Below are positions 1 through 64,000 of a stretch of 64,000 nt of DNA, piece by piece. A program made the position numbers and the translations under genes. The stretch spans positions 1 to 64,000 of the forward strand of contig JAIRYV010000009.1 in the NCBI GenBank assembly GCA_031267685.1. Reading direction: 5' to 3'. How positions within the stretch are numbered: the stretch's first letter is position 1; each line of letters begins with the position of its first letter. The notes beneath the pieces were generated by a model that saw only the letters and a program-made list of their open reading frames with translations, ran no database searches and was not told the DNA's origin. The stretch is from Treponema sp. (GTDB taxonomy: Bacteria > Spirochaetota > Spirochaetia > Treponematales > Breznakiellaceae).

Positions 1-1
1 G

Positions 2-310
2 TGTTTTTTGAAGGGGAAGCGGAAGGAGGACTTTGACATGATAGCGGAGAGGAATGTGGAGGTACGGGGAGCGGTAGACACGTTGTACCGGTTGAGTGAG
101 GATCCTGAGACGCGAGCGAGGATGGAGTATCGCGAGAAGGCGCGGCATGATCACGCGACTCTGTTGCACGCGGCTGCCATGGAAGGCGAAGCACGGGGTG
201 AAGCGCAAAGCCGAGCGGAGATTGCCAGGAACATGAAAAGTCTGGGTTTCTCCCCGGAAGTGATAGAAAAGGCTACTGGTTTGGGGCCGGAGTCCATTAA
301 ACCGCTTTAG
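2..310 (+). CDS. C-terminal part of Rpn-family (PD-(D/E)XK) nuclease/transposase, runs off left edge
   Basis: The frame is open to the left edge, so the gene probably starts outside the window. The visible part is the charged C-terminal tail usual for Rpn/PDDEXK transposase-like proteins: an FLKGKRKEDFD segment, a helix with LYRLSEDPETRARMEYREKA, then a run of EGEARGEAQS type and a C-terminal LGFSPEVIEKATGL helix. The catalytic nuclease domain is not visible. These proteins are linked to recombination and often occur as many decaying copies. A second scrap of the same tail follows at 370-438. Family assignment is by motif recognition only. Confidence 0.7.
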   Translation, partial: CFLKGKRKEDFDMIAERNVEVRGAVDTLYRLSEDPETRARMEYREKARHDHATLLHAAAMEGEARGEAQSRAEIARNMKSLGFSPEVIEKATGLGPESIKPL

Positions 311-369
311 CCCGTCATACCCGACTCATGCACGAAAAGGGGGCGTTCTTTATTACATGGGCGGCCTGT

Positions 370-438
370 ATGGGACTGGCTGCGTTTTTGAAGGGGAAGT
401 GGAAAGAAGCAGAGTATGGGGAAATGGTAAATTGCTGA
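370..438 (+). pseudogene. Fragment of a second Rpn-family gene
   Basis: A short in-frame piece reads MGLAAFLKGKWKEAEYGEMV and ends at a TGA. Its AAFLKGKWKE matches the FLKGKRKED segment of the gene just upstream, so this is a scrap of a second copy. There is no start signal and nothing else of the gene remains. Confidence 0.6.
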
Positions 439-460
439 GGATGGGAAACTGCTTGTTGAC

Positions 461-560
461 ATTAAGATAAAGATAGCTTAGTATACATTCTCGTACCGCG
501 TATAGCGCGGGGAATCAAGGTCTGTAGATATGGCGACTCTGGTTCTTGGTATGGGGTTTC
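461..560 (+). mobile_element. Remnant of TnpB-type (IS200/IS605) right-end region, copy 1
   Basis: About 75 bases here (starting with the shared string AGATAAAGATAGCTTAGTAT, continuing through CTCGTACC and GCGGGGAATCAAGGT) match, with a few changes, the minus strand of 25431-25503. There the segment leads to an IS605-style terminal hairpin. One frame reads AGNQGL, like the conserved TAGNxGL tail of TnpB. The hairpin itself is not preserved at this copy. Homology to the second copy is visible; the element family is inferred. Confidence 0.5.
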
Positions 561-590
561 TGATACAGACTGTTTGCGTAGGTGAGGTGT

Positions 591-2033
591 ATGAAGGGTA
601 TTGAATACCGGGGACTGACTCGTATCGAGGGACCGGTGGTGATTACAGCGAGAAGCAAGAATGTGGGATTCAATGAGGTAGTCGCAGTGTATGACCGCGA
701 AGAAGGTCGACGGCTGGGGCGCGTGGTTGATATGAGCGAGGACTGGACTGCTATTCAGATATTTGGCAGTAACACGGGGCTTTCGGCAGACGAGGCGCGA
801 GTCGAGTTTCTGGGGAAGCCTATGGAACTCCGCGTGGGAATGGGGTTGCTGGGACGCATTTTCAACGGCTTGGGGGAGCCTATTGATGGGTATGGGGATA
901 TCTTTTCCTCAACCTGCCTTGATGTGAATGGTCTGCCAATCAATCCTTACGCCCGTACCTACCCGCGAGACTTTATTCAAACCGGCATCTCAGCCATTGA
1001 TGGTATGAATACGCTCATTCGGGGGCAGAAGTTGCCGATTTTTTCCGGGAATGGTCTGCCGCATAACCGGCTTGCCGCACAAATTGTGCGACAGGCAAAG
1101 ATTCTTAACGCTAATGAGCCGTTTGTGGTGGTGTTCTGCGCCATGGGTATTAAGTATGACGTGGCGCGTTTCTTCCTTGACGACTTTGAGAAGTCTGGTG
1201 TACTGGCAAATGTCGTTGTGTTCCTGTCGCTGGCGGATGCGCCGTCGCTGGAACGCCTGGTCGCGCCGAAATGCGCCCTGACCGCAGCAGAATACCTCGC
1301 TTACCAGAAAAACATGCATGTACTGGTCGTTATGACTGACATGACCAACTACTGCGAGGCATTGCGTGAGGTATCTTCAATCAGGGGTGAAGTGCCGAGC
1401 CGTAAGGGGTATCCGGGGTATCTCTATTCTGACCTTGCGTCACTTTATGAACGCGCTGGAAAGATTAACGGGTCGAGCGGGTCTATTACGCAGATTCCGA
1501 TTCTTACCATGCCGAATGATGATATAAGCCATCCGATTCCAGACTTGTCGGGGTATATCACTGAGGGGCAGATTGTGCTTGACCGTGAGCTGGCTCAACG
1601 TGGCGTGTATCCACCGGTGGCTGGTCTGCCGAGCCTGTCGCGCTTGATGAAAGACGGGATTGGCCCAGGCATGACGCGGGATGATCACAAGGACGTATCC
1701 AGTCAGCTCTTTGCGGCCTACTCAAAGGTTAAGCAGGTGCGTAACCTTGCGTCGATTATCGGGGAGGAGGAGCTTTCCGAGTCGGATAAGCAGTATCTGC
1801 ACTTTGGCGAGAAGTTTGAGCAGAAGTTTCTCTCTCAGGGCGAGTTTGAGAATCGTGATATTGAGCGTACTCTGAACATTGGCTGGGAAACGCTCACCGA
1901 GATACCACGTGATGAACTCCTGCGTATCAAGCAGGAACTCATCGAAAAATACCTTGATCCGATTCTTGCGTTCAAGGAGATGTCGGACAATATGAACAAT
2001 ATAGCCAGCAGCAGCCTACGGATGGTGGGTTAG
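591..2033 (+). CDS. atpB: V-type ATP synthase subunit B
   Basis: This is the non-catalytic B subunit of the V1/A1 head of a rotary ATPase, 480 residues. The beta-barrel N-terminus ([15 protein letters not shown]) is followed by the nucleotide-fold core with the degenerate P-loop SGNGLPHN near residue 152; lack of a normal Walker A lysine is typical of B subunits. The [29 protein letters not shown] block near residue 300 is diagnostic. ATG 591 is preferred because AGGTGAGG sits just before it; a GTG at 582 has no ribosome site. atpD follows after 2 bases. Unusually, the catalytic subunit gene atpA is not directly upstream; mobile-element debris is. Confidence 0.95.
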
Positions 2034-2035
2034 GT

Positions 2036-2659
2036 ATGGCGCGAGAAAGTATTGCTCCTACCAAGAGCAATCTAATCAGGACTAAGGAGCGGCTTGCTAC
2101 TGCTGAGGAGGGCTATGACCTGCTTGAGCAGAAGCGAGAAATTCTTGTGATGGAGCTTATGCAGAAGGTGGAGGATGTGAAATTGCTGGAACGTGACATG
2201 GACGCACAGGTTGCCGTTGCGTATCCGGCGCTCAAGCGTATGCTCATTGTGGTGGGACGGGAACGGTCTGACCGGCTTTCCCGTGACATCAGGTACCGGT
2301 TCGAGATACATGAGAAAAGGGTAAGCGCTGCGGGCATGAGTCTCCCCAGCCTTGAAATCACTATGCCTGATGCGGAATTGAAGTATTCCCCGGCGAATTC
2401 ATTTGCGGAATGTGATGAAACGGTATTAGAATTCTTTAAGTTGTTAAAAATCGTAACTGAGTTGGCGGCGGTACGGACAATTACCTGGCGTTTGGCGCGC
2501 GAGGTTCGTAAAACCCAGCGCCGGGTGAATGCGCTTGAAAAAATGGTAATCCCAACCGCTAGAGAAACAAAAGTTTATATTGAATCGGCTCTGGAAGAGC
2601 GGGATAGGGATGCCTTCTTTACCAGTAAACTCCTGAAAAGGAAAGCCGGCAAGGAGTGA
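2036..2659 (+). CDS. atpD: V-type ATP synthase subunit D
   Basis: This is the central-stalk subunit D of the V/A-type ATPase, 207 residues, mainly two long helices that form the rotor shaft coupling the A3B3 head to the membrane ring. The N-terminus (IAPTKSNLIRTKERLATAEEGYDLLEQKREIL) and the C-terminal helix with TQRRVNALEKMVIP are hallmark segments of the family. It starts 2 bases after atpB, so the two are cotranscribed and probably translationally coupled. The membrane subunits I and K are not downstream; a UspA gene follows after 4 bases. They must lie elsewhere, as must A and E. Confidence 0.95.
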   Translation: MARESIAPTKSNLIRTKERLATAEEGYDLLEQKREILVMELMQKVEDVKLLERDMDAQVAVAYPALKRMLIVVGRERSDRLSRDIRYRFEIHEKRVSAAGMSLPSLEITMPDAELKYSPANSFAECDETVLEFFKLLKIVTELAAVRTITWRLAREVRKTQRRVNALEKMVIPTARETKVYIESALEERDRDAFFTSKLLKRKAGKE

Positions 2660-2663
2660 AGCT

Positions 2664-3149
2664 ATGATCAAACCATTGTTTTCTAATATTGTTGTCGCGG
2701 TTACTGGTTCCGACGCTTCTGTACTGGCGGCGAAGTATGCCATTGTTATGGCTAAAATGTACCGTTGTCGTCTTACAGCTGTGTATGTTGTTGATATTGC
2801 CACGATCCGGCAACTTACCCTGAGCAAAATCTTTATCCAGGATGAAGGTAATGAGTATGCCAATAGCCTCAAGGCTAATGGCGAGCGTTATCTCGCCTTT
2901 GTCGAGGAACTGGCGCGTACTAAGGGCATCAAGATCGAGCGGGCGATACGCAGTGGCGCAGTGTATACAGAAATCCTCACACTGGCGGACGAAAAAAAAG
3001 CCGATCTCATCATCTTGGGCGCATGGGAGAAAGACCGGAACGCACGGGACATCATTTCTCACTCCCATCGGGAGATTATGAATAACGCTAAGTGTTCGGT
3101 ACTGTTGGTGAAAGAATCCAACATGGATCAGATTTTTAGGCAAGCCTGA
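2664..3149 (+). CDS. Universal stress protein family (UspA) protein
   Basis: 161 residues with the Usp alpha/beta fold. It begins FSNIVVAVTGSDASVLAAKYAIVMAKM, has a central strand LTAVYVVDI, and ends with LADEKKADLIILGAWEKDR and a final strand CSVLLVKE. The ATP-binding signature GxxGx9G(S/T) is not intact: after ILGAW the expected glycines are missing, so this may be a UspA-type protein that does not bind ATP. AAGGAG lies 7 bases before the ATG. It follows atpD by 4 bases and is probably in the same transcript. Precise role unknown. Confidence 0.85.
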   Translation: MIKPLFSNIVVAVTGSDASVLAAKYAIVMAKMYRCRLTAVYVVDIATIRQLTLSKIFIQDEGNEYANSLKANGERYLAFVEELARTKGIKIERAIRSGAVYTEILTLADEKKADLIILGAWEKDRNARDIISHSHREIMNNAKCSVLLVKESNMDQIFRQA

Positions 3150-3164
3150 ACAGAGAGGCATGGA

Positions 3165-3572
3165 ATGAGAATAGCGATTGTGAGTGCTACGGCGCGACGG
3201 ACAGGGGTTCCCGATTATATAAAAGCCCTGCAAAAAGGTATGGAGGCCATGGGACACCGCGTTGACGTGGTTGATGCATGGACTGAGGATGGGTTTCGTC
3301 TGCCGGGCTATGAATACATTGTGGTATGCGCCGAGTCCATATCTCTCTTCGGTGGAAAGATGCCGGAGACTTTGCCGAAGATACTTGCCACAGGGAGCGG
3401 GCTCTCAGGCAAGAAAAGCGCAGCCTTTCTCAAGAAGACCGGCCCCTTCACCGGCAAGGCCTTTTCTAACCTGATGAAGGCCATGGAAAAAGAAGGTATG
3501 ATGGTCAACTGGAGCGACATCATTCTCTCGGTAACCCAGGCTGAAGCGTTGGGCAAGCATATCGGGGCCTGA
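3165..3572 (+). CDS. Small flavodoxin-like fold protein
   Basis: 135 residues. The start MRIAIVSATARRTG resembles the first strand and phosphate loop of a flavodoxin or DNA-processing Rossmann fold. Later strands (YEYIVVCAESISLFGGKMPETLPKIL, KKSAAFLKKTGPFTGKAFSNLMKAMEKEG) follow the flavodoxin order, with the sensible 'fence' of helices between. No clear FMN phosphate-binding TxTGNT motif is present. It lies 15 bases after the uspA-like gene and 12 before the J-domain gene. The fold is likely; cofactor and function are unknown. Confidence 0.6.
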   Translation: MRIAIVSATARRTGVPDYIKALQKGMEAMGHRVDVVDAWTEDGFRLPGYEYIVVCAESISLFGGKMPETLPKILATGSGLSGKKSAAFLKKTGPFTGKAFSNLMKAMEKEGMMVNWSDIILSVTQAEALGKHIGA

Positions 3573-3584
3573 CGCGCTGGCATT

Positions 3585-4358
3585 GTGGAAAACTATTACC
3601 GGCTTCTCGGCGTCAACGAGACTTCCTCCCCGCGGGAAATAAAAAAAGCGTTTCGTGAGCGGGCAAAACAGTTACATCCCGACATTGTCGGTAACGCCGC
3701 TGCAGGCGAAATGCGACGCTTGCTCGCCGCTTATGAAGTGCTGTCCAACCCTGACCGGCGCCACGAGTATGACCGTGCCTTTAACCGTATCTTTAAGAAA
3801 GGGAACTTCGATTACCGGGCTTTCTTGCAGGAACACGATGATCCCGCAAGTCAGGCTAAACTTGTGCTCTTCAATCTTATGCACATCGAGGAGGAACGCG
3901 CCCTGGAGATATGGCGGAAACAGGGTGGTCTGGGGTTTCCCCTGTACAAGTATCTGGATCAGGAAGACTGGATGGACTGTAGTTTTCTGCTGGCTGAGGA
4001 ACTGGAAAAACGACAGTGTTACTACGAGGCATTCATGCTTTTGGTAGACATTGTGCGGGAGGAGCGCCGTCGACCCTACTTCCGGCACTTCATTATCGAG
4101 GTAGAGGCGATTTTGAAGGATCTGGTTCGTCTGCGACTCAAATTATCGCTGGACGATAAAACGTATATCCTCTGTATGGAAAGCCTGATTGACCTGGGCT
4201 TTTCCTCGCATGACGAGGCCCGCTGGCTCCGTTCTATAGCGGAAAGTCTGGTTAAGCTGGGTGAACTCAAGTCAGCCCAGGGCGTATTTCGGGAAGCCCT
4301 GCGGCGCGATCCGCATCTCTCCAATACAGCACGACTCCGGCGCAAGCTGCAAGTCTGA
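3585..4358 (+). CDS. J-domain (DnaJ-like) protein with helical C-terminus
   Basis: 257 residues starting with GTG. Residues 3-70 form a J domain (YYRLLGVNETSSPREIKKAFRERAKQLHPD) with the HPD triad that stimulates DnaK ATPase. The Gly/Phe and zinc-finger regions of classical DnaJ are absent. The remaining ~185 residues are helical and look TPR-like (FMLLVDIVREERRRPYFRHF; LVKLGELKSAQGVFREALRRDP), which suggests a dedicated co-chaperone with its own binding partner. The gene ends 22 bases before map. No strong ribosome site is seen at the GTG, so coupling to the upstream gene is possible. Confidence 0.85.
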   Translation: MENYYRLLGVNETSSPREIKKAFRERAKQLHPDIVGNAAAGEMRRLLAAYEVLSNPDRRHEYDRAFNRIFKKGNFDYRAFLQEHDDPASQAKLVLFNLMHIEEERALEIWRKQGGLGFPLYKYLDQEDWMDCSFLLAEELEKRQCYYEAFMLLVDIVREERRRPYFRHFIIEVEAILKDLVRLRLKLSLDDKTYILCMESLIDLGFSSHDEARWLRSIAESLVKLGELKSAQGVFREALRRDPHLSNTARLRRKLQV

Positions 4359-4380
4359 AACACGGAAAACAAGGCATAGA

Positions 4381-5145
4381 ATGATTCGCTTAAAAAACGC
4401 AAAACAAATTGAAGGTATCCGCTCATCATGTCGTATGTTAGGTGCTATGTACCGGGAACTGATTCCTCTGGTGCAGCCGGGTGTTGAAACCCTTGAAATC
4501 GACTGTTGGACGCGGAACTGGATCAAGAAGGCAGGCGGTAAACCCGCGTTTCTGGGCTACGGCCCCAAGAAAAACCCCTTCCCAGCCGCTATCTGTATCT
4601 CCATCAATAACGAGGTGATTCACGGCATCCCGTCCAAGTGCCGTATTCGGGAAGGCGACCTGGTTTCGCTGGACTCTGGCATTGATCTGGATGGGTATAT
4701 TAGCGATCAGGCTATCAGCGTTGAGGTGGGTAAGGTGAGCGACGCGGTTCACCAGCTCAATATTGTTACACGGGAGTGCCTGTACAGGGGCATTGCAGCG
4801 GCAAAGGCTGGCGAGCGGCTTCTCCAAATCGCGCGGGCTGTGGAAAGCCACGCACGGACACACGGTTACGGGGTGGTACGCGAATACTGCGGCCACGGGG
4901 TTGGCCTGAGCCTCCACGAAGACCCGCAGGTTTCCAACTACCCGCACGGGCCAAACCCCCGCATGAACAACGGCCTGGTTATCGCTATAGAACCAATGAT
5001 CAACATGGGCAAGGCTGACATAAGGGTGCTGAACGACAACTGGACCGTTGTTACCGCCGACAAGCAGGTTTCCGCGCACTGGGAACACACCGTGGCGATC
5101 TTTGATGGACAGACAGAAATACTCACCGAAAGAGTTGACCAGTAA
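4381..5145 (+). CDS. map: Methionine aminopeptidase, type I
   Basis: Removes the initiator methionine from new proteins in the cytosol. 254 residues, the normal length for type Ia bacterial enzymes without a zinc-finger extension. All dinuclear metal ligands are visible: D98 (SLDSG), D109 (SDQA), H172 (GHGVGLSLHEDP), E204 (IEPMI) and E235 (EHTVAIF); H81 in VIHGIP is the substrate-side histidine. ATG 4381 starts the conserved MIRLKNAKQIEGIR N-terminus. The frame is open further upstream, but that part overlaps the J-domain gene and has no family features. Confidence 0.97.
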   Translation: MIRLKNAKQIEGIRSSCRMLGAMYRELIPLVQPGVETLEIDCWTRNWIKKAGGKPAFLGYGPKKNPFPAAICISINNEVIHGIPSKCRIREGDLVSLDSGIDLDGYISDQAISVEVGKVSDAVHQLNIVTRECLYRGIAAAKAGERLLQIARAVESHARTHGYGVVREYCGHGVGLSLHEDPQVSNYPHGPNPRMNNGLVIAIEPMINMGKADIRVLNDNWTVVTADKQVSAHWEHTVAIFDGQTEILTERVDQ

Positions 5146-5332
5146 CAAAAATTTGTCCCCTAAACTTGTAACTATTCGGAAAAGTTTTTATTATTATAGA
5201 TATAGCTTAATTAAAAAGCGCAAAAATCTGAATAGATCGCGGTTCAAAACAGGTTTTGTAACAAATTTGCCCATTGAAACATCTTGTTATCAAGTGTTTC
5301 CATTTTTCTCAGTTAAGAAAGGAGTGTATGTT

Positions 5333-6829
5333 ATGAGTCTTTTAAAAAAATTGTCCTCGAAGAGCTTTCTGTTCTTCAATTTGGTGCTGGTGGGAGTGGT
5401 TTTTGGTTTTACGCTCGCCTGTTTCTCCTTTTTCGGCCCCATGTCAAAGCTGGGAAAGGTTGCTCAGGCGGAACAGAATCAAGTGATGATTCCTGAAAGC
5501 GCCCTGTCCGTGGCGGAAAGCCTCCAGACCACGATTCAAGCCGTGTCCGCAAGGGTGGTTCCCTCGGTTGTCGAGATTGACACAGTATCTGTGGTTCAGC
5601 GGCAAAGCCAGAACTACAACGGCGTGCCTTGGGAATTCTTCTTTGGCCCGCAGCAGGATGGTCAGGGACAGAGCGAGTACCGTTCACAGGGACTCGGTTC
5701 CGGCATCATAGTCCGAAAGGACCGAGACACCTACTACGTGTTGACCAACTACCATGTAGTGGAAGACGTTACCGAGATTACCGTAAAAACCGATGATGGT
5801 AAGGAAGCTCCGGCAGCGCTGGTTGGCAAGGATGAACGTAAAGACCTGGCAATGGTTTCCTTCAAAAGCACTGATAGCTATCCGCTGGCAGTGCTGGGCG
5901 ATTCGGACGCGGTGAAGGTTGGCGACTGGGCTATTGCGGTGGGCAACCCGCTCAATTTCATGTCCTCTGTTACAATGGGCATTATCAGTGCGGTAGGGCG
6001 CACTAATGGGCCAGCAAACAACATCAATGACTTTATCCAGACCGACGCTTCTATCAATCAGGGCAATTCAGGTGGCCCACTCGTGAACATCAGAGGCGAA
6101 GTCATTGGGATCAACACATGGATCGTCAGTAATAGCAGCAGCAGCGGGTCTATTGGTATTGGATTCGCCATCCCTATCAATAACACCAAGCGCTCCATAG
6201 ACGAATTCATCAATACTGGCACAATCAGCTACGGCTGGCTGGGAGTTTCTCTCACTGAGCCTGACCGCGAAATAACTCAGGCGCTGAAACTCGATGGCAA
6301 GCGCGGCGCGCTGGCAGCAGAGGTCTTCATCGGATCGCCCGCTGATAAGGGCGGAATCAAACCCGGAGACTTTATCACCCATGTGAACGGCAGAGAAGCG
6401 CGTGGCTCAAGTCAGGTAACCTTGCTCGTTGGCGATCTCAAGCCCGGAGACCAGGCAACCTTCACGGTTATACGCGACGGCGTGTCCCGTGATTTCACCG
6501 TGCGTATTGAAGAGCGAACCGACGCAGCAGCTGCCGACAGTAAGAACCTCTGGCCCGGCGTGTATGCGGTTCCGCTTACCGACGCCCGCCGCAGCAGTCT
6601 TAGACTTGAACAGAATGTCCAGGGCGTTTATGTGGCACAGGTATATGCTGAATCTCCAGCAGCTGTCATCGGCCTACAACGCGGCGACCTGATCACCGGC
6701 ATCAATGACCAGCCGGTTACAGACCTGGCCTCGTTCTACCAAATTCTGCGGGACAAAACCGACAGGGAACTCTGGTTTAACATCACCCGTAGCTCTTCGA
6801 CTATGGAAACACTGAGGTTCAGGCGTTAA
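5333..6829 (+). CDS. degP: Periplasmic serine protease, HtrA/DegP family
   Basis: 498 residues. A hydrophobic N-terminal segment (FLFFNLVLVGVVFGFTLACFSFFG, about residues 12-35) anchors or exports the protein. The trypsin-like domain carries the triad H141 (LTNYHVVED), D171 (KDLAMVSF) and S246 (QGNSGGPLVN). PDZ1 follows from about 300 (YGWLGVSLTE) and PDZ2 from about 405. Its role is degradation or refolding of damaged envelope proteins. ATG 5333 has AAAGGAG 8 to 10 bases upstream; the frame is open far into map, but the AT-rich stretch before 5330 looks like leader, not protein. The 187-base AT-rich gap suggests its own promoter. A perfect hairpin follows the stop. Confidence 0.95.
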   Translation: MSLLKKLSSKSFLFFNLVLVGVVFGFTLACFSFFGPMSKLGKVAQAEQNQVMIPESALSVAESLQTTIQAVSARVVPSVVEIDTVSVVQRQSQNYNGVPWEFFFGPQQDGQGQSEYRSQGLGSGIIVRKDRDTYYVLTNYHVVEDVTEITVKTDDGKEAPAALVGKDERKDLAMVSFKSTDSYPLAVLGDSDAVKVGDWAIAVGNPLNFMSSVTMGIISAVGRTNGPANNINDFIQTDASINQGNSGGPLVNIRGEVIGINTWIVSNSSSSGSIGIGFAIPINNTKRSIDEFINTGTISYGWLGVSLTEPDREITQALKLDGKRGALAAEVFIGSPADKGGIKPGDFITHVNGREARGSSQVTLLVGDLKPGDQATFTVIRDGVSRDFTVRIEERTDAAAADSKNLWPGVYAVPLTDARRSSLRLEQNVQGVYVAQVYAESPAAVIGLQRGDLITGINDQPVTDLASFYQILRDKTDRELWFNITRSSSTMETLRFRR

Positions 6830-6842
6830 GTATTGAGCCTAC

Positions 6843-6868
6843 GCGGAGAGGAAGACAATCCTCTCCGC
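6843..6868 (+). terminator. Hairpin terminator after htrA
   Basis: Ten-base perfect arms GCGGAGAGGA and TCCTCTCCGC flank a 6-base loop, 14 bases after the protease stop. The T-run is weak (AATTTG), and the same hairpin could also serve the minus-strand gene ending at 6923. Confidence 0.75.
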
Positions 6869-6922
6869 ACCTCAATTTGTAACCCTTTCGCTATTCTGTA
6901 TGAATATGCGCAGCGCGAAGTA

Positions 6923-7216
6923 TCAATCGTTTCTACAAATATGTTCTAATTGTTCCTGCAGGCGCAGGGGAAGACTTACGGTTTTGAGCCGCGACTTTTC
7001 ACCAGCTTGCAGGTTCACGTCTTTTTTGGAGCAGCCAAGCGTTTTTGCAAGAAACGCGCAAAGCTCGGCGTTGGCCTTGCCATCTTCTGGCGCCGCCGCG
7101 ACTTTGACGCGGAGTCGGCCATCCTTCACGTCGAGTATCTGCGAGCGCGACGCTCCAGGCAGCGCTTTAATGTTGAGATATACAAGATCACCAGAAACAT
7201 GAATATAGTCTGCCAT
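6923..7216 (-). CDS. DUF167/YggU family protein
   Basis: 97 residues. The N-terminal YLNIKALPGASRSQILDVKDGRLRVKVAAAPEDGKANAEL and the following LAKTLGCSKKDVNLQAGEKSRLKTV are the conserved core of the DUF167 (YggU) family, small alpha/beta proteins of unknown function. ATG 7216 is chosen because AAGGAT lies 7 bases upstream; the frame extends to ATG 7234 and TTG 7240, but those sit on an inverted repeat without a ribosome site. The gene is divergent from the pantothenate kinase gene. Confidence 0.88.
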   Translation of the reverse strand: MADYIHVSGDLVYLNIKALPGASRSQILDVKDGRLRVKVAAAPEDGKANAELCAFLAKTLGCSKKDVNLQAGEKSRLKTVSLPLRLQEQLEHICRND

Positions 7217-7231
7217 CCATTTATCCTTGAA

Positions 7232-7253
7232 CATTGACAAAGCATTGTCAATG
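7232..7253. promoter_or_regulatory. 9-bp inverted repeat in the yggU/pantothenate kinase intergenic region
   Basis: Perfect arms CATTGACAA and TTGTCAATG are separated by AGCA. The repeat lies between two divergent genes and contains a TTGACA on each strand, so it may be an operator over divergent -35 boxes. Function is inferred only from position. Confidence 0.4.
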
Positions 7254-7335
7254 CCAACTTGTCAACAAACCACACTCACGGGTAAAGCCACTCAAGGCAC
7301 TTGCTGACAGTCAGTAAGTTCAGTATGCTCTTGCT

Positions 7336-8166
7336 ATGATTATTGGCATAGACATAGGCAGTACGATAACAAAAGCAGTGTCCATCGAAAACGGCAGCGT
7401 TGTAAGACAGATCAAGACCAAGGCGATGGACGCGGTAACCTCGGCAACGGGCGCTTTTGGCAAAATGCTCTTGGAAAATAATATAAAGCTGGCTGACATC
7501 CAAAAAATCAGGATAACAGGAGCTGGTTCATCCAAGATTAAAGGCGATATTTTTGGCATCCCCACGGAAAAGGTCAACGAAGTTACCGCAATCGGCGTCG
7601 GCGGCCTGTTTTTGGCCCATAAAGAGGCGGAACTGCCCCCAGAAAAACCCATCATCATCACCAATATAGGCACTGGCACGATCCTCATTGAGGCAAGCCG
7701 GGAAAAAATCGCACATCTGGGAGGTACTGGCGTTGGCGGCGGGACGATTCTTGGACTTTCAAAGCGGCTCATCTCGCTTTCCTCCTTCAACGACATCATG
7801 GACGCGGCCAAAGACGGCAACCGCAAACCCGTGGACCTCCTCCTCGAAGACATCACAGAGACCGACATCAGTTTTCTAAGCCGCGAATCCACAGCGGCCA
7901 ACTTCGGCAAAATGCTTGACACCGCTAAAAACGAAGACATCGCACTGGCCATCCACACCCTGGTCTTCGAGGTAATCGGAATGTTGTCCGCCTTCGCTGC
8001 CCGGGGCAAGCAGATAGACCACATACTCGTTACCGGCACTGGCAGCGACAACCCCATTGGCAAAAGTATCCTCGACAATGTCGGCTCAATGTATCACATC
8101 CGCTTCATCTACCCCTCAAAGGCCCAATACACCACTGCCATTGGAGCAGGCCTCGCGCCTTGCTAA
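7336..8166 (+). CDS. coaW: Type II pantothenate kinase
   Basis: Phosphorylates pantothenate, the first step of coenzyme A synthesis. 276 residues of the acetate/sugar-kinase fold: phosphate 1 motif GIDIGSTITKAV at the N-terminus, phosphate 2 region NIGTGTI near residue 113, and the type II (Fumble-like) signature HLGGTGVGGGTILGLSKRL near 129. The adenosine motif is LVTGTGSDNP near 234. The length matches bacterial type II enzymes. No strong ribosome site is seen before ATG 7336. Parts of its 3' end are repeated in degraded form just downstream. Confidence 0.85.
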   Translation: MIIGIDIGSTITKAVSIENGSVVRQIKTKAMDAVTSATGAFGKMLLENNIKLADIQKIRITGAGSSKIKGDIFGIPTEKVNEVTAIGVGGLFLAHKEAELPPEKPIIITNIGTGTILIEASREKIAHLGGTGVGGGTILGLSKRLISLSSFNDIMDAAKDGNRKPVDLLLEDITETDISFLSRESTAANFGKMLDTAKNEDIALAIHTLVFEVIGMLSAFAARGKQIDHILVTGTGSDNPIGKSILDNVGSMYHIRFIYPSKAQYTTAIGAGLAPC

Positions 8167-8310
8167 ATGCAAAGCCAGCTCCGTGTACCGATGTCTGGTA
8201 CTGGTGGCGCAGTATCCCGGTAACGCAGTGTCAGGCACCATGTCCGCTTCATCTACCGCTCCAACGCCCAGTACACCACCGCTATTAGAGTGGGCATCGT
8301 GCCTTGCCAA
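8167..8310 (+). pseudogene. Decayed duplicate of the 3' end of the pantothenate kinase gene
   Basis: The stretch from about 8205 to 8310 repeats the last ~130 bases of the preceding gene with many substitutions. Aligned blocks include TCCGCTTCATCTACC, GCCCAGTACACCAC and GTGCCTTGCC, in the same order and strand (original blocks at 8099-8163). No reading frame survives. Confidence 0.7.
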
Positions 8311-8434
8311 AGAGGAAGTCAGAGACCTAGCGCGCATCGCATCCGTCTTCCCCGCTCATCGGTTTTCAATGTGCGCGGCAAACTATCCCCACCCTTTGCT
8401 TGCCGCTTACACCCTACACAGTCAGTGTCCGCAC
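8311..8434. other. Intergenic stretch, no recognised content
   Basis: About 120 bases between the kinase remnant and the lipoprotein remnant. No frame, hairpin or match to the neighbouring duplicated units was recognised. Confidence 0.4.
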
Positions 8435-8583
8435 TAGTGTGGAGTGGTTACCGTCTTACCACTTACAGTCCATGTAAAATTGCTGATATCGCTATCGTTA
8501 CTGTTGGATATGCTCAATATCCCGCTCTCCTCAGCGTTGAAGGTGTCTGTATATGTCATCCCTCCCTGTGTACCTGTCCAAGA
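8435..8583 (-). pseudogene. Fragment of a lipoprotein gene, unit A of the duplicated locus
   Basis: Read on minus this gives GTQGGMTYTDTFNAEESG followed by a stretch with NFTWTVSGKTV, aligning with the middle of the lipoprotein pseudogene at 10152-10563 (GLTITPTFNADGSG and NFRWIVNGKTV). The signal peptide and the 3' third are deleted. It starts directly behind the barrel gene stop, as does its paralogue in unit B. The 3' break coincides with a CACTAGTG palindrome. Confidence 0.7.
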
Positions 8584-8594
8584 TTCCGGTCGTC

Positions 8595-9125
8595 CTAAAA
8601 AGTGGCACCGATGGTGAGTCCCGCCTGCCAGTCGTTGTAGGTGGGGATGTCTCTAGGTGTTTTCGTATATATATAAGACATGAATGGCTCCACAAAGATA
8701 GAACCGAACATGAGCTTCCAGCCCGCCTTGAGACCGGTAACAAGCCCGGCCATGCCGCCTTCACTCGACTTCGTTTTCCCATCGTATGAGAGCACGTTAA
8801 AGCCCAGTAGCGTCCCCACAAAGAGTTTGTCCAATCCCTCTGACAGCGGATACCAGCGCCCTTGGGCAGCAAGTCCAAAATAGAAGATGCCTTTGCTCGA
8901 TTCCTGGCCGAACCACAGATCCATTGTCGCGCCCACGCTGAAATGGGGAATGATATGGTATTCAAAAGACGGCGCCAGGGCAAAAAGGAAGTTTTCCTTG
9001 TCACCATCAGACCAGGTAAATCCCTTAAGCAGGGGCATGGCATCCCCGCCTACCGCAAAATTCTGGGCTGAGAGTGCGGCGCTAAGGCCAGCCGCCAGCA
9101 GCATGACACACATAATCTTTTTCAT
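8595..9125 (-). CDS. Outer-membrane beta-barrel protein, intact copy (unit A)
   Basis: 176 residues. A signal peptide (MKKIMCVMLLAAGLSAALSAQ, cut after about residue 20) precedes alternating strands such as FALAPSFEYHIIPHFSVGATMDLWFG and GLAAQGRWYPL, and the chain ends in TIGATF. A C-terminal phenylalanine is typical of barrels inserted by BAM. AAGGAG lies 6 bases before the ATG. The length fits an 8-stranded barrel. No named family was recognised. A truncated paralogue lies at 10579-10952, and the pair belongs to a tandem duplication. Confidence 0.8.
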   Translation of the reverse strand: MKKIMCVMLLAAGLSAALSAQNFAVGGDAMPLLKGFTWSDGDKENFLFALAPSFEYHIIPHFSVGATMDLWFGQESSKGIFYFGLAAQGRWYPLSEGLDKLFVGTLLGFNVLSYDGKTKSSEGGMAGLVTGLKAGWKLMFGSIFVEPFMSYIYTKTPRDIPTYNDWQAGLTIGATF

Positions 9126-9722
9126 AAAAATCTCCTTCGCGGTTTTGTGTCCCGCCTGACAAAGTAACTACAAGCTTACTCTACAGTGTTCCCCATAAGC
9201 AACGCTTATTTCGGGTAACAACCATTTCACATACCAGACCGTATACGACAAAGCCCATATACCGTCTGTTTTCGCGGCGCTTCTCGCAGCTAATGGCTGC
9301 TTTCATGGAACATCTCCCGCGTTGTACGCCTCTCATGCGCGTACCGCATATCCGTCATACGTATTGTTGTTCTCTCTACTGCCTCCCTTTTTCTTTAAAC
9401 TCCGTCTCAGGTATACCCAGGCGGTTCGCAAAGTTGTGGTAACTAATGACCCATCTGGTATACGCGCCGAGGTATCGGCGTTCCTGAATGGGTAAATGAG
9501 TGCTTGACATGCCGTTTTTTAAGAGAGTATAATTGGAGCCGAGAGGAAGATAAACGATAAGCAAGCAGATGTTCAGTAGACATCTGGCGTTTCTTCAAGT
9601 CCATAAAGAAGATTATAGTGGGCTGTATAAAAGTATCAAGTGGTTTGAGAAGATTTTTTTAAGAAACGACGGACTGTGTGTTGGCGTTTTCTGCTCAGGT
9701 AAAGCGGGAGGATGAACCATAC
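9126..9722. other. Divergent regulatory region of unit A, duplicated at 10953-11400
   Basis: Roughly 9237-9395 and 9523-9680 are about 90% identical by eye to 10955-11100 and 11217-11375. The region separates the minus-strand barrel gene from the plus-strand membrane-protein pseudogene and holds a consensus-like promoter and a hairpin (arms CAGATGT and ACATCTG). No gene is seen. Confidence 0.75.
9504..9533 (+). promoter_or_regulatory. Sigma-70-type promoter, unit A
   Basis: TTGACA (9504-9509) and TATAAT (9528-9533) with an 18-base spacer reading toward the membrane-protein pseudogene. Both hexamers are perfect. The equivalent in unit B (11197-11228) has the same boxes with 20 bases between them. 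Confidence 0.7.
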
Positions 9723-10083
9723 CGATTGTAGCGCGGACAGCTCTGCCGTTGGAAACGGTAAAAGAGCTTGCTCCAGCGGTCTCGGATGAGTTTCCAGGGC
9801 GGCTTGAGGTAATTGCGTCAGGTCGGGCTGGCCTGCGTCGCTTCACCGACAAGCTGGGGAAGAGTGCCAAAATCGTTGATAAGGGCCTGTTCAAGGGTTA
9901 GATCATGGTGATGCTTGTGGGTTACTTTGTGTTGTTCATGGCGTTAGCGGCGGAGGCGCTTCTTTTGTATTTGGTGATGACGACTCCAATGCAGACTGGG
10001 TGGCGCGGGAAAAGCAGGCTGTGATTTCGTACCTGCAGGTCAGTAAAGGTGTTATCTCCCTGCCGGAGTTTATGAACCTCACT
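9723..10083 (+). pseudogene. Decayed copy of the 509-residue membrane protein gene (unit A)
   Basis: Near-identical blocks match the intact gene at 11542: codons for VARTALPLETVKELAPAVSDE, LGKSAKIVDKGLFKG and WAREKQAVISYLQVSKG. Compared with the intact copy it lacks the start, has a ~50-base deletion after the first module, a TGG-to-TAG nonsense change at the start of the first membrane segment (9899-9901), and a ~215-base deletion near 9960. It ends abruptly at 10083 next to CACTAGTG palindromes. Confidence 0.85.
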
Positions 10084-10151
10084 GGTACTCTACACTAGTG
10101 TGGATTAGTTCCGCACTAGTGCGTAGTTACTCTACACTAGTGTGGAATACA
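10084..10151. repeat. Cluster of three CACTAGTG palindromes
   Basis: Three near-copies of the palindrome TCCACACTAGTGTGGA lie within 60 bases, at about 10093, 10113 and 10134, between the two decayed genes. One more copy stands at 8431-8443 where the unit A lipoprotein remnant ends. They could be a terminator cluster of the lipoprotein gene or the scar of a small palindromic element. Confidence 0.55.
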
Positions 10152-10563
10152 TTACTCTTTAGTTAAGGTAAATAGTACACCATCAGCAGTCAGTGCCAAT
10201 GTACTGCTATTGACGACTGTCCATTGATTGAGTCTCTCCATTTATGTTCATCCTTACTGTCTTACCGTTTACAATCCATCTAAAATTAGCGTCGGTACTG
10301 TTGCTACTCCCGACACTCTTGGTAGACTGGCTCCCGCTCCCATCAGCATTGAAGGTGGGTGTAATCGTAAGACCATTAGGACTTGTACCTCCTCAAGTCC
10401 CGAGAAGTGAAGAGAAACTCGTACCGTCACTGTCGCCTGCCTCTAGGCCAGGATCGGTAAAGGCCCCACCGCTACAGCCGGAGATGAAACTGAATAGGGT
10501 GATCAGGAAAATCGCCGCCATGCCGGTCCATAAAAACCGCTTCACTTTCTTTTTCCCCTTCAT
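10152..10563 (-). pseudogene. Lipoprotein gene, unit B, broken by a nonsense codon and a frameshift
   Basis: ATG 10563 has AGGAGGA 10 bases upstream. The product begins MKGKKKVKRFLWTGMAAIFL and reaches a lipobox ending FISGC, so it would be lipidated. After about 45 codons an in-frame TGA occurs; the same frame then continues GGTSPNGLTITPTFNADGSG and NFRWIVNGKTV. One extra A near 10221 shifts the frame, and the next frame gives WTVVNSSTLALTADGVLFTL and a stop at 10152. The ribosome site overlaps the stop of the upstream barrel fragment, so barrel and lipoprotein formed an operon. Family not recognised. Confidence 0.75.
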
Positions 10564-10578
10564 ATTTACTTATTCCTC

Positions 10579-10952
10579 CTAAAAAGCGCCACCGATGGTG
10601 AGTCCTGTCTGCCAGCCATTGTAAGTGGGGATGGGTACGCTAGGTGTTTTCGTATATATATACAACATGGATGGCTCTACAAAGATAGAACTGAACATGA
10701 GCTTCCAGCCTGCCTTGAGACTGGTAACAAGCCCGGCCATGCCACCTTCACCCGGCTTCGTTTTGCCGTCGTATGAGAGCAGGTTAAAGTCCAACAGCGT
10801 CCCCACAAAGAGTTTGTCCAATTCATCTGACAGCGGATACCAGCGCACTTGGACAGCGAGTCCAAAGTAGAAGATGTCGATCTTCGTGGCCTGGCCGAAC
10901 CACAGGTCCATCGTCGCGCCCACGCTGAAGTGGAGAACAGTATGGTATTCAG
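10579..10952 (-). pseudogene. 5'-truncated outer-membrane barrel gene (unit B)
   Basis: From residue VGATMDLWFG onward it matches the intact barrel protein at 8595 closely, including KLFVGTLL, GGMAGLVTSLKAGWKLMF and the final phenylalanine. About 265 bases that encode the signal peptide, start codon and first strands are deleted: at about 10952 the sequence jumps into the upstream region shared with 9234 onward. It cannot be exported as it stands. Confidence 0.85.
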
Positions 10953-11196
10953 ACTGTATACGACAAAGCCCATATACCGTCTGTTTTTGCGGCGCTTCTC
11001 GCAGCTAATGGCTGCTTTCATGGAACATCTCCCACGTTGTACGCCTCTCATGCGCATACCGCATATCCGTCATACGTATTGTTGTTCTCTTTACTGCCCT
11101 CCTTTTCCCTTCACTGCTCTTGGCCATATTCTTCCTTGCAATTGTTCTATAATGAGGGAAAAGAGTGCAGCATTAACTTCCTAATGACACTGGTAC

Positions 11197-11228
11197 TTGA
11201 CAAACCATCTTTTTTAAGATAGTATAAT
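11197..11228 (+). promoter_or_regulatory. Promoter of the 509-residue membrane protein gene
   Basis: TTGACA at 11197-11202 and TATAAT at 11223-11228, with 20 bases between; a TAGTAT at 17 bases is an alternative -10. By homology with the 18-base spacing of unit A, the spacer here has grown. Confidence 0.5.
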
Positions 11229-11493
11229 TGGGAACTGGGAGGAAGATAAGCGGTAAGCAAGCAGATGTTCAGTGGACATCTGGCGTTTCTTCAAGTTCAT
11301 AAAGAAGATTATAGTGGGCTGTAATAAAAGTGTCAAGTGGTTTGAGAAGATTTTTTTAAGAAGCGGCGGACTGTGGTGATGCCCATCCTTGTACGTGCGT
11401 TTTGAAACTGAGCAGCGTTCAAGATGGAGGAATTGGTCTTTTCTTCTTGCCTTAACAGGGATTATGATCTCCCTGTAAGATGAAAATAAGTTA

Positions 11494-11528
11494 CGGGAAG
11501 AGTGCCAGGCGTGTTGGCGCTCTTCCCG
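11494..11528 (+). promoter_or_regulatory. Strong hairpin in the 5' untranslated region
   Basis: Arms CGGGAAGAGTGCCA and TGGCGCTCTTCCCG pair with one G-U or mismatch around a 7-base loop. It ends one base before the GAAGGGAG ribosome site of the gene at 11542. It has no T-run, so a translational or stability role is more likely than termination. It is absent from the dead copy. Confidence 0.55.
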
Positions 11529-11541
11529 AAGGGAGTTTAAG

Positions 11542-13071
11542 ATGGAATATCAGATAAAAGATACAGTGGCGTATCAGAAGGTAACCGATGCGTTTAAAAA
11601 ACAGAAGCAGGGTGCGACGGTTGCCGATATTGTAGCGAGGACAGCCCTGCCGCTGGAAACGGTAAAAGAGCTTGCTCCAGCGGTCTCGGACGAGTTTTCA
11701 GGGCGTCTTGAGGTAACCGCGTCAGGGGAGATCAAGTATTCGTTTCCTCGGGGTTTTACGAGTAGGTATCGTGGGTTTCGGGCTGGCCTGCGCCGCTTCA
11801 CTGACAAGCTGGGTAAGGGCGCTAAAGTCGTGGGTAAGGGCCTGTTCAAGGGTTGGATCATGGTGATGCTTGTGGGTTACTTTGTGCTATTCATGGCGTT
11901 GGCGGCGGCGGCGCTTCTGGCGTCGGTTGCAGGGAGTATGTCTGGCAACAACCGCTCGGAAAGTAAGGGGGGTGGTCTGGGCGGTTTCTTCCTTGCTTCG
12001 CATGTTTTTAATCTGATTATCAGAATCTGGTTTTATTCAGAGCTAACCAAATCGTTTGATCCTTCCTATTCAAGCCGTCAGGCAGCGCGTAAAAAAGGAA
12101 AGCCTCTGTATAAGGCTATCTTTTCGTTTGTATTTGGTGATGACGATCCCAATGCAGACTGGGCGGCGCGGGAAAAGCAGGCTGTGATTTCGTACCTGCA
12201 GGTCAGTAAAGGTGTTATCTCCCTGCCGGAATTTATGAACCTCACGGGTCTTCCGCCCCAGGAAGCCGACCGTGCCATTACTGCATACTGCGCTGAATTC
12301 GGCGGCAGTCCCGAAGCCACGGAAGACGGAACTGTAGTCTATCGTTTTGACGCTCTGCTGCGCCGCGCTGACAAACGCGACCGCTCGTTTGGTTCTTCCT
12401 CTCCGCTAAAGCGACTCAAGTCCTTTTCGTCAAATCAGAAAAAGATGAATGTGTGGTTCAGCGTGATAAACGGGGTGAACCTGCTTTTTGGCTCTTACTT
12501 TTTGACTAACGCACTCTCGACCGGCGCGGTGTCCATTGTTACGAATGTTATTCGCGGCAAGCAGGTGGCGCATCTTGTTTCTCAATCTGGCGATGCCCCG
12601 TCGTACCTGTATGGCCTCACCTATGCGCTATCCTCCTCAGTGATCGACAATCCGCTGCCCTTGATTACGATAGGGCTGGGCATTGTCCCGCTGGTGTTCT
12701 CGGTTTTTTTCTGGCTCATACCGTTGATTCGTTCTGGCCTGACGAAGAGGGATAACGAGCGTATCAAAATGGAAAACCTGCGAAAGCTGGGGTATAGCCG
12801 GATTTGGGGCTTTCCGCGTAACGTGAAACGTACTGACATTGGCGCGACCGTGGAGCTGGAGGCGAGCCGTCCTCAAAATCTGGGCGCGGCTCAGGATCGG
12901 GTTATCAAGGAACTGGGGACATACGCGATTCCTGAAGTCAGCATTGCTGATGACGGAACCACTGTGTATAATTTCACCGAACTTGAGCGAGAAAAGGCTG
13001 CGCTTGAAAAGTACCGCGACGACATTCAAGTGACGGACATTGGCGAGACTATATTTGACAGTGAGGAGTGA
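11542..13071 (+). CDS. Membrane protein with three winged-helix-like modules, function unknown
   Basis: 509 residues; no named family recognised. Three similar soluble modules each end in a [SD]G[ET]xxYxF motif: SGEIKYSF (61-68), DGTVVYRF (262-269) and DGTTVYNF (471-478). Each is preceded by helices that look like a winged-helix fold (the middle one has VISLPEFMNLTGLPPQEADRA). Between them lie hydrophobic segments at about 105-130, 148-165, 308-330 and 370-396. A GAAGGGAG ribosome site precedes the ATG. The 3' end nearly abuts the converging helicase gene. A dead copy lies at 9723-10083. A membrane-tethered regulator is possible but unproven. Confidence 0.75.
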   Translation: MEYQIKDTVAYQKVTDAFKKQKQGATVADIVARTALPLETVKELAPAVSDEFSGRLEVTASGEIKYSFPRGFTSRYRGFRAGLRRFTDKLGKGAKVVGKGLFKGWIMVMLVGYFVLFMALAAAALLASVAGSMSGNNRSESKGGGLGGFFLASHVFNLIIRIWFYSELTKSFDPSYSSRQAARKKGKPLYKAIFSFVFGDDDPNADWAAREKQAVISYLQVSKGVISLPEFMNLTGLPPQEADRAITAYCAEFGGSPEATEDGTVVYRFDALLRRADKRDRSFGSSSPLKRLKSFSSNQKKMNVWFSVINGVNLLFGSYFLTNALSTGAVSIVTNVIRGKQVAHLVSQSGDAPSYLYGLTYALSSSVIDNPLPLITIGLGIVPLVFSVFFWLIPLIRSGLTKRDNERIKMENLRKLGYSRIWGFPRNVKRTDIGATVELEASRPQNLGAAQDRVIKELGTYAIPEVSIADDGTTVYNFTELEREKAALEKYRDDIQVTDIGETIFDSEE

Positions 13072-13074
13072 TTA

Positions 13075-15285
13075 TCATTCGAGAAACCGTTCAATCTTGT
13101 TTGTTATGGTTTGTAAGTTAGCGAAACAGATTTTGGTCTCAGGCAGGGAACTGAGGAAAATCTTGCCATAGCGCTTGCGTATCACACGGGTATCGAGAAC
13201 CACGACCACGCCGTGGTCGCTAAACCGGCGCATGAGGCGGCCAAAGCCTTGTTTAAACTTCATCACGGCTTCTGGTACAGATAGTTCCATGAAGGAATTG
13301 CCGCCGCGCTGCTCAAGGTCTTCACAGCGGGCTGCGAAGACTGGCTCGTTGGGTGTCCTGAACGGCAAGCGGCAGAGTATCACCAGGCGCAGGGTATCAC
13401 CGGGTGCGTCGATGCCTTCCCAGAACGAGTCGGTGGCAAAAAGCACGCTTGTTTCTTCAGTGAGGAAGGTCTTGAGCAGGCGGCTACGATCATCATCGCC
13501 CTGTTTGAGGCAGCGGATTCCCTGCTTTTCAAGAAGCGTTTTGGAGGCGTTGTAGGCGCTTTCCAACGCGCTGTAAGAGGTAAAGAGGATGAGCGCCGAG
13601 CCGCCGACGCAGGCGGCAAGACTGCCGGCTGCCATGTTGACAAAATCACGGTATGGGACGTCGGCCTGGGGCAGAGGCGCGTCGGTAGGTATTGCCAGAA
13701 GCACTGAAGTGGCGTAGGGAAAGGGCGAGGGGAACTGGTCGCACAGTACCTGGCGCTTGTCTACCAGCGCCAGTCCGCAGCGATTTGCCCAGTAGTCGAA
13801 GGTATCGTTCACGGTGAGGGTTGCTGATACGCAGACTACGGTTTTATTGGGGTCGAAGATGGCTTCTTTTAAGACTGTCGACACGTTAAGCGGTGTCGAG
13901 GTAAAACTTACCCACGGTTCGCCATTGCTGTTGTGTCGTTCTAGCCAGAGTACCTTGTCCGGGTGTTGCTGATACTCGATAAACACGCGGCATAGCTGGG
14001 CAATGGACTCAAGGCGTTTGCGTATGGCTTTTATCTCCCAGATGATAACATTCTCTTCGTTTTCAGCGCTTGTGCCAAGCAGACTCTTGATGAGCGCTGT
14101 ATATGCCTGAACCTGGGAGCGCAGGTCTTCGATAAGCGGAGACAGTGTGGCGTGAATGTCCTTGTCTGTATCAGGCGTGAGTCGGAAAACGCCTTCCTGT
14201 TTGCATAGTTCAAGCGCGACCTTATCCAGCGTGTCGGCGCTGTCCCGTATCTTTTGGTTTATGCTTTCAATTTCGTTAAGCTGGTTTTCCGCGTGTAAGG
14301 CTGGCAGAACAAGCACGAGCAGACCGCGCAGGTTGCCCCGCTGCCGTCTGAACAGGCGGCCAGTTTGACGGTATATCGAAAAGCGGCTGAACTGTTCAGA
14401 AAAGAATGAGGTTGCCGCTTCTTCCACGGTATGCGCTTCGTCGATGATGACGCGGTGGTACAGTGGCAATACCACCATGCCATCGTAACCTGCGCCGTCG
14501 CGTCGTGCTGAAGCGTCTGCGAAAAGCAGGTGATGGTTCACCACAAGTACAGGCGCAACGGCGGCCTGTGCGCGGAGCGCCTGAAAGAAACAACGTTCTC
14601 GCTCAGGGCAATGCGGCCCCATGCAGAGGTCCGCTTCGCAGGCAACACGCGACCAGAACGAATCAGGCAGCGGGAACGAAATATCAGAGCGTGCGCCGGT
14701 GTGGGTCGTATCAATCCATGTGTTCATGGCTTTAAGCGCCTCATACTCAGGGTCTGTAAGAAAGCTTTGTTCCCTAGACGTTTCATCGAACCTTCGGAGG
14801 CAGAGATAGTTTCCCCGTCCTTTCATAAGCACAACCTTGATACCAACCCCCAGAGCCGCAAGTACCAGTGGAATGTCTTTGTTGTAAAGCTGTTCCTGTA
14901 ACGTGATGGTGGCGGTAGAAATAACGATCCGCTTGTTGTTGAGCAGGACGTGGTTCAGGGCAGGCAAAAGATACGCGAATGATTTGCCCACGCCAGTTCC
15001 AGCCTCTGCTGCCACAATTGCATCATAGTTAAAGCCATGTATCACGAGGCGCATAAGGTCAAGCTGGGATTGCCGCATCTCGTAGGTGTCCAGTCGCTTG
15101 GCTATGGCCCCGCCCTCTTCCAGCGCTGCGATGATGGTCTGCTCGTTGAGCGTCTGCTCATCAGGCGGAGTATCACTGGAGGTCTGCTCCTTGTGCGCTT
15201 TTTCATCAGGAGTGCGCTTGTTGCGAGTGCGGGATGGGACCTTCTCGTCGCCAGTTTTCTGTCGCGGTGGTTTTACAGGTTTCAC
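13075..15285 (-). CDS. dinG: DinG/Rad3-type ATP-dependent DNA helicase
   Basis: 736 residues of superfamily 2, XPD/DinG branch, a 5'-3' helicase that unwinds DNA or R-loops. Walker A is AAEAGTGVGKSFAYLLP near residue 93, the DEAH box is IDEAHTVEEAA, and motif III-like SATLTVNDTF and motif VI-like GFGRLMRR are present. Between Walker A and DEAH a cysteine set (CEADLCMGPHCPERERC) fits the 4Fe-4S cluster of this branch. The N-terminal ~55 residues are a charged tail of low complexity. It starts with GTG and has no clear ribosome site, so the start is uncertain. Confidence 0.88.
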   Translation of the reverse strand: MKPVKPPRQKTGDEKVPSRTRNKRTPDEKAHKEQTSSDTPPDEQTLNEQTIIAALEEGGAIAKRLDTYEMRQSQLDLMRLVIHGFNYDAIVAAEAGTGVGKSFAYLLPALNHVLLNNKRIVISTATITLQEQLYNKDIPLVLAALGVGIKVVLMKGRGNYLCLRRFDETSREQSFLTDPEYEALKAMNTWIDTTHTGARSDISFPLPDSFWSRVACEADLCMGPHCPERERCFFQALRAQAAVAPVLVVNHHLLFADASARRDGAGYDGMVVLPLYHRVIIDEAHTVEEAATSFFSEQFSRFSIYRQTGRLFRRQRGNLRGLLVLVLPALHAENQLNEIESINQKIRDSADTLDKVALELCKQEGVFRLTPDTDKDIHATLSPLIEDLRSQVQAYTALIKSLLGTSAENEENVIIWEIKAIRKRLESIAQLCRVFIEYQQHPDKVLWLERHNSNGEPWVSFTSTPLNVSTVLKEAIFDPNKTVVCVSATLTVNDTFDYWANRCGLALVDKRQVLCDQFPSPFPYATSVLLAIPTDAPLPQADVPYRDFVNMAAGSLAACVGGSALILFTSYSALESAYNASKTLLEKQGIRCLKQGDDDRSRLLKTFLTEETSVLFATDSFWEGIDAPGDTLRLVILCRLPFRTPNEPVFAARCEDLEQRGGNSFMELSVPEAVMKFKQGFGRLMRRFSDHGVVVVLDTRVIRKRYGKIFLSSLPETKICFANLQTITNKIERFLE

Positions 15286-15456
15286 TGATTGAAGATATAA
15301 TGGAAAAGCCTTCGCTGCAAGACCAGCATAAAAAAATCATATTAAACTGCCATAAGATACTTGAAGAAAATTGTTGATTCAGGTATTGTATCATCCTATC
15401 ATTATGACGGTATGTTTTACCGTCAGTCCTTGAGATAGTAAGTTGGGAGGACTTTT

Positions 15457-16683
15457 ATGAATATGGCGAATCTCATGAATGTTGAAGTGATTGATGATTC
15501 TGATGATAACCTTATCGATCCGAGTCCGGCAGTTATTAAGGTCATTGGCGCGGGTGGTGGTGGTTGTAACGCGGTTAATCGCATGATCGAATGTGGTTTG
15601 AAAGGTGTTGAATTTATCGGGGTGAATACCGATGTGCAGGATTTAAAAAGGAAATGCAAGGCAAGAAAAAAATTGCAGATTGGTGCGAAAATCACCAAAG
15701 GACTAGGCGCAGGGGGCAAGCCTGAAGTTGGTCAGAAAGCTGCCTCTGAAGACCATGAGGCCATCAGTGAGGTGATCAAAGGCGCGAACATGGTGTTTGT
15801 AACTGCCGGGATGGGTGGTGGCACTGGCACTGGCTCGGCGCCGGTTATTGCTCAGATCGCAAGGGACTGTGGCGCGCTTACTGTGGGCGTAGTAACCAAG
15901 CCGTTTAAACTGGAGGGTACACACCGAATGCGTCAGGCTGAAGTTGGCATTGACGAACTGCGAAAATACGTGGATACTTTGATCATTATCCCTAATGAGC
16001 AACTTTTTAATATTGTTGAACGCAAAACAACCATCACTGATGCTTTTCTTCGCGCTGATGAGGTATTGCGTCAGGGAGTGCAGGGCATTTCTGACCTTAT
16101 CACGGAAATCGGCCTCATTAATATCGATTTTGCCGACGTGGAGACCATTATTCAGGGGGAAGGTGATGTTGCTCTCATGGGTATTGGTTTTGGGAGTGGG
16201 GATAACCGCGCTTCTGAGGCAGCAAACGCGGCCATTGACAGCCCGCTGCTTGAAGGCGCGTCGGTTGAAGGCGCGACACGTATCTTGGTAAACATTTCAG
16301 GCGGGAATGATATTACCCTGGTTGAGTATGAGGAAGCTATAAAGATCATCACTGCGAAGGCTGCCCCGGATGCCAACATTATCTGCGGAGTCATTGTGGA
16401 CCAGACCCTCGCGGATAAAATCCGCGTAACCGTGGTTGCTACTGGCTTTCAGATAGCGAAGGCGGAGAAGCGTCTGCCCAAACAGTCCAGCGAAGAGTTT
16501 AGCGGGAAAACGTCTGCTCAGGATGACGATAAGGGTAGCTTTATTCCTTATGATAAATGGAAGGAAATGATAAGCCGGAGCAGCAGCGCCAGCCAGCAGG
16601 ACCGTCCAGCCCGGGTACAATCTTCGTATCAGGATAATGATTTTGACATTCCGGCAATCATAAGGAACGGCAGACGCGGATGA
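15457..16683 (+). CDS. ftsZ: Cell division protein FtsZ
   Basis: Tubulin-like GTPase that forms the division ring. 408 residues: [18 protein letters not shown] near the start, the signature [10 protein letters not shown] near 121, the T7 loop [10 protein letters not shown] near 208, and a C-terminal FtsA/ZipA-binding peptide [14 protein letters not shown], separated by a short linker of about 45 residues. GGGAGG precedes the ATG. ftsA is not directly upstream; the upstream gene is the divergent helicase. The stop codon overlaps the ATG of the recombinase remnant (ATGA). Confidence 0.98.
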
Positions 16684-17415
16684 GATTTGATTCCATGGAA
16701 CAGGCGCTGTCGGAACTGCTTGAGCGGTATTATATAAGACTCTTGTCATTGGAACGCCATGCCTGTCTTACGGCTGAAACGTATCGTAGGGAACTGCGGC
16801 TTTTTTTGAGCTGGCTTTCGGTAAAGGGCATTGAGCTTGAGCGGGCGGTGCTGACAAAGGAGACAGAGCGGCTCTTCGCTTGTGGATACGAGCAATCCGC
16901 TGGGTATAAGAAACCGAGCTATGAGTTTATCTATTCAGCAGGCATGGGGGGTTTCTGAGGTGGTAGGCATCAATGTACGGGACATTATGTTTAATGAGCC
17001 TATAATGCGGGTCAAAGGCAAAGGTGGTAAGGAGTGGCTTGCGGTGTTCGGGCCTGCGGCGGCTGTGTGGCTCAAGCGTTACCTTGAAGAGGTGCGTCCC
17101 GTGTTTGTGCGGCGTGGCGATATGCGTACTGTGGCGCTCTTTCTAGCAAGGTCAGGCAAACGGCTTTCCCGTAAAAGCATCTGGAAGAACTACTCCTTGT
17201 TTGCCGCGCTTGTCGGAACTCTGTCAAAGCTCCACACGCTGAGGAACAGCTTTGCGACCGCGCTCTTTGCTGGCGGCGCTGCTCTCCGAACCGTGCAGGA
17301 ACTGCTGGGACACACGAACATGACCACGACCCAGATATATACCCATATTGACGTATCACTGCTGCGTGAAAAACACCGGCAGTATCTGTCAAAACTAAAA
17401 AATTATGAAAGTTAA
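16680..17415 (+). pseudogene. xerC: XerC-like tyrosine recombinase, deleted and frameshifted
   Basis: The N-terminal piece (LERYYIRLLSLERHACLTAETYRRELRLFLSWL) is the core-binding domain. About 75 residues of that domain and the linker are missing after LTKE. The frame then changes near 16882, near 16918 and again at a run of six G at 16946-16951. The catalytic part ([12 protein letters not shown] to [15 protein letters not shown]) retains the K of [24 protein letters not shown] and the tyrosine of QIYTHID. The first catalytic arginine, normally in GLRVSE, is lost at the G-run. The 178-residue C-terminal frame could still be expressed but should be inactive. Confidence 0.8.
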
Positions 17416-18136
17416 AAAAGATATTATAATCGGCCTTAGTGTGATTTTTGTGATTGCCTTGGCTATTATAGGTGGGACTATCTGGCAGAAGAATCATGCC
17501 CGAACAACACTTGCGGAACGTATCGTTGAGATAGGAAGGGGCGGGCCGCCCCAGGGCATCCAAGACCTCAGAGAAGCGATAAGCCTTTATGAAAAGGAAA
17601 TTGAACAGCATGTTAAAGATGCGGCCCAGACTGGCATGTACTGGAAAATCCTTGCCACACGATTACACGATCGCGCCCTCTACGGCGAGGCGCTTGATGC
17701 CTATGAACGGGCCATCTACTACATGCCGGAAGACCACAGCCTGCATTATATGCGGGGCTTATGCGCCGCAATCATAGCAAAGTCCCGTTATGATAACCCA
17801 ACCGAGCAGGCGCACTACTTCACTCTTGCCGAACACGCCTATCTACGCGCCATTGAGCTTGTACCAGACTATTCGCGGCCTCGCTATAGTATTGCGGTCT
17901 TATATGTGTATGAATTTGGTCTTCCCGAAGAAGCTATCCCACATCTTACCCGTTATCTCGAACTTTCCAGAAACAATGTGGATGGCATACTGCTCCTTGC
18001 CGCTGCCCAGTATATGAGCGGCAATGATAATGAGGCACTCGCTCTCTGTGATCGGGCCATCACGCTCACTAAAGACCGCAACAAGATCGCCGAAGCTGAG
18101 CGGTTCAAAAACCGCATCCTGAATTCGCGGTACTGA
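17405..18136 (+). CDS. Membrane-anchored TPR protein
   Basis: 243 residues. A single N-terminal membrane segment ([21 protein letters not shown], residues 7-27) is followed by an extracytoplasmic domain of tetratricopeptide repeats: [75 protein letters not shown] and [13 protein letters not shown]. These repeats bind partner proteins. The start overlaps the recombinase remnant by 11 bases. A division or envelope role is possible from the position behind ftsZ, but nothing in the protein shows it. Confidence 0.8.
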
Positions 18137-18137
18137 G

Positions 18138-18170
18138 CAAGCGCAGAGCAATTTGTGTGCTCTGCGCTTG
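18138..18170. terminator. Bidirectional hairpin terminator
   Basis: Perfect 13-base arms CAAGCGCAGAGCA and TGCTCTGCGCTTG with a 7-base loop sit between the converging TPR and hsp20 genes, one base after the TPR stop. Confidence 0.85.
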
Positions 18171-18184
18171 ATTTAGTCAGCGCT

Positions 18185-18643
18185 TTATTCGGCTTTGTTG
18201 ATCTTGATTACCCGTTTCTGGGTTTCGGTGCGCTTCTTGATTTCAAGGATGAGAATACCGTTTTTGAAGGCCGCCGTGATGTTCTCCGAATCAGCGTTTT
18301 CGGGCAATTTAAGCGTGCGGCTGAACCTTGCGTGGCGGCGCTCCTGAAGGATGTAGGTTCCTTCCTTTTTCTCGTTCTTCTCCGCTTCGTTGCTTTTCGA
18401 TGCGAGAGTCAATGCTCCACCGTTCACATGCACCTCAATCGTCGTGTCGTCGTAGCCGGGAAGCTCCGCCTCGATCACGTAAGACGTGTCAGTCTCGCGG
18501 ACATCCAGCAATGGCAGATGGTTGAGAATACGGCTCTCGCCGACTGAAAGGGGTGAATCATCGAAAAGTGATTCTACATAGCGATTGAAATCATTCAACG
18601 CGTTCTCAAGGGTAGTGGGACGATACAAGGTAACTTTTGACAT
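18185..18643 (-). CDS. hsp20: Small heat-shock protein Hsp20
   Basis: ATP-independent holdase chaperone, 152 residues. The alpha-crystallin domain covers about residues 45-140: LLDVRETDTSYVIEAELPGYDDTTIEVHVNGGALTL, then RHARFSRTLKLPENADSENITAAFKNGILILEIKK with the conserved AxxxNGxL motif. The tail ends KRVIKINKAE. ATG 18643 has AAGGAG 8 bases upstream; the frame extends further but that part is leader. The leader is about 125 bases and holds two hairpins. Upstream is a sigma-54 promoter match rather than a CIRCE element. Confidence 0.95.
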   Translation of the reverse strand: MSKVTLYRPTTLENALNDFNRYVESLFDDSPLSVGESRILNHLPLLDVRETDTSYVIEAELPGYDDTTIEVHVNGGALTLASKSNEAEKNEKKEGTYILQERRHARFSRTLKLPENADSENITAAFKNGILILEIKKRTETQKRVIKINKAE

Positions 18644-18670
18644 ACCAAGTCTCCTTAAAAAAGTTTTTTT

Positions 18671-18687
18671 CAGGCGCCATGCGCCTG
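18671..18687 (-). promoter_or_regulatory. Hairpin in the hsp20 leader
   Basis: On the minus strand CAGGCGC and GCGCCTG pair around a 3-base loop, followed by A7, C, T6 and then the AAGGAG ribosome site. A second small hairpin (GACAGG/CCTGTC, 18737-18751) lies further upstream. These could be a temperature-responsive leader, but the ribosome site itself is not inside a clear stem. Confidence 0.4.
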
Positions 18688-18781
18688 TATTTGATGCAGA
18701 TACGTAACATACACATTTCACGCCGGATAGGTTCCTGACAGGCTCCCTGTCTCCGCTGTTCTGCATCAACATCTATAGTTA

Positions 18782-18798
18782 AGCAAATTCCGTGCCAA
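18782..18798 (-). promoter_or_regulatory. Sigma-54 (RpoN) promoter for hsp20
   Basis: The minus strand reads TTGGCACGGAATTTGCT. This matches the -24/-12 consensus TGGCACG-N4-TTGCT at every fixed position, with correct GG-GC spacing. The predicted start is near 18771, giving a ~128-base leader. No sigma-70 box as good is seen between it and the gene. Confidence 0.75.
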
Positions 18799-18813
18799 GT
18801 TCGGACTTTTGTA

Positions 18814-18832
18814 AATAACTTTTTAAGTTATT
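18814..18832. promoter_or_regulatory. Palindrome upstream of the sigma-54 promoter
   Basis: Arms AATAACTT and AAGTTATT around TTT, 16 bases upstream of the -24 box. It might bind an activator, but sigma-54 activators usually bind 70 bases or more upstream. Confidence 0.3.
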
Positions 18833-18972
18833 ATATTATAAAGAAATGTTACAGAAAGATTTATCAATTTCTATGTTTCAGCAACAGTCTAGCGTATATC
18901 AGCGTATCGGGGCTGTGTCATTTCTAGCTATGGCTCTTGTTTATGCTCATTATTTGTAGCAAAATGATACAC

Positions 18973-20001
18973 ATGAACGCCCTTTATTACGCAAATTTTG
19001 TTTCAGGTTTACAAGACCTGGTCGCGGATGCGCTCAAGCGTGACGTGAAAGACCTGCTCATCAAAAAAACGTTGGACGGTGCTCTTGTGTTTGAAACCAC
19101 CTGTCCACATGAAAGGCTTAAACATAAGTGCTTTAATAACCTTTTTGCTGTACTTAACCTGCGTGAGGCGGCCAGTCAGCGTCCCCTTGAGGCGCATATA
19201 CAGGAAGTATGCCGACGGCCGTTCAGAGTCGCGCCTTTATCCGGCAAAGCACCCCGCACATTCAGGATCATCACCTCGTATGCCAATCAGCTTACGGCAA
19301 TAGGCGAAAATGCGCGGCAAAGCGCCGAGTATCACATAGCGCATCAGACCGGCCTGTGCCTTTCACGAAACAAAAGCGATGTAGAGTTCTGGTTCCTGTA
19401 CCGAACCGAGGGCTTTTCCCTGTTTATGCAGAGACTCAGCTACCATGCCTCGTTTGACAAGGTCTTGCACAAGGGGGAATTGACACCGCCACTGGCCTAC
19501 GCGCTTTGTGCAGCAGCGCATTTACCCAAAGACGCACTTGTTTTGGACCCGTTCTGCGGCTACGGCGCGATACTCAAAGCCTGCCTCACATACTTTCCGG
19601 TGCGTACCTGCTATGCCTTTGACATAAGTGACGTGGCGTTGTGGTATACACGCCGCTACATGGCTGGTATTGCCGCAAAACGCACTATCATCAGGAAACT
19701 TGATGTATACGCACTCCCATCGCTTATACCAGCCGGAAGCCTTGATGCCATCATCACTGATCCGCCGTGGGGTCTTTACGAGCGTCTGATGCTTCCTCTA
19801 CCACGCTTTTATGTGGATATACTGAAACTCTTTGCCGCTGCGCTGAAGCCGGACGGAAGTATCACGCTGCTGACTGCTCAGACAGAGCTTGTAAGAAGTA
19901 TAGTGGAAAAATCAAATACTCTTGTTATAGAAGAAACTATAAATGTACTTGTTTCTGGTAGGAGGGCTTCGATATTCAGACTGAAGAAACGCTCCTGCTA
20001 A
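18973..20001 (+). CDS. RNA methyltransferase, THUMP/Trm14-RlmL-like
   Basis: 342 residues from ATG 18973. The N-terminal ~160 residues resemble the ferredoxin-like/THUMP substrate domain of this family (ALYYANFVSGLQDLVADAL). The C-terminal Rossmann methyltransferase domain has the SAM motif LVLDPFCGYGAIL near 200 and the catalytic-type motif ITDPPWG near 270, suited to N2-guanosine methylation of rRNA or tRNA. The frame is open to 18937, but MNALYYANF fits family starts better. No strong ribosome site is seen. Target nucleotide not determinable here. Confidence 0.75.
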   Translation: MNALYYANFVSGLQDLVADALKRDVKDLLIKKTLDGALVFETTCPHERLKHKCFNNLFAVLNLREAASQRPLEAHIQEVCRRPFRVAPLSGKAPRTFRIITSYANQLTAIGENARQSAEYHIAHQTGLCLSRNKSDVEFWFLYRTEGFSLFMQRLSYHASFDKVLHKGELTPPLAYALCAAAHLPKDALVLDPFCGYGAILKACLTYFPVRTCYAFDISDVALWYTRRYMAGIAAKRTIIRKLDVYALPSLIPAGSLDAIITDPPWGLYERLMLPLPRFYVDILKLFAAALKPDGSITLLTAQTELVRSIVEKSNTLVIEETINVLVSGRRASIFRLKKRSC

Positions 20002-20019
20002 ACGTCATGGATAAGCAGG

Positions 20020-20519
20020 CGAGGGTGTCAATTGGAGTCAACTATGATGACGATAACTACTGTCTTCGGAGTCGGGTTTCGGCAGAAATATACGTCAAGC
20101 GATAATAGCAGAGAATGGTATCTTGATGAGACGGGGTAAGTAGTACCTACGAATAATCAGCTCTAGCTCTACGCCGGAGTGTTCTGTGGGTATAGCCAGA
20201 TATTGCCAACGATTTTGGGACAAAGGAATTGTTAAAAGACATACTCATCAACTTTGAGTGGGAGTCGAGCTATAGCCTTGTTCCAGACCAGTTTAAAGCG
20301 TTCTTATGGTTCGGCGTCGGTTATAGGTCATGAGCCAATGTGGATGACGACAGCGATCAGAAGAAATACCCACTGACACTCGCGGTGCAACCTAAGCTTG
20401 ATCTCAAGTTTGCTCCCAACGCCATGCTTACTATTCAGGACAAAGTGTATTTCATCCAGCAGGAAAACAAAGATGGGTTCAGGAACGAACTTGGTTTCCG
20501 CTTTGCGTTAGCCTTCTAA
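20020..20519 (+). pseudogene. Dead outer-membrane beta-barrel gene
   Basis: Pieces in different frames look like barrel strands: ARVSIGVNYDDDNYCL and VFGVGFRQKYTSSDN at the start. From 20340 one clean frame gives VDDDSDQKKYPLTLAVQPKL, continues KFAPNAMLTIQDKVYFIQ and ends GFRFALAF with the terminal phenylalanine of a BAM substrate. Several stops (20137, 20163, 20331 region) separate them. The 5' end is missing. Confidence 0.6.
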
Positions 20520-20587
20520 CAAAAGGTACCATACCTAATGGTGTGAGTCGTAGGCATGATACCACGGGAAACGAAGTTTCCCTGATA

Positions 20588-20627
20588 AACGCGGCGGGCT
20601 GGACCTTGAAGTGAAACTCGCCGCGTT
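20588..20627 (+). terminator. Hairpin after the dead barrel gene
   Basis: Arms AACGCGGCG and CGCCGCGTT enclose a 22-base loop, followed by ATTCT. Probably the old terminator of the barrel gene. Confidence 0.5.
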
Positions 20628-20655
20628 ATTCTAGTAGGCTGAAACAACTAAAACA

Positions 20656-21166
20656 TTACGCAATAATCACCGGATAGAGCCACTTGAGTTTTATGCGGGC
20701 ATCACCGGTGGTGAATTGCCAATCCACTCCCTTTTCTTGCCAGTTCCGTTTCTTATACCATACTGAAAGTTCGCCATTCAAGGTATCTCTATCACCAATA
20801 CGCCAAATCCCCAAACACTGAGCCGCTAACGTGGACAACTCTATTTCCGCGATGTCCAGTTAGCTTCCATGCTTCGGCATATAGTGTATTTCCAGTGGTA
20901 GAAAAGTCTCATACAGCGAGGAGATACTGTGGGTGTTCAGGTTTGTCCACAACCACTTTGACCCGCTGAATCGTCTGACGGTTTACCCCGATACATGCGG
21001 CTATCCGCGTTTCAATAGCGGGTATTCGGCCTTCAGAGGTATCCAGGACAAGAATGATTGCTGCCCGCTTAATTAACTTGAAGTTCCGAGTACCGGTTTT
21101 TATAAACACCTCAAGTTCCCGCCGTTCTTCCAAGGTCAGCAGGGTTTCCCGTTTTGTTCTTGTCAT
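20656..21166 (-). pseudogene. IS630-family transposase remnant
   Basis: The N-terminal part (20909-21166) is the IS630 helix-turn-helix region: LTLEERRELEVFIKTGT, then KRAAIILVLDTSEG and IAACIGVNRQTIQRVKVVVD. The C-terminal part (20656-20880) reads MPKHGS, stop, LDIAEIELSTLAAQCLGIWRIGDR and ends VDWQFTTGDARIKLKWLYP, the conserved end with the last acidic DDE residue in AEIE. The whole central catalytic region is deleted, and a TAA replaces the tryptophan after HGS. Non-functional. Confidence 0.85.
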
Positions 21167-21239
21167 TGGTATTACTCCTCCCGGTTGAATAATAGCATTC
21201 TTAATATGATTTTTGTGAATATTTTGTTGTTACGTCCTA

Positions 21240-22139
21240 CTAGACGCTCCACATGTAACCATAACGCCATGTATCGCCGGTTCTTTCGATGATTCCCACA
21301 AAACTGTCGTCCTGCCGGAATACGGCGAGGGTGTCTCCGTTTATGTTCGGGTTAAGCCCATCAAGGCGCTTGCCCTGAGTCATGCTATGGGCAGTTTCAT
21401 CGCTGACTGTCAGAACTGGTATCTTGAGCGCGGCAAAGACCCGCGTATCAATGGGTCTGAGCGCGGCTTGAAGCGACGCCGGATCATCATCGGCAAGCGC
21501 ATCTGATAAGCAAAAGCCCGTAATCGCCGTGCGGGTGAGCGAAACAAGGTGGCCGCGCGAAGCAGCGGCAAGCGCGATGTCCCGCGCCAGAGAGCGGATA
21601 TACGTTCCACTTGAACAGTAAACACGGATCTGAGCCAAAGGAGGCTCATACTCAAGCAGTTCCAGCGCGTAAATTGATACCGGACGCTTTCGCATGGACA
21701 CAGTCTCGCCGCTGCGGACCAGCGCTGAAGCGCGTTTCCCGTCAATATGCAGGGCTGAATACACAGGTGGTTCCTGAAGTATGTCGCCGCGAAACGCGAG
21801 TAACGCGGCCTCAAGCTGTTCCCGCGTGGGAAGCTCCGCTTCAGCAACAGGAGCGCCTTCCAGGTCTAAGGTGTCGGTCTCAAGACCAAGTCGAATGATT
21901 CCCTCATACCACTTGTCGCAGCTGGAAAACCAAGGGGTCAACTTTACCGCCCGCCCCAACAGCGCCACGAGCAGGCCCTGGGCGAATTTGTCCAGTGTGC
22001 CAGTGTGTCCCACTTTGCCAGTAGAAAAGGCGCGTTTCACCCTATTTAACGACGCGAATGAGGTAAGGCCGACAGGTTTGTTCAGGAGGAGCAAACCGGC
22101 AACTTCAATGGGTTTCACCATCACTGGTCTGGGATCCAT
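21240..22139 (-). CDS. truB: tRNA pseudouridine-55 synthase
   Basis: Isomerises U55 in the T-loop of tRNAs. 299 residues from ATG 22139 (ATG 22121 is also possible; GGAA lies 5 bases before the first). The core motif GLLLLNKPVGLTSF is near 15, and KVGHTGTLDKFAQGLLVALLG near 41 carries the catalytic aspartate; the usual DPLATG is changed to DKFAQG. PVYSALHIDGKRA and YIRSLARDIA follow, then a short PUA-like end. It overlaps the 3' end of rbfA and closes the nusA-infB operon. Confidence 0.95.
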   Translation of the reverse strand: MDPRPVMVKPIEVAGLLLLNKPVGLTSFASLNRVKRAFSTGKVGHTGTLDKFAQGLLVALLGRAVKLTPWFSSCDKWYEGIIRLGLETDTLDLEGAPVAEAELPTREQLEAALLAFRGDILQEPPVYSALHIDGKRASALVRSGETVSMRKRPVSIYALELLEYEPPLAQIRVYCSSGTYIRSLARDIALAAASRGHLVSLTRTAITGFCLSDALADDDPASLQAALRPIDTRVFAALKIPVLTVSDETAHSMTQGKRLDGLNPNINGDTLAVFRQDDSFVGIIERTGDTWRYGYMWSV

Positions 22140-22524
22140 CTTGTTCCGGCAAGGCCGACTCGTTGCGTTTCAGTCCGTCGAGTTTAAGCTCATCGAGCTT
22201 ATGGATTATGTCAAAGCCTTCTTTCAAACTGCTGTCAGCGTGGAAACGGAGACGAGGCGTCTGTCGTATACGCATGACTGCGGCGAGCTGCGCCTGAATG
22301 AAGCCGGCGGCGCTTTGCAACCCCGCGACTCCATGCTCAATGTTGGCTTCAGAGCGGAAGCTCGAAACATACACTTCAGCCCACACCAAGTCCCGCGATA
22401 CGCTCACCCGTGTAATTGAAAGGAAAGGGTTTACTCGCGGGTCTTTGATTCTGCCTTCCACAATAAGGGCGCCTATCTTTTCCTGGATAAGACGCCCTAT
22501 TCGTTCTGTCCGATATTCAGTCAT
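22105..22524 (-). CDS. rbfA: Ribosome-binding factor A
   Basis: Cold-shock and 30S maturation factor, 139 residues. The single KH-like domain begins EYRTERIGRLIQEKIGALIVEGRIKDPRV and contains the family motifs FLSITRVSVSRDLVWAEVYVS and RLRFHADSSLKEGFDIIHKLDEL. The C-terminal ~20 residues are a polar tail. It follows infB by 12 bases and overlaps truB by 35 bases, so it is in the same operon. Confidence 0.95.
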   Translation of the reverse strand: MTEYRTERIGRLIQEKIGALIVEGRIKDPRVNPFLSITRVSVSRDLVWAEVYVSSFRSEANIEHGVAGLQSAAGFIQAQLAAVMRIRQTPRLRFHADSSLKEGFDIIHKLDELKLDGLKRNESALPEQDGSQTSDGETH

Positions 22525-22536
22525 ATTTTCCTGATC

Positions 22537-25293
22537 CTAACTTAGTTTACGTGCTACTTCGACTATTTCAAAGACTTCGATCTGATCGCCTATCTGGATG
22601 TCGAAGAAGTCTTCAATACCCACGCCACACTCGTAGCCAGCGGCAACTTCACGCACGTCATCCTTGAAACGGTGCAGAGAGGAAATCTTGCCGCTATGAA
22701 TCACCACATGGTCGCGGATAAGGTTGACACTGGCGCTCCGTTTCACGGTTCCAGTCAGTACATAACAGCCGGCAATGATACCCACCTTGGGTACGCTGAA
22801 CGTGTTCCGTACCTCCACTGTAGCGATAAGCTCTTCTTTAGTATCCGGGGTGAGCATACCTTCCATGGCAAGCTGGATTTCCTCAACCGCCTTGTAGATG
22901 ATGTTGTATTTACGGATGTCCACCTTTTCCTGATCCGCGAGAAGTTTGGCCTTGGGGATTGGACGCACGTTGAAGCCCACGATGATGGCGTTGGACGCGA
23001 TGGCCAGTTCCACGTCGCCTTCATTGATTGCGCCCGGGAGAGCTTGAATCACGTTGAGCCGCACTTCCTTGTTAGACAGCTTTTCCATGCTTGAGCGGAG
23101 TGCTTCAGCGGAACCCTGCACATCGGCCTTGATGATAACCTTGAGTTCCTTTATCTCGCTGTCCCGAATGGTCTGATATACCGTATCGAGCGTGATCTTC
23201 TTAATATGCTTCGCATCCTCAAAGCGCTTGAGTTCTTGTCGTTTGGCGGAAATACTCCGCGCTATCTTCTCGTCCTCCACGACCTGCATGGGATCACCGG
23301 CGTTTGGAATGCCTTCCTCAAAACCGATTACCTCAATGGGCATGGCTGGCGTAGCTTCCTCAATCCGCTCACCTTTGTCGTTAAAGAGCGCCCGTACCCT
23401 GCCAGGCCAGATGCCGGCTACAAAAGAATCGCCTACACATAGTGTGCCTTTCTCGATCATCACTGTAGCAACCGTGCCACGGCCGTGATCAATGCGCGAT
23501 TCAAGTACCTTGCCCTCCGCGTTTCGATTATAATCAGCCTTGATGTCGAGGATTTCAGCCTGCAAAAGTATTGCTTCGATAAGTTTGCTTATGCCTTGCT
23601 TCTTTAAGGCGGAAATTTCCACGAACATGGTCTGACCACCCCATTCTTCCGGCTGTAAGCCCATGTCTGAAAGCTGGCTTTTAACCTTGTCGGGATTGGC
23701 CTCTACTTTATCAATCTTGTTTACCGCAACAATGATGGGTACATCAGCTTCTCTGGCGTGGTTGATGGCCTCAATGGTCTGGGGCATAACCCCGTCATCA
23801 GCCGCAACGACGAGTACCACTATGTCCGTTACCTGCGCTCCACGCGCCCGCATTCGGGTGAACGCCTCATGCCCAGGCGTATCAAGAAAGGATATCTTAC
23901 CGTTAGGCGTGTCTACCATGTATGCGCCGATATGCTGGGTGATACCGCCGAATTCACCGGCAACCACGTTGGCACTTCGGATCGCGTCGAGGAGTTTTGT
24001 CTTACCGTGATCAACGTGTCCCATAACCGTAACCACTGGCGGACGTGGAAGCATAGACTCCATGTTATCAGCGGCAGTTTCGATAAGCGTTTCGTCGTAG
24101 AGGCTGATGATTCGCACATCAGCCCCGAACTCCGCCGCCAGCAGCGTTGCAGTATCAGCATCAATCTGCTGGTTAATCGTAACCATCATGCCAAGACGCA
24201 TGAGCTTCTGGATGAGGTCTGAGGCTTTGAGGTTCATCTTGCGGGCAAGATCAGAGACTGAGACCACTTCCATGATGTCAATGGATTTTGGCACCGGATT
24301 AGCGATATGCGTGATCTTCTTTTTGGTCTGGAGAAGTTTTTCCTCCATTTCCTTTTCTTTTTCTCTGCGGGTATAAACAGGCTTCTTTGCCTTAAACGTT
24401 TTTTTCGCAGGGGTCTTGTCTGTCAACGGCGGCGTCTGTGGGGCTGGCCCACTGCTTCGTGGCACCATCGGTGGTCTCCCACCCATGGGACGTGGCCCGT
24501 TAAAGTTGCCCGGTCTGCCCCCCGGAGCGCCCCCAGGTCTGGGACCAACGGGCCGTGGCGCGCCGCCACGATCCGGCCCTGACCAGCGGTTGCCACTGCT
24601 CTGTTGCCCCGGGCGGTTATCGCCGCCGCGTTCATCACGGCGGCCAACCGGACGACCTCCGACTCTACCCATCGCTGAAGGTGGACGCTGGGGAAATGGC
24701 GAAGGCGATGAATGAATACCGCTATCGCCGCCGCTACGAGGCGCATTGTTGTCCACCGGTGGTGGCCGCGGGCCTACGAACTTACCGCCAACCCTACCCA
24801 CCGCCACTTGAGGACGCCGTGTTAGGGGAAACGAGATAACACCGGGCTTGGCCCCTGTCAACTGTCCCGCTTCAGGCGGCTTAGTCTCCACTTGTTGAGT
24901 CGTGGACTGTGCCTCAGCCGGCTTCTTAGTAGGCTGTTCCCCGTCGCTGGCACCTGTCCCGGCGGACGCCTGTTCTTTTTGCCGGACTCCGGTATTACGT
25001 CGCTCGGTCGGCGTCGGTGTTCCGTCGTGGCCTTCAGCCGACTTTGCCGCTGTAGACCCCCCGCCAGCGGTCGGAGCGCCATGGTTAGTCACTACCTTGG
25101 GCTGAGCTTTTCTGGCAGGCTTCTTTTTCACCACGATTACCTTGCGGCGCTCGCTGTGATCTTGAGCACCACTTCCTGACGAAGCGCCGCTTTCAGAAGG
25201 GTTGACCTCATGCTCACTCTGGGCACGCTTAATGAGTTCCGCCTTGGGACGCGAATCCGTCAATTTCTGGGTGCTTTCTTTTTCCTCAGCCAT
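22537..25293 (-). CDS. infB: Translation initiation factor IF-2
   Basis: GTPase that positions fMet-tRNA on the ribosome. 918 residues. The first ~300 form a long low-complexity region rich in Gly, Pro and Arg ([16 protein letters not shown] and similar). An IF2N domain follows ([32 protein letters not shown]). The G domain has G1 GHVDHGKT, G3 DTPGHEAF and G4 NKID. Domains II to IV follow to [10 protein letters not shown]. Normally nusA precedes it by a few bases; here a 340-base stretch with a dead IS element separates them. Confidence 0.97.
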
Positions 25294-25309
25294 GTTCCAC
25301 CTTTATCTT

Positions 25310-25610
25310 ATCTTATCAGTAACCCCCTGCCTAAAGACAGGGACTTATAGCTTGGACTAATCGCCCAGCTTGCTCTACAAGGATTCCACTTCCACGATAG
25401 TTGCGTTCTTATCACAAGAGCCAAGCACTATCATGTCCACAAACCTTGATTCCCCGCACTACGCAGGTACGAGCTTGTATACTAAGCTATCTTTATCTCA
25501 ATGGCAACAAGAATTTTCCCATCCCATCCCATCTTTTGCCATTGTGCCGCCTATATCCCCTGCCTTCAGGCACACCTAAAGGCAGACGTTTTACAGCGAT
25601 TTTTATAACT
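25310..25610 (-). mobile_element. IS200/IS605-type right-end remnant between nusA and infB
   Basis: On minus, a ~75-base segment (25431-25503) matches the debris at 461-545. Downstream (25325-25342) arms CCCTGTC and GGCAGGG with a TTTA loop are followed by GGTTAC. This is the layout of the right end of IS605-group elements after a tnpB 3' end. A second hairpin-like motif (GCCTTCAGGC, about 25561) is near the other side. No intact tnpA or tnpB frame remains. Confidence 0.6.
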
Positions 25611-25634
25611 TTGAAGACGCATACCGCTACCAGC

Positions 25635-27167
25635 TCACTCGTCTTCAAATTCAAAGCTCAATCCGATACCACAATTCGGACAACTTGTCATATCCAGCGT
25701 TATTTTCGCGCCACATTCAGGACATTCATATTCCTCAACCTCTTCGTTTTCAGTGCCACCGAAAACGGCCGATTCAACCGCGTTCTCGTCCGCTCCGAAT
25801 CCAGCAGTACCAACTCCCCCGCTCTCTTTATTATCATCGGGCACGCTTTCGTCTTCATCTTCTTCCACAAGCACAACATACTCATCAATGAGCTTACGCA
25901 GGGTATCAAGCTGTTTCGCATTGATATTCGGCAACTTCTTCATATCTTCCTCCGAAAGCTCAAGGAAGTCCTGAATAAAGTCCGTGCCGTTTTCAAGTAG
26001 GGCGCTAACAACAGCCTGATCCACACCAGGCAACTCGGAAATACGGGAAATTTCCCCGTAGTTGTCGGTTTCGCCAAACAAGGCAGAGACCGCACGCCGC
26101 GATTCAGTGGCAATGTCCATCTCCGCAAACTGGGCATCGGTCTTCACGTCAATGTTCCAGTCTACAAGCCGATTGGCAAGCCGCACGTTCAGTCCCTGCT
26201 TGCCAATGGCAAGGGACAACTGCGAATCATTCACCACTGCCAAAACCTGATGTTTACTCTCATCAAGGAGGACTACATCCCGTACCTCAGCCGGAGAAAG
26301 CGCGTTTTTGATAAAACGTCTCGGATCCGGATCATACTTGAGAATATCTATCTTTTCACCCTCAAGCTCCTTGATAACCGTCTGAATACGCCCGCCCTTT
26401 GGCCCAACACAAGCGCCCACCGGGTCTACTTCCTCACGGTTGGAATATACCGCAAGCTTGGTTCGATACCCAGGTTCACGCACGATCTTATGAATCTCCA
26501 CAGTCTTATCATAAATCTCCGGCACCTCCTGCTCAAACAGTCCCCGCACAAAATCCGTATGGGTACGTGAAAGCACCACCTGGCACCCGGAGGGTGTCTT
26601 GTTCACCTCTGTGATAAGCGCCTTGATCCGATCATTCGCATGGTAACTTTCACGGGGCGACTGGTACTTGCGGGGCAGTATCCCTTCCATTCTACCCAGG
26701 TTCACATAGATAGTCCCGTTCCGTTCCCGCTGGTAATAGCCGATGATAAGCTCTCCAACCTTATCACGATATTCGGAATAGAGGCTATCCTTCTGTATCT
26801 CTCGCAGGGACTGGCGAGCGGTTTGCTTGCCAATCTGCACGGAAAGCCGGTCAAACTCTTTTTGGGGATCAATCTCAATCAGAATTTCATCTCCCACTTC
26901 CGCATCAGGATTGAGTTCCCGCGCTTCCACAATGTCTATCTCCCATAAAGGATCAACGCCGTCCTCTTCGCCATCAACAATTTTCTTCTTTACGTGAATC
27001 GAAACTTCCCGCTCATCATTGAACCGGACAATCGCATTCTCCACACTCCCATAATGGCGCTTATAAGCCGCCAGAAGCGTCTCTTCGATAGTCCGCAGGA
27101 TGAGTTCCTCCGGCATACTCCGGTCATGCATGAGCTGGAGGATTACTTCCGACATATTGATTGCCAC
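25635..27167 (-). CDS. nusA: Transcription factor NusA with C-terminal zinc ribbon
   Basis: 510 residues from GTG 27167, which has GGAGG 11 bases upstream overlapping the rimP stop; ATG 27155 is the alternative. N-terminal RNA-polymerase-binding domain (MSEVILQLMHDRSMPEELILRTIEETLLAAYKRHYG), S1 domain, KH1/KH2 (SLAIGKQGLNVRLANRLVDW) and a helix-hairpin-helix segment (ELPGVDQAVVSALLENG) are in normal order. After an acidic linker the last 29 residues hold CPECG and CPNCG (cysteines 482, 485, 496, 499), a four-cysteine zinc ribbon not part of E. coli NusA. Confidence 0.95.
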   Translation of the reverse strand: MAINMSEVILQLMHDRSMPEELILRTIEETLLAAYKRHYGSVENAIVRFNDEREVSIHVKKKIVDGEEDGVDPLWEIDIVEARELNPDAEVGDEILIEIDPQKEFDRLSVQIGKQTARQSLREIQKDSLYSEYRDKVGELIIGYYQRERNGTIYVNLGRMEGILPRKYQSPRESYHANDRIKALITEVNKTPSGCQVVLSRTHTDFVRGLFEQEVPEIYDKTVEIHKIVREPGYRTKLAVYSNREEVDPVGACVGPKGGRIQTVIKELEGEKIDILKYDPDPRRFIKNALSPAEVRDVVLLDESKHQVLAVVNDSQLSLAIGKQGLNVRLANRLVDWNIDVKTDAQFAEMDIATESRRAVSALFGETDNYGEISRISELPGVDQAVVSALLENGTDFIQDFLELSEEDMKKLPNINAKQLDTLRKLIDEYVVLVEEDEDESVPDDNKESGGVGTAGFGADENAVESAVFGGTENEEVEEYECPECGAKITLDMTSCPNCGIGLSFEFEDE

Positions 27168-27171
27168 GAAC

Positions 27172-27624
27172 TTACACCTCCCAATCCAACTTCGCCTTAG
27201 CGATAACACTATATGGTATATCGCCGGCTTTTCCTTCAGCGCTCAACACTAAACGCTTTTCGTCAGCGTCAACAAGAACGCCACGCGACCATTCAGAAAT
27301 ATCAGTCCTATAACACTTCACCCAACGCCCCTTATAATACGCAAATTCAGAAGCATCCTTGATAACACGATCAATTCCAGGTGACGAAACCTCTACAAAG
27401 AGTTCCACATCAGGAAAAGCCAGTTCCAGACGAGGCAACATCGCACGATGCGCCCGCGCACAGTCTTCAAGCCCCACGCTTCCCTCTTTATAAACCGTAG
27501 CCCTAACCTGCACGCTCCCCTTATGCCGAGACACGGTCAGCTCAATCAGAGATAAGCCCAGACCGTGCGTTATAGCTTCAACCGAATCAAACAAGGGGTC
27601 ATCTTCTCTTGGAGTAAATCGCAT
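27172..27624 (-). CDS. rimP: Ribosome maturation factor RimP
   Basis: Needed for 30S assembly; 150 residues. N-terminal domain with LIELTVSRHKGSVQVRATVYKEGSVGLEDCARAHRAM and the conserved VSSPGIDRVIK, then a C-terminal SH3-like domain beginning GRWVKCYRTD. AAGGAAG precedes ATG 27624. It is the first gene of the rimP-nusA-infB-rbfA-truB operon and ends 4 bases before the nusA GTG. The leader carries a terminator-like hairpin. Confidence 0.92.
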   Translation of the reverse strand: MRFTPREDDPLFDSVEAITHGLGLSLIELTVSRHKGSVQVRATVYKEGSVGLEDCARAHRAMLPRLELAFPDVELFVEVSSPGIDRVIKDASEFAYYKGRWVKCYRTDISEWSRGVLVDADEKRLVLSAEGKAGDIPYSVIAKAKLDWEV

Positions 27625-27655
27625 ACACTTCCTTTTAGTGATAAGTGATAATAAA

Positions 27656-27678
27656 AAAGGGTCGCCGAACGACCCTTT
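27656..27678 (-). terminator. Terminator-like hairpin in the rimP-nusA leader (possible attenuator)
   Basis: On minus AAAGGGTCG and CGACCCTTT pair around a 5-base loop and continue as TTTTTTATTA, a textbook intrinsic terminator. It lies about 30 bases before the rimP start and points into the operon. No gene upstream on this strand needs it. Confidence 0.75.
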
Positions 27679-27710
27679 GTTGCCTCAATGAATCTCCGAC
27701 TGTCACTTGT

Positions 27711-27740
27711 ACCTTATCCGAACCCACTCAACATTGTCAA
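27711..27740 (-). promoter_or_regulatory. Likely promoter of the rimP-nusA operon
   Basis: TTGACA (27740-27735 on minus) with GATAAG or TAAGGT 16 to 18 bases further. The -10 is imperfect. A transcript from here would pass the hairpin at 27656-27678 before rimP. Confidence 0.45.
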
Positions 27741-27837
27741 GCCCTTTCAAGGCTAAATAGAGAAACTTAGCTTGTGCAAATTACTCAATAAAGATAAACT
27801 GTCAATATCTTTTATCAAGATAAACGGAGGTACTACT

Positions 27838-28320
27838 ATGACAAAAGCGCAAGGCGGGGAAGCCTTTGAATTCCCGCCGGAACTGCTGGCGTTCATCGAC
27901 GAATGGAAGGTCAAACCAGGCAGTCTCATCATGATGCTGCACAAGACCCAAGAGACTTATGGGTTCATCTCGCGGCAAGCAGCGGAAAAACTCGCTATAC
28001 TCACTGGCATCCCGCTGGCTCGTATTTACGGCGTGGTTACGTTTTACCACTTCTTCAAAACAAGCAAACCGGGTAAACACAAGGTTTCCGTGTGCCTCGG
28101 AACGGCCTGCTACCTCAAAGGCGGCGGCGATCTCATTGAAGAAGCGCGAGACCTGCTCAAAATCAAAGAGGATGAGGTTACTGCGGACGGGCTTTTTTCC
28201 GTAGACCCGGTTCGCTGCGTGGGCTGTTGCGGACTGGCGCCAGTTATGACCATCGGGAACGAGACTTACGGGAAGCTCACCAAGTCTCAGCTTCCTAAAA
28301 TCTTTGAGAAATACAAATAA
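27838..28320 (+). CDS. hydC: Hydrogenase subunit, NuoE-like [2Fe-2S] protein
   Basis: 160 residues of the thioredoxin-fold 24-kDa family. The helical N-terminus (FPPELLAFIDEWKVKPGSLIMMLHKTQETYGFIS) precedes IARIYGVVTFYHFF-type sequence and the four cluster cysteines in CLGTAC and CVGCCGLAP. It is the small electron-transfer subunit of a trimeric NAD(P)H-linked [FeFe]-hydrogenase (HydC/HndA type). ATG 27838 has GGAGG 8 bases upstream; the earlier frame is leader. First gene of the hydCBA operon; 11 bases separate it from the next. Confidence 0.92.
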   Translation: MTKAQGGEAFEFPPELLAFIDEWKVKPGSLIMMLHKTQETYGFISRQAAEKLAILTGIPLARIYGVVTFYHFFKTSKPGKHKVSVCLGTACYLKGGGDLIEEARDLLKIKEDEVTADGLFSVDPVRCVGCCGLAPVMTIGNETYGKLTKSQLPKIFEKYK

Positions 28321-28331
28321 GGGGGTACACA

Positions 28332-30206
28332 ATGGCAAAACTGACCAGAGAGGGCTTACACCAACTGCGGGATGCCCAAAGCGCTGTTTTCAGAAAGCCC
28401 GGTTCTCATTACATCATGACATGCGGCGGAACCGCCTGTCAGTCAAACAAGGGCGTCGAGATTTACGAGGGCCTTATCGAAGAAGCCAAGAAACAGGGCG
28501 TGGCAGACAAGGTACAGGTCATCAAGACCGGCTGCTTCGGATTCTGTGAGAAAGGGCCTATCGTCAAAGTCCTGCCGGAGAACTCGTTCTATGTTGACGT
28601 AAAACCAGAGGACGCTAAAGACATCATCGCCGAACAAATTATCGGTGGAAAAGAACTTACGCGCCTCATGTACAAAGACGCCGAGGGAAAGGTCGCTCCT
28701 ACAAGCGGCTCAGCCCTTGCAGACCTGCCGCCTATCGGTTTTTACCAAAAACAGGTGCGCGTGGTTCTGCGAAACTGCGGAGTCCTCAATCCAGAGGACA
28801 TTCACGAGTACATCGCTCACGGCGGTGGCTACGAGAGCCTTGAGAAAGCGCTCTTTGAATGGCAGCCTGAATACATCATCAGCGAGATCAAAACATCAGG
28901 ACTGCGCGGACGCGGCGGCGCAGGATTCCCCACATGGATGAAGTGGGATACTACCCGCAAGGTACAGAACGATGTAAAGTACGTGGTCTGTAACGCCGAC
29001 GAAGGGGACCCGGGCGCGTACATGGACCGCTCCACCGTTGAAGGCGATCCTCATTCTGTCATCGAAGCCATGACCATCTGTGGCAAGACCATTGGCTCTC
29101 ACCAAGGCTTTGTGTACATCCGCGCCGAATACCCACTGGCAGTACATCGCCTTGAAATCGCTTTGCAACAGGCAAAAAAATACGGCTTGCTCGGCAAAGA
29201 CATTCTGGGATCAGGCTTTGACTTTGACATTGAGATACGCCTTGGTGCAGGCGCATTTGTCTGCGGCGAGGAAACAGCGCTCATGCGCTCGGTCGAAGGT
29301 CTGCGCGGTATGCCAACGCCCAAGCCACCATTCCCAGCCTTCTCCGGACTCTGGGAGAAGCCCACCGTCATCAACAACGTCGAGACTTACGCGAACATTC
29401 CCGCGATACTCACCAAAGGTGGCGCATGGTTCGCTTCAATGGGAACAGACGACTCCAAAGGCACAAAAGTGTTCGCGCTCACCGGCAAGGTGCAGAACTC
29501 CGGCCTTGTTGAAGTGCCAATGGGTACAACCCTGCGCGAGATCATCTTTGACATCGGCGGCGGCATCAAGAACGGCAAAAAGTTCAAGGGCGTACAGACC
29601 GGCGGACCATCCGGCGGCATTTTAACCGAAGCAGCGCTCGATACCCCCATTGACTTCAAGCAACTCACCCTCATGGGTTCCATGATGGGGTCAGGCGGCA
29701 TGATCGTTATGGACGAAGATGACTGCGTGGTAGACGTGGCACGGTTCTACATGGACTTCTGCGTTGACGAGTCCTGCGGCAAGTGTTCACCCTGCCGTAT
29801 TGGTACCAGCCAGATACTGGCGATCCTCAACAAGATCACAGCAGGTAATGGCGAAGAGGCCGACCTCGACAAACTAGAAGCCATCGGCAAAGCCATGACC
29901 AAAGCGTCGCTCTGCGCACTCGGCTCCACAGCGGCAAACCCCACCTTGTCCACCGTGAAGAACTTTAAGGACGAGTACCTTGAGCATATCCGCGACAAGA
30001 AGTGTCGCGCAGGCAAGTGTAAGAAGCTCCTGCGTTACGAGATCATAGCGGACAAGTGCAAGGGCTGCACACTCTGTGCCAAACGCTGCCCAGTCAACTG
30101 TATCACTGGCGAGGTGAAAAAAGTCCACGTCATTGATCAGAGCAAATGTATCAAGTGCGGCGAATGTTTCAGAAACTGCAAATTCGGCGCAATCGTCAAG
30201 GCATAA
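28332..30206 (+). CDS. hydB: Hydrogenase subunit, NuoF-like FMN/iron-sulfur protein
   Basis: 624 residues in four parts. A [2Fe-2S] thioredoxin-like N-terminus has C31, C36, C68 and C72. The NuoF FMN/NADH domain has GRGGAGFPTWMKWD and CNADEGDPGAYMDRS. An SLBB and 4Fe-4S domain carries ESCGKCSPCRIGT. The C-terminal 2x[4Fe-4S] ferredoxin has CKGCTLCAKRCPVNC and CIKCGECFRNC. This is the HydB/HndC subunit where NAD(H) exchanges electrons; in related trimeric enzymes it confurcates ferredoxin and NADH. 12 bases precede hydA. Confidence 0.95.
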   Translation: MAKLTREGLHQLRDAQSAVFRKPGSHYIMTCGGTACQSNKGVEIYEGLIEEAKKQGVADKVQVIKTGCFGFCEKGPIVKVLPENSFYVDVKPEDAKDIIAEQIIGGKELTRLMYKDAEGKVAPTSGSALADLPPIGFYQKQVRVVLRNCGVLNPEDIHEYIAHGGGYESLEKALFEWQPEYIISEIKTSGLRGRGGAGFPTWMKWDTTRKVQNDVKYVVCNADEGDPGAYMDRSTVEGDPHSVIEAMTICGKTIGSHQGFVYIRAEYPLAVHRLEIALQQAKKYGLLGKDILGSGFDFDIEIRLGAGAFVCGEETALMRSVEGLRGMPTPKPPFPAFSGLWEKPTVINNVETYANIPAILTKGGAWFASMGTDDSKGTKVFALTGKVQNSGLVEVPMGTTLREIIFDIGGGIKNGKKFKGVQTGGPSGGILTEAALDTPIDFKQLTLMGSMMGSGGMIVMDEDDCVVDVARFYMDFCVDESCGKCSPCRIGTSQILAILNKITAGNGEEADLDKLEAIGKAMTKASLCALGSTAANPTLSTVKNFKDEYLEHIRDKKCRAGKCKKLLRYEIIADKCKGCTLCAKRCPVNCITGEVKKVHVIDQSKCIKCGECFRNCKFGAIVKA

Positions 30207-30218
30207 GGAGAAAAGACT

Positions 30219-31970
30219 ATGGTAAATTGCAAGATAAACGGTATAGCGCTTCAAGTTGAGGAAGGAACCTCGATTCTTGAGGCGGCAAAGAAGGTCAACA
30301 TCAAGATTCCGACCCTCTGCTATAACCCTGACCTTCCTCCCTGGGGGTCCTGCGGCCTCTGCATTGTGCGAACCGCTGGCCCTGGCAGTCCGCGCATGGC
30401 ACGCGCCTGTACCACTGCTATCGCAGAGAACATGGACATCGTTACCCACGACCCTGAACTCATCGCAGTTCGTCGCACAGTGGTTGAACTCATTCTGTCC
30501 AACCATCCCAACGACTGTCTCCAGTGTCCCCGCAATGGCAGTTGCGAGCTGCAAACCCTCGCCGAAGAGTTCGGCATCCGCGAAAGCCCCTTCACCAAAC
30601 TACTTAACAAGCTGCCCATTGATGACACCAACCCCGCCATCGTGCTTAACCCTGAAAAGTGTGTACGTTGCGGCCGCTGCGTGAAGGTCTGCCAGTCCGT
30701 GCAGAACGTCTGGGCGCTTGAGTTCCTCGGACGCGGCTTCAGCGGACGCATAGCAAGCGCCGCAGACACCGCGTTTGGCGACAGTCCCTGTATCAAGTGC
30801 GGACAGTGCGCCGCGCATTGTCCAGTCGGCGCCATCTACGAACGCGACGACACGGTGAACGTGTGGAATGCGCTCCAAAAACCAAACATCCATACGGTGG
30901 TACAAATTGCCCCAGCAGTGCGGGTCGCCCTTGCCGAAGAGTTCGGTTTAGAACCCGGCACGCTTGTTACCAAGAAAATCTACGCCGCACTCCGCCGACT
31001 CGGTTTCAAGACCGTGTTTGATACCAACTTCTCCGCAGACCTCACTATAATGGAAGAAGGCACAGAACTGGTGAAGCGCCTCAGCAATAGCGGCGACCTA
31101 CCGCTCATCACGAGCTGTTGCCCAGCCTGGGTCGACTACATGGAGAAGTATTACACGGACATGATTCCGAACTTCTCTACGGCAAAGTCGCCTCAGCAGA
31201 TGATGGGCGCAATGATCAAGGCATATTGGGCGCAGAACGCGGGCATAGACCCCGCAACAGTCTACTCGGTGTCAGTCATGCCCTGCACTGCCAAGAAGTG
31301 GGAGACTCATCGCAACGACGACATGAAGAGCGCGGGTTTTGGCTATGACGTGGACATTTCGATCACAACCCGCGAACTTGCCCGCATGATCAAGCAGGCC
31401 GGCATCCAGATACTCGAACTGCCGGACGAAGAAGCTGACAATCCCCTTGGTCCCTACACCGGCGCAGGCACGATTTTCGGCACAACCGGCGGCGTGATGG
31501 AAGCAGCTGTTCGCAGCGCCTACTACCTCATCACCAAGCAAGAACTTGGCGACGTCAACCTGAAACCCGTGCGCGGTCTTGAGGGCGTGAAATCCGCTGA
31601 GATCGACATTAACGGCAAGAAGCTCCGCATAGCAGTTGCACACCAGATGGGTAACATCGCTGCTGTGCTGGATGAAATCCGCGATGCACGCACAGCCGGC
31701 AAAGAGCCGCCCTACCACTTCGTTGAAGTGATGGCGTGTCGCGGTGGTTGTGTGGCTGGTGGCGGTCAACCTTACGGCTGTGTTGATGAAATCCGCGCTA
31801 AACGCGCCGCAGGTCTCTACACTGACGACACCCAGGCTCCGTATCGTTGTTCACACCAGAATCCCTTTATCCAGCAGGTTTACAAGGACTTCCTCGGCGA
31901 GCCGAATGGACACAAGGCACATGAACTTTTGCATACAAAGTATGTGGAGCGCCCGCTCTACCTGAAGTAA
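30219..31970 (+). CDS. hydA: [FeFe]-hydrogenase catalytic subunit
   Basis: 583 residues; makes or oxidises H2. N-terminal [2Fe-2S] domain (C34, C45, C48, C64), His-Cys3 [4Fe-4S] site (H96, C100, C103, C109), two [4Fe-4S] clusters (CVRCGRCVKVC; CIKCGQCAAHC), then the H-cluster domain: L1 TSCCPAW (C300), L2 MPCTAKKWE (C356) and L3 MACRGGCVAGGGQP (C507, C511). The proton-channel cysteine C301 is present. The residue before GGC in L3 is Arg where Pro is commonest. The modular layout is that of NAD-linked trimeric enzymes. AAGGAG precedes the start. Maturases HydEFG are not in the window. Confidence 0.97.
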   Translation: MVNCKINGIALQVEEGTSILEAAKKVNIKIPTLCYNPDLPPWGSCGLCIVRTAGPGSPRMARACTTAIAENMDIVTHDPELIAVRRTVVELILSNHPNDCLQCPRNGSCELQTLAEEFGIRESPFTKLLNKLPIDDTNPAIVLNPEKCVRCGRCVKVCQSVQNVWALEFLGRGFSGRIASAADTAFGDSPCIKCGQCAAHCPVGAIYERDDTVNVWNALQKPNIHTVVQIAPAVRVALAEEFGLEPGTLVTKKIYAALRRLGFKTVFDTNFSADLTIMEEGTELVKRLSNSGDLPLITSCCPAWVDYMEKYYTDMIPNFSTAKSPQQMMGAMIKAYWAQNAGIDPATVYSVSVMPCTAKKWETHRNDDMKSAGFGYDVDISITTRELARMIKQAGIQILELPDEEADNPLGPYTGAGTIFGTTGGVMEAAVRSAYYLITKQELGDVNLKPVRGLEGVKSAEIDINGKKLRIAVAHQMGNIAAVLDEIRDARTAGKEPPYHFVEVMACRGGCVAGGGQPYGCVDEIRAKRAAGLYTDDTQAPYRCSHQNPFIQQVYKDFLGEPNGHKAHELLHTKYVERPLYLK

Positions 31971-31978
31971 CGAATCAT

Positions 31979-32016
31979 ACTGTTCTGCCGCGACGTATAT
32001 CCCGCGGCAGAACAGT
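31979..32016 (+). terminator. Terminator of the hydrogenase operon
   Basis: Arms ACTGTTCTGCCGCG and CGCGGCAGAACAGT pair perfectly, followed by ATTTTG, nine bases after the hydA stop. A second small hairpin (CGCAC/GTGCG) follows at about 32023-32039. Confidence 0.9.
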
Positions 32017-32075
32017 ATTTTGCGCACGCTAGAGTGCGTGTTGATCATAAAAGAAAGCAGACGGGCGTTCTCCGC

Positions 32076-32729
32076 TTACGGTACGACAGCGCTTACAAGC
32101 ATGCCCCAGGGTCCTTTTTCCCCTTTGCTATTTTCCCACCGCAAGCAGAAGTATACTCGTTGCCCCTGTTTATCACTGGTGAATACAAAGGTATGAGGCG
32201 TCCGTGTCGAGAATTCCGAATTAACCAAGTCTTCTGCCTTAGCGGGTGCTTCGGCCCGAAGTTCCCAGCGAATCTCTGCGCCATGTACCCCTTTAGGTTT
32301 TCCCCGTTGCTTAGTTGCCTCGTCCCAGAAACGCACGGACAGTCGGCTCGGAACAGACGTGTTGATATCGTATTCTGGGAATGTCGCGGGCGGCGGCACG
32401 GGCGTAGGCTTCGTATCATGAATAGGAAGTCGCATCTTGTCGCGGTCATTGTCGCTCACGAAAGGACTGTAAAGCAGAAACGCCTTGATGAAAGTACGCA
32501 AAGCTTTTTCAAGTGCCTCGCGCGCGCGGTTCTTATTCGCGATGTCCACCGTACCTTTGTTCGGGTCAATGGCTTTAGTGTATGCAGCTTCCCAAGTTGT
32601 GTTCAAATCCAGAATCGGCTGAAAGATTCCGTCTTGAATGTTGAACACGGTAAGATGAGTCTGCACATAAGCGATCAGACCTTTAACCCATATTACAAAA
32701 TCAACGTCTTTCTTTGGGATATAACCCAT
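32076..32729 (-). CDS. Conserved hypothetical protein with helical N-half and Fn3-like C-half
   Basis: 217 residues. The N-terminal half is helical (AREALEKALRTFIKAFLLYSPFVSDNDRDKMRLP), followed by a proline-rich link (DTKPTPVPPPATFPEYDI). The C-half resembles a fibronectin-III-like beta sandwich that ends in the striking segment VYFCLRWENSKGEKGPWG. The pattern (AREA..ALR.FIKA, GVHGAEIRWEL, FCLRWEN..GEKGPW) recurs in hypothetical proteins of treponemes and Bacteroidetes, but no function is known to me. No signal peptide. AGGAGG lies 7 bases before the ATG. Confidence 0.8.
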   Translation of the reverse strand: MGYIPKKDVDFVIWVKGLIAYVQTHLTVFNIQDGIFQPILDLNTTWEAAYTKAIDPNKGTVDIANKNRAREALEKALRTFIKAFLLYSPFVSDNDRDKMRLPIHDTKPTPVPPPATFPEYDINTSVPSRLSVRFWDEATKQRGKPKGVHGAEIRWELRAEAPAKAEDLVNSEFSTRTPHTFVFTSDKQGQRVYFCLRWENSKGEKGPWGMLVSAVVP

Positions 32730-32796
32730 AATAACATCCTCCTAAATTGTCAATAATCTTATACCTAAAGGCATAGGCTTTACAATAGTATTGATC

Positions 32797-33195
32797 GTCC
32801 GCCCGTCTCGGACGATCGTCCGCATAGACCAGACGATCGTCCGCCCGTCTCGGACGATCGTCCGTATAGGCTAGACGACTGTCCGCCCGTCTCGGACGAC
32901 TGTCCGTATAGGCTGGACGACTGTCCGCCCGTCTCGGACGATCGTCCGCCCGTCTTGGACGATCGTCCGTATAGGCTGGACGACTGTCCGCCCGTCTCGG
33001 ACGATCGTCCGCATAGACCAGACGATCGTCCGCCCGTCTCGGACGATCGTCCGTATAGGCCGGACGACTGTCCGCATAGACCAGACGATCGTCCGCCCGT
33101 CTCGGACAACTGTCCGCCCGTCTCGGACGATCGTCCGTATAGACCAGACGACTGTCCGCCCGTCTCGGACGATCGTCCGGCCATCTCAGACGATC
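32797..33195. repeat. Array of 19 tandem 21-bp units (array 1)
   Basis: Nineteen exact-length units begin GTCCG. Each has a variable core: CCCGTCTC in about eleven units, CATAGACC or TATAGRCY in seven and GCCATCTC in the last. Units end GGACGATC, AGACGATC or GGACGACT. Most are hairpin-forming, since GTCC near the start pairs with GGAC near the end. Core types alternate irregularly. Because 21 is divisible by 3 and no stop occurs in a unit, several frames are open throughout and look like 7-residue repeats; none has a convincing start. It lies between the hypothetical gene at 32729 and the MCP gene. Confidence 0.95.
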
Positions 33196-33287
33196 GTCCA
33201 AGATGCGTGGAATACGGTGTCCATACACAGAGCTTATGTTAAATATATTGTTTCTCTTTTCACTATTCAATTCATCAACCCTAGGTT

Positions 33288-34139
33288 TTAACCATCCTGT
33301 TGGGAGAGGTTTTGTTGGAATACTATGAGCATCTTCTGGATGTCCTCTTTGCCCCGGTTCGATTGGTCTATCATGGTGTTTAGAGTCTCGTTTATCCTAT
33401 CATACTCGGCAAAGGTCGCATCCAGAGCGCTTAAATCATTGGTTACCGTCTCCATGAGGCTCTGCTCACTGCTGTTCTTCGATACCAGCTTCTCTATCAT
33501 ACGCTTTCCCTCTTCTACTTCTCCCTTCATGCCATCCATCTCCTTGGCTAAGGAGTCTATCTTCTTGATGAGATCCTCGACGTTCTGGGAAATCTTGGCC
33601 ACTGCATCCTTGGTAGCGCCGGCGTGCCTGCGTATCTCTCCAGCCACTACCGCAAAGCCCTTACCCGCTACCCCAGCCCGAGCCGCCTCAATCGAAGCAT
33701 TAAGGGCAAGAACGTTGGTGATCTCCGTAATGTTGTGTATCACCGACAGATTCTCTCCTGAAGCCTTGGCTATGCCTTGTAAGTCATCGGTCAATGCAAA
33801 GGACCGGCGAAAACCCTCGTCAATGACCTTATAGCCCCGGTCTATGGACGCCGAATACTGCTGCCGCTCCTTGACTGACGCTATGAAAGAACGGGTACTA
33901 CTCTGGAAAGAGCCTTGTACCTGCTTCACCACGCTGGAAACCCGGCTAAAGGTAACATTGAGGTACTGTATGGTCGTATGGAGGAGTTCCACTCGCGCGA
34001 ATATCTCAAAGGTTAAGGATGAGAGTTTGGAACTGAGGTAATGCAGTACTCGCTTTAACTTGAGGTTGAGGTTAAGGTGGGCATCCGTAGGCGCGATCTT
34101 GGACGGCGCAGGCACGTTCTGGTTTTGTTTGTTTATCAT
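33288..34139 (-). CDS. Soluble methyl-accepting chemotaxis-type transducer
   Basis: 283 residues with no membrane segment. A helical N-terminal part is followed by the MCP signalling hairpin with its highly conserved tip [37 protein letters not shown] near residues 135-172. That tip contacts CheA and CheW. The hairpin arms are short. It has no sensory domain of its own. The start codon directly abuts the stop of the FIST gene (zero bases between), so the two are translationally coupled, and the FIST protein is probably its sensor. Confidence 0.9.
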
Positions 34140-35249
34140 TTAGGGCCTCCCTAAAAAGAGTGCGGTTAAGGTCTGGTTATGATGGGTGAAGAGTTCTTCT
34201 CCATAGCAGGTAAAGCCGATAAAGGACAGGGGTTTGAACAGGTCGTTGAAGGTTTGTTCCTTCTTGAGGGCCTTCAGTTCCGCTGCTCGATACGCACAGT
34301 TATACAAGACTGCGGCCTGGACTTGTGGCAGATAGGATTGGGCTTCCGTCATTACCTTGCGACTCTCCGCAATGATGTCTCCGGGCTTGAGCAGGTGCAG
34401 GGTAGTTCCTGCCTCTATATAGCAGAAGAACTGTAAGCCCCTTCCCTCTACCACTTTGGAGATACTTCGGCAATAGACTCTATCCCCGGAAACCACTCCC
34501 AGTGAATTCTTTATAAACACCCCCTCGTTAAGCCGATCTATGCTCCCTGCTCCTATGAGTTTGGCATAATAGGGGGCCGCAGGCTCGCCGTTTAGCTCCC
34601 AGACTATCCGTTCCTTTACGCTAACTTTAGTGGCGACCATAGTACTTCCTGAAGGGAGGAGATGGACTGAGTGAGTGCAATGAAAGGGAATCTTCATCTT
34701 CATAACCACTAGCACTAGGCCGTCGGCAGAGAGCGTTTCATTGTGGCTTACCAGCGTTCTGGTGAATTCGTCCGCTGAAGCGGAGCCTCCTACAAAGGGC
34801 AGGTTGAGCCGGGCTTCCATACTCAATGCCTGCATGATTACCTCTCCGCGGCTGATCCCATCCAAGAAGACCAGGCCCAAGTAATCATCTGGGGTGATAT
34901 TCCGGTAGCCGATTTTTCTTTTAAGCTCCTCTATTGCGGTCTTGGCGCAGAGTTCAGGGGCGCTCTTGATGCCCTCTTTAACGCTCGAAAAGACCTCTTC
35001 CACCTCATCTGTGCCTAGGGACATAGCTAGGAGGCCCTTTCCTACTATCCCATTGCTGCTCCAGCCTCCCAGCATAGACGTCCCCACACAGAGCGCCTGG
35101 GGAAATGCCCGTTTTACCGCCTTGTGGGGTTCAAAGCGCTCGTATTCCATTGAAAAGAAATAGATCAGCACTTTAAGCCCCGGCTGTTCTATATCTTTAA
35201 GCAAGCCGTCCATATCATAGCTTTGGCGGCTTCCAATCTTGATACTCAT
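34140..35249 (-). CDS. FIST-domain sensor protein
   Basis: 369 residues with FIST_N (LKVLIYFFSMEYERF, ALCVGTSMLGGWSSNG, LVFLDGISRGEVIMQAL, LPFVGGSASADEF) and FIST_C (YYAKLIGAG to the end, including AAVLYNCAYRAAELKAL and FIGFTCYGEELF). FIST modules are predicted small-ligand sensors, possibly for amino acids, and usually sit in signalling proteins. No membrane segment or signal peptide. It is followed with no gap by a soluble MCP lacking an input domain. Together they look like a two-piece cytosolic chemoreceptor. Confidence 0.85.
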   Translation of the reverse strand: MSIKIGSRQSYDMDGLLKDIEQPGLKVLIYFFSMEYERFEPHKAVKRAFPQALCVGTSMLGGWSSNGIVGKGLLAMSLGTDEVEEVFSSVKEGIKSAPELCAKTAIEELKRKIGYRNITPDDYLGLVFLDGISRGEVIMQALSMEARLNLPFVGGSASADEFTRTLVSHNETLSADGLVLVVMKMKIPFHCTHSVHLLPSGSTMVATKVSVKERIVWELNGEPAAPYYAKLIGAGSIDRLNEGVFIKNSLGVVSGDRVYCRSISKVVEGRGLQFFCYIEAGTTLHLLKPGDIIAESRKVMTEAQSYLPQVQAAVLYNCAYRAAELKALKKEQTFNDLFKPLSFIGFTCYGEELFTHHNQTLTALFLGRP

Positions 35250-35419
35250 AGGTTCTCCTCATGTAGGGGCTTATCAATCTGAAGGATGTTCTTCTGAATT
35301 CCCTACTATACATGGGTATTCTATCAAAAGCGCAAAACCTTATCAAGTAGTCGTATAGCCTCATTACGAATGTTTCTGAAGAGGGGATTCTGTACTTGAG
35401 GCTTCAGATGGTTTTTCTT

Positions 35420-36190
35420 TCATATCCAGATTAAATCCTCAAGCCGGGAAGCTGTGTGGAGGGGATTGTGAATGCCCCACTGCTCAAGGGGGAGCGTGAG
35501 ACATTCTTCGCTTGTTCCGTTAAAGGCTGTTTTTCCTTCGTATAATACGATACCGTTTTTCGCCAGCGCGAGGCATTTTTCAAGTTCGTGGGTTAGAATT
35601 ACTATTGTTCTCTTTTTTGCCAGCAGTTTCTGAATTAGAACATTTACCTGTACGACTCCAGGATAATCAAGGTTCGCGTAAGGTTCGTCAAATATAATGA
35701 TTTCGGCGTTCATGGCGAGTACGCCTGCTACTGCAAGGCGGCGCTTTTCTCCACCTGATAAAAAACGGGACGGAAAGTCTGCCCGCGAAAGAATGCCTGT
35801 TTCCCGGAGCGCATTTTCCACAATAGGGATGCTGTCTTTCTTCTTTGAGAAGAATTTTCCCCGAATGCCAATTGTTATGTCTTCCTTTGGCGTTTCTCCC
35901 AGAATTTGACTGTCTGGGTCTTGAAACACCAATCCAGTTTTCCCGCGCACTTCTAGTTTCCCGGAATCGCTCTGTTCAAGGCCGGCGATTATGGACATTA
36001 AGAGGCTTTTTCCAGAGCCGTTTGCCCCGGCAATAAGCGTACAGACGCTCTGTTCAATATCAAAGGAAACATCGTCCAAGGCGTAGAACACGCCGTCGCG
36101 TATGCGGGACTGTTTGCGGTCTCCGGCCATTTCATCAAGTACATGGAACGTTTTTGTTATGTGCCAGAGGCGGACGGCGAATTCTATCAT
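35420..36190 (-). CDS. ECF/cobalt-type ABC transporter ATP-binding protein
   Basis: 256 residues. Walker A is GANGSGKSLL, Q-loop VFQDPDSQILGETPKEDI (the QDPDxQ pattern of the EcfA/CbiO group), signature LSGGEKRRLAVAGVLAM, Walker B IIIFDEPYANLD, and the H-loop is in ILTHELEKCLALA. A normal EcfA operon also encodes a second ATPase, EcfT and often an S-component; none is adjacent here. It must share membrane partners encoded elsewhere. The start has no strong ribosome site. Confidence 0.85.
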   Translation of the reverse strand: MIEFAVRLWHITKTFHVLDEMAGDRKQSRIRDGVFYALDDVSFDIEQSVCTLIAGANGSGKSLLMSIIAGLEQSDSGKLEVRGKTGLVFQDPDSQILGETPKEDITIGIRGKFFSKKKDSIPIVENALRETGILSRADFPSRFLSGGEKRRLAVAGVLAMNAEIIIFDEPYANLDYPGVVQVNVLIQKLLAKKRTIVILTHELEKCLALAKNGIVLYEGKTAFNGTSEECLTLPLEQWGIHNPLHTASRLEDLIWI

Positions 36191-36295
36191 GTTTCATGAC
36201 CGGAAAGACTACTTTTGTTAAGCATGATGGATAAGATGATTCACAACAAACGCTCGATTTGTCAAGAGTATTTATAGCAATGATGAGGGATAGAT

Positions 36296-37915
36296 ATGAA
36301 TGAGGAAGATAGGTATTATGGCGTTATGAAAAAAAATTTTACTATACTTATGCTGATTTTAAGCATGAATGTTTTTGCGCTTGGTAAGCAGCAAAGTGCT
36401 GTGCCAGTTGCTCAGAAGGTTATCACGGTGGGTATCACTAACGATCCGGAAACGGTAAGCCCGCTGTCAACTAACAATATCATGGCGCATTATGTATCGC
36501 GCATTTTGTTTTTGCCCTTGGTGATGGAAACGTCGGAACGGTTTTTTGTGAACCGGCTTGCGGAAAGCATTGATACCAGTGATAACCGCGTCTTTGTCAT
36601 TAAAATAAACCAGGAGGTGAAATGGACTGATGGCGTGCCGGTGAGCGCTGATGACGTTATTTTTACCATAAACACGTTTTCGAATCCGGTTGTTGGAGTT
36701 CGGGACACGAGCGCTCACCGCATCATCGTTGGCACGGACGAGAGTGGTTGTTTTCCGGTGGGCGCGGGTGGTATTAGCGGCGTGAAGAAGATCGATGATT
36801 ACACGGTGTCTGTTGAAACAAAATACCCTATAACGCTGAACATTTTTAAGTTGGAAATTGGCACAACCCTGCGAACTATGCCTCGGCATATTCTTGAAAA
36901 TGAGCCGGTGGAAACCATATTACGCTGTGCGTTTTTTCAGCGCCCCACGGTTACCAACGGTGCGTTTTGTTTTAAGGAATATGTGCCGGGCCAGTATTTG
37001 TCTATGACCGCGAATAGTGACTACTTTCGCGGTAGGCCCAAGATTGACACGCTTAACTTTAAGATATTGTCGGGGAATCAACTGAGCGCCCAGCTTGAGA
37101 GTGGCGAAATCGACATGAATTACCCTGGTGTGGGGTTATTGCCGGTTGATGATTATGAGCGTGTGATAAATATGCCGCATTTGCGAACCGAGCGTGGCGA
37201 GCCAAATACGGTGCAGACGCTTCTTTATAATAACGCCACGTTGAATGTCGCGGTGCGGCGGGCTATGGACATAGCCATTAACCGCGATGGGATTTTGCAA
37301 AACATTTTTAAGGGCGAGGCGTTTATGACGCGGACGCCGGTGTCAAGTCAGGTTGAGTACTGGAACGAGGAAGCGGCGCGTTACACCTACGATCCGGAGC
37401 GGGCGCGGGCCTTAGTTGCCGAGTCGGGCTGGGACACGGCAACGCGGCTTGTCTTTGTGGTGCCGACCGGGAACGCGACTCGTGAGCGGGTTTGCACGAT
37501 TATCGCTGAAAACTTTAAGGCAATTGGTCTGAACGTAGTGATTGAACGCGCTGATATGCCAGCGACGGTGGCACGTATACAAAAGCGCGATTACGACATC
37601 ACTATTCTGGGAATGCCGGCGAATGTGTTTAACCTTTCGCGCAACCTGCGCTATTTCGCTGATTCTAACGACTCCTACACTGGCTATAGCGATCCCGCGA
37701 TGGACGCTCTGCTTACCACGATTTACGAGAGCGTTGACCCCGAGGTTTTACGCGCCGGCTATTTTGAGGCGCAGGAACGTATCGCCGCGGACGTGCCGGT
37801 GTCGGGTGTATACAGCGAACTCGCACTCCGCGCTGTGAATAAGCGCGTGAGCTTCGGCGACCTGCCCAAGTTCGGCACACTGCGCGACCTAGAAGTCTGG
37901 GATGTGGAAAACTAA
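36296..37915 (+). CDS. Peptide/nickel-type ABC transporter substrate-binding protein (SBP family 5)
   Basis: 539 residues. A signal peptide (MKKNFTILMLILSMNVFALG) begins at codon 11; GAGGGA before ATG 36296 favours that start, but ATG 36326 would give a cleaner signal peptide. The mature part has the family 5 pattern: ITVGITNDPETVSPL, the core AESIDTSDNRVFVIKINQEVKWTDGVPVSADDVIFTI, and VRRAMDIAINRDGIL. No lipobox cysteine is seen. It binds oligopeptides or similar ligands in the periplasm. No permease or ATPase genes are adjacent, so it is an orphan. Confidence 0.9.
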   Translation: MNEEDRYYGVMKKNFTILMLILSMNVFALGKQQSAVPVAQKVITVGITNDPETVSPLSTNNIMAHYVSRILFLPLVMETSERFFVNRLAESIDTSDNRVFVIKINQEVKWTDGVPVSADDVIFTINTFSNPVVGVRDTSAHRIIVGTDESGCFPVGAGGISGVKKIDDYTVSVETKYPITLNIFKLEIGTTLRTMPRHILENEPVETILRCAFFQRPTVTNGAFCFKEYVPGQYLSMTANSDYFRGRPKIDTLNFKILSGNQLSAQLESGEIDMNYPGVGLLPVDDYERVINMPHLRTERGEPNTVQTLLYNNATLNVAVRRAMDIAINRDGILQNIFKGEAFMTRTPVSSQVEYWNEEAARYTYDPERARALVAESGWDTATRLVFVVPTGNATRERVCTIIAENFKAIGLNVVIERADMPATVARIQKRDYDITILGMPANVFNLSRNLRYFADSNDSYTGYSDPAMDALLTTIYESVDPEVLRAGYFEAQERIAADVPVSGVYSELALRAVNKRVSFGDLPKFGTLRDLEVWDVEN

Positions 37916-37945
37916 GGGCAGGCTCAGGGGGCGAAGCGGGACACG

Positions 37946-38002
37946 CACTCTGGCGTCTGGCGCTACGGCGCTAAGTGCCAGAGACCTACAAGTGGCGCCA
38001 GA
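37946..38002. repeat. REP-like imperfect palindromes upstream of a Y1 transposase
   Basis: GTCTGGCGC (37955) pairs with GCGCCAGAC (37994), and nested inside CTCTGGC (37949) pairs with GCCAGAG. Such nested palindromes beside a Y1 transposase gene are the usual setting of REP/RAYT pairs. Related TGTCTGGCAC motifs occur at 39101 and 39119. Confidence 0.55.
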
Positions 38003-38067
38003 CACCCACAAAAAAACTTCAAAAATTCACTAAGTATTGAAGCAATACGCCTCCCCACTGCTCTATT

Positions 38068-38598
38068 ATGGTTATGGGACACCAACGAATACTAGAAGAC
38101 GGAGCGCTCTATCACGTTACCTCGGAAATTGACCGAAACGAAATGGACCTCCAATCGTCGTGGATCAAGGAAATACTCTTGACCTTCATCAAAAAAGCAA
38201 AAGAAAAGTACCCTTTTGAGCTTTTCAACTTCTGTATCATGGATAATCACATCCATTTACTCATCAAACCGGAAAAGGGTCAGTCTCTTTCCATCATAAT
38301 GCAGTGGATCAAGGGGAATTTCGCCCGCTACTGGAACAAACTGCACAATAAAAAAAGTGGGCATCTCTGGGGAAAACGGTTCTTTTCGAAGATTATCAAT
38401 GATGTAAGGCAGTTTGTGCAAGTATTTAAGTATATAGATCAAAATCCCAAACGGGCTGGCCTAGTTAAAGAGGCTGAGGACTGGACGTTTGGCGGCTTAT
38501 ATCATCACCTGTGCGGAAGGACGGATGTAGTAGATATACCTCGGATAGCTATCCTGGAGGTATTCTTCCTCGGCAAGATCCCTGAATGGGTTCGGTGA
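38068..38598 (+). CDS. REP-associated Y1 (IS200-like) transposase
   Basis: 176 residues. Single-strand HUH nuclease fold: ALYHVTSEIDRNE strand, the HxH motif NHIHLLI (H61, H63), and the catalytic tyrosine Y122 in FKYIDQNPKRAG, with GHLWGKRFFSKII between. The tail after Y122 is that of the domesticated RAYT group rather than IS200. No mobile ends are obvious, but REP-like palindromes lie just upstream. It appears intact. Confidence 0.85.
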   Translation: MVMGHQRILEDGALYHVTSEIDRNEMDLQSSWIKEILLTFIKKAKEKYPFELFNFCIMDNHIHLLIKPEKGQSLSIIMQWIKGNFARYWNKLHNKKSGHLWGKRFFSKIINDVRQFVQVFKYIDQNPKRAGLVKEAEDWTFGGLYHHLCGRTDVVDIPRIAILEVFFLGKIPEWVR

Positions 38599-38708
38599 AG
38601 ATAGCCAGACACGTGAGACCGTAATCTCACGCCCTTTGACCATTGACCACAGTCTAGGGAGATAAACCTGAGGGGTGAATACTTTTACCCACGCGTGGGC
38701 TTGGTAGT

Positions 38709-40037
38709 CTACGGGTATGGCGCAGATGTGACATCGCACCAGGCGTGGTATCGCTCGGTATAGAGAGACCGTACACACGGGTTTGGAACAAAACGCTGCT
38801 TGACGTGGATCATACGCTCCACTGCCTCGCTCGGGCTGGACACTTCCCCCAAGGCCAGCGCCGCCAGTGCCGCGTCACCAGTAAGCTCGCCATCGTTTAC
38901 CTCGGGAATGAGTAGAGTACAGTCCGTGATATTGGCCTTGAGCTGATTCCAACGCAAATTTTTGCTTTGCCCGCCGGAAACACGCATTTCCGTCAGTAAC
39001 AGGCCATGCTGCCTGAACCGATCAAGAACCGCCCGCACTTTGAAACCGATGGTTTCAAGCGTGGAACGCCCTAAGCTAATTGCGAATGGCGTATGAGTGG
39101 TGTCTGGCACTGAAAAAATGTCTGGCACCGAAGAACAACAAGGCTCATCGGGAATCAGTTCCTGTAGCAGCTCGTTATAGTCCCGTCCATTCTGGCCGGT
39201 TTGATCACGGTACTGGTCAAAGAGACTCCCTGATTCAGGGATAAGGCCGCCAATGTTCCACAGACCATCCACCACATGGGGAAGGACACGCAGTTCACTG
39301 GTTTGTATGGGAACAGTGCTACACAGGTTGATGCCTTCGGAGCTTCCAGCCCGGTTACACACAAGCCCCTCGCTGATTGCCCCCACGCCGATAAGCGCCA
39401 TGATAAAGTCTGGACCACCTGCAATGATGGGAATTCCTACAGGGAGCTTGAAATGATAGCCTGCCTCTGTGGAGACTTGGCCAATCACACTTCCCATGTT
39501 CACAAAAGGCGGGAATTTTTCAATATCAAAACCTATACTGCGACATTGAACTTCGTCCCAGTAATACGGACGATAAGCTATGGAAGGAAGTATGCTCACC
39601 GGATTCGCGCCCAGCCTGAACGAAAGCCATTCCTGTGAGGAGAAGAAGTAGCGCACACACTCATAGTCGCTCACGCGCTCGGTTTGAAACCAGGCCGCAT
39701 GAGGCAGAAAGAACGACTTAATACGAGACAGTGAGATGACTCTGCCATCAGACCAGTGGAGCGGCGGCAGGACTTGGTCTGTGAAAGTCAGCGGAACAAG
39801 CGTCGGGCCATTACCGGAAATGCAGACTGCAGCAATGGCCACACTCGTTTTAATGGTACTCCGAATCGTACGCAGACACAGGCAGAGCGCGTCTTCCCAG
39901 TCCCGCGCAAGTACACCGTCAGCTCGACGGGGATAAACCTCTCGCGCAAAGGCCAAGTTCCAGCCATTAAGGTCAATAAGCGCGGCCTTTAACGAGGAAG
40001 TACCAATATCAACGCAAAGAATTGTTTGAATAAGCAT
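38709..40037 (-). CDS. FGGY-family carbohydrate kinase (xylulokinase-like)
   Basis: 442 residues; ATP-dependent sugar kinase of the acetate-kinase/Hsp70 fold. ILCVDIGTSSLKAALIDLNG is the N-terminal phosphate motif, VCISGNGPTLVPL and PPLHWSDGRV are sugar-side motifs, and IIAGGPDFIMALIGVGAISEGLVCNRAGSSEG and MRVSGGQSKNLRWNQLKANI are the later FGGY signatures. A little shorter than typical xylulokinases (~490). The segment PDIFSVPDTTHT coincides with two TGTCTGGCAC repeats and may be an in-frame insertion. Last gene of a four-gene minus-strand run. Substrate not assignable. Confidence 0.85.
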   Translation of the reverse strand: MLIQTILCVDIGTSSLKAALIDLNGWNLAFAREVYPRRADGVLARDWEDALCLCLRTIRSTIKTSVAIAAVCISGNGPTLVPLTFTDQVLPPLHWSDGRVISLSRIKSFFLPHAAWFQTERVSDYECVRYFFSSQEWLSFRLGANPVSILPSIAYRPYYWDEVQCRSIGFDIEKFPPFVNMGSVIGQVSTEAGYHFKLPVGIPIIAGGPDFIMALIGVGAISEGLVCNRAGSSEGINLCSTVPIQTSELRVLPHVVDGLWNIGGLIPESGSLFDQYRDQTGQNGRDYNELLQELIPDEPCCSSVPDIFSVPDTTHTPFAISLGRSTLETIGFKVRAVLDRFRQHGLLLTEMRVSGGQSKNLRWNQLKANITDCTLLIPEVNDGELTGDAALAALALGEVSSPSEAVERMIHVKQRFVPNPCVRSLYTERYHAWCDVTSAPYP

Positions 40038-40116
40038 TTGTTTAATTTGTTAACAGTTAAGCCAACCAGAGCCTTTTGTCTAGCGCCGCGTCGAGTATCG
40101 CTGTCTTAACTTTTCC

Positions 40117-41466
40117 TTACCTCGTCAGCTTCTTCATCCAATCATAGCGATTGAGCTTGATCACCGCTACGATACACTTGATAATCTGGTCGCACTTGAG
40201 GCAGGCAAAAGTAAGTACAGGTGGGAAGTGGAAGACAAAGGCAGACACCAGGGCTGATGGGATAACCAGCAACCACACATGGAAGAGGTCGTTAATAAGC
40301 ACAAAATGAGTGGCGCCGCCAGCGCGAACAATGCCGGTTAAGACCGACATCTGGTACGAGGTCCCAATGATGGTAACTGAGAAAACCGAGAGGAACTGAA
40401 TAGCATAGGCGTGTGCCTCAGCAGAGATGTTCGGGAAACCAACTGCTAGAATCAGGTCTTTGGTAGTGAAGATAAGCAGCGAGGTAATAACGCCAAAACA
40501 TAAAAAGATTACCTGCAAGGTGTTGGCATAAGGTTTCAGCTTGTCGTAGTCGCCTGCACCCACTGTGCGCCCGATAATGACGCCGCTTGCATTGGCAATG
40601 CCGTATACAACTACGCCCAGCATCTGGTGAAGGTTGGCGGCGATGGTGTTTGCCGCCAACACTTCAGTTCCAAGCCGTCCCAGTATGGCGACCTGCGCGA
40701 CGCCCGCAATACCCCAGCAAATGTCGCCTAGAATAACCGGAAAGCCGTACCTGAAAAAGTCGTGCTGTATATCCGCGTTATGCAGGACAAGTTCACGTAT
40801 CCTCCACCTGAGCGCCGTGTCTCTGAACCGCACATAGCTAAAACTCACGCCGAACTCACAGGCACGGGCAAAGACTGTGGCAATAGCCGCACCGCGCACA
40901 CCCAGCGCCGGCAGTCCTAGATTGCCGAATATCAGTACCCAGTTGAGGAAGACATTGACGCAGAAGCCCACTACCGAACTGATAAAGCCAATGCGCGTGT
41001 TTTGGGTGCAGCGCATTGCCGCCAGAAACACACCGTTGAGACAGAAGAAAATGTAGGAGAAGCAGACAATGCCAATGTACTTGATGCCCTCGTCAATCAC
41101 AGCCTGCTCCCTGGTGAAAAATCCCAGTACCTGACGCGGAATCAGCAGCGCCAGAACCATGAACGCAAGCCCTACGCCAAAGGCAGACTTAATCGCTATG
41201 TTTATAACGATCTTGGCTTTTCGAGAGTCTTTCTTACCCAGATACTGGGCGGCTAGAATCACCAGCGCCGCGCTCAAACCCGCGTTCAACATCTGAAGCA
41301 TCCACTGTATCTGGTTTGACAGAAACACGCCGGACAAAGCCTGGTCGCCCAGAGACCCAACCATGAAGTTATCCATGAGGCCAATGCCAAAGGTGATGAG
41401 GTTTTGCAGTACCAGAGGCACAGCAATCTTCGCCAGTGTTATATAGAAGGATTTATCTTTAATCAC
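40117..41466 (-). CDS. MATE-family efflux transporter
   Basis: 449 residues, twelve predicted membrane segments in two repeats. The N-terminus (ITLAKIAVPLVLQNLITFGIGLMDNFMVGSLGDQALSGV) and GVRGAAIATVFARACEF are typical of MATE proteins, which expel drugs or metabolites with Na+ or H+. It follows the membrane protease gene by 3 bases. The C-terminal end (DQIIKCIVAVIKLNRYDW) is the common family ending. Confidence 0.93.
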   Translation of the reverse strand: MIKDKSFYITLAKIAVPLVLQNLITFGIGLMDNFMVGSLGDQALSGVFLSNQIQWMLQMLNAGLSAALVILAAQYLGKKDSRKAKIVINIAIKSAFGVGLAFMVLALLIPRQVLGFFTREQAVIDEGIKYIGIVCFSYIFFCLNGVFLAAMRCTQNTRIGFISSVVGFCVNVFLNWVLIFGNLGLPALGVRGAAIATVFARACEFGVSFSYVRFRDTALRWRIRELVLHNADIQHDFFRYGFPVILGDICWGIAGVAQVAILGRLGTEVLAANTIAANLHQMLGVVVYGIANASGVIIGRTVGAGDYDKLKPYANTLQVIFLCFGVITSLLIFTTKDLILAVGFPNISAEAHAYAIQFLSVFSVTIIGTSYQMSVLTGIVRAGGATHFVLINDLFHVWLLVIPSALVSAFVFHFPPVLTFACLKCDQIIKCIVAVIKLNRYDWMKKLTR

Positions 41467-41469
41467 AAA

Positions 41470-42147
41470 TCAGTGCCGGTCCCGGGCAAGTAGGATAAGC
41501 CGGATAAAGCTCATCAGCGCGGTGAGAGCAGAGGCAACGTAAGTAAGGGCAGCGGCGGTAAGCACTTTTTTAACCCCATCGAGTTCCTCTTCGTTTAATA
41601 CATGATTCTCTCTCAGAAGCGTGATTGCCCGCGCCGAAGCGTTGAACTCGACCGGCAGAGTGATGACATAAAACAACACCGACACGCCAAAGAATATGAT
41701 GCCCAGATTGATCAGCAGGGGAAACGACAGCAGTAAGCCAGCCAGTGCCAGCCACGGCCCAACTGCCGAGCCAATGTTTGCCACTGGCACCAACGTACTC
41801 CGCAGCCCCAGTGGGGCGTAGGACACAGCATGCTGTATCGCGTGGCCAGTCTCGTGCGCCGCAACACCAATGGCCGCAATGGAATTCTGCGCAAACACAG
41901 GCTGGGAAAGGCAAAGTGACTTGGTCATCGGGTCATAGTGGTCAGTGAGCGCCCCCCGCGTAGGCTGTATCCCCACATCATGGATGCGGTTCACCTTCAT
42001 CAGCAGGGCAGCAACGTCCCGTCCGGTGAGCTTATGGGAACAGCGCACCTGTGAATACTTCGCAAATGTGGACTTCACGAGTATCTGTGCAATCACTGAC
42101 AACAACAGCGTCGGCGCCACCAGTACCAGATAGTAAACATCAAACAT
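41470..42147 (-). CDS. Membrane zinc metallopeptidase (YugP/DUF1751-like family)
   Basis: 225 residues. An N-terminal membrane segment (YYLVLVAPTLLLSVIAQILV), then the zinc motif HETGH (H98, E99, H102) in IAAIGVAAHETGHAIQHAVSYAPL. Later hydrophobic segments are at about 118-165 and 200-220, and EFNASARAI is the usual third-ligand region. Members are putative integral membrane proteases of unknown target. A perfect hairpin separates it from the M16 protease gene upstream, and the MATE gene follows at once. Confidence 0.88.
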   Translation of the reverse strand: MFDVYYLVLVAPTLLLSVIAQILVKSTFAKYSQVRCSHKLTGRDVAALLMKVNRIHDVGIQPTRGALTDHYDPMTKSLCLSQPVFAQNSIAAIGVAAHETGHAIQHAVSYAPLGLRSTLVPVANIGSAVGPWLALAGLLLSFPLLINLGIIFFGVSVLFYVITLPVEFNASARAITLLRENHVLNEEELDGVKKVLTAAALTYVASALTALMSFIRLILLARDRH

Positions 42148-42174
42148 TCTAGCCTCTTCTCTTATTAACGTTGT

Positions 42175-42212
42175 CCACGAATGGCCATGACAACCGTCAA
42201 AGCCATTCGTGG
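42175..42212 (-). terminator. Hairpin between the M16 protease and YugP-like genes
   Basis: Arms CCACGAATGGC and GCCATTCGTGG pair perfectly with a 16-base loop, directly after the M16 stop. No T-run follows on minus, so it may stabilise the upstream mRNA rather than terminate. Confidence 0.6.
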
Positions 42213-42216
42213 GCTT

Positions 42217-45096
42217 TTACTTCCAGTTTTCAGGATACAGCATAAACTCCGCAGGACCGTTTGGCAAAAGCCGCACTACCATCGCCTGTATGTCCGCCGG
42301 CGTCAACGCCTCATAGAACGACAAACGCTGGTTCAGACGGCTCAATGGCGACTGGTATATCACAGCCGAGTTACTGTAACTCTGCGCAATATAGTTATTA
42401 CTCTGAAGGTTCCTCTCGTAAATATTCTTCAGAATTTCAAGCGCCTTAGCAAAAGTGTCCGCATCAATATCGCCATTAGCAATCAGCTCAAGCTGCGCTT
42501 TCACCGCTGCTCTCAGTTCAGTAACACGATTCGGATCACAGCCAAAGAAGATATTCATCTGAAGCTCCTCGTCAGGCGGCAGAGGCTGAAGCGACACTGG
42601 CGCCGTTATGCTGTAAACGCCACCCAGTTTCTCACGGATTTCGCGCATGAGGACAATCTCCAGATACTCGGTTAACGCCTCACTCACCGCATTGTCAGCC
42701 TCACTGAACGGCTCATCGTTGAAGTAAGCCATGTAAACATAGCTCTGCTCTTCCCTGCCTTTGTAGATATTCTCTTCCATCTGCCCCGGGCGCGTGATTG
42801 ACGTATTCTCCCACTCATTGAAACGCTCACGATCCGACGGAATTGCCGCAAGGTAGGCTTCCGTGTACTCCCACATGGCGGCAATGTCAATGTTCCCCAC
42901 AAAGGTAAAGACATAATCAGCCGGGTTAAGAGCGCGACGCGCAAAGCTAAGCGCCTCATCAAGGTTCACGCGATCAAGGTCAGTAACGGTAAGCGGCATA
43001 AAATACGGGTTATTGCCCGCTATGACTCGGTTTATCTCATCACTGTAGTAGACTATGGGAACCTCCATGCGCTGAGTGAGGATAGCACGGTACTGTTCAA
43101 GGATAACCGTTATGATGTCAGCATCAATACGCGGATGGGTAAAACCAAGATACAGCAGTTCAAACAAGGTCTTGAGGTCATTGGTGGAGGCAGAGCCATT
43201 AACCGTGCGCGTCCACGCCGAATTTTCAAAGCCAACACTTACCTGCTTACCAGCAAGCTTTTTGCTCAGTTCCTGCTGAGTGTATGGCCCCATGCCAGAG
43301 GCATTGAGCAGCTCCGAACTCAGACGAGCACTGATGCTCTGTTCCACCGCCGCGCTGGTAATGCCGCCCCGCGCCTGTGCAACCAGCGTGATTTGGTTAT
43401 TCTGATTGGCGGTTTCTTTCAATATAACTGTAGCGCCATTGCTTAACTCCCAGATGAGCGCACCAGTTTCCTCGTCCAGTGCCTCCGCCACAATAAAGCC
43501 CGGTACTGGCTCCTCCTCAAGCAGTTCTTCGCCGAGGTCTTCATTCGTCGGCGGCGCTATAGGCGCGACAGCGGTCTGTACTACGAGTTGCTGCACCTGC
43601 GTTTTTGAAGGCAGCAGCGGTAGTTCACTATCCGGCGCAAGAATAAAGAGCGAAAGCTCGTTAGCAGCAAAGTATGCCCGCGCTGCCAATGCAATATCTC
43701 GGGCAGTGATGCCAGGAAGCAGACGTTGAACAGCGTCTAATTCCCATGAGACGCCTGGCACTAGTTCGTCTCGCAGGAAATGCTCGATAAGCTGTGAAAC
43801 ATAGAGATCGGAATCTATCCGGTCACGCTCGGAATCCTGCGTTTGTAAGCTGGACAAAAGCACCCGTTTAGCGCGATCAATCTCAGCGTCAGTAAAACCG
43901 TAACGCTCAATGCTCTTCTTTTCGAGCAAGAGCGCGCGAATCGCGTCTTCAAAGCCCCCACTCTTCGCCTCCGCAACCAAGACATAGAAGCGCGATGAGG
44001 CACCGTAGTTTTCAATCATCGTGCCAGCGTCCAGATACGGCGCGTCCGATTTCGCAGCAACATCGCTAAAACGACTGCCTATCATCTGCGCAATGAGCTT
44101 ATCAATAATAAGCTCACGGAACGCGGCAAGGTCAGTACCAACCTTCTTCTGCGGCAGTTTGTAATAAAGATAGGCAGCTCTAAAGGGGAACTCCGGGTCA
44201 GTGAAGGTTGCGGTTGAGAACGTCGCAGGTTTGGGCGGCGCGAGGTTGTATTCAGGGCGAACTGTAGGCGTCGCGGGTTTGGGCGCGGTAAAGTGCGCTG
44301 CCAGTTCCGCCTCTAAAGCCGCGCCATCAAAGTCTCCAACAAAGATGATCGCCATGTTATCCGGCTGATACCAGCGCTGATAGAATGCCTTGAGCTGCTC
44401 AGCGCTCGCAGTCTGAATTATTTCCGGTAACCCGATGGGCAGACGCACCGCATAGCGCGAATCCTTGAACAGTATCGGCAACAACTGCTGCCGTATCACA
44501 CGATCCACCGCGCCTAAGTTCATACGGTATTCTTCCATTATAACACCGCGCTCCTCATCAACGTCTTGCGGCGTAAAAGTAATGGCGTAAGACCAGTCGT
44601 CGATGATGGCCAGAGCCTTCTCTGGAATCTTCTTGACTCCGTTCACCATTTCAATCGGCGTCTCAATGCTATAAACCGTACTATCAAAGCCAGTATACGC
44701 ATTAGCGTCCGAGCCAAGACGCATACCAATAGAATTAAGGTATGCAAGTAGTTCTGCTTCGGGGAAACGCTCCGTGCCGTTAAAGGCCATGTGTTCAACG
44801 AAATGAGCAAGCCCGCGCTCGCTCTCAGTTTCAAGCACTGAGCCGGCATTCACCGCCAGTGTAAGAAATGCGCGATTTTCAGGTCGCGCATTTTCCAGAA
44901 TGTAATAACGCAGCCCGTTGGGAAGCGTTCCCTGCCACGCTTTTTCCATGAACGGCGCCGGATCACTTGGCCGTCCCAGTCCCCCGTATTTGTCAGCTTC
45001 GGGGTTGGCGTACAACACTGCCGGCAAAACGAGTCCTGCCATAATAAAAAGGAAGAACCTCAGCCACGCAGCTTTCGATAACAAATATGTATTCAT
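42217..45096 (-). CDS. M16-family (pitrilysin-like) zinc protease, secreted
   Basis: 959 residues. Signal peptide WLRFFLFIMAGLVLPAVLYA (cut near residue 30). The active N-terminal M16 domain has the inverted zinc motif HFVEH (H98, E101, H102) in GLAHFVEHMAFNGTERFPE with the distal glutamate in VDEERGVIMEEYR. Further M16-fold modules without the motif follow to residue 940, giving the clamshell typical of pitrilysins. Expected to degrade peptides in the periplasm. First gene of the run M16, YugP-like, MATE, kinase. Confidence 0.93.
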   Translation of the reverse strand: MNTYLLSKAAWLRFFLFIMAGLVLPAVLYANPEADKYGGLGRPSDPAPFMEKAWQGTLPNGLRYYILENARPENRAFLTLAVNAGSVLETESERGLAHFVEHMAFNGTERFPEAELLAYLNSIGMRLGSDANAYTGFDSTVYSIETPIEMVNGVKKIPEKALAIIDDWSYAITFTPQDVDEERGVIMEEYRMNLGAVDRVIRQQLLPILFKDSRYAVRLPIGLPEIIQTASAEQLKAFYQRWYQPDNMAIIFVGDFDGAALEAELAAHFTAPKPATPTVRPEYNLAPPKPATFSTATFTDPEFPFRAAYLYYKLPQKKVGTDLAAFRELIIDKLIAQMIGSRFSDVAAKSDAPYLDAGTMIENYGASSRFYVLVAEAKSGGFEDAIRALLLEKKSIERYGFTDAEIDRAKRVLLSSLQTQDSERDRIDSDLYVSQLIEHFLRDELVPGVSWELDAVQRLLPGITARDIALAARAYFAANELSLFILAPDSELPLLPSKTQVQQLVVQTAVAPIAPPTNEDLGEELLEEEPVPGFIVAEALDEETGALIWELSNGATVILKETANQNNQITLVAQARGGITSAAVEQSISARLSSELLNASGMGPYTQQELSKKLAGKQVSVGFENSAWTRTVNGSASTNDLKTLFELLYLGFTHPRIDADIITVILEQYRAILTQRMEVPIVYYSDEINRVIAGNNPYFMPLTVTDLDRVNLDEALSFARRALNPADYVFTFVGNIDIAAMWEYTEAYLAAIPSDRERFNEWENTSITRPGQMEENIYKGREEQSYVYMAYFNDEPFSEADNAVSEALTEYLEIVLMREIREKLGGVYSITAPVSLQPLPPDEELQMNIFFGCDPNRVTELRAAVKAQLELIANGDIDADTFAKALEILKNIYERNLQSNNYIAQSYSNSAVIYQSPLSRLNQRLSFYEALTPADIQAMVVRLLPNGPAEFMLYPENWK

Positions 45097-45157
45097 AAGC
45101 TATACTATAACAATTCATTTTATTTGCGTCTATCAACTATCAGCCAGCAACGCCACC

Positions 45158-45203
45158 GTGAGTACAAGCGACACACGGTGAACCATGCGCCGCTTGTACT
45201 CAC
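45158..45203 (-). terminator. Terminator of the Gfo/Idh/MocA oxidoreductase gene
   Basis: Arms GTGAGTACAAGCG and CGCTTGTACTCAC are perfect (13 bp) around a 20-base loop, starting 2 bases after the stop of the oxidoreductase gene. Confidence 0.75.
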
Positions 45204-45204
45204 G

Positions 45205-46284
45205 TTACTGCAACTTCACCGCCTGTATCTGCGCTTTCACGCAGAGTTCCGCGGCTTTGAAGCAGTGTTCTTGGGTCATGGCGTTCTCTGTGCGGTTGAG
45301 GCAGTCCAGAACAAGCTGGCCAAAGTAGGGATAGCCGACTTTGCCTTCAACATGGTAATAGGTTTCTTCCTTACCATTTGCCAGATAGAGATGCCCGCCG
45401 CCAGAGCCTTTCTGACCAAGCTGCATATACTTGCGCTGCTCAATAAAGCCCTCAGTTCCCAGAATCAAGGAACGCCCGTCGCCCCAATTCTGGAGACCGT
45501 CGGGCGTGAACCAGTCCACGCGAAAGTAGTGAGTCGCGCCATTATCCCCCACCAGCGTGGCATCGCCAAAGTCATCCAGTTCAGGATATTGGGGATGGTT
45601 GTAGTTCGCGATCTGGCTGTAGGCAACTTTAGCGTCTCTGACACCAGCATAGAACAAAAACTGCTCTATCTGATGACTGCCAATATCGCAGAGAATCCCG
45701 CCGTATTTTTCCTTCTTAAAGAACCAGTCTGGCCGCCCCGCCGCGCCCAGACGATGAGGGCCAGTTCCCAGCACTTGAATCACGCGGCCAATGGCTCCTT
45801 CCTCGATAAGCTGACCAGCAAATACCGCGCTTTCAACGTGGATGCGCTCACTGTAGTAGCACAGGTACTTTTTGCCAGTCTCCTTCACCTTAGCCTTCGC
45901 CGCCTCAAGCTGGACAAGCGTGGTCAGCGGCGCCTTGTCCGTGAAGTAGTCCTTGCCCGCGCTCATAACGCGCAGCCCCAGAGCGCAGCGCTCGCTTGTT
46001 ATTGCAGCGCCAGCCACCAGTTTCACCTCTGGATCAGCAAGAATTTCTTCTTCAGAACGCGCTGGTATCACGCTGGGGAAAGTTTTGCAGAACCGCTCAA
46101 CCTTCTTAGGGTCTGGGTCAAAGACGCTCTTCAAAACCGCACCAGCCTCGATAAGCCCGTTACACATACCGTAGATATGCCCATGATCCAGCGCAATAGC
46201 CGCGAATGTGAATTCCCCCGGCTTAACTACTGGATTGGGCTTGCCTTTGGGAGCATAGTTCATGCCCTCAGATTCCTTTGCCAT
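45205..46284 (-). CDS. Gfo/Idh/MocA-family oxidoreductase
   Basis: 359 residues. N-terminal Rossmann-like domain with FTFAAIALDHGHIYGMCNGLIEAGAVLKSVFDPDPKKVERF, then DKAPLTTLVQLEAAKAKVKETGK, the family's EKP-type motif, with D in place of E. The usual GxGxxG is replaced by LDHGHIYGM, so NAD(P) binding may be altered. The C-terminal substrate domain has GDNGATHYFRVDWFTPDG. Members act on sugars or inositols. Ribosome site AGGAG precedes the ATG by 8 bases. A single-gene unit with its own terminator. Confidence 0.85.
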   Translation of the reverse strand: MAKESEGMNYAPKGKPNPVVKPGEFTFAAIALDHGHIYGMCNGLIEAGAVLKSVFDPDPKKVERFCKTFPSVIPARSEEEILADPEVKLVAGAAITSERCALGLRVMSAGKDYFTDKAPLTTLVQLEAAKAKVKETGKKYLCYYSERIHVESAVFAGQLIEEGAIGRVIQVLGTGPHRLGAAGRPDWFFKKEKYGGILCDIGSHQIEQFLFYAGVRDAKVAYSQIANYNHPQYPELDDFGDATLVGDNGATHYFRVDWFTPDGLQNWGDGRSLILGTEGFIEQRKYMQLGQKGSGGGHLYLANGKEETYYHVEGKVGYPYFGQLVLDCLNRTENAMTQEHCFKAAELCVKAQIQAVKLQ

Positions 46285-46359
46285 ATAAACTCCTGAAATA
46301 CAAAGATAAAAATGAGTCTATCATACTATGATGATCTTGTTCGACCCACTTCCCCGCGC

Positions 46360-47121
46360 TCAGGTATGTTTTACCGCTCTTGTGGCGATATACTCCGGTG
46401 CATATTCCCTAAGCACGCCTGTATTATCATAATCTTCATATATATCCGTTAAAACAAATCCAGCTTTTAATTGTCCACCGATTTGTTCCTCCAAAGAGTG
46501 GCTGAACTGAATGTTATCATATTCGCTATTTATCTTTTCAAACAGCTCGTGGTTTTTAAGCGGGTTATAAGGCAGTTTATGTACCACGACAAGCGGCAGT
46601 TTCTCAATATCATCAAATAAAAAATTTATTGCATTATCCATTCCAGCCATTAAGACGCCGTTATCTTTTAGCACGCGATAACATTCATTCCAGATGTGAT
46701 ACACATCTTCGACATAACAATTTGACACAGGATGAAATATTAGGTCAAACTCAGCGTTATTGAACGGAAAGCGCTCAGTCATATCAGCTTTAACGATGTT
46801 TATCGAATACGCTTCTCTTTCGGAAACGTATTTTTCGCTAGCGAGTTGTTCGTCTGAATAGTCAAGCACAGTACAATCAGCGCCTAAAGCCGCGAAGACA
46901 GGCATCTGCTGTCCGCCGCCGCTTGCAAGCCCCAGCAACTTTTTCCCCTTTAGTGCGGGGAACCATTCCTGCGGAACGTATATGTTTGGCGTTAATAGCA
47001 CATGGCATTCCCCGTTTTTTGCTTTGAGGTAATCCTCATGACTGATAGGAATCCCCCATTCCCAGCCATTCTTTACCCATTTGTTGATCATAGCGACATT
47101 AACATCCGTATATTTTTGCAT
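46360..47121 (-). CDS. SAM-dependent class I methyltransferase
   Basis: 253 residues from ATG 47121 (GGGAG 9 bases upstream). SAM motif I is KLLGLASGGGQQMPVFAALGADCTVLDYSDEQL, motif II-like FDLIFHPVSNCYVEDVYHIWNECYRVLKDNGVLM. The N-terminal NVAMINKWVKNGWEWGIPISHEDYLKAK is typical of a small group of bacterial methyltransferases of unknown target. AT-rich relative to neighbours, which may indicate transfer. Monocistronic. Confidence 0.85.
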   Translation of the reverse strand: MQKYTDVNVAMINKWVKNGWEWGIPISHEDYLKAKNGECHVLLTPNIYVPQEWFPALKGKKLLGLASGGGQQMPVFAALGADCTVLDYSDEQLASEKYVSEREAYSINIVKADMTERFPFNNAEFDLIFHPVSNCYVEDVYHIWNECYRVLKDNGVLMAGMDNAINFLFDDIEKLPLVVVHKLPYNPLKNHELFEKINSEYDNIQFSHSLEEQIGGQLKAGFVLTDIYEDYDNTGVLREYAPEYIATRAVKHT

Positions 47122-47656
47122 TTTCACAACGCTCCCTTCTTGCAGCAACAGTAATATAGTTCTATAGTATATGCATTGCAATCCCTTGCCAGCTAGTCAA
47201 CGGGGCATAGTTTTGGAGTGCTTTCCCGATCAGGCCAGCTCTGGGCTTAGGCTTCGCGGGATCCTGTATGATGAACACCGTTCCCGGACGATTGCCAACG
47301 CCCCCAGCCCCTTGACTTTAACGGTGTCCCTTACATACACCAGCGCTGCAATGTGGATGATCCATTCTGTCGACAGAATGAAGCATTCTGTCTTCCGGAT
47401 GATCCATTCTGTCGACAGAACACGTCAGCCGTTTCAAACGGATGACCCATTTAGAGTCGTAATCTCAGCCCTGAATCACTAAAGCCTGTTCTGCATAGCG
47501 TAACACAGGGCAGCATTGAACCGCTTCGGTCATTTCCGAGCAGTCAGAAAAGTCCGTGTCCTTTGGGAGATGACCGGAGAAACACACATTCTTGACTGGC
47601 ACAAATGTTCTTGCGTATCCTTGCCGAACATTGACTAATGTACCTATATTATAACA
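47122..47656. other. Divergent intergenic region (methyltransferase / MarC protein)
   Basis: About 530 bases. It holds a small cluster of 21-bp units (47359-47421) and, near 47630-47655, an AT-rich likely promoter for the plus-strand gene (TTGACT then TATATTATAAC). A minus-strand open frame from about 47465 runs into the MarC gene but shows no recognised family. Confidence 0.5.
47359..47421. repeat. Three tandem 21-bp units (array 3)
   Basis: Units 1 and 3 (47359-47379, 47401-47421) are identical except for the last base; each holds the palindrome ATTCTGTCGACAGAAT. Unit 2 (47380-47400) shares GCATTCTGTC and a GGAT end. Period is exactly 21. The following 22 bases form another degenerate unit. 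Confidence 0.75.
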
Positions 47657-48316
47657 ATGCTTTCTCAATTTCTCCCGGTATTCTTTACCATGTTTATCGT
47701 TATTGATCCCATAGGCTTGGTTCCTCTGTATATTGGGCTTTCCTCTCACATTGAGTTCGGGCGGAAAATAAAGATCATCCGTAATGCCGTATGTATTGCT
47801 TTTGGGGTGCTTCTTGGCTCAGTCCTCATAGGGAAGCACGTACTCGCGCTTTTGGGCATAGAGGTTGGCTCTTTCTTCATCGCCGGCGGTATTATGCTCT
47901 TCATCGTTTCTATGGAAATGCTCTTTGGAAAGGCAAACCAATCTAAGGTTTCAAGCCGGGAGCGGTCGGACACTTCGGGGAGCGGAGAGGATGGCCAATC
48001 CTTGGCAGTCTTTCCTCTGGCGATTCCCATGCTGGCTGGTCCTGGGTCTATTACGGCAATCATACTGTATACGGGCAGTGCCGGAGAGACTCAGGAAACA
48101 GGCTCTGTTATGATGATGGTGATGCTAATCCTTGCTCTGCTCATCATCATGGCTATTGTGTGGATTGCCCTCAGAGGTTCCGAGCTTATACTGCGTATAC
48201 TGGGCAAGACGGGGGTTTCAGTGCTTGAGCGCATCATGGGGCTGCTTCTCTCTGGTCTGTCAGTGCAGTTTGTCTACAATGGCATTGCGCGTCTGGGGCT
48301 GCTTCTAGGGTTATAG
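47657..48316 (+). CDS. MarC/UPF0056-family membrane protein
   Basis: 219 residues with six predicted membrane segments. FFTMFIVIDPIGLVPLYIGLSSH and LGIEVGSFFIAGGIMLFIVSMEML are the conserved N-terminal features, and PLAIPMLAGPGSITAIIL is the central motif. Members are integral inner-membrane proteins, one group of which (SnatA) moves neutral amino acids. No antibiotic-resistance role is implied. A T-rich and TATATTATAAC-containing promoter lies immediately before the ATG, so the leader is short. Confidence 0.9.
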   Translation: MLSQFLPVFFTMFIVIDPIGLVPLYIGLSSHIEFGRKIKIIRNAVCIAFGVLLGSVLIGKHVLALLGIEVGSFFIAGGIMLFIVSMEMLFGKANQSKVSSRERSDTSGSGEDGQSLAVFPLAIPMLAGPGSITAIILYTGSAGETQETGSVMMMVMLILALLIIMAIVWIALRGSELILRILGKTGVSVLERIMGLLLSGLSVQFVYNGIARLGLLLGL

Positions 48317-48472
48317 CAAGAAAAAGGACAATAGCTAACCTTGCGTTTGACATACGTATCACCTTCGTTAAGGATATACCATTGGCACAAGGCTCTGTGC
48401 AGAAAGTGTTTGCCTTACACCTTAACAAATGCCCGGTGAAGCTGTATAGTGAAGGCGGAGGTTTAAGAAAAC

Positions 48473-48763
48473 ATGCTTTCAAGAGAAGATTTTGTGTTTA
48501 CCATTGGCTATGACGGGCCAATGGCAGTGGTGGATAGTCAGGCAAAGCGGCGTTATGCGGCGCTTTCCACGCGGGAGCTTGCGGAAAAAGGGCTGTTTCG
48601 TGCGGCCTATTCATCGGCGCTTTACGCAAAAAGCCGGGAGGAGCTGCACATGGTGGTGGATATATACAACAAAATAGCAGGAGCGTCCTTTACTGTGGAC
48701 TCGCCGTTAGATCGGCTCTTCGGGGTGTTTCCTGTGGAGGTCAAACGCTCTATAGCGCTATGA
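48473..48763 (+). CDS. Conserved small hypothetical protein
   Basis: 96 residues, no recognised domain. The N-terminus DFVFTIGYDGPMAVVDSQAKRRYAALSTRELAEKGLFRAAYSSALYA and the central helix EELHMVVDIYNKIAG suggest a small alpha/beta protein. The stop overlaps the ATG of the glycosylase gene by 4 bases, so the pair is coupled. Upstream GGAGG lies 11 bases before the ATG. A function linked to the glycosylase is possible. Confidence 0.7.
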   Translation: MLSREDFVFTIGYDGPMAVVDSQAKRRYAALSTRELAEKGLFRAAYSSALYAKSREELHMVVDIYNKIAGASFTVDSPLDRLFGVFPVEVKRSIAL

Positions 48764-49419
48764 TGGGTAAAACCGATTTAGGCATGCTCTACGCCAGCAT
48801 ACACAACGAGGTTGAGGCGCGGCTGGAAGAGTTCCGTGTACTTTGGGCGCATGGCTCAGACAGTGAACTGTTGCGTGAACTGTGTTTCTGTATCTGCACA
48901 CCCCAGACTAACGCGAAACGTGCATGGGCTGCGGTGAACCAGCTGGCGGATTCTGGCTTGCTTGAAAGCGGCGCCGACGATAGTGCTGCGAGGGAGATGC
49001 TTGCCTCGGTGTTGCGTGGGAGCGGCGTCCGTTTTCACAACAACAAGGCTGCGTACATTGCGGCTAACCAGCGGCTTTTCTTCCCGAACCCCAGAAGCAT
49101 GATTGCCAGCATATTGAGCCACGGTGTCAGAGAGGCGCGTGCAAGTTTGGCGCTTCGGGTTGCTGGCTGGGGGCTTAAAGAGGCGTCGCACTTCTTGCGT
49201 AACATTGGTCAGGGAAGCGAAATCTGTATTCTGGACCGGCATATCCTGCGGCAGCTTGTGGACTATGGCGTTATCGCGGCAATGCCCAGAACACTGTCGG
49301 CAAAGGTTTATCTTGAGACTGAACGCGCCATGACGTGCTTTGCGCATGATGAGGGTGTGCCGCTTGACGCGCTGGATTTGATACTATGGTTTAAGGCAAA
49401 AGGAGAGGTATTCAGATAG
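48760..49419 (+). CDS. 8-oxoguanine DNA glycosylase/lyase, Ogg2-type
   Basis: 219 residues of the HhH-GPD fold. [26 protein letters not shown] and [15 protein letters not shown] followed by [17 protein letters not shown] match the Ogg2 group known from archaea and Thermotoga. The lysine of GLKEAS is the expected Schiff-base nucleophile, and the aspartate of ILDRH the activating acid. It removes 8-oxoG from DNA. Overlaps the preceding small gene and lies 25 bases before a rubredoxin fusion, which fits an oxygen-response cluster. Confidence 0.88.
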
Positions 49420-49444
49420 GCTTTTTCTGTGTATACTATGCATT

Positions 49445-50119
49445 ATGAATACTTTAGCGTTACAAAACCTAAGTTACGGTATGTATGTCATCGGGACCAC
49501 GGACGGAGAGAAGCTCACCGGCTGCGTGGTCAACACGGTGGTACAGGCCGCATCCGCGCCGGCGTTGGTAACGGTTTCCGTTAACCACAAAAACCTGACC
49601 AATCAGTGCCTGAAAAAGCACAAACTGTTCTCGGTCTCTATTCTATCAGAAGCCGCAGATTCAGGCGTCATTGGAACTTTCGGCTTTCATTCAGGCAGAG
49701 ATACAGACAAGTTCGCCACTGTCCCTCATAGTCTGACCACATCTGGAATGCCGGTTTTGAACACCGGCACTTGCGGCTGGCTTGAGTGCAGAGTGCGCGA
49801 CTCTTTCGACCTTGAAACCCACACGATGTTCATCGCTGAAGTTCTTGATGCGGAGCGCTTGGACGGCGTTCCCATGACCTATTCATACTACCATCGCGTC
49901 ATAAAAGGCGCGTCCCCTGCTAATGCCCCAACGTATGTGCCTCAATCCGCACCTGTGGAGTTACCAGTAAGCGTGGCAGCGCCTGCATCTGCTGCCACAT
50001 GGGTCTGCGATGTCTGCGAATATGTATACGATGGCGAGGATGGTCCCTTTGAATCCCTGCCTGACGACTGGGTATGTCCGATCTGCGGCGTGTCCAAAAG
50101 TCAGTTCTCACAGAAGTAG
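49445..50119 (+). CDS. hrb: Flavin reductase-like protein fused to rubredoxin (high-molecular-weight rubredoxin)
   Basis: 224 residues. Residues 1-155 form an FMN-binding split barrel ([35 protein letters not shown]). A linker of about 30 residues rich in Ala and Pro follows. The C-terminal rubredoxin has CDVCEYVYD and CPICG, the four iron ligands. In acetogens this NADH-dependent protein feeds electrons to a flavodiiron protein that reduces O2 or NO. The partner FprA is not in the window. A hairpin terminator follows. Confidence 0.92.
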
Positions 50120-50134
50120 TGTTAGCGGGATGTC

Positions 50135-50168
50135 AGCGAATGATGGCTGCTCATTGCCACCATTCGCT
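50135..50168. terminator. Bidirectional hairpin terminator
   Basis: AGCGAATGATGG and CCACCATTCGCT pair with a single bulge around a 10-base loop between the converging hrb and helicase genes; CTCTTCT follows on plus. Confidence 0.75.
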
Positions 50169-50175
50169 GGCTCTT

Positions 50176-52857
50176 CTAGTCCAGACAGCTTGTCAGCCGA
50201 CGATAGGTCTGATTCACGCGCTGTCTAGTCTCCTCGTCCACATCTTCGCCTAGTTCTTCAATGAGGGTTTCCATGGCGGATATGCTTTGATACACAATAG
50301 CTGAAAAATCCCGGGAGCAGTTAAACACATAGCGTCCCCAGTTCTGCGAAAGTAGGCCGATGAAGCCCAAGTTCTTACTCTGCTCCCGCCAGGGCGTGGG
50401 AGTGGCCAGGTCAGGGAGGTAGATAAGCAGAGCGTCTAGGTTCTGCTTTATATCAAAGACTTCCCGCCGCGGCCACTGCTTTTCAGGGGCGTCAGGAAGC
50501 GACGCCTCAATATGGGGCAGCAGGGAAAGGATGCGCGTAACTTTTTTGCCAATCAGCAGACGGTATTCGCCGCGCACAACAAGAATACCGCGCAGATTCC
50601 GATAGCGCTGCTCATAGGTCTTCATAAAAACCATGAACTGCTCCCGTACTTTCACGAGCTTCTCCAATGGTATGAGCAGATAGCGCTTATCTTTGCCACT
50701 CTTCTTATGGTATTTCTCAAACTCGAAAACCTCGCTCCCAATGGGCAGGTTAGCCAGCGCATCTACTGCATCCTGTGGTTTTTTCTTTTTCTTTGGTTCT
50801 GTCTGCTCGGGTGTTACCAGTTCTTCGCTTTCATTGGCCCTTTGTTTTTTCTTCGTCTTTTTTGTACTAAGAATCTCTTGAGGCTGCATAATTCTAACCA
50901 AGCCATCATACAGATCAGGGCTGATCCTGAGCAGCGTTTGTTTGGAGAGCGGGGACACAGACATGGCGTACATACGGCTCGTGCGGACGATTTCACCAGC
51001 CACGATGTACTGCGGGTTCATACGGAACATCACTGAACCTGGATGAATGAGAATGCTATCCTCAGTAAGGGTACGGTAGGTACCCCAGTCGCTGTCCCAC
51101 CCGGCACTTTCTTCCCGCGCACAGACAAACTGGATGAGACCCCGCGCTACACAGCAGAGGTAGTCTTCAATGGGGCCGCCACTGACAAGCGGAACCCCCA
51201 AATCAGAAACGATTTCGCCAAGCTGTTTCGTGATATTTACTATTTCAGCCATAGTGCGGTCATCAAGGTAGTTTTTCTTACAGAACTGGGCTTTGTTCGG
51301 CGCTTCCTCAAAAGCGCGGAGAAGCTTGAGGTATGAAACAAAGTCGCCATGCTCATCGCGGAAACGGTGGTGCGCCTGCCGTGCCTCCATCTCCTCACCG
51401 GACGGCAGGACATAAGGGCTTGTTGTTGATAAAAAAGCCGCCGCAATGGTGGTTTCAATGATTACGTCAGGATATTTGAGTATTGCCTCCACAATGATGC
51501 GAGACTGACGAGGCGGTAAGGGGAATTCAGTCATCATCTTCCCGATCTTGGACAGAGTCCGATCACTTTCCAGCGCTTCAAGATGGTTCAGGGTTTCAAT
51601 GGCTGCGATGAGGCCATCGCGGTTTGGCGGGGAAATAAAGTCAAACTCCTCAAACGCGGTCAGGCCCAGGTCAGACATACGGAGTACCACTTCAGAAAGA
51701 TCAGTACGGTAGATTTCCTCAGTGGTAAAAAGGTCCCGGCGCTCAAAGTCCTTACGGTCGTAGAGCCGGTAACAGGTTCCTTCCTGTGTGCGTCCGGCGC
51801 GTCCCTTGCGCTGGTTCGCGGCAGCCTTTGATATAGGCGCTTCCACGAGGCTTGAGGTGAAGGTGCGGGGGTTGTAGTGATTGAGCTTTGATAGGCCCGA
51901 ATCAATGACGCTTGTTACCCCATCAATTGTTACCGAAGTTTCCGCGATGTTCGTGGAGATGATCACTTTTATCTTGCCACTGGGCGCAGGGTCAAAGACC
52001 CGCTCCTGCTCCTCACGGGCAAGCCTGCCATAAAGCGGGAGTACATAGATATACTCGGCAGTCGGCCCGTTGAACAGACGTTCCATACATTCCTTGATGA
52101 TTTTTTCACCAGAAAGGAAGATCAGGATGTCGCCGGCGCGTTCCTCGCTCACCACGCGCTCAACAATTACGGTGATCTTCTTCAGGAGCGCGTCTTCCGC
52201 GTTTTCTGTAAGTGCGCGCCGGCGCGCACGCTGATTTTCCCAGGGGGTACGTTCCCATAGCTGAGGCGCCGGTGGCACTTTAACCGGATCATAGATGAGC
52301 GTAACTGGATACGTGATGGCGTCGATCTTAACGATTGGACATTCACCAAAATACTGGGAAAATACCTGAGCGTTGATGGTTGCCGACGAGACAATAATCT
52401 TAAACTCAGGACGGGTTTCAACAACTCGCTTCAAAAGTCCCAAAATGAAATCAATGTTAAGGCTCCGTTCATGCGCCTCGTCAATAACAATACAGCAGTA
52501 ACGGGAGAGCCAGGGGTCGAGCTTCATCTCCTGAAGCAGTATGCCATCGGTCATAATCTTGATCCGCGTGTGCGGATCAGTTTTATCTTCAAAGCGCATC
52601 TTATAGCCCACAAGGCCGGGTATGACGTGCCCCATCTGTCGGGCGATGAATTCGCTCACTGAAACCGCCGCAATGCGCCGCGGCTGGGTTACGCCGATAA
52701 TGCCGTTCTCTCCATACCCCGCGTCGTGGAGAATCACCGGCAGCTGGGTGGTTTTGCCCGAACCAGTCGGGCTTTCCACCACCACCACCTGATTGCCAGC
52801 AAGGGCTGAAAGGATGAGGTCTTTGTGTTTATACACAGGAAGTTCAAGATAATTCAT
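50176..52857 (-). CDS. DEAH-box RNA helicase, HrpA/HrpB-like
   Basis: 893 residues of superfamily 2. Walker A is VESPTGSGKTTQLPVILHDAGYG, motif Ia TQPRRIAAVSVSEFIARQMG, DEAH in CIVIDEAHERSLNIDF, SATINAQVF, and the later motifs NIAETSVTIDG and QRKGRAGRTQEG. The HA2 winged-helix and OB-type region follows at about 480-640. The C-terminal ~200 residues are unusual, with a basic stretch (TKKKQRANE) and no similarity that I recognise. It is a 3'-5' NTP-dependent helicase acting on RNA. ATG 52857. Confidence 0.92.
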   Translation of the reverse strand: MNYLELPVYKHKDLILSALAGNQVVVVESPTGSGKTTQLPVILHDAGYGENGIIGVTQPRRIAAVSVSEFIARQMGHVIPGLVGYKMRFEDKTDPHTRIKIMTDGILLQEMKLDPWLSRYCCIVIDEAHERSLNIDFILGLLKRVVETRPEFKIIVSSATINAQVFSQYFGECPIVKIDAITYPVTLIYDPVKVPPAPQLWERTPWENQRARRRALTENAEDALLKKITVIVERVVSEERAGDILIFLSGEKIIKECMERLFNGPTAEYIYVLPLYGRLAREEQERVFDPAPSGKIKVIISTNIAETSVTIDGVTSVIDSGLSKLNHYNPRTFTSSLVEAPISKAAANQRKGRAGRTQEGTCYRLYDRKDFERRDLFTTEEIYRTDLSEVVLRMSDLGLTAFEEFDFISPPNRDGLIAAIETLNHLEALESDRTLSKIGKMMTEFPLPPRQSRIIVEAILKYPDVIIETTIAAAFLSTTSPYVLPSGEEMEARQAHHRFRDEHGDFVSYLKLLRAFEEAPNKAQFCKKNYLDDRTMAEIVNITKQLGEIVSDLGVPLVSGGPIEDYLCCVARGLIQFVCAREESAGWDSDWGTYRTLTEDSILIHPGSVMFRMNPQYIVAGEIVRTSRMYAMSVSPLSKQTLLRISPDLYDGLVRIMQPQEILSTKKTKKKQRANESEELVTPEQTEPKKKKKPQDAVDALANLPIGSEVFEFEKYHKKSGKDKRYLLIPLEKLVKVREQFMVFMKTYEQRYRNLRGILVVRGEYRLLIGKKVTRILSLLPHIEASLPDAPEKQWPRREVFDIKQNLDALLIYLPDLATPTPWREQSKNLGFIGLLSQNWGRYVFNCSRDFSAIVYQSISAMETLIEELGEDVDEETRQRVNQTYRRLTSCLD

Positions 52858-52877
52858 ACTCTATATAATAGAAGAAA

Positions 52878-53357
52878 CTACCCCGTAGAGCAATTATACT
52901 TTGCCTTGAGTGCTGTTAATTCCGCGTCAAGTGTGGCACTCTGCTCCAATTCTTTCAAGCGACGGTCAGTCGCGGCAAGGTCCTCTTCACCCGGAGAATA
53001 ACCCGTGGCCATGAGAAGTTCCTGTTCCAAAAGGTCCGGGTCTACGCTCCGTTCACGAGCCGCAAGCCCAGGCAGCTGTTTTCTCATAATCTCAATCTGA
53101 GACTTTAACTCCGCGATTTCCGCGCTCAGACTGTTCTTTTGCTCTGTTACGCGTTCCATCTGTTTTTCCGCTTCCTGCGCCAAATCCTCAATGCCTTTTG
53201 AACGGGCAAGCGCGACACGATCGCGCCATTTCGCTTCTTCCGCCGTACATTCCGCCAGCTTCTTTTCCGTAAGTTTCAGCGTCGTCAGGTACTGGGCGAT
53301 ATACGCCTTCGCGTCAGCAGCGCGAAGACCCGCAAGATCAGTTTCTTTCTGTTGCAC
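52878..53357 (-). CDS. Coiled-coil protein, function unknown
   Basis: 159 residues from GTG 53357, chosen because AAAGGAG lies 7 bases upstream; the frame extends to 53429 without signals. Residues 10-110 form a continuous coiled coil (LKLTEKKLAECTAEEAKWRDRVALARSKGIEDLAQEAEKQMERV), with a shorter helix at the end (AATDRRLKELEQSATLDAELTALKAKY). The internal LARSKGIEDLAQEA resembles PspA-type proteins, which protect membranes, but the resemblance is weak. Short convergent spacing to the helicase gene (20 bases). Confidence 0.7.
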   Translation of the reverse strand: MQQKETDLAGLRAADAKAYIAQYLTTLKLTEKKLAECTAEEAKWRDRVALARSKGIEDLAQEAEKQMERVTEQKNSLSAEIAELKSQIEIMRKQLPGLAARERSVDPDLLEQELLMATGYSPGEEDLAATDRRLKELEQSATLDAELTALKAKYNCSTG

Positions 53358-53476
53358 TAATATGCTCCTTTGTATATCTATACTAACCCATCTTATGGAT
53401 AAAGAAAAAGATATTCCACATATATTCACGCAAAATCGATCTCGACGTAATCAAAATGTTCTGCTAAGTTATAGAT

Positions 53477-54067
53477 ATGCAAGCACTTATGAATGTTCTG
53501 GCGACTCTCACCAGTCTCTACATGATCCTGATCTTTGTGCGGATCATGCTCACTTGGTTCAGCGGGGCTCAATATGGCAGACCGCTCGAAATCCTCAGCA
53601 GCATTACAGACCCGTATCTGAACTGGTTCCGGCGTTTTACCGTACTGCGTACCAGTATGCTGGACTTTTCCCCCATTGTGGCAATGGCGATGCTCTCGCT
53701 CGTAAATCAGGTCTTCCTGACCCTTGCGCGCTATGGCCAGATCAGGCTGGGAATCATCCTCGCAATGCTCGTGTCAGCCCTATGGTCCGCGACGTCCTTT
53801 CTCCTCGGCTTCTTCACTGTGGTACTCATGCTCCGACTGTTCGCTTACCTAGCACGACAGGACATCTACTACAACCCCTTCTGGAAAATCGTTGACACCA
53901 TTTCCCAGCCAGTGCTGTATCGTATCAAGCGAATTCTCTTTGGGCCTCGTATCATCAATTACCGAAACGGCCTCATTGTGTCGATTGTGTCTCTAGCTGG
54001 TATCTCTGTGGGACTCCACTTTCTCATTGAGTTCGTGATTTCCCTGCTGGAACGCCTTCCCCTATAA
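53477..54067 (+). CDS. YggT-family membrane protein
   Basis: 196 residues, two YggT modules. Module 1 (YMILIFVRIMLTWFSGAQYGRPLEILSSITDPYLNWFRRF) and module 2 (LMLRLFAYLARQDIYYNPFWKIVDTISQPVLYRIKRILFG) share the DPYLxxFR-like pattern after a membrane segment. The family is linked to cell division and osmotic tolerance, by association. It starts with no good ribosome site and ends 2 bases before recG. Confidence 0.85.
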   Translation: MQALMNVLATLTSLYMILIFVRIMLTWFSGAQYGRPLEILSSITDPYLNWFRRFTVLRTSMLDFSPIVAMAMLSLVNQVFLTLARYGQIRLGIILAMLVSALWSATSFLLGFFTVVLMLRLFAYLARQDIYYNPFWKIVDTISQPVLYRIKRILFGPRIINYRNGLIVSIVSLAGISVGLHFLIEFVISLLERLPL

Positions 54068-54069
54068 GT

Positions 54070-56145
54070 ATGTTTTTGCGGGAACTAAGCGCGTCGCTTG
54101 ATCATATCAAAGGCGTGGGGCCTGAGCTGAAGAGCGCGTTTACCCACCTCGGCGTTACGAGCGTGGGTGGACTTTTGTGCTATTATCCCCGGGATTGGGA
54201 AGACCGAAACACGATTGTTCCCATCGGGGACTTTCAACGCGCAACCGTGTGTACACAGGTTCGGGTCATTGCCCACGATTGGTTCGGGTTTGGAGCAATG
54301 AAAACCCTCAAGATTCATGTTGAGGACACGAGTGGACGAGGCGTACTGGTCTGTTTCAAGCGTCCTTTTCTTGAAAACCAGCTTGTGGTAGGGAACCAGT
54401 ATTGGCTTTGGGGAACTTTCTTCTATAAATATGGGGAGATTCAGTCCACTAACTTCGAAGTAGAGGCAATTCAGGGCGGAACCAGCAAGAATTTTGCCCA
54501 CCTTGTGCCAGTGTACCGGTTAAGCGCGAAGTTAAAAGCCGGTACACTGCGGCGTTGCATCAAACAAGCGCTTGATCAGTATGCCGGACCCCTTGAAAAT
54601 GAGCTGCCAGATTATCTCATTGAGCGCAGGGGACTTTTCTCCAAGTCCCGGGCAATCAGAGCAATCCATTTCCCTACTTCGGTTGAGGAACTGAACGTGG
54701 CAAAACAAACGCTCGTCTACGAAGAGCTTTTTTACCTTGAAATGGTCATAGTGCAACGGATGATTGAGCGGCGCCGGGCTCCGGGTGAGCAAGCACCTGA
54801 TGCGCCGATGTCCTCTTTGCAAAAACGTCTGATTGAGCGTCTGCCTTTCAGCCTCACTCAAGGTCAGGTTGCGGCACTTGCAGATATTAACCGGGACATA
54901 GACAGCCCTTACCCTATGGCACGGCTGATTCAGGGCGATGTTGGTTCTGGTAAAACGCTGGTGTCGTTTTTGGCAGCGCTCAGAGCCGCTGAAACGGGCG
55001 GCCAGGCAGCGCTTATGGCGCCCACTGAGTTACTGGCGCGTCAGCACGCTGAAAACGCAGCTCGGCTTCTGGAACCCCTTGGATTGCGCCCGGCATTTCT
55101 CACGGGGAACATCAAATCATCAGGACGCGCCCAGCTTCTCAAAAACCTTGCACTCGGTCAAATTGACTTTATTATAGGAACCCACGCGCTTTTCTCAAGA
55201 GATGTACATTATAGAAACCTGCGGCTGGTCGTGATTGATGAACAACACCGCTTCGGAGTTTTACAGCGTCAGGCCATTGTGGAAAAAGGGGACCAGCCCG
55301 ATCTTCTGATGATGAGCGCGACGCCTATCCCGCGCACTCTCGCACTCACGGTTTTCGGGGACATGGACGTGTCAATCATCCGGGATATGCCATTGGGCAG
55401 GAAGCCGGTTATCACGCATCTCGCGCTTCAATCCAATGAGATGCGCGTCTATGACTTTGTGCGGCAGCAGCTCGCAGCAGGCAGGCAGGCTTACTTTGTG
55501 TATCCGCTTATTGATGCTGATGAGAACAAGTCGCTCAAGGATGCTGAGTCTATGGCACTGCGACTTTCTGAAGAAATCTTCCCTGAGTACGATATGTCGT
55601 TGATTCACTCGAAGTTGAACGAGGAGGAAAAGCGCATAACCATGGAAAACTTTCGCAAGGGTGTGATTCGTATGCTTGTGGCTACAAGCGTGGTTGAGGT
55701 AGGCGTTGACGTGCCAAATGCCACATGCATGGTTATTGAACACGCCGAGCGTTTTGGACTTTCCGCCTTGCACCAGTTGCGGGGACGCGTAGGTCGTGGT
55801 AATGAGCAGTCTTACTGTTTCCTTGTGTATACAGATGATGAGAACAATCACCTCTCGGATGATAGCAAAGACCGACTTAAAGTGATGAAGAATAGTACAG
55901 ATGGTTTTGTCATAGCAGAGGAAGACCTCCGACTCCGCGGTCCGGGTCAGATTGCAGGTATTGAGCAGTCAGGCAACATTGGTTTGAGCATCGCTGATCT
56001 GATACGGGACATACACATCCTTGAACATGCCCGCACTGATGCTTTCGCTATGCTCGAATTAGACCCTGAGCTGAGTCAGAGCGAACACCACTGTGTTGCG
56101 CAGGTACTCAAACGCGCTCCGCCTTTCGCCAACGTCGCCTTATAA
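54070..56145 (+). CDS. recG: ATP-dependent DNA helicase RecG
   Basis: 691 residues; reverses stalled replication forks and moves Holliday junctions. N-terminal wedge/OB domain (LDHIKGVGPELKSAFTHLGV, LLCYYPRDWEDR). Helicase motifs: LIQGDVGSGKTLVSFLAALRAAE (Walker A), IDEQHRFGVLQRQ, MSATPIPRTLALTVFGDMDVSII, and TSVVEVGVDVPNATCMVIEHAERFGLSALHQLRGRVGRG. The TRG tail EDLRLRGPGQIAGIEQSG is present. Both domains are complete. Starts 2 bases after yggT. Confidence 0.97.
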   Translation: MFLRELSASLDHIKGVGPELKSAFTHLGVTSVGGLLCYYPRDWEDRNTIVPIGDFQRATVCTQVRVIAHDWFGFGAMKTLKIHVEDTSGRGVLVCFKRPFLENQLVVGNQYWLWGTFFYKYGEIQSTNFEVEAIQGGTSKNFAHLVPVYRLSAKLKAGTLRRCIKQALDQYAGPLENELPDYLIERRGLFSKSRAIRAIHFPTSVEELNVAKQTLVYEELFYLEMVIVQRMIERRRAPGEQAPDAPMSSLQKRLIERLPFSLTQGQVAALADINRDIDSPYPMARLIQGDVGSGKTLVSFLAALRAAETGGQAALMAPTELLARQHAENAARLLEPLGLRPAFLTGNIKSSGRAQLLKNLALGQIDFIIGTHALFSRDVHYRNLRLVVIDEQHRFGVLQRQAIVEKGDQPDLLMMSATPIPRTLALTVFGDMDVSIIRDMPLGRKPVITHLALQSNEMRVYDFVRQQLAAGRQAYFVYPLIDADENKSLKDAESMALRLSEEIFPEYDMSLIHSKLNEEEKRITMENFRKGVIRMLVATSVVEVGVDVPNATCMVIEHAERFGLSALHQLRGRVGRGNEQSYCFLVYTDDENNHLSDDSKDRLKVMKNSTDGFVIAEEDLRLRGPGQIAGIEQSGNIGLSIADLIRDIHILEHARTDAFAMLELDPELSQSEHHCVAQVLKRAPPFANVAL

Positions 56146-56169
56146 GGTTTCCCCGTTAATCCGGCGCTC

Positions 56170-56904
56170 CTATTCATCAAAAAGTGACAGGAGCGCCTCA
56201 TTGCCAGTGCTTTTCCTCATCTGCGTGATGAGCGCGGCCATATCCCGTGCCAAAGGCGCGTAAAACTTTTTTTCAGGCGTAACAATCGAGAGTGCATGCA
56301 GTCCAAGACGAGCGAGCAAGGGACGCTCCTCAAACGGGTCCCCGTGCCAACCACGCTTGAATGACGAAAGTAGTACAGGCTTTTGATTCCGACCATACAA
56401 AGAGTCGCAAACCAGCGGGTAACCCAGACTTGCCAGATGAACGCGAATCTGGTGAGTACGTCCGGTGTCAGGCAGCGCCTCAATCACGCTGTAGGTTTCC
56501 ACGCTTCCCAGAAGCCTAAACACCGTGCGGGACTTTTTGCCCTGATACTGGTCGATGATAGTACGATGTTGCTTATCCCCATCTGGCACTAGGGAAAGCG
56601 CGCACGTAGTTTCAGACCATGCTGGCCTGCCGTGGACAATAGCGATATAGCGTTTCTTCACCAATCTCTTCTCAAAGGCGATTGAAAGCCGTCGGTGAGT
56701 CTCCTCATCCCGGGCAAACAGGACAAGCCCGGACGTATCCCGGTCAATACGGTGTACCGTGAACACGCGATGGGGCAAAAGCAGGTCGAGCCGTTCCTTT
56801 GCCGTGTCCCATCGGTCGCCTCCCACTGCGACTCCTGAAGCCTTATTCACCGCTACAATCTGTTTGTCTTCATACACCACGTTAAAGAGCGCCTGTTGTT
56901 TCAT
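56170..56904 (-). CDS. RluA-family pseudouridine synthase
   Basis: 244 residues. Modifies uridines in 23S rRNA or tRNA. The catalytic motif HRIDRDTSGLVLFAR with D52 at residues near 49-63, then GRTHQIRVHLASLGYPLVCDSLYG near 165. The N-terminal YEDKQIVAVNKASGVAVGG matches the family. The S4 domain of RluC/RluD is absent, so this is the single-domain RluA type. Its leader holds TTGACA in a sequence nearly repeated before a small gene at 62846. It converges with recG. Confidence 0.92.
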   Translation of the reverse strand: MKQQALFNVVYEDKQIVAVNKASGVAVGGDRWDTAKERLDLLLPHRVFTVHRIDRDTSGLVLFARDEETHRRLSIAFEKRLVKKRYIAIVHGRPAWSETTCALSLVPDGDKQHRTIIDQYQGKKSRTVFRLLGSVETYSVIEALPDTGRTHQIRVHLASLGYPLVCDSLYGRNQKPVLLSSFKRGWHGDPFEERPLLARLGLHALSIVTPEKKFYAPLARDMAALITQMRKSTGNEALLSLFDE

Positions 56905-56952
56905 TTTTTTTCCTTAAAACCTAGTTTGGTATACCCTTTTTTAACTGTCAAG
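56905..56952 (-). promoter_or_regulatory. Promoter of the RluA gene
   Basis: On minus, TTGACAG, an A-rich tract and GTATACCAA precede the gene. The same ~28-base string, with three changes, lies in front of the small gene at 62634-62798. Confidence 0.45.
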
Positions 56953-57435
56953 GGGGACAGAGACGATATGGACGGGAACGGAAGAAATGGGGATGGGAAC
57001 GGAAGAAATGTGGGCGGGAACGGAAGAAATGTGGACGGGAACGGAAGAAATGGGGATGGGAACAGAAACGATGTGGATGGGAACAGAAGAAATGGGGACG
57101 GGAACTATGACGATGAGGGCGGGAACCATGACGATGGAGGTGGGAGCAGAGACGATGTGGTTGGGAGCAGAGACGATGGGAACAGGAACCATGACGATGA
57201 GGTTGGGAGCAGAGACGATGGGTATAGGAACGGTAACGATTGGGTTGGGAGCAGAGACGATGAGGGCGGGAACCATGACGATGGAGGTGGGAGCAGAGAC
57301 GATGGGAACAGGAACGGTAGCGATTGGGTTGGGAGCAGAGGCGATGATGGTGGGAATCATGACAATGGAGGTGGGAGCAGAGGCGATGATGGTGGGAATC
57401 ATGACAATGGGAACAGGAACCATGACGATGGGGGC
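56953..57435. repeat. Array of 23 tandem 21-bp units (array 2)
   Basis: Twenty-three units, each exactly 21 bases, begin GGGA or AGGA. Units fall into types by the next bases: AACGGAAGAAATG early in the array, then AACCATGACGATG, AGCAGAGACGATG, AACGGTAACGATT and AATCATGACAATG, each followed by a variable 5 to 6 base tail such as GGGAT, GAGGGC or GGAGGT. The plus strand is purine-rich. Most frames stay open because of the period and encode 7-residue repeats such as GNRNDVD; none has a credible start. It separates the RluA gene from the sugar transporter operon. Confidence 0.95.
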
Positions 57436-57567
57436 GGGAAAACAGGTTAGGCGCTTTGCTCAGCAAATAGCAGAATTATCCATGTTTTTTGCAAGTCAGT
57501 CTATGTTATACAGAATACCAACAGAGCTAATCTGAATGTATGAAACAAGAAAACAAGGAGACAGTGA

Positions 57568-58491
57568 ATGTCGCAAAAAGAAACCTTTCTTAATCGCTTC
57601 GTCAAGTACCGGGTGTTTTTGATTATGCTGATCCCAGCGCTTATCTATACAGTTGTCTTCGCGTACCTGCCAATGGCAGGTATTGTCATGGCGTTCAAAA
57701 AGTATAACTATGTCGATGGGATATTCAACTCCCCTTGGAACGGCTTTAAGAACTTCGAGTTCTTTTTTCAGTCAGGCAAAGCACTGCTCGTTACCCGAAA
57801 TACCGTGCTATACAACATTCTGTTCATCGCTTTTAACACAACGCTGCAAATGGCTGTCGCAATACTCCTCGTGGAAATGAAAAACCGCTATTTCCGTAAG
57901 ATTTCACAGTCAGTTATGTTCCTGCCATATTTTATTTCATGGGTCATCGTCTCAGTTCTCGCCTTTAATATCCTTAGCTATGATTTTGGTTTTCTTAATT
58001 CCATGATTCAGACACTGGGCGGGGAGAAAATTAATTTTTACGCGGACGGCAGTCTCTGGCCGCTCATCCTCATGTTCTTTGGCGCATGGAAGGGCGTGGG
58101 TTACGGCTCAGTTATGTATCTGGCGGCAATCATGGGCATAGATACTTCGCTCTACGAAGCAGCTTATATTGAGGGCGCACATGAATTTCAACGGATATTC
58201 AAAATAACTATACCCCTTATGATGCCAACGGTGATTATTTTACTCCTGCTTGCTATAGGCGGCATATTCAGAGGCAACTTCGATATGTTTTATAACCTCG
58301 TCGGCAATAATGGTATCCTGCATAACGCAACAGACGTTATCGATACCTTCACCTTTCGCGCACTCATAAACAATAATGACTTTGGTATGTCAGCGGCGGC
58401 TGGTTTATATCAGTCCGTTCTGTGCTTTATCACCATACTTCTGGCGAATAAAGCAGTGAAACTGTATGATCCGGATTATAGTCTCTTCTAA
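57568..58491 (+). CDS. Sugar ABC transporter permease, LplB/UgpA-like
   Basis: 307 residues, six predicted membrane segments. The inner-membrane permease signature EAAYIEGAHEFQRIFKITIPLMMPT near 195-220 carries the EAA loop that contacts the ATPase. N-terminal LIMLIPALIYTVVFAYLPMAGIVMAFKKYN is typical of permease 1 of CUT1-type oligosaccharide transporters. The ATP-binding subunit is not encoded here and may be shared. AAGGAG lies 9 bases before the ATG. First gene of an operon with its partner permease and binding protein. Confidence 0.93.
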   Translation: MSQKETFLNRFVKYRVFLIMLIPALIYTVVFAYLPMAGIVMAFKKYNYVDGIFNSPWNGFKNFEFFFQSGKALLVTRNTVLYNILFIAFNTTLQMAVAILLVEMKNRYFRKISQSVMFLPYFISWVIVSVLAFNILSYDFGFLNSMIQTLGGEKINFYADGSLWPLILMFFGAWKGVGYGSVMYLAAIMGIDTSLYEAAYIEGAHEFQRIFKITIPLMMPTVIILLLLAIGGIFRGNFDMFYNLVGNNGILHNATDVIDTFTFRALINNNDFGMSAAAGLYQSVLCFITILLANKAVKLYDPDYSLF

Positions 58492-58509
58492 TGTATAAAG
58501 GGGGAATAG

Positions 58510-59433
58510 ATGACAAACAAAATAGTACGCCGTACCATTAGGCGCAACTGGGATTCAAACGTATTATCCGTGATCGCGTATACGCTCAATGGCCTTGTGG
58601 CTTTAGTGTGTCTCGTGCCGTTCATCATGGTAGTGTCCGCGTCATTTTCTTCAGAAGAGGTAGTGCAGCTTCATGGGTTTTCTCTTTTGCCCCGCGACAT
58701 TTCTCTGGAGGCGTATAAGACCGTGTTTAAGGAGCCTTCGGTTATTGCGCGGGCGTATATGATTACTATTCTGCTTACGCTTAGCGGAACCGCGCTTGGA
58801 CTTTTTATACAGACTATGACCGCTTATGTGCTTTCAAGAAAAGATTTCGCGTGGAGAAATCGCTTTTCTTTTTTCTTTTATTTTACCACGCTGTTTAACG
58901 GCGGATTGGTTCCTTCGTATATTCTGATGACGCGCTATCTCCACCTGAAGAATAATTATCTTGTGATCTTAGTGCCGTTTCTGTTTAGTGTGTATAATCT
59001 GCTTATTATGAAGAGTTATATCATGGTTATCCCTGATTCGCTGGTGGATGCGGCGAAAATCGACGGGTGTGGGGAATTTCGGACCCTTATTCAGGTGATT
59101 ATGCCGATGCTGAAACCTGCGCTTGCCACAGTGGGGCTTTTTATCGCGCTTGCCTATTGGAACGATTGGTATAACGCCATGCTTTATATATCTAATGAAA
59201 GGATGCAGCCGCTCCAGTATTTCTTATATAATCAGGTTAATAACATAGAGGCGTATAAAAAAATCATTGCGTCCAATGCGGTTGGTGCTGATGTGGCGGC
59301 GGCAATCAATATGCCGACCCAGACACTGAAAATGGCGCTGACAGTGGTCGTAACCGGCCCTATTGTGCTTTTATATCCGCTGGTTCAGAAGTATTTTGTG
59401 CAGGGTATAACAATAGGAGCGGTTAAGGGTTAG
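58510..59433 (+). CDS. Sugar ABC transporter permease, LplC/UgpE-like
   Basis: 307 residues, six membrane segments. The EAA loop reads DSLVDAAKIDGCGEFRTLIQVIMPMLKPALATVG near 175-208. ALTVVVTGPIVLLYPLVQKYFVQGITIGAVKG is the classical end of the CarA/LplC group of second permeases. GGGGG sits 6 bases before the ATG, 18 bases after the first permease. It works as a heterodimer with that permease for oligosaccharide import. Confidence 0.93.
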   Translation: MTNKIVRRTIRRNWDSNVLSVIAYTLNGLVALVCLVPFIMVVSASFSSEEVVQLHGFSLLPRDISLEAYKTVFKEPSVIARAYMITILLTLSGTALGLFIQTMTAYVLSRKDFAWRNRFSFFFYFTTLFNGGLVPSYILMTRYLHLKNNYLVILVPFLFSVYNLLIMKSYIMVIPDSLVDAAKIDGCGEFRTLIQVIMPMLKPALATVGLFIALAYWNDWYNAMLYISNERMQPLQYFLYNQVNNIEAYKKIIASNAVGADVAAAINMPTQTLKMALTVVVTGPIVLLYPLVQKYFVQGITIGAVKG

Positions 59434-59442
59434 GGGAATTGT

Positions 59443-59460
59443 CAGGTTTATATAAACCTG
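59443..59460. promoter_or_regulatory. 18-bp perfect palindrome before the binding-protein gene
   Basis: CAGGTTTATATAAACCTG is self-complementary over its whole length. It lies 9 bases after the second permease stop and 33 bases before the binding-protein ATG, overlapping TTGTCA and a downstream TACTAT that could be a weak promoter. It could be an operator or an mRNA hairpin. Confidence 0.5.
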
Positions 59461-59493
59461 CGATACTATTTTAGTTTAAGGGAGGAACGATAG

Positions 59494-61071
59494 ATGAAAA
59501 AAACTATCTTCACACGTGGATTTTTGCTTATTGGGATGCTTTTTGCGATGGCGCCCGGTATGCTTTTTGGCGGAGGTGGCTCACAAGGTGCCGCATCTGG
59601 GGGAGCGAGTGGAAGCAAGACCTATAATGGCATTGATGTTTCCGTGCCGCAGACAATCAGGATGTATCTGCTTGGAGATAAACCAAAGGATTTCGACATG
59701 GTATATGCTGAACTCAACAAAAGGTTTCAGGAAAAACTTAATGTGACTGTTTCTGTGTCATTTCTTTCCTGGGCTGAACACGGTCAGAAGTATCCGCTGC
59801 TTTTTTCTGGGGGTGAAGATTTTGACCTGATTTTTACTGCAGCGCAGTGGGCGCATTATGAAACTACGGCAGCCATGGGTGGTTTTTACGCGCTGACCCT
59901 TGATTTTATCCAGAAATACGCGCCGGGGATTAAGGCGACTGTGCCACAGGTGGGCTGGGATCAGGCTGCTATTGCGGGGAAAATCTACATGGTTCCGCAG
60001 TATCAGAACGAGTTTAATGCTGATGTGGTTGCGCTGCGCGGGGATATTATGGCAAAATACGGCTATACTGATATGACGAGCCTTGACCAGTTGATTGAGT
60101 TCTATGACAAGGTCGCGGCGGATCAGGCAAGCACTGGCATATCGCCGCTTGGAAACGCGAGTGGCGGTTTGTTATACGATTATTTCCGGCAGAATGGCAT
60201 GGCTGTTATGCCCGGTTCCATGAGCGAGTTTTTTATTTATCACACGCAAGATCCAAGTGATACCAAAGTGAGCTATCTACTCGACTGGCCCCTATTCGAG
60301 CGATATTGTCAGGCAATGAAAACGTACTATGAGCGGGGTTTTTGGTCAAAAGATTCCCTTGCTTCTACGGATCAACGCCAGGATGGTTTGCTTCGTGGCA
60401 CGGCTGTATCTATGGTCTGGAATATCGGCTCGGTTAAGAGCTTTGTGGACGAGGCGAACAAGGCGCATCCTATGTGGAATATTAATATGTATGACCTTTA
60501 TCCGAATATGCCAAAGGGCGTGAAACCGTATATTAACAATGGCATGTCGGTCAATGCGGCAAGCAGGAAAAAAGAGCGGGCAATGATGGTTCTTGACCTT
60601 TTGTATACTGACAAGGAAATCCATGATCTGGCGCTTTACGGTATTGAGGGTATGCACTGGAAAGCGGTTGGCGACGATCAGTATGAGAAGCTGGCAAAAT
60701 CAGTGGATTTTAGCCCGGGCGCTTATTGTAACTGGGGTTGGAATAATCAGAATCTGTTGCGCACTGAGTATGTTGCCAATCCCACGCTGGTTGACTTAAA
60801 AGCGAGGGAGCTTGAGGGGTCATGGAACAAGAATGTTAAACCGGATCATTTGTTTGACGGGTTTAGTTTTGACAAGTCGAAGATTACTTCGGAGGTTGCG
60901 ATGGTGGAGTCCATAGTTGCTGAGTATTACACGCCGCTCATTAGCGGCATGGCGGGCGATGTGTCAGCTGCAATCAGGGTGCTTCGGACTCAGTTAGAAA
61001 ATGCTGGCATCCAGAGAATTATTAACGAGTTTAACACACAGGCTGCTGCTTTTGTTGCGGCGCGGAAATAG
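59494..61071 (+). CDS. Extracellular solute-binding protein of the sugar transporter (SBP family 1)
   Basis: 525 residues. The N-terminus MKKTIFTRGFLLIGMLFAMA and PGMLFGGGGSQGAASGG give a signal peptide but no lipobox cysteine, unlike most spirochaetal sugar-binding proteins. The domain then has DVSVPQTIRMYLLGDKPKDFDMVYAELNKRF and VVALRGDIMAKYGY, as in LplA-type proteins, and TEYVANPTLVDLKARELEG. It should bind an oligosaccharide in the periplasm. GGGAGG lies 9 bases before the ATG. A galactanase gene follows. Confidence 0.9.
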   Translation: MKKTIFTRGFLLIGMLFAMAPGMLFGGGGSQGAASGGASGSKTYNGIDVSVPQTIRMYLLGDKPKDFDMVYAELNKRFQEKLNVTVSVSFLSWAEHGQKYPLLFSGGEDFDLIFTAAQWAHYETTAAMGGFYALTLDFIQKYAPGIKATVPQVGWDQAAIAGKIYMVPQYQNEFNADVVALRGDIMAKYGYTDMTSLDQLIEFYDKVAADQASTGISPLGNASGGLLYDYFRQNGMAVMPGSMSEFFIYHTQDPSDTKVSYLLDWPLFERYCQAMKTYYERGFWSKDSLASTDQRQDGLLRGTAVSMVWNIGSVKSFVDEANKAHPMWNINMYDLYPNMPKGVKPYINNGMSVNAASRKKERAMMVLDLLYTDKEIHDLALYGIEGMHWKAVGDDQYEKLAKSVDFSPGAYCNWGWNNQNLLRTEYVANPTLVDLKARELEGSWNKNVKPDHLFDGFSFDKSKITSEVAMVESIVAEYYTPLISGMAGDVSAAIRVLRTQLENAGIQRIINEFNTQAAAFVAARK

Positions 61072-61164
61072 GCGCATTGGCATTTTAGCGGGGCGCTGTT
61101 TCGTTTTCGGCGGCGTTCCGCCTTGCACTAGCACTTTGACGAGGTTTGGATTAGCATATACAGG

Positions 61165-62448
61165 ATGAAAGCAAGAACTTTATTTGATTTGACTGCGTCG
61201 CTAAGCGATGCTGCAATGGTTTTTGGTTGTATCAGCGCGGTGGTAAAAGATACTGATGCTGTGTCTGCTGCTGATTTTCGGGTGGAACCTATTGAAGGCA
61301 TTCCTGTGGATTTTATACGTGGGGTTGATATTTCTAGTGTACTGGCAGCTGAAGCTGGGGGTGTTATGTATCGGGATTTTAGCGGTGTGCCGCAGGATAT
61401 TTTCAAGACCCTTGCCGAAGCTGGGGTCAACTATATCCGCATTCGTGTGTGGAATGACCCGTTTGTTCGTCAGTGGGACCTAGACCACGGCGCTCCAGAG
61501 GAATGGTTTGGTAAGAGCTATGGTGGCGGGAATTGCGACGCTGAGAATGCGCGGAAAATTGGTGAGCGTATTGTTACGGCAAACGCGGTAACAGGCGCGG
61601 GCATGAAGCTATTTGTTGATTTTCATTATTCTGATTTCTGGGCAGACCCTGCGCGTCAGCGTGTACCAAAGGCTTGGGATGGCATGGACATTGATGCAAA
61701 GAAAATCGCCATTGCTGAGTATACAGAAGAGGCGCTTACCTTGATTGCCTCTTCGGGTGTCAGCATTGGCATGGTGCAGATTGGCAATGAGATAAATAAC
61801 GGTATGGCGGGTGAGCAGGGCGATGGCGTATTCGAGCTTCTCAAAGCAGCTGGAGCCGCGGTTCGCAAGGTCAGCCCGAATAGCCGTATTGTTATTCATT
61901 ACACAAACCCTGAAGTTATCAACGCACATATCAACCGAGCGAAAGCCCTTGGAGAAAACAGTGTGGACTATGATATTTTTGCCACGTCGTACTACCCTGA
62001 GTGGCACGGAACGTTAGCGAACCTCAAGACGGAACTGAGCAAAGTAAAGGCTGCGTACCCGAATAAAGACATTTTAATAGCGGAATATGGCAGCAGACTG
62101 GAAATTGAGGAAGCGGTGAGCCATGATCTGCTTAATGCGGAGGCTGGGACACATCCGGCGACGGTACAGTGGCAGGCGGATGCAATGCGTGATGCCATTG
62201 CTGTTGCGGTGGAGCTTGGTTTTATCGGGCTTTGTTATTACGAGCCGGCTTGGATTGCGCTTCCGGCACATAACACGGTTGAGACCTGGGAGAAGCACGG
62301 TTATGGCTGGGCGAATGTCTTTGCGTGTATGTACGACATGCCCAATGTGGGTGAGACCGGCAGCCCGGATAGCAGCCGCGCTCTGTTCTTTGACGACGGC
62401 AGGCCCAAGTCGGCACTGAATGTGTTCAAGGATGTTTATTCGGAATGA
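61165..62448 (+). CDS. GH53 endo-beta-1,4-galactanase
   Basis: 427 residues. Hydrolyses beta-1,4-galactan (pectin side chains, type I arabinogalactan). The (beta/alpha)8 barrel starts at about residue 51 (DFIRGVDISSVLAAEAGGVMY) and has GVNYIRIRVWNDP. The acid/base is E209 in VQIGNEINNG and the nucleophile E307 in ILIAEYGSRL, where typical family members have a longer ETAY-type context. No signal peptide is seen, so it may work on imported oligosaccharides. Close behind the sugar transporter; the ribosome site is weak. Confidence 0.9.
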   Translation: MKARTLFDLTASLSDAAMVFGCISAVVKDTDAVSAADFRVEPIEGIPVDFIRGVDISSVLAAEAGGVMYRDFSGVPQDIFKTLAEAGVNYIRIRVWNDPFVRQWDLDHGAPEEWFGKSYGGGNCDAENARKIGERIVTANAVTGAGMKLFVDFHYSDFWADPARQRVPKAWDGMDIDAKKIAIAEYTEEALTLIASSGVSIGMVQIGNEINNGMAGEQGDGVFELLKAAGAAVRKVSPNSRIVIHYTNPEVINAHINRAKALGENSVDYDIFATSYYPEWHGTLANLKTELSKVKAAYPNKDILIAEYGSRLEIEEAVSHDLLNAEAGTHPATVQWQADAMRDAIAVAVELGFIGLCYYEPAWIALPAHNTVETWEKHGYGWANVFACMYDMPNVGETGSPDSSRALFFDDGRPKSALNVFKDVYSE

Positions 62449-62458
62449 GTTGAGTAGC

Positions 62459-62520
62459 CCTGTTGAGAGAGGATCGCCGTCCAAAAGAGTAACTCCCTCA
62501 ACACTATTTTTTCTGCGAGG
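62459..62520 (+). terminator. Terminator after the galactanase gene
   Basis: TGTTGAGAGAGG pairs with CTCCCTCAACA (one bulge) across a ~20-base loop and is followed by CTATTTTTTCTG. The same stretch could end transcripts from the small minus-strand gene. Confidence 0.6.
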
Positions 62521-62633
62521 ATATTTCACCTGCGCAATCTTTCAATTAACCCTGTTACTGACACCCGTAATAAGCATATTCTTTATTTTGTATTCTAAAG
62601 TTTCTAAAACAACAAAATCATCTGGACTTTCCT

Positions 62634-62798
62634 ATTCATTAGCAATATCCTGTAATACTTTTAGTAGATCAATATCTGTTTTTTCTTTTATATAGTCCCA
62701 TGCTTTGTCTCTGCTATAATATAAACCGCCAATACCTTTATAGGTAGTTTCCAATGTCTCTTGTATACGAACAATAGGACAGTCTATTCCCGGCATTG
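62634..62798 (-). CDS. Small hypothetical protein, 54 residues
   Basis: On minus, ATG 62798 has AAGGAG 8 bases upstream and a TTGACA-containing leader. The product starts MPGIDCPIVRIQETLETTYK and ends in the helix DIDLLKVLQDIANE with a stop at 62634. No family recognised. The sequence is much more AT-rich than its neighbours. Toxin, antitoxin or immunity roles are open. Confidence 0.5.
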
Positions 62799-62818
62799 CT
62801 AACTCCTTGAAATGTATC

Positions 62819-62846
62819 TTGGTATACTATTTTTTGACTGTCAAGG
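62819..62846 (-). promoter_or_regulatory. Promoter box of the 54-residue gene
   Basis: On minus CCTTGACAGTC, an A-run and GTATACCAAG: nearly identical to the box before the RluA gene. TTGACA is followed at 17 bases by CAAGAT. Confidence 0.4.
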
Positions 62847-62944
62847 CATGTTTTACGTTTTTTATAGAACTTCAGGTAATATTATACGGAATAGAGGGTT
62901 GTTATTTAATGACAATGGTGCTATTCTGACTGTGGAGGTTGTCT

Positions 62945-63772
62945 ATGATAGATGAATGTACTCTCAAGAAACTAAAAGCGATTGCCCATACTTTACGCCG
63001 CGATGTAATCGAGATGATCGGCGTTGGAACTGCGGGGCATTTGGGTGGGTCCGTGTCTCTGGCGGAGCTTATGGCGGTTTTGTACTTTCACACGATGCGT
63101 TTCGACAAGGACAAACTGTGCGACTCGAATCGTGACCGGCTTGTTCTGTCAAAGGGACACGCGGCGCTCATTCAGTACGCCGCGTTCTGTGAGCTGGGCT
63201 TGTTTCCCCGCGAGGAGCTTAAACGGGTCAAGGAACTGGGCGGGCTTTTGCAGGGACACCCGGATCTGAGTATTCCCGGCATTGAGGCTGTTACTGGCTC
63301 ACTGGGACAGGGGCTTTCCATTGGCGTAGGTATGGCGTTGGCGCTGAGGCTCGACCAGAACAGTGGCCGCGTATACGTCATCATGGGCGATGGAGAGCAG
63401 TCCGAGGGGCAGCTTTGGGAGGCATCTGAGGCAGCGGCCAATTTCAAGGTGGATAATCTCACGGCATTCATTGACTGGAACAAGGTGCAGGCGACTGGCC
63501 CCACAAGCGAAACGTTCACCATCCCTGACCTTGATAAAAAATGGCGGGCATTTGGCTGGAAGATCATTATGTGTCCGGGTCATGACATAGCCAAAATTAT
63601 TGCCGCGATTGAACAAGCGCGGCAGATAACGGAAAAGCCCACGGTCATCATACTGGACACGATCAAGGGGAAGGGCTTCTCATTTGCAGAGGGAAACGCC
63701 GCGTATCACAATGGTATACTCGACGAGGCCACGTACAAAAAGGCGCTGGCGGAACTGGAGGCAGATTTATGA
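62945..63772 (+). CDS. tktA: Transketolase, N-terminal (TPP-binding) half
   Basis: 275 residues from ATG 62945 (GGAGG 6 bases upstream; a TTG at 62939 is the alternative). The substrate/TPP region has LVLSKGHAALIQYA and GSLGQGLSIGVGMALALRL, then the thiamin diphosphate motif GDGEQSEGQLWEASEAAANFKVDNLTAFIDWNKVQATG. Transketolases of many anaerobes are split into two genes; this is subunit 1. It rearranges sugar phosphates in the non-oxidative pentose phosphate pathway. The stop overlaps the start of subunit 2 (ATGA). Confidence 0.95.
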   Translation: MIDECTLKKLKAIAHTLRRDVIEMIGVGTAGHLGGSVSLAELMAVLYFHTMRFDKDKLCDSNRDRLVLSKGHAALIQYAAFCELGLFPREELKRVKELGGLLQGHPDLSIPGIEAVTGSLGQGLSIGVGMALALRLDQNSGRVYVIMGDGEQSEGQLWEASEAAANFKVDNLTAFIDWNKVQATGPTSETFTIPDLDKKWRAFGWKIIMCPGHDIAKIIAAIEQARQITEKPTVIILDTIKGKGFSFAEGNAAYHNGILDEATYKKALAELEADL

Positions 63773-64000
63773 TCGAAAAAGTTAATTTACGTAAAGCATA
63801 TGGAGAGGCTCTTGTTGAGGCGGGCAAGCTCAACAAGGACATCGTGGTTCTGGAGGCTGATCTTGGCAAGTCTACTATGTCCGTGCTATTCAAGCAGGCG
63901 TTTCCGGATCGCTACTTCGAGATGGGCATTGCTGAACAGGACATGACATCTGTTGCCGCTGGTCTTGCGCTAGCCGGAAAGATTCCTTTCACGGGTACTT
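63769..64000 (+). CDS. tktB: Transketolase, C-terminal half (partial, runs off right edge)
   Basis: Only the first 77 residues are present: VNLRKAYGEALVEAGKLNKDIVVLEADLGKSTMSVLFKQAFPDRYFEMGIAEQDMTSVAAGLALAG. The GIAEQDM motif carries the conserved glutamate that activates TPP in the pyrimidine-binding domain. ATG 63769 overlaps the subunit 1 stop by 4 bases. Confidence 0.95.
   Translation, partial: MIEKVNLRKAYGEALVEAGKLNKDIVVLEADLGKSTMSVLFKQAFPDRYFEMGIAEQDMTSVAAGLALAGKIPFTGT

Follow-up and report, generated by a model that had tools for sequence, protein, structure and literature searches.

A conserved sigma-54 promoter precedes hsp20 across Spirochaetota and may belong to an Rrp2-class stress circuit

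The hsp20 gene in a 64,000-nucleotide stretch of Treponema sp. DNA (the window) raises the question of whether a chaperone gene is transcribed here by sigma-54 RNA polymerase and, if so, under which activator. To our knowledge, links between sigma-54 and genes of the small heat-shock family are rare. A sequence-only reading of the window had claimed a perfect -24/-12 consensus on the correct strand, and this was borne out: the 17-mer on the minus strand (Table 1) is the sole exact match to TTGGCACGNNNNTTGCW in the window, with 0 matches in 100 dinucleotide shuffles. With two mismatches allowed, the sigma-54 pattern is at chance level in the window (15 found vs 12 expected), so the site is notable only as an exact match. 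It begins 155 nt 5' of the hsp20 start codon at 18643, which is better supported by orthologues and the ribosome site than the longer ORF start at 18772, and it is unchanged in three congeners. The rpoN gene, which that reading had proposed to look for, is encoded in the window's genome (PF04552, E 3.3e-49), where near-consensus sigma-54 sites number 107 compared with 42 in the control.

Table 1 Features of the hsp20 locus and of the second candidate target in the same genome
Feature	Position	Strand	Details
hsp20, 152 aa	18185..18643	minus	PF00011, E 3.4e-20; orthologues in 49/58 relatives
Predicted structured hsp20 mRNA leader, 128 nt	18644..18771	minus	folding z-score -3.1
Predicted transcription start	~18771	minus	from the position of the sigma-54 promoter
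sigma-54 promoter TTGGCACGGAATTTGCT, 17-mer	18782-18798	minus	exact consensus
Promoter elements	-24 GG, 18796-18795; -12 GC, 18784-18783	minus	
AT-rich palindrome on the promoter side of the candidate activator site	18826..18846		4 mismatches to ATTNCTTNNANTATAAGNAAT
Degenerate second activator site, candidate	18914..18930	minus	intact half TGACACA; 5 mismatches; 41 bp from first
Palindromic candidate activator site TGTATCATTTTGCTACA (minus-strand letters)	18955..18971		1 mismatch to TGTRTCANNNTGAYACA; 173 nt upstream of promoter
Divergent UPF0020/RMKL-like methyltransferase gene	18973..20001	plus	PF01170, E 4e-12 on ORF 18937-20001; ATG at 18973
Sigma-factor gene in the window's genome	C55, promoter 37102		weaker palindrome sites 36907 and 36947, 40 bp apart

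We assessed the conservation of this promoter with a sigma-54 weight matrix that was entered by hand from the sigma-54 consensus and used for all promoter scoring, at a threshold score of at least 12. Sense-strand -24/-12 sites reached this score upstream of 107 of 112 hsp20 loci in Spirochaetota, compared with one on the antisense strand and two on reversed sequence. Counting the window's own, 49 of 58 genomes have an hsp20 orthologue, and all 49 carry at least one sigma-54 promoter. The best match was a sense-strand sigma-54 site at each of the first 30 loci; the next 27 yielded 24 with a site, the three misses being second copies in G048, G054 and the window's own genome (G000). A wider search found hsp20 in 347 of 390 Spirochaetota genomes, and 53 of 55 additional upstream regions scored at least 12. 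These 55, including 21 loci from outside the window's order (20/21 with the promoter; 5/6 of those from other classes), are among the best-scoring hsp20 matches only. Together with the rpoN gene and the enhancer-like palindrome described below, this phylum-wide conservation strongly supports the RpoN control that had been suggested for hsp20, and on comparative grounds we regard sigma-54 control of the gene as close to certain.

Upstream of the promoter lies a palindrome that we predict to be an enhancer. It is the only occurrence of the exact TGTRTCANNNTGNYACA in the genome and is identical in three congeners; because it directly adjoins the divergent gene's start codon, this identity among congeners does not count as independent support. 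Over the full set of loci, TGTRTCANNNTGAYACA with up to two mismatches was present in 65/106 hsp20 upstreams compared with 0/106 reversed, counts that omit one locus with too short an upstream and five loci scoring below 12. The palindrome centre falls at a median of 169 nt before the promoter, and the commonest spacings of paired palindromes are 40-41 and 23 bp. We assign the degenerate copy in the window as the putative second site of a pair on the basis of the 40-41 bp distance in relatives. Because the palindrome was first spotted on visual inspection of the initial 30 hsp20 upstreams, its enrichment in the hsp20 set is partly circular. One exact copy (L153 2503-2519, on G008:C42) sits between two ORFs and has no sigma-54 site near it.

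The same palindrome marks a second target. When 15 relatives were scanned for it, 15 regions outside hsp20 were obtained, and five of these (L152, L154, L156, L157 and L162), from five genomes, represent one sigma-factor gene with a sigma-54 site; the other ten have no suitably placed sigma-54 site. A clpB promoter considered at L157 was discarded, as translation shows the sigma-factor gene there instead. The gene encodes a sigma-70-family factor of ~290 aa with regions 1.2, 2, 3 and 4, which scores below the NCBIfam cut-offs of RpoD, RpoS and RpoH, and it is present in 50 of 58 genomes. A sense-strand sigma-54 site scoring at least 12 precedes it in 47 of 49 upstreams, a set that excludes the partial match in G003, with G036 and G039 as the exceptions. 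Among 80 further loci from named records, all 80 carry a site, 79 of them on the sense strand, compared with 0/80 inside the gene. The palindrome was defined from the hsp20 upstreams and the sigma-factor set played no part in its definition; it occurs here with up to two mismatches in 32/47 upstreams compared with 0/47 reversed, the two loci scoring below 12 being omitted, and the spacing of pairs is sharp at 40 bp. Both genes also have an AT-rich palindrome (~ATTYCTTRTATTATAAGRAAT) that lies some 30-60 bp before the sigma-54 site and is enriched in the two promoter sets. At up to four mismatches it is found in 12/106 hsp20 and 13/47 sigma-factor upstreams, against 0.1% of shuffles, and in the window's genome a related element is present ahead of the sigma-factor gene (L295, ~1230-1260).

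Which protein would act at these sites? The window's genome encodes three strong enhancer-binding proteins, of GAF1 type (C101), AtoC-like (C17) and NtrX-like (C33). Searches with these three revealed a further class, Rrp2, which co-occurs with the two targets and is encoded in 52 of 58 genomes. The Rrp2-class gene is not found in the window's assembly, which is 82% complete, but is present in three of four congeners; across the set, the six absences compare with ~6.3 expected from incompleteness, by a hand sum of the completeness values. In G050 (99% complete) and G013 (94%), both of which carry both promoters, no activator outside the Rrp2 class reaches E <=1e-60. By contrast, G034 (96% complete) has both promoters and no Rrp2, which counts against Rrp2 as the activator. 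The class forms one clade (18 rows, SH-aLRT 98), and the five proteins analysed from congeners and relatives combine a receiver, an AAA+ domain and a Fis-type HTH. The GxFTGA loop contacts sigma-54, and G[AS][FY]TGA is intact in 18/18 Rrp2-class members, compared with GAFTDA in 26/30 NtrX-like loci and GAFT[DNS]A in 27/30 GAF1 loci. The capacity of these last two classes to activate sigma-54 is thus uncertain. The sole activator with an intact GAFTGA in the window's own genome is the AtoC-like protein, which again speaks against the Rrp2 reading.

The Rrp2-class gene usually adjoins a gene for a PAS kinase, and in G036, a T. denticola-like genome, the genes run kinase, activator, ftsJ, one gene, htrA. 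In T. denticola, TDE1968 is ftsJ, followed by TDE1967 and by TDE1966, htrA-1 (PMC2965109), and TDE1970 and TDE1969 are Hpk2 and Rrp2 (PMC12070737). The matching order points to TDE1970/TDE1969 as the counterpart of the pair found in the relatives, and the distribution, motifs and gene order together make Rrp2 (TDE1969, with its kinase Hpk2) the likely activator. Published primers for TDE0937 match the sigma-factor gene with one mismatch each, those for groES matching exactly, so the sigma factor corresponds to TDE0937. By microarray, heat, oxygen and osmotic downshift induced the Hsp20 gene TDE1029 9.5-, 8.5- and 6.7-fold and TDE0937 2.8-, 21.8- and 14.0-fold, respectively, and TDE0937 was proposed as a stress regulator (PMC2965109). 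This co-induction is weak support and no proof, since many heat genes and other chaperones also rose. In addition, Hpk2 is reported to sense oxygen via its PAS domain and to be more active without oxygen (PMC12070737), which is awkward for the Rrp2 reading because both genes rise with oxygen. The tie to an enhancer-binding protein put forward in the sequence-only reading is supported by inference, although the gene of the leading candidate does not adjoin hsp20 and is missing from the incomplete assembly; the envelope, flagellar or nutrient signals it had suggested are not supported. The published T. denticola data indicate heat, oxygen and osmotic stress.

These observations fit a model in which sigma-54 RNA polymerase would transcribe hsp20 from 18782-18798. 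The PAS kinase encoded beside the activator gene (in T. denticola, Hpk2) would phosphorylate the Rrp2-class response regulator, an enhancer-binding protein that would bind the palindrome pairs ~130-220 bp upstream and whose AAA+ domain, which bears the GxFTGA loop, would open the promoter. The same regulator would turn on the group-2 sigma-70-family factor (TDE0937 in T. denticola). With one regulator for both targets, a single signal would directly yield the chaperone and, by an indirect route, a broader stress programme. We infer, rather than observe, that Rrp2 is the palindrome-binding protein and which signal it reads. As a whole, we consider this model probable.

Alternatively, hsp20 could depend on sigma-54 with one of the other activators, GAF1-type, AtoC-like or NtrX-like, or with several acting at one site. 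We think this unlikely, though it keeps an appreciable chance: all three are encoded in the window's assembly, from which Rrp2 is absent, 50 of 58 relatives have a GAF1 orthologue, and the AtoC-like protein has the intact loop noted above. However, G050 and G013 lack all three at E <=1e-60 and still carry both promoters. GAF1 was rejected as the activator because neither these two genomes nor G032 (99% complete) has a close orthologue, and family f3 has no close NtrX-like or AtoC-like orthologue among the matches listed. The mostly altered GAFT[DNS]A loops of the GAF1 and NtrX-like proteins also weigh against this alternative. In the neighbourhood of hsp20, a search of 57 loci with the NtrX-like query returned one weak match (28% identity, L052).

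The palindrome might instead be an operator for a repressor or another regulator, with the sigma-54 activator binding elsewhere. Its role as a protein-binding site is a prediction, the AT-rich palindrome provides a second element between the TGTRTCANNNTGAYACA-type site and the promoter, and the exact copy in G008 stands apart from any sigma-54 site. Its position ~130-220 bp upstream, the pairing at 40-41 bp and the sigma-54 promoter that accompanies it at each of the two genes are nevertheless as expected of an enhancer, and we judge the operator explanation improbable. Finally, the promoter could be an incidental match and hsp20 could be under sigma-70 with HrcA/CIRCE or other heat-shock control. 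Weak sigma-70-like sites are indeed present, at the chance rate, but the window contains no CIRCE inverted repeat at up to three mismatches, and conservation of the promoter at 107 of 112 loci makes this explanation barely credible.

Under the Rrp2 model, a regulator called unstudied in 2025 and predicted to be a sigma-54 enhancer-binding protein (PMC12070737) would gain specific candidate targets as well as a putative binding site. The kinase-activator pair of the relatives has the same gene order as Hpk2-Rrp2 (TDE1970-TDE1969), for which the available passages of the published account give no targets, compared with the two proposed here. If true, the model would explain the induction of the T. 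denticola core-stress factor TDE0937, for which the available passages of PMC2965109, the only paper found with this locus tag, name no controlling factor. Our analysis also suggests that in many spirochaetes a part of the stress response depends on a sensor and regulator that have received little study. The best-known claim of a sigma-54 small heat-shock gene, E. coli ibpB, resembles the present case in its proposed sigma-54 promoter but differs in that this promoter was later disputed, genome-wide ChIP giving background signal only and suggesting misannotation (PMC4591121). Chaperone genes including IbpA (COG0071) are predicted downstream of sigma-54 promoters in Bacteroidota and Planctomycetota, and the passages available name that cluster for these phyla, not for Spirochaetia (PMC12316311). 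In a survey of titles, abstract openings and passages with little coverage of the subscription literature, we found no report of a spirochaete hsp20 under sigma-54.

We also analysed G243 (914,768 bp), which, its gene positions considered, we take to be Borrelia-like. Its activator is 54% identical to that of G036, adjoins a similar kinase and falls inside the Rrp2 clade (19 rows, SH-aLRT 96). Near this activator, an RpoS-like ORF carries a sigma-54 site scoring 13.8, against a background, itself including the RpoS-like stretch, in which 1 of 456 windows reaches 12 and none 14. No sigma-54 site was detected upstream of the G243 hsp20, which counts against our preferred explanation, and RpoS sits on a long branch relative to the sigma factor, its placement unsure. 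The system proposed here and the Borrelia Rrp2-RpoN-RpoS pathway, as outlined in the available part of a review, both combine sigma-54 with an activator of the Rrp2 class and a target from the sigma-70 family; in contrast, hsp20 is a predicted direct target here and not in G243, and a clear paired enhancer-like palindrome is present here. These comparisons make a common origin with the Borrelia cascade plausible. Given that the Rrp2 clade includes the G243 activator, the Borrelia pathway may be a derived remnant, and the Lyme Rrp2-RpoN-RpoS pathway would then sit inside an older stress circuit. In its fullest form this would be an ancestral, two-tier circuit of Spirochaetota in which Hpk2-Rrp2 and sigma-54, via paired TGTRTCANNNTGAYACA enhancers, would drive hsp20 directly and, in parallel with it, a sigma-70-family factor for general stress. 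The Borrelia virulence pathway would be its reduced form, from which hsp20 was lost and to which host adaptation was added. For this extended scenario we see the chances as evenly balanced.

The predicted hsp20 leader shows unusually strong folding and is well conserved within the genus. We considered an RNA thermometer and rejected it: an Rfam search of the leader gave no match, and the ribosome site is unpaired at 0.51 in 53 leaders compared with 0.46 in shuffles and so is not more hidden. Despite the good predicted fold of the leader in the window (z -3.1), 0/48 predicted pairs show a compensatory change across four congeners. The divergent methyltransferase gene is not part of the hsp20 promoter system. 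The window's genome encodes one further, distant HSP20-like protein (L104, G000:C90:2733-3035), whose gene is without a sigma-54 promoter. Though hsp20 and the sigma factor are absent from G044 (1.1 Mb), which we presume to be T. pallidum-like, this genome keeps an Rrp2-class activator (C1:560793-562118, L282).

Follow-up and report, generated by a model that had tools for sequence, protein, structure and literature searches.

The window, a stretch of 64,000 nucleotides of Treponema sp. DNA, includes a tandem array adjacent to the gene of a 217-aa protein. The features considered are the following:

32076-32729, minus strand: putative cognate gene of the array, 217 aa, with a helical N-domain (residues 8-98) and an Fn3-like C-domain (118-215)
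32730-32792, minus strand: 63-bp linker between array and gene, with AGGAGG at 32738-32743, a possible -10 element TATAAG at 32758-32763 and a possible -35 element TTGTAA at 32780-32785
32797-33195, no strand assigned: tandem array of 19 units of 21 bp with inverted half-sites GTCCG and CGGAC alternating (TRF 32793-33199)
38068-38598, plus strand: Y1_Tnp (RAYT-like) transposase gene, domain match 38149-38445, one of nine in the genome
56953-57440, no strand assigned: orphan array of 21-bp period, about 23 units, no family gene adjoining
10086-10150, no strand assigned: short orphan array of 21-bp period, 3 units (TRF), tentatively assigned to the system
47357-47420, no strand assigned: short orphan array of 21-bp period, 3 units with TTCTGTCGACAGAA palindromes (TRF), tentatively assigned

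Cutting positions 32797-33195 into 21-mers gave exactly the 19 units of invariant length that a sequence-only reading had counted, and the unit ends that it described as conserved were present in all 19 units (GTCCG) and in 18 of the 19 (GACGA). Ten distinct units were found, the commonest being GTCCGCCCGTCTCGGACGATC with 7 of the 19 copies, and ten columns are conserved. The half-sites GTCCG and CGGAC lie in opposite orientation, spaced by about 12 and 9 bp (sum 21), and as they alternate inverted, palindromes are formed both within the units and across every junction (GGACGATCGTCC). In single-stranded form the array folds with a z-score of -8.6 relative to dinucleotide shuffles. The open frames noted earlier are present on both strands, as is expected of a period divisible by three. 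The Rfam search of the array gave no match. A CRISPR was considered and rejected, as the core types recur and the 21-bp units have no unique spacers.

The start codon of the 217-aa gene lies 63 bp downstream of the array end. The sequence-only reading had missed both this gene, which belongs to a paralogous family, and the existence of dozens of such arrays. The candidate -10 and -35 elements of the linker are separated by a 16-bp spacer and abut the array, and the promoter assignment is weak (9/12; null rate 23%). No family match was found for the protein in Pfam, NCBIfam, PHROGs or PADLOC; it has no Y1 (HUH) transposase domain and no Pfam domain at all. The AlphaFold model (pLDDT 93) has three long helices and, C-terminal to them, a beta-sandwich. 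In the fold search the C-domain gave fibronectin type III matches only and the N-domain no significant match. The usual partners of Fn3 domains are proteins. The Fn3-family protein has a pI of about 7.5 with near-neutral domains, and in the family neither a recognisable DNA-binding domain nor conserved catalytic residues were found, the invariant positions being glycines and prolines.

The genome itself includes 44 matches to the 217-aa protein, a few of them pieces of one gene, corresponding to about 40 paralogues. Relatives were detected in 22 of the 59 related genomes, but in only four of the 296 sampled across the phylum. A scan of GTDB contigs found them almost only in gut metagenome genomes (Treponema, other Spirochaetaceae, Prevotellaceae, Tannerella and Planctomycetaceae) and in Geminisphaera colitermitum TAV2. 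Nearly all the carriers are termite-gut genomes of four phyla, the termite origin being partly deduced from isolate names. Plasmids, phages and viral contigs had no relatives of the protein, and plasmids had no match to the array either. The Fn3-family genes have no recurrent neighbour that could be an operon partner, and the ORFs that recur most fall inside the array region.

A 21-bp-period array was found with TRF upstream of the gene in 73 of the 79 family loci, distributed among four phyla, with a median distance of 73 bp between array end and start codon; two of the six loci without an array are cut by a contig end. The unit sequences vary from member to member and the period is constant. 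The statistics for the own genome, a MAG of 82% completeness, were calculated from a 1.06 Mb sample of stretches (40% of the genome) with simple ORFs as gene calls. Searching this sample for the same 21-base period, a check proposed together with the first description of the array, produced 57 arrays, and further arrays had periods of 23 (26 arrays), 22 (6) and 24 bp (3), the peaks being at 21 and 23. A 21-bp array was present at most 250 bp upstream of 21 of the 32 family genes versus 28 of the 953 other genes (P = 3e-22), and none of the 32 had a 22-24-bp array beside it. Compared with column-permuted controls, the units were more palindromic at p ≤ 0.05 in 43% of the family arrays; the majority of arrays are thus not significant individually. 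Many contigs of the genome end within 21- or 23-bp arrays (C2, C19, C23, C38, C49, C57, C71, C105 and others); the assembly breaks there, and the number and length of the arrays are therefore underestimated.

Clustering by the best 21-mer joined 28 array pairs at four or fewer mismatches versus three pairs for the reversed sequence, and close paralogues have a common unit class. Altogether 16 of the 33 orphan 21-bp arrays matched a family array of the same genome with at most 3/21 mismatches, as against 1/33 both for the reversed sequence and for family arrays of other genomes. These satellites occupy intergenic slots, some of them between convergent genes. About half of the orphan arrays, including those in the window, have no mate. 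The class of the 19-copy array is a singleton with one weak orphan match (3/21), and it is absent from 29 relatives. The 19-copy array is no isolated minisatellite but one member of a large set of arrays that are period-locked, paralogue-specific and coupled to a protein family. Other repeats were also seen: an array with a period of about 53 bp (TCTGGCACTGGTGTGGACG...) on contig C36 of the same genome (stretch L024, 2680-3153), and a stretch of about 400 bp present twice in the window with high similarity (about 9230-9660 and 10955-11370; GTATACGACAAAGCCCATATACCGTCTG...), probably a duplicated intergenic element.

A corresponding scheme was observed in a second protein family, with a different period. 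The proteins concerned combine an HU-like DNA-binding domain (PF14848) with an Ig-like DUF4469 domain (PF14734) and are related to PDB 4fmr. They have 14 matches in the own genome, and 22-24-bp arrays were present at nine of these 14 loci and at about 15 of 17 in relatives. The relatives include G037, a complete genome from a different family of the order, in which two of the three HU-DUF4469 loci read had an array. These arrays mostly lie no more than about 60 bp past the stop codon, and several of them have 2-8 near-exact satellites. In the sample the periods never cross-pair between the Fn3 and HU-DUF4469 families. The arrays are one-sided in both, 5' of the gene in the Fn3 family and mostly 3' in the HU-DUF4469 family, with no two-sided flanking. 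The 217-aa protein has neither PF14848 nor PF14734, and its helical N-domain is unrelated. The arrangement of an N-terminal DNA-binding and a C-terminal Ig-like domain, together with multigene expansion, is that of other HU/IHF-superfamily proteins with Ig-like domains, here beside 22-24-bp arrays; the family of the window differs from these in its N-domain and its 21-bp arrays. That the scheme recurs independently in a family whose DNA-binding domain is recognised is what chiefly leads us to interpret the arrays as binding sites. Burroughs and colleagues are said to have proposed in 2017 that expanded HU proteins act against invasive DNA. In G037, two HU-DUF4469 genes are each preceded, at a distance of a few hundred bases, by a pure 8-bp TTCACAGC tandem tract of 10-14 copies (L223 643-755, L230 692-772) that resembles a phase-variation tract.

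In comparisons between genomes, arrays become less alike as their proteins diverge (Mantel rho -0.21, 0/500 permutations). Among proteins sharing 40-60% identity, 18-39% of the array pairs were alike (at most 5/21 mismatches), and with length matching 10-32% of the arrays versus 0-2% of the linkers. The unit sequence is thus co-inherited with the protein, tracking its similarity where the adjacent non-coding DNA no longer does. Below 80% identity, pairs share the unit class with similar frequency on the two strands, which agrees with the expectation for double-stranded DNA. A shared class was predicted better by the identity of the C-domain (AUC 0.80) than by that of the N-domain (0.67).

In the sister species (G001), the neighbouring proteins of which are 87-94% identical, both gene and array are missing at the window site, and 492 bp of other DNA lies instead between the hydrogenase and the MCP-like gene. 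The orthologue of the sister species (78% identical) is on a different contig and has an unrelated 21-bp array, so that specificity must change quickly. The orphan array at 56953-57440 is also missing there, the flanks remaining alignable up to a few bases from its edges. The DNA replacing it (L195, about 2556-2832) looks like the decayed remains of a 21-bp array from a different class, with weak autocorrelation at 21. According to this comparison, gene position, array presence and unit sequence turn over fast and the period is kept. Both selection on spacing and a protein-binding array, suggested from the sequence alone, fit these results: from one paralogue or species to the next the units change in sequence but retain the 21-bp period, and the period goes with the protein family encoded alongside.

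Strong sigma-70-like TTGACA/TATAAT pairs (at least 10/12) were located in the interval from array to gene at 17% of the loci versus 3% in shuffles, and at these loci the promoter thus probably follows the array. In 59 of the 73 loci the array is cut off from the start codon by an in-frame stop, the frame of the gene is closed within 33 of the 68 arrays, and the count of open frames ranges from 0 to 6. These results leave virtually no room for a translated heptapeptide repeat, which the open frames and the period divisible by three could have suggested. The array could also be transcribed, with hairpins that function at the RNA level, as a leader or as small RNAs, and to which the neighbouring protein binds. 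The strong single-strand folding and the position of many arrays upstream of the start codon are consistent with this, but a promoter between array and gene in a subset of the loci, the conservation of the unit class irrespective of strand, the mostly 3' position of the HU-family arrays and the lack of an Rfam match make it quite unlikely. Origin as a neutral minisatellite by slippage, an option left by the sequence-only reading, would agree with a tandem, intergenic repeat of quick unit turnover; the tie between period and protein family, the upstream association (P = 3e-22), the class pairing of satellites and the conservation reaching beyond that of the linker render it extremely improbable.

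Palindromic repeats are known as the cognate repeats of RAYTs (PMC2817692), and the genome has nine Y1_Tnp matches, one of them in the window. It is nevertheless very unlikely that RAYT-like Y1 transposases made the arrays, as intact Y1_Tnp genes are mostly flanked by different repeats, palindromic and of the GTGTCAGACAC type, no more than two such genes are near tandem arrays of known units, and the arrays accompany the Fn3 and HU-DUF4469 families instead. The likeness to REP/BIME and RAYT systems (REPtrons; PMC2817692, PMC3116915) is in organisation: a fast-evolving gene, its own palindromic repeat class alongside, and dispersed intergenic copies. A gene-specific palindromic class dispersed in the same genome is present also here, the class of the window having a single weak match, while the repeat on both sides of the cognate gene is missing. 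Differently from the RAYTs, which are Y1 nucleases, the present proteins have no recognisable catalytic domain, and the arrays are long and tandem with a period fixed per protein family. This organisation also speaks for a selfish REP-like module, in which gene and array spread together, the protein or a helper seeds the satellites as non-autonomous copies, and any regulatory effect is secondary. The empty site in the sister species and its orthologue elsewhere with an unrelated array, the patchy occurrence among termite-gut bacteria of four phyla, and satellites placed in intergenic slots, some between convergent genes, agree with such spread. On the other hand, there are no conserved catalytic residues and no recurrent accompanying gene, and the absence at the site could reflect deletion or rearrangement; on balance this explanation appears rather unlikely.

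The reading that we favour, with a probability of about 0.6, is that the 19-copy array is the predicted binding array of the neighbouring 217-aa protein. More generally, gene and array probably form a paralogue-specific module in which each protein would bind its own palindromic array. Adjacency, fixed period, paralogue-specific classes with satellites, co-inheritance, the recurrence of the scheme in the HU-DUF4469 family and fast turnover were observed; physical binding, dimerisation, helical phasing and autoregulation are inferred. The 217-aa protein, probably as a dimer, would contact the inverted half-sites in the array beside its gene. As the period of 21 bp corresponds to two helical turns, successive proteins would be placed on one face of the helix and could form an ordered nucleoprotein stretch by the start of the gene, and copies of the same class elsewhere would be satellite sites for the same protein. 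The likeliest immediate consequence would be autoregulation of the gene together with marking or structuring of the satellite loci. As to purpose, the array may serve autoregulation, chromosome marking, selfish spread or defence; the usual position of the HU-family array 3' of the gene speaks against a general role in promoter control. Iteron arrays and single-protein plasmid partition sites, such as par of pSK1, consist of repeats of about 20 bp upstream of the gene of the protein that binds them, with autoregulation. The present loci share with these an array of repeats of about 20 bp directly upstream of the gene of a putative binding protein, but they are chromosomal, with dozens of paralogous pairs per genome, and the neighbour survey found no replication or ATPase partition gene linked to the family gene.

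No earlier description of such loci was found in the open-access literature searched. Tentatively, termite-gut bacteria of several phyla may share an unrecognised genome-addressing system, with dozens of mutually orthogonal protein/array pairs in each genome; two unrelated families would have built it, each fixing a period of its own (21 or 22-24 bp), co-diversifying protein and site, and moving between species. If binding is confirmed, these genomes would contain many natural, mutually exclusive pairs of DNA-binding protein and site, so that specificities could be set side by side among members of a single family, and a function would be gained for proteins so far without an assigned one. The abundance of fixed-period repeats and the frequent assembly breaks in such genomes would then also be explained, and the period of a repeat would prove to be something that can be set by the protein using it.
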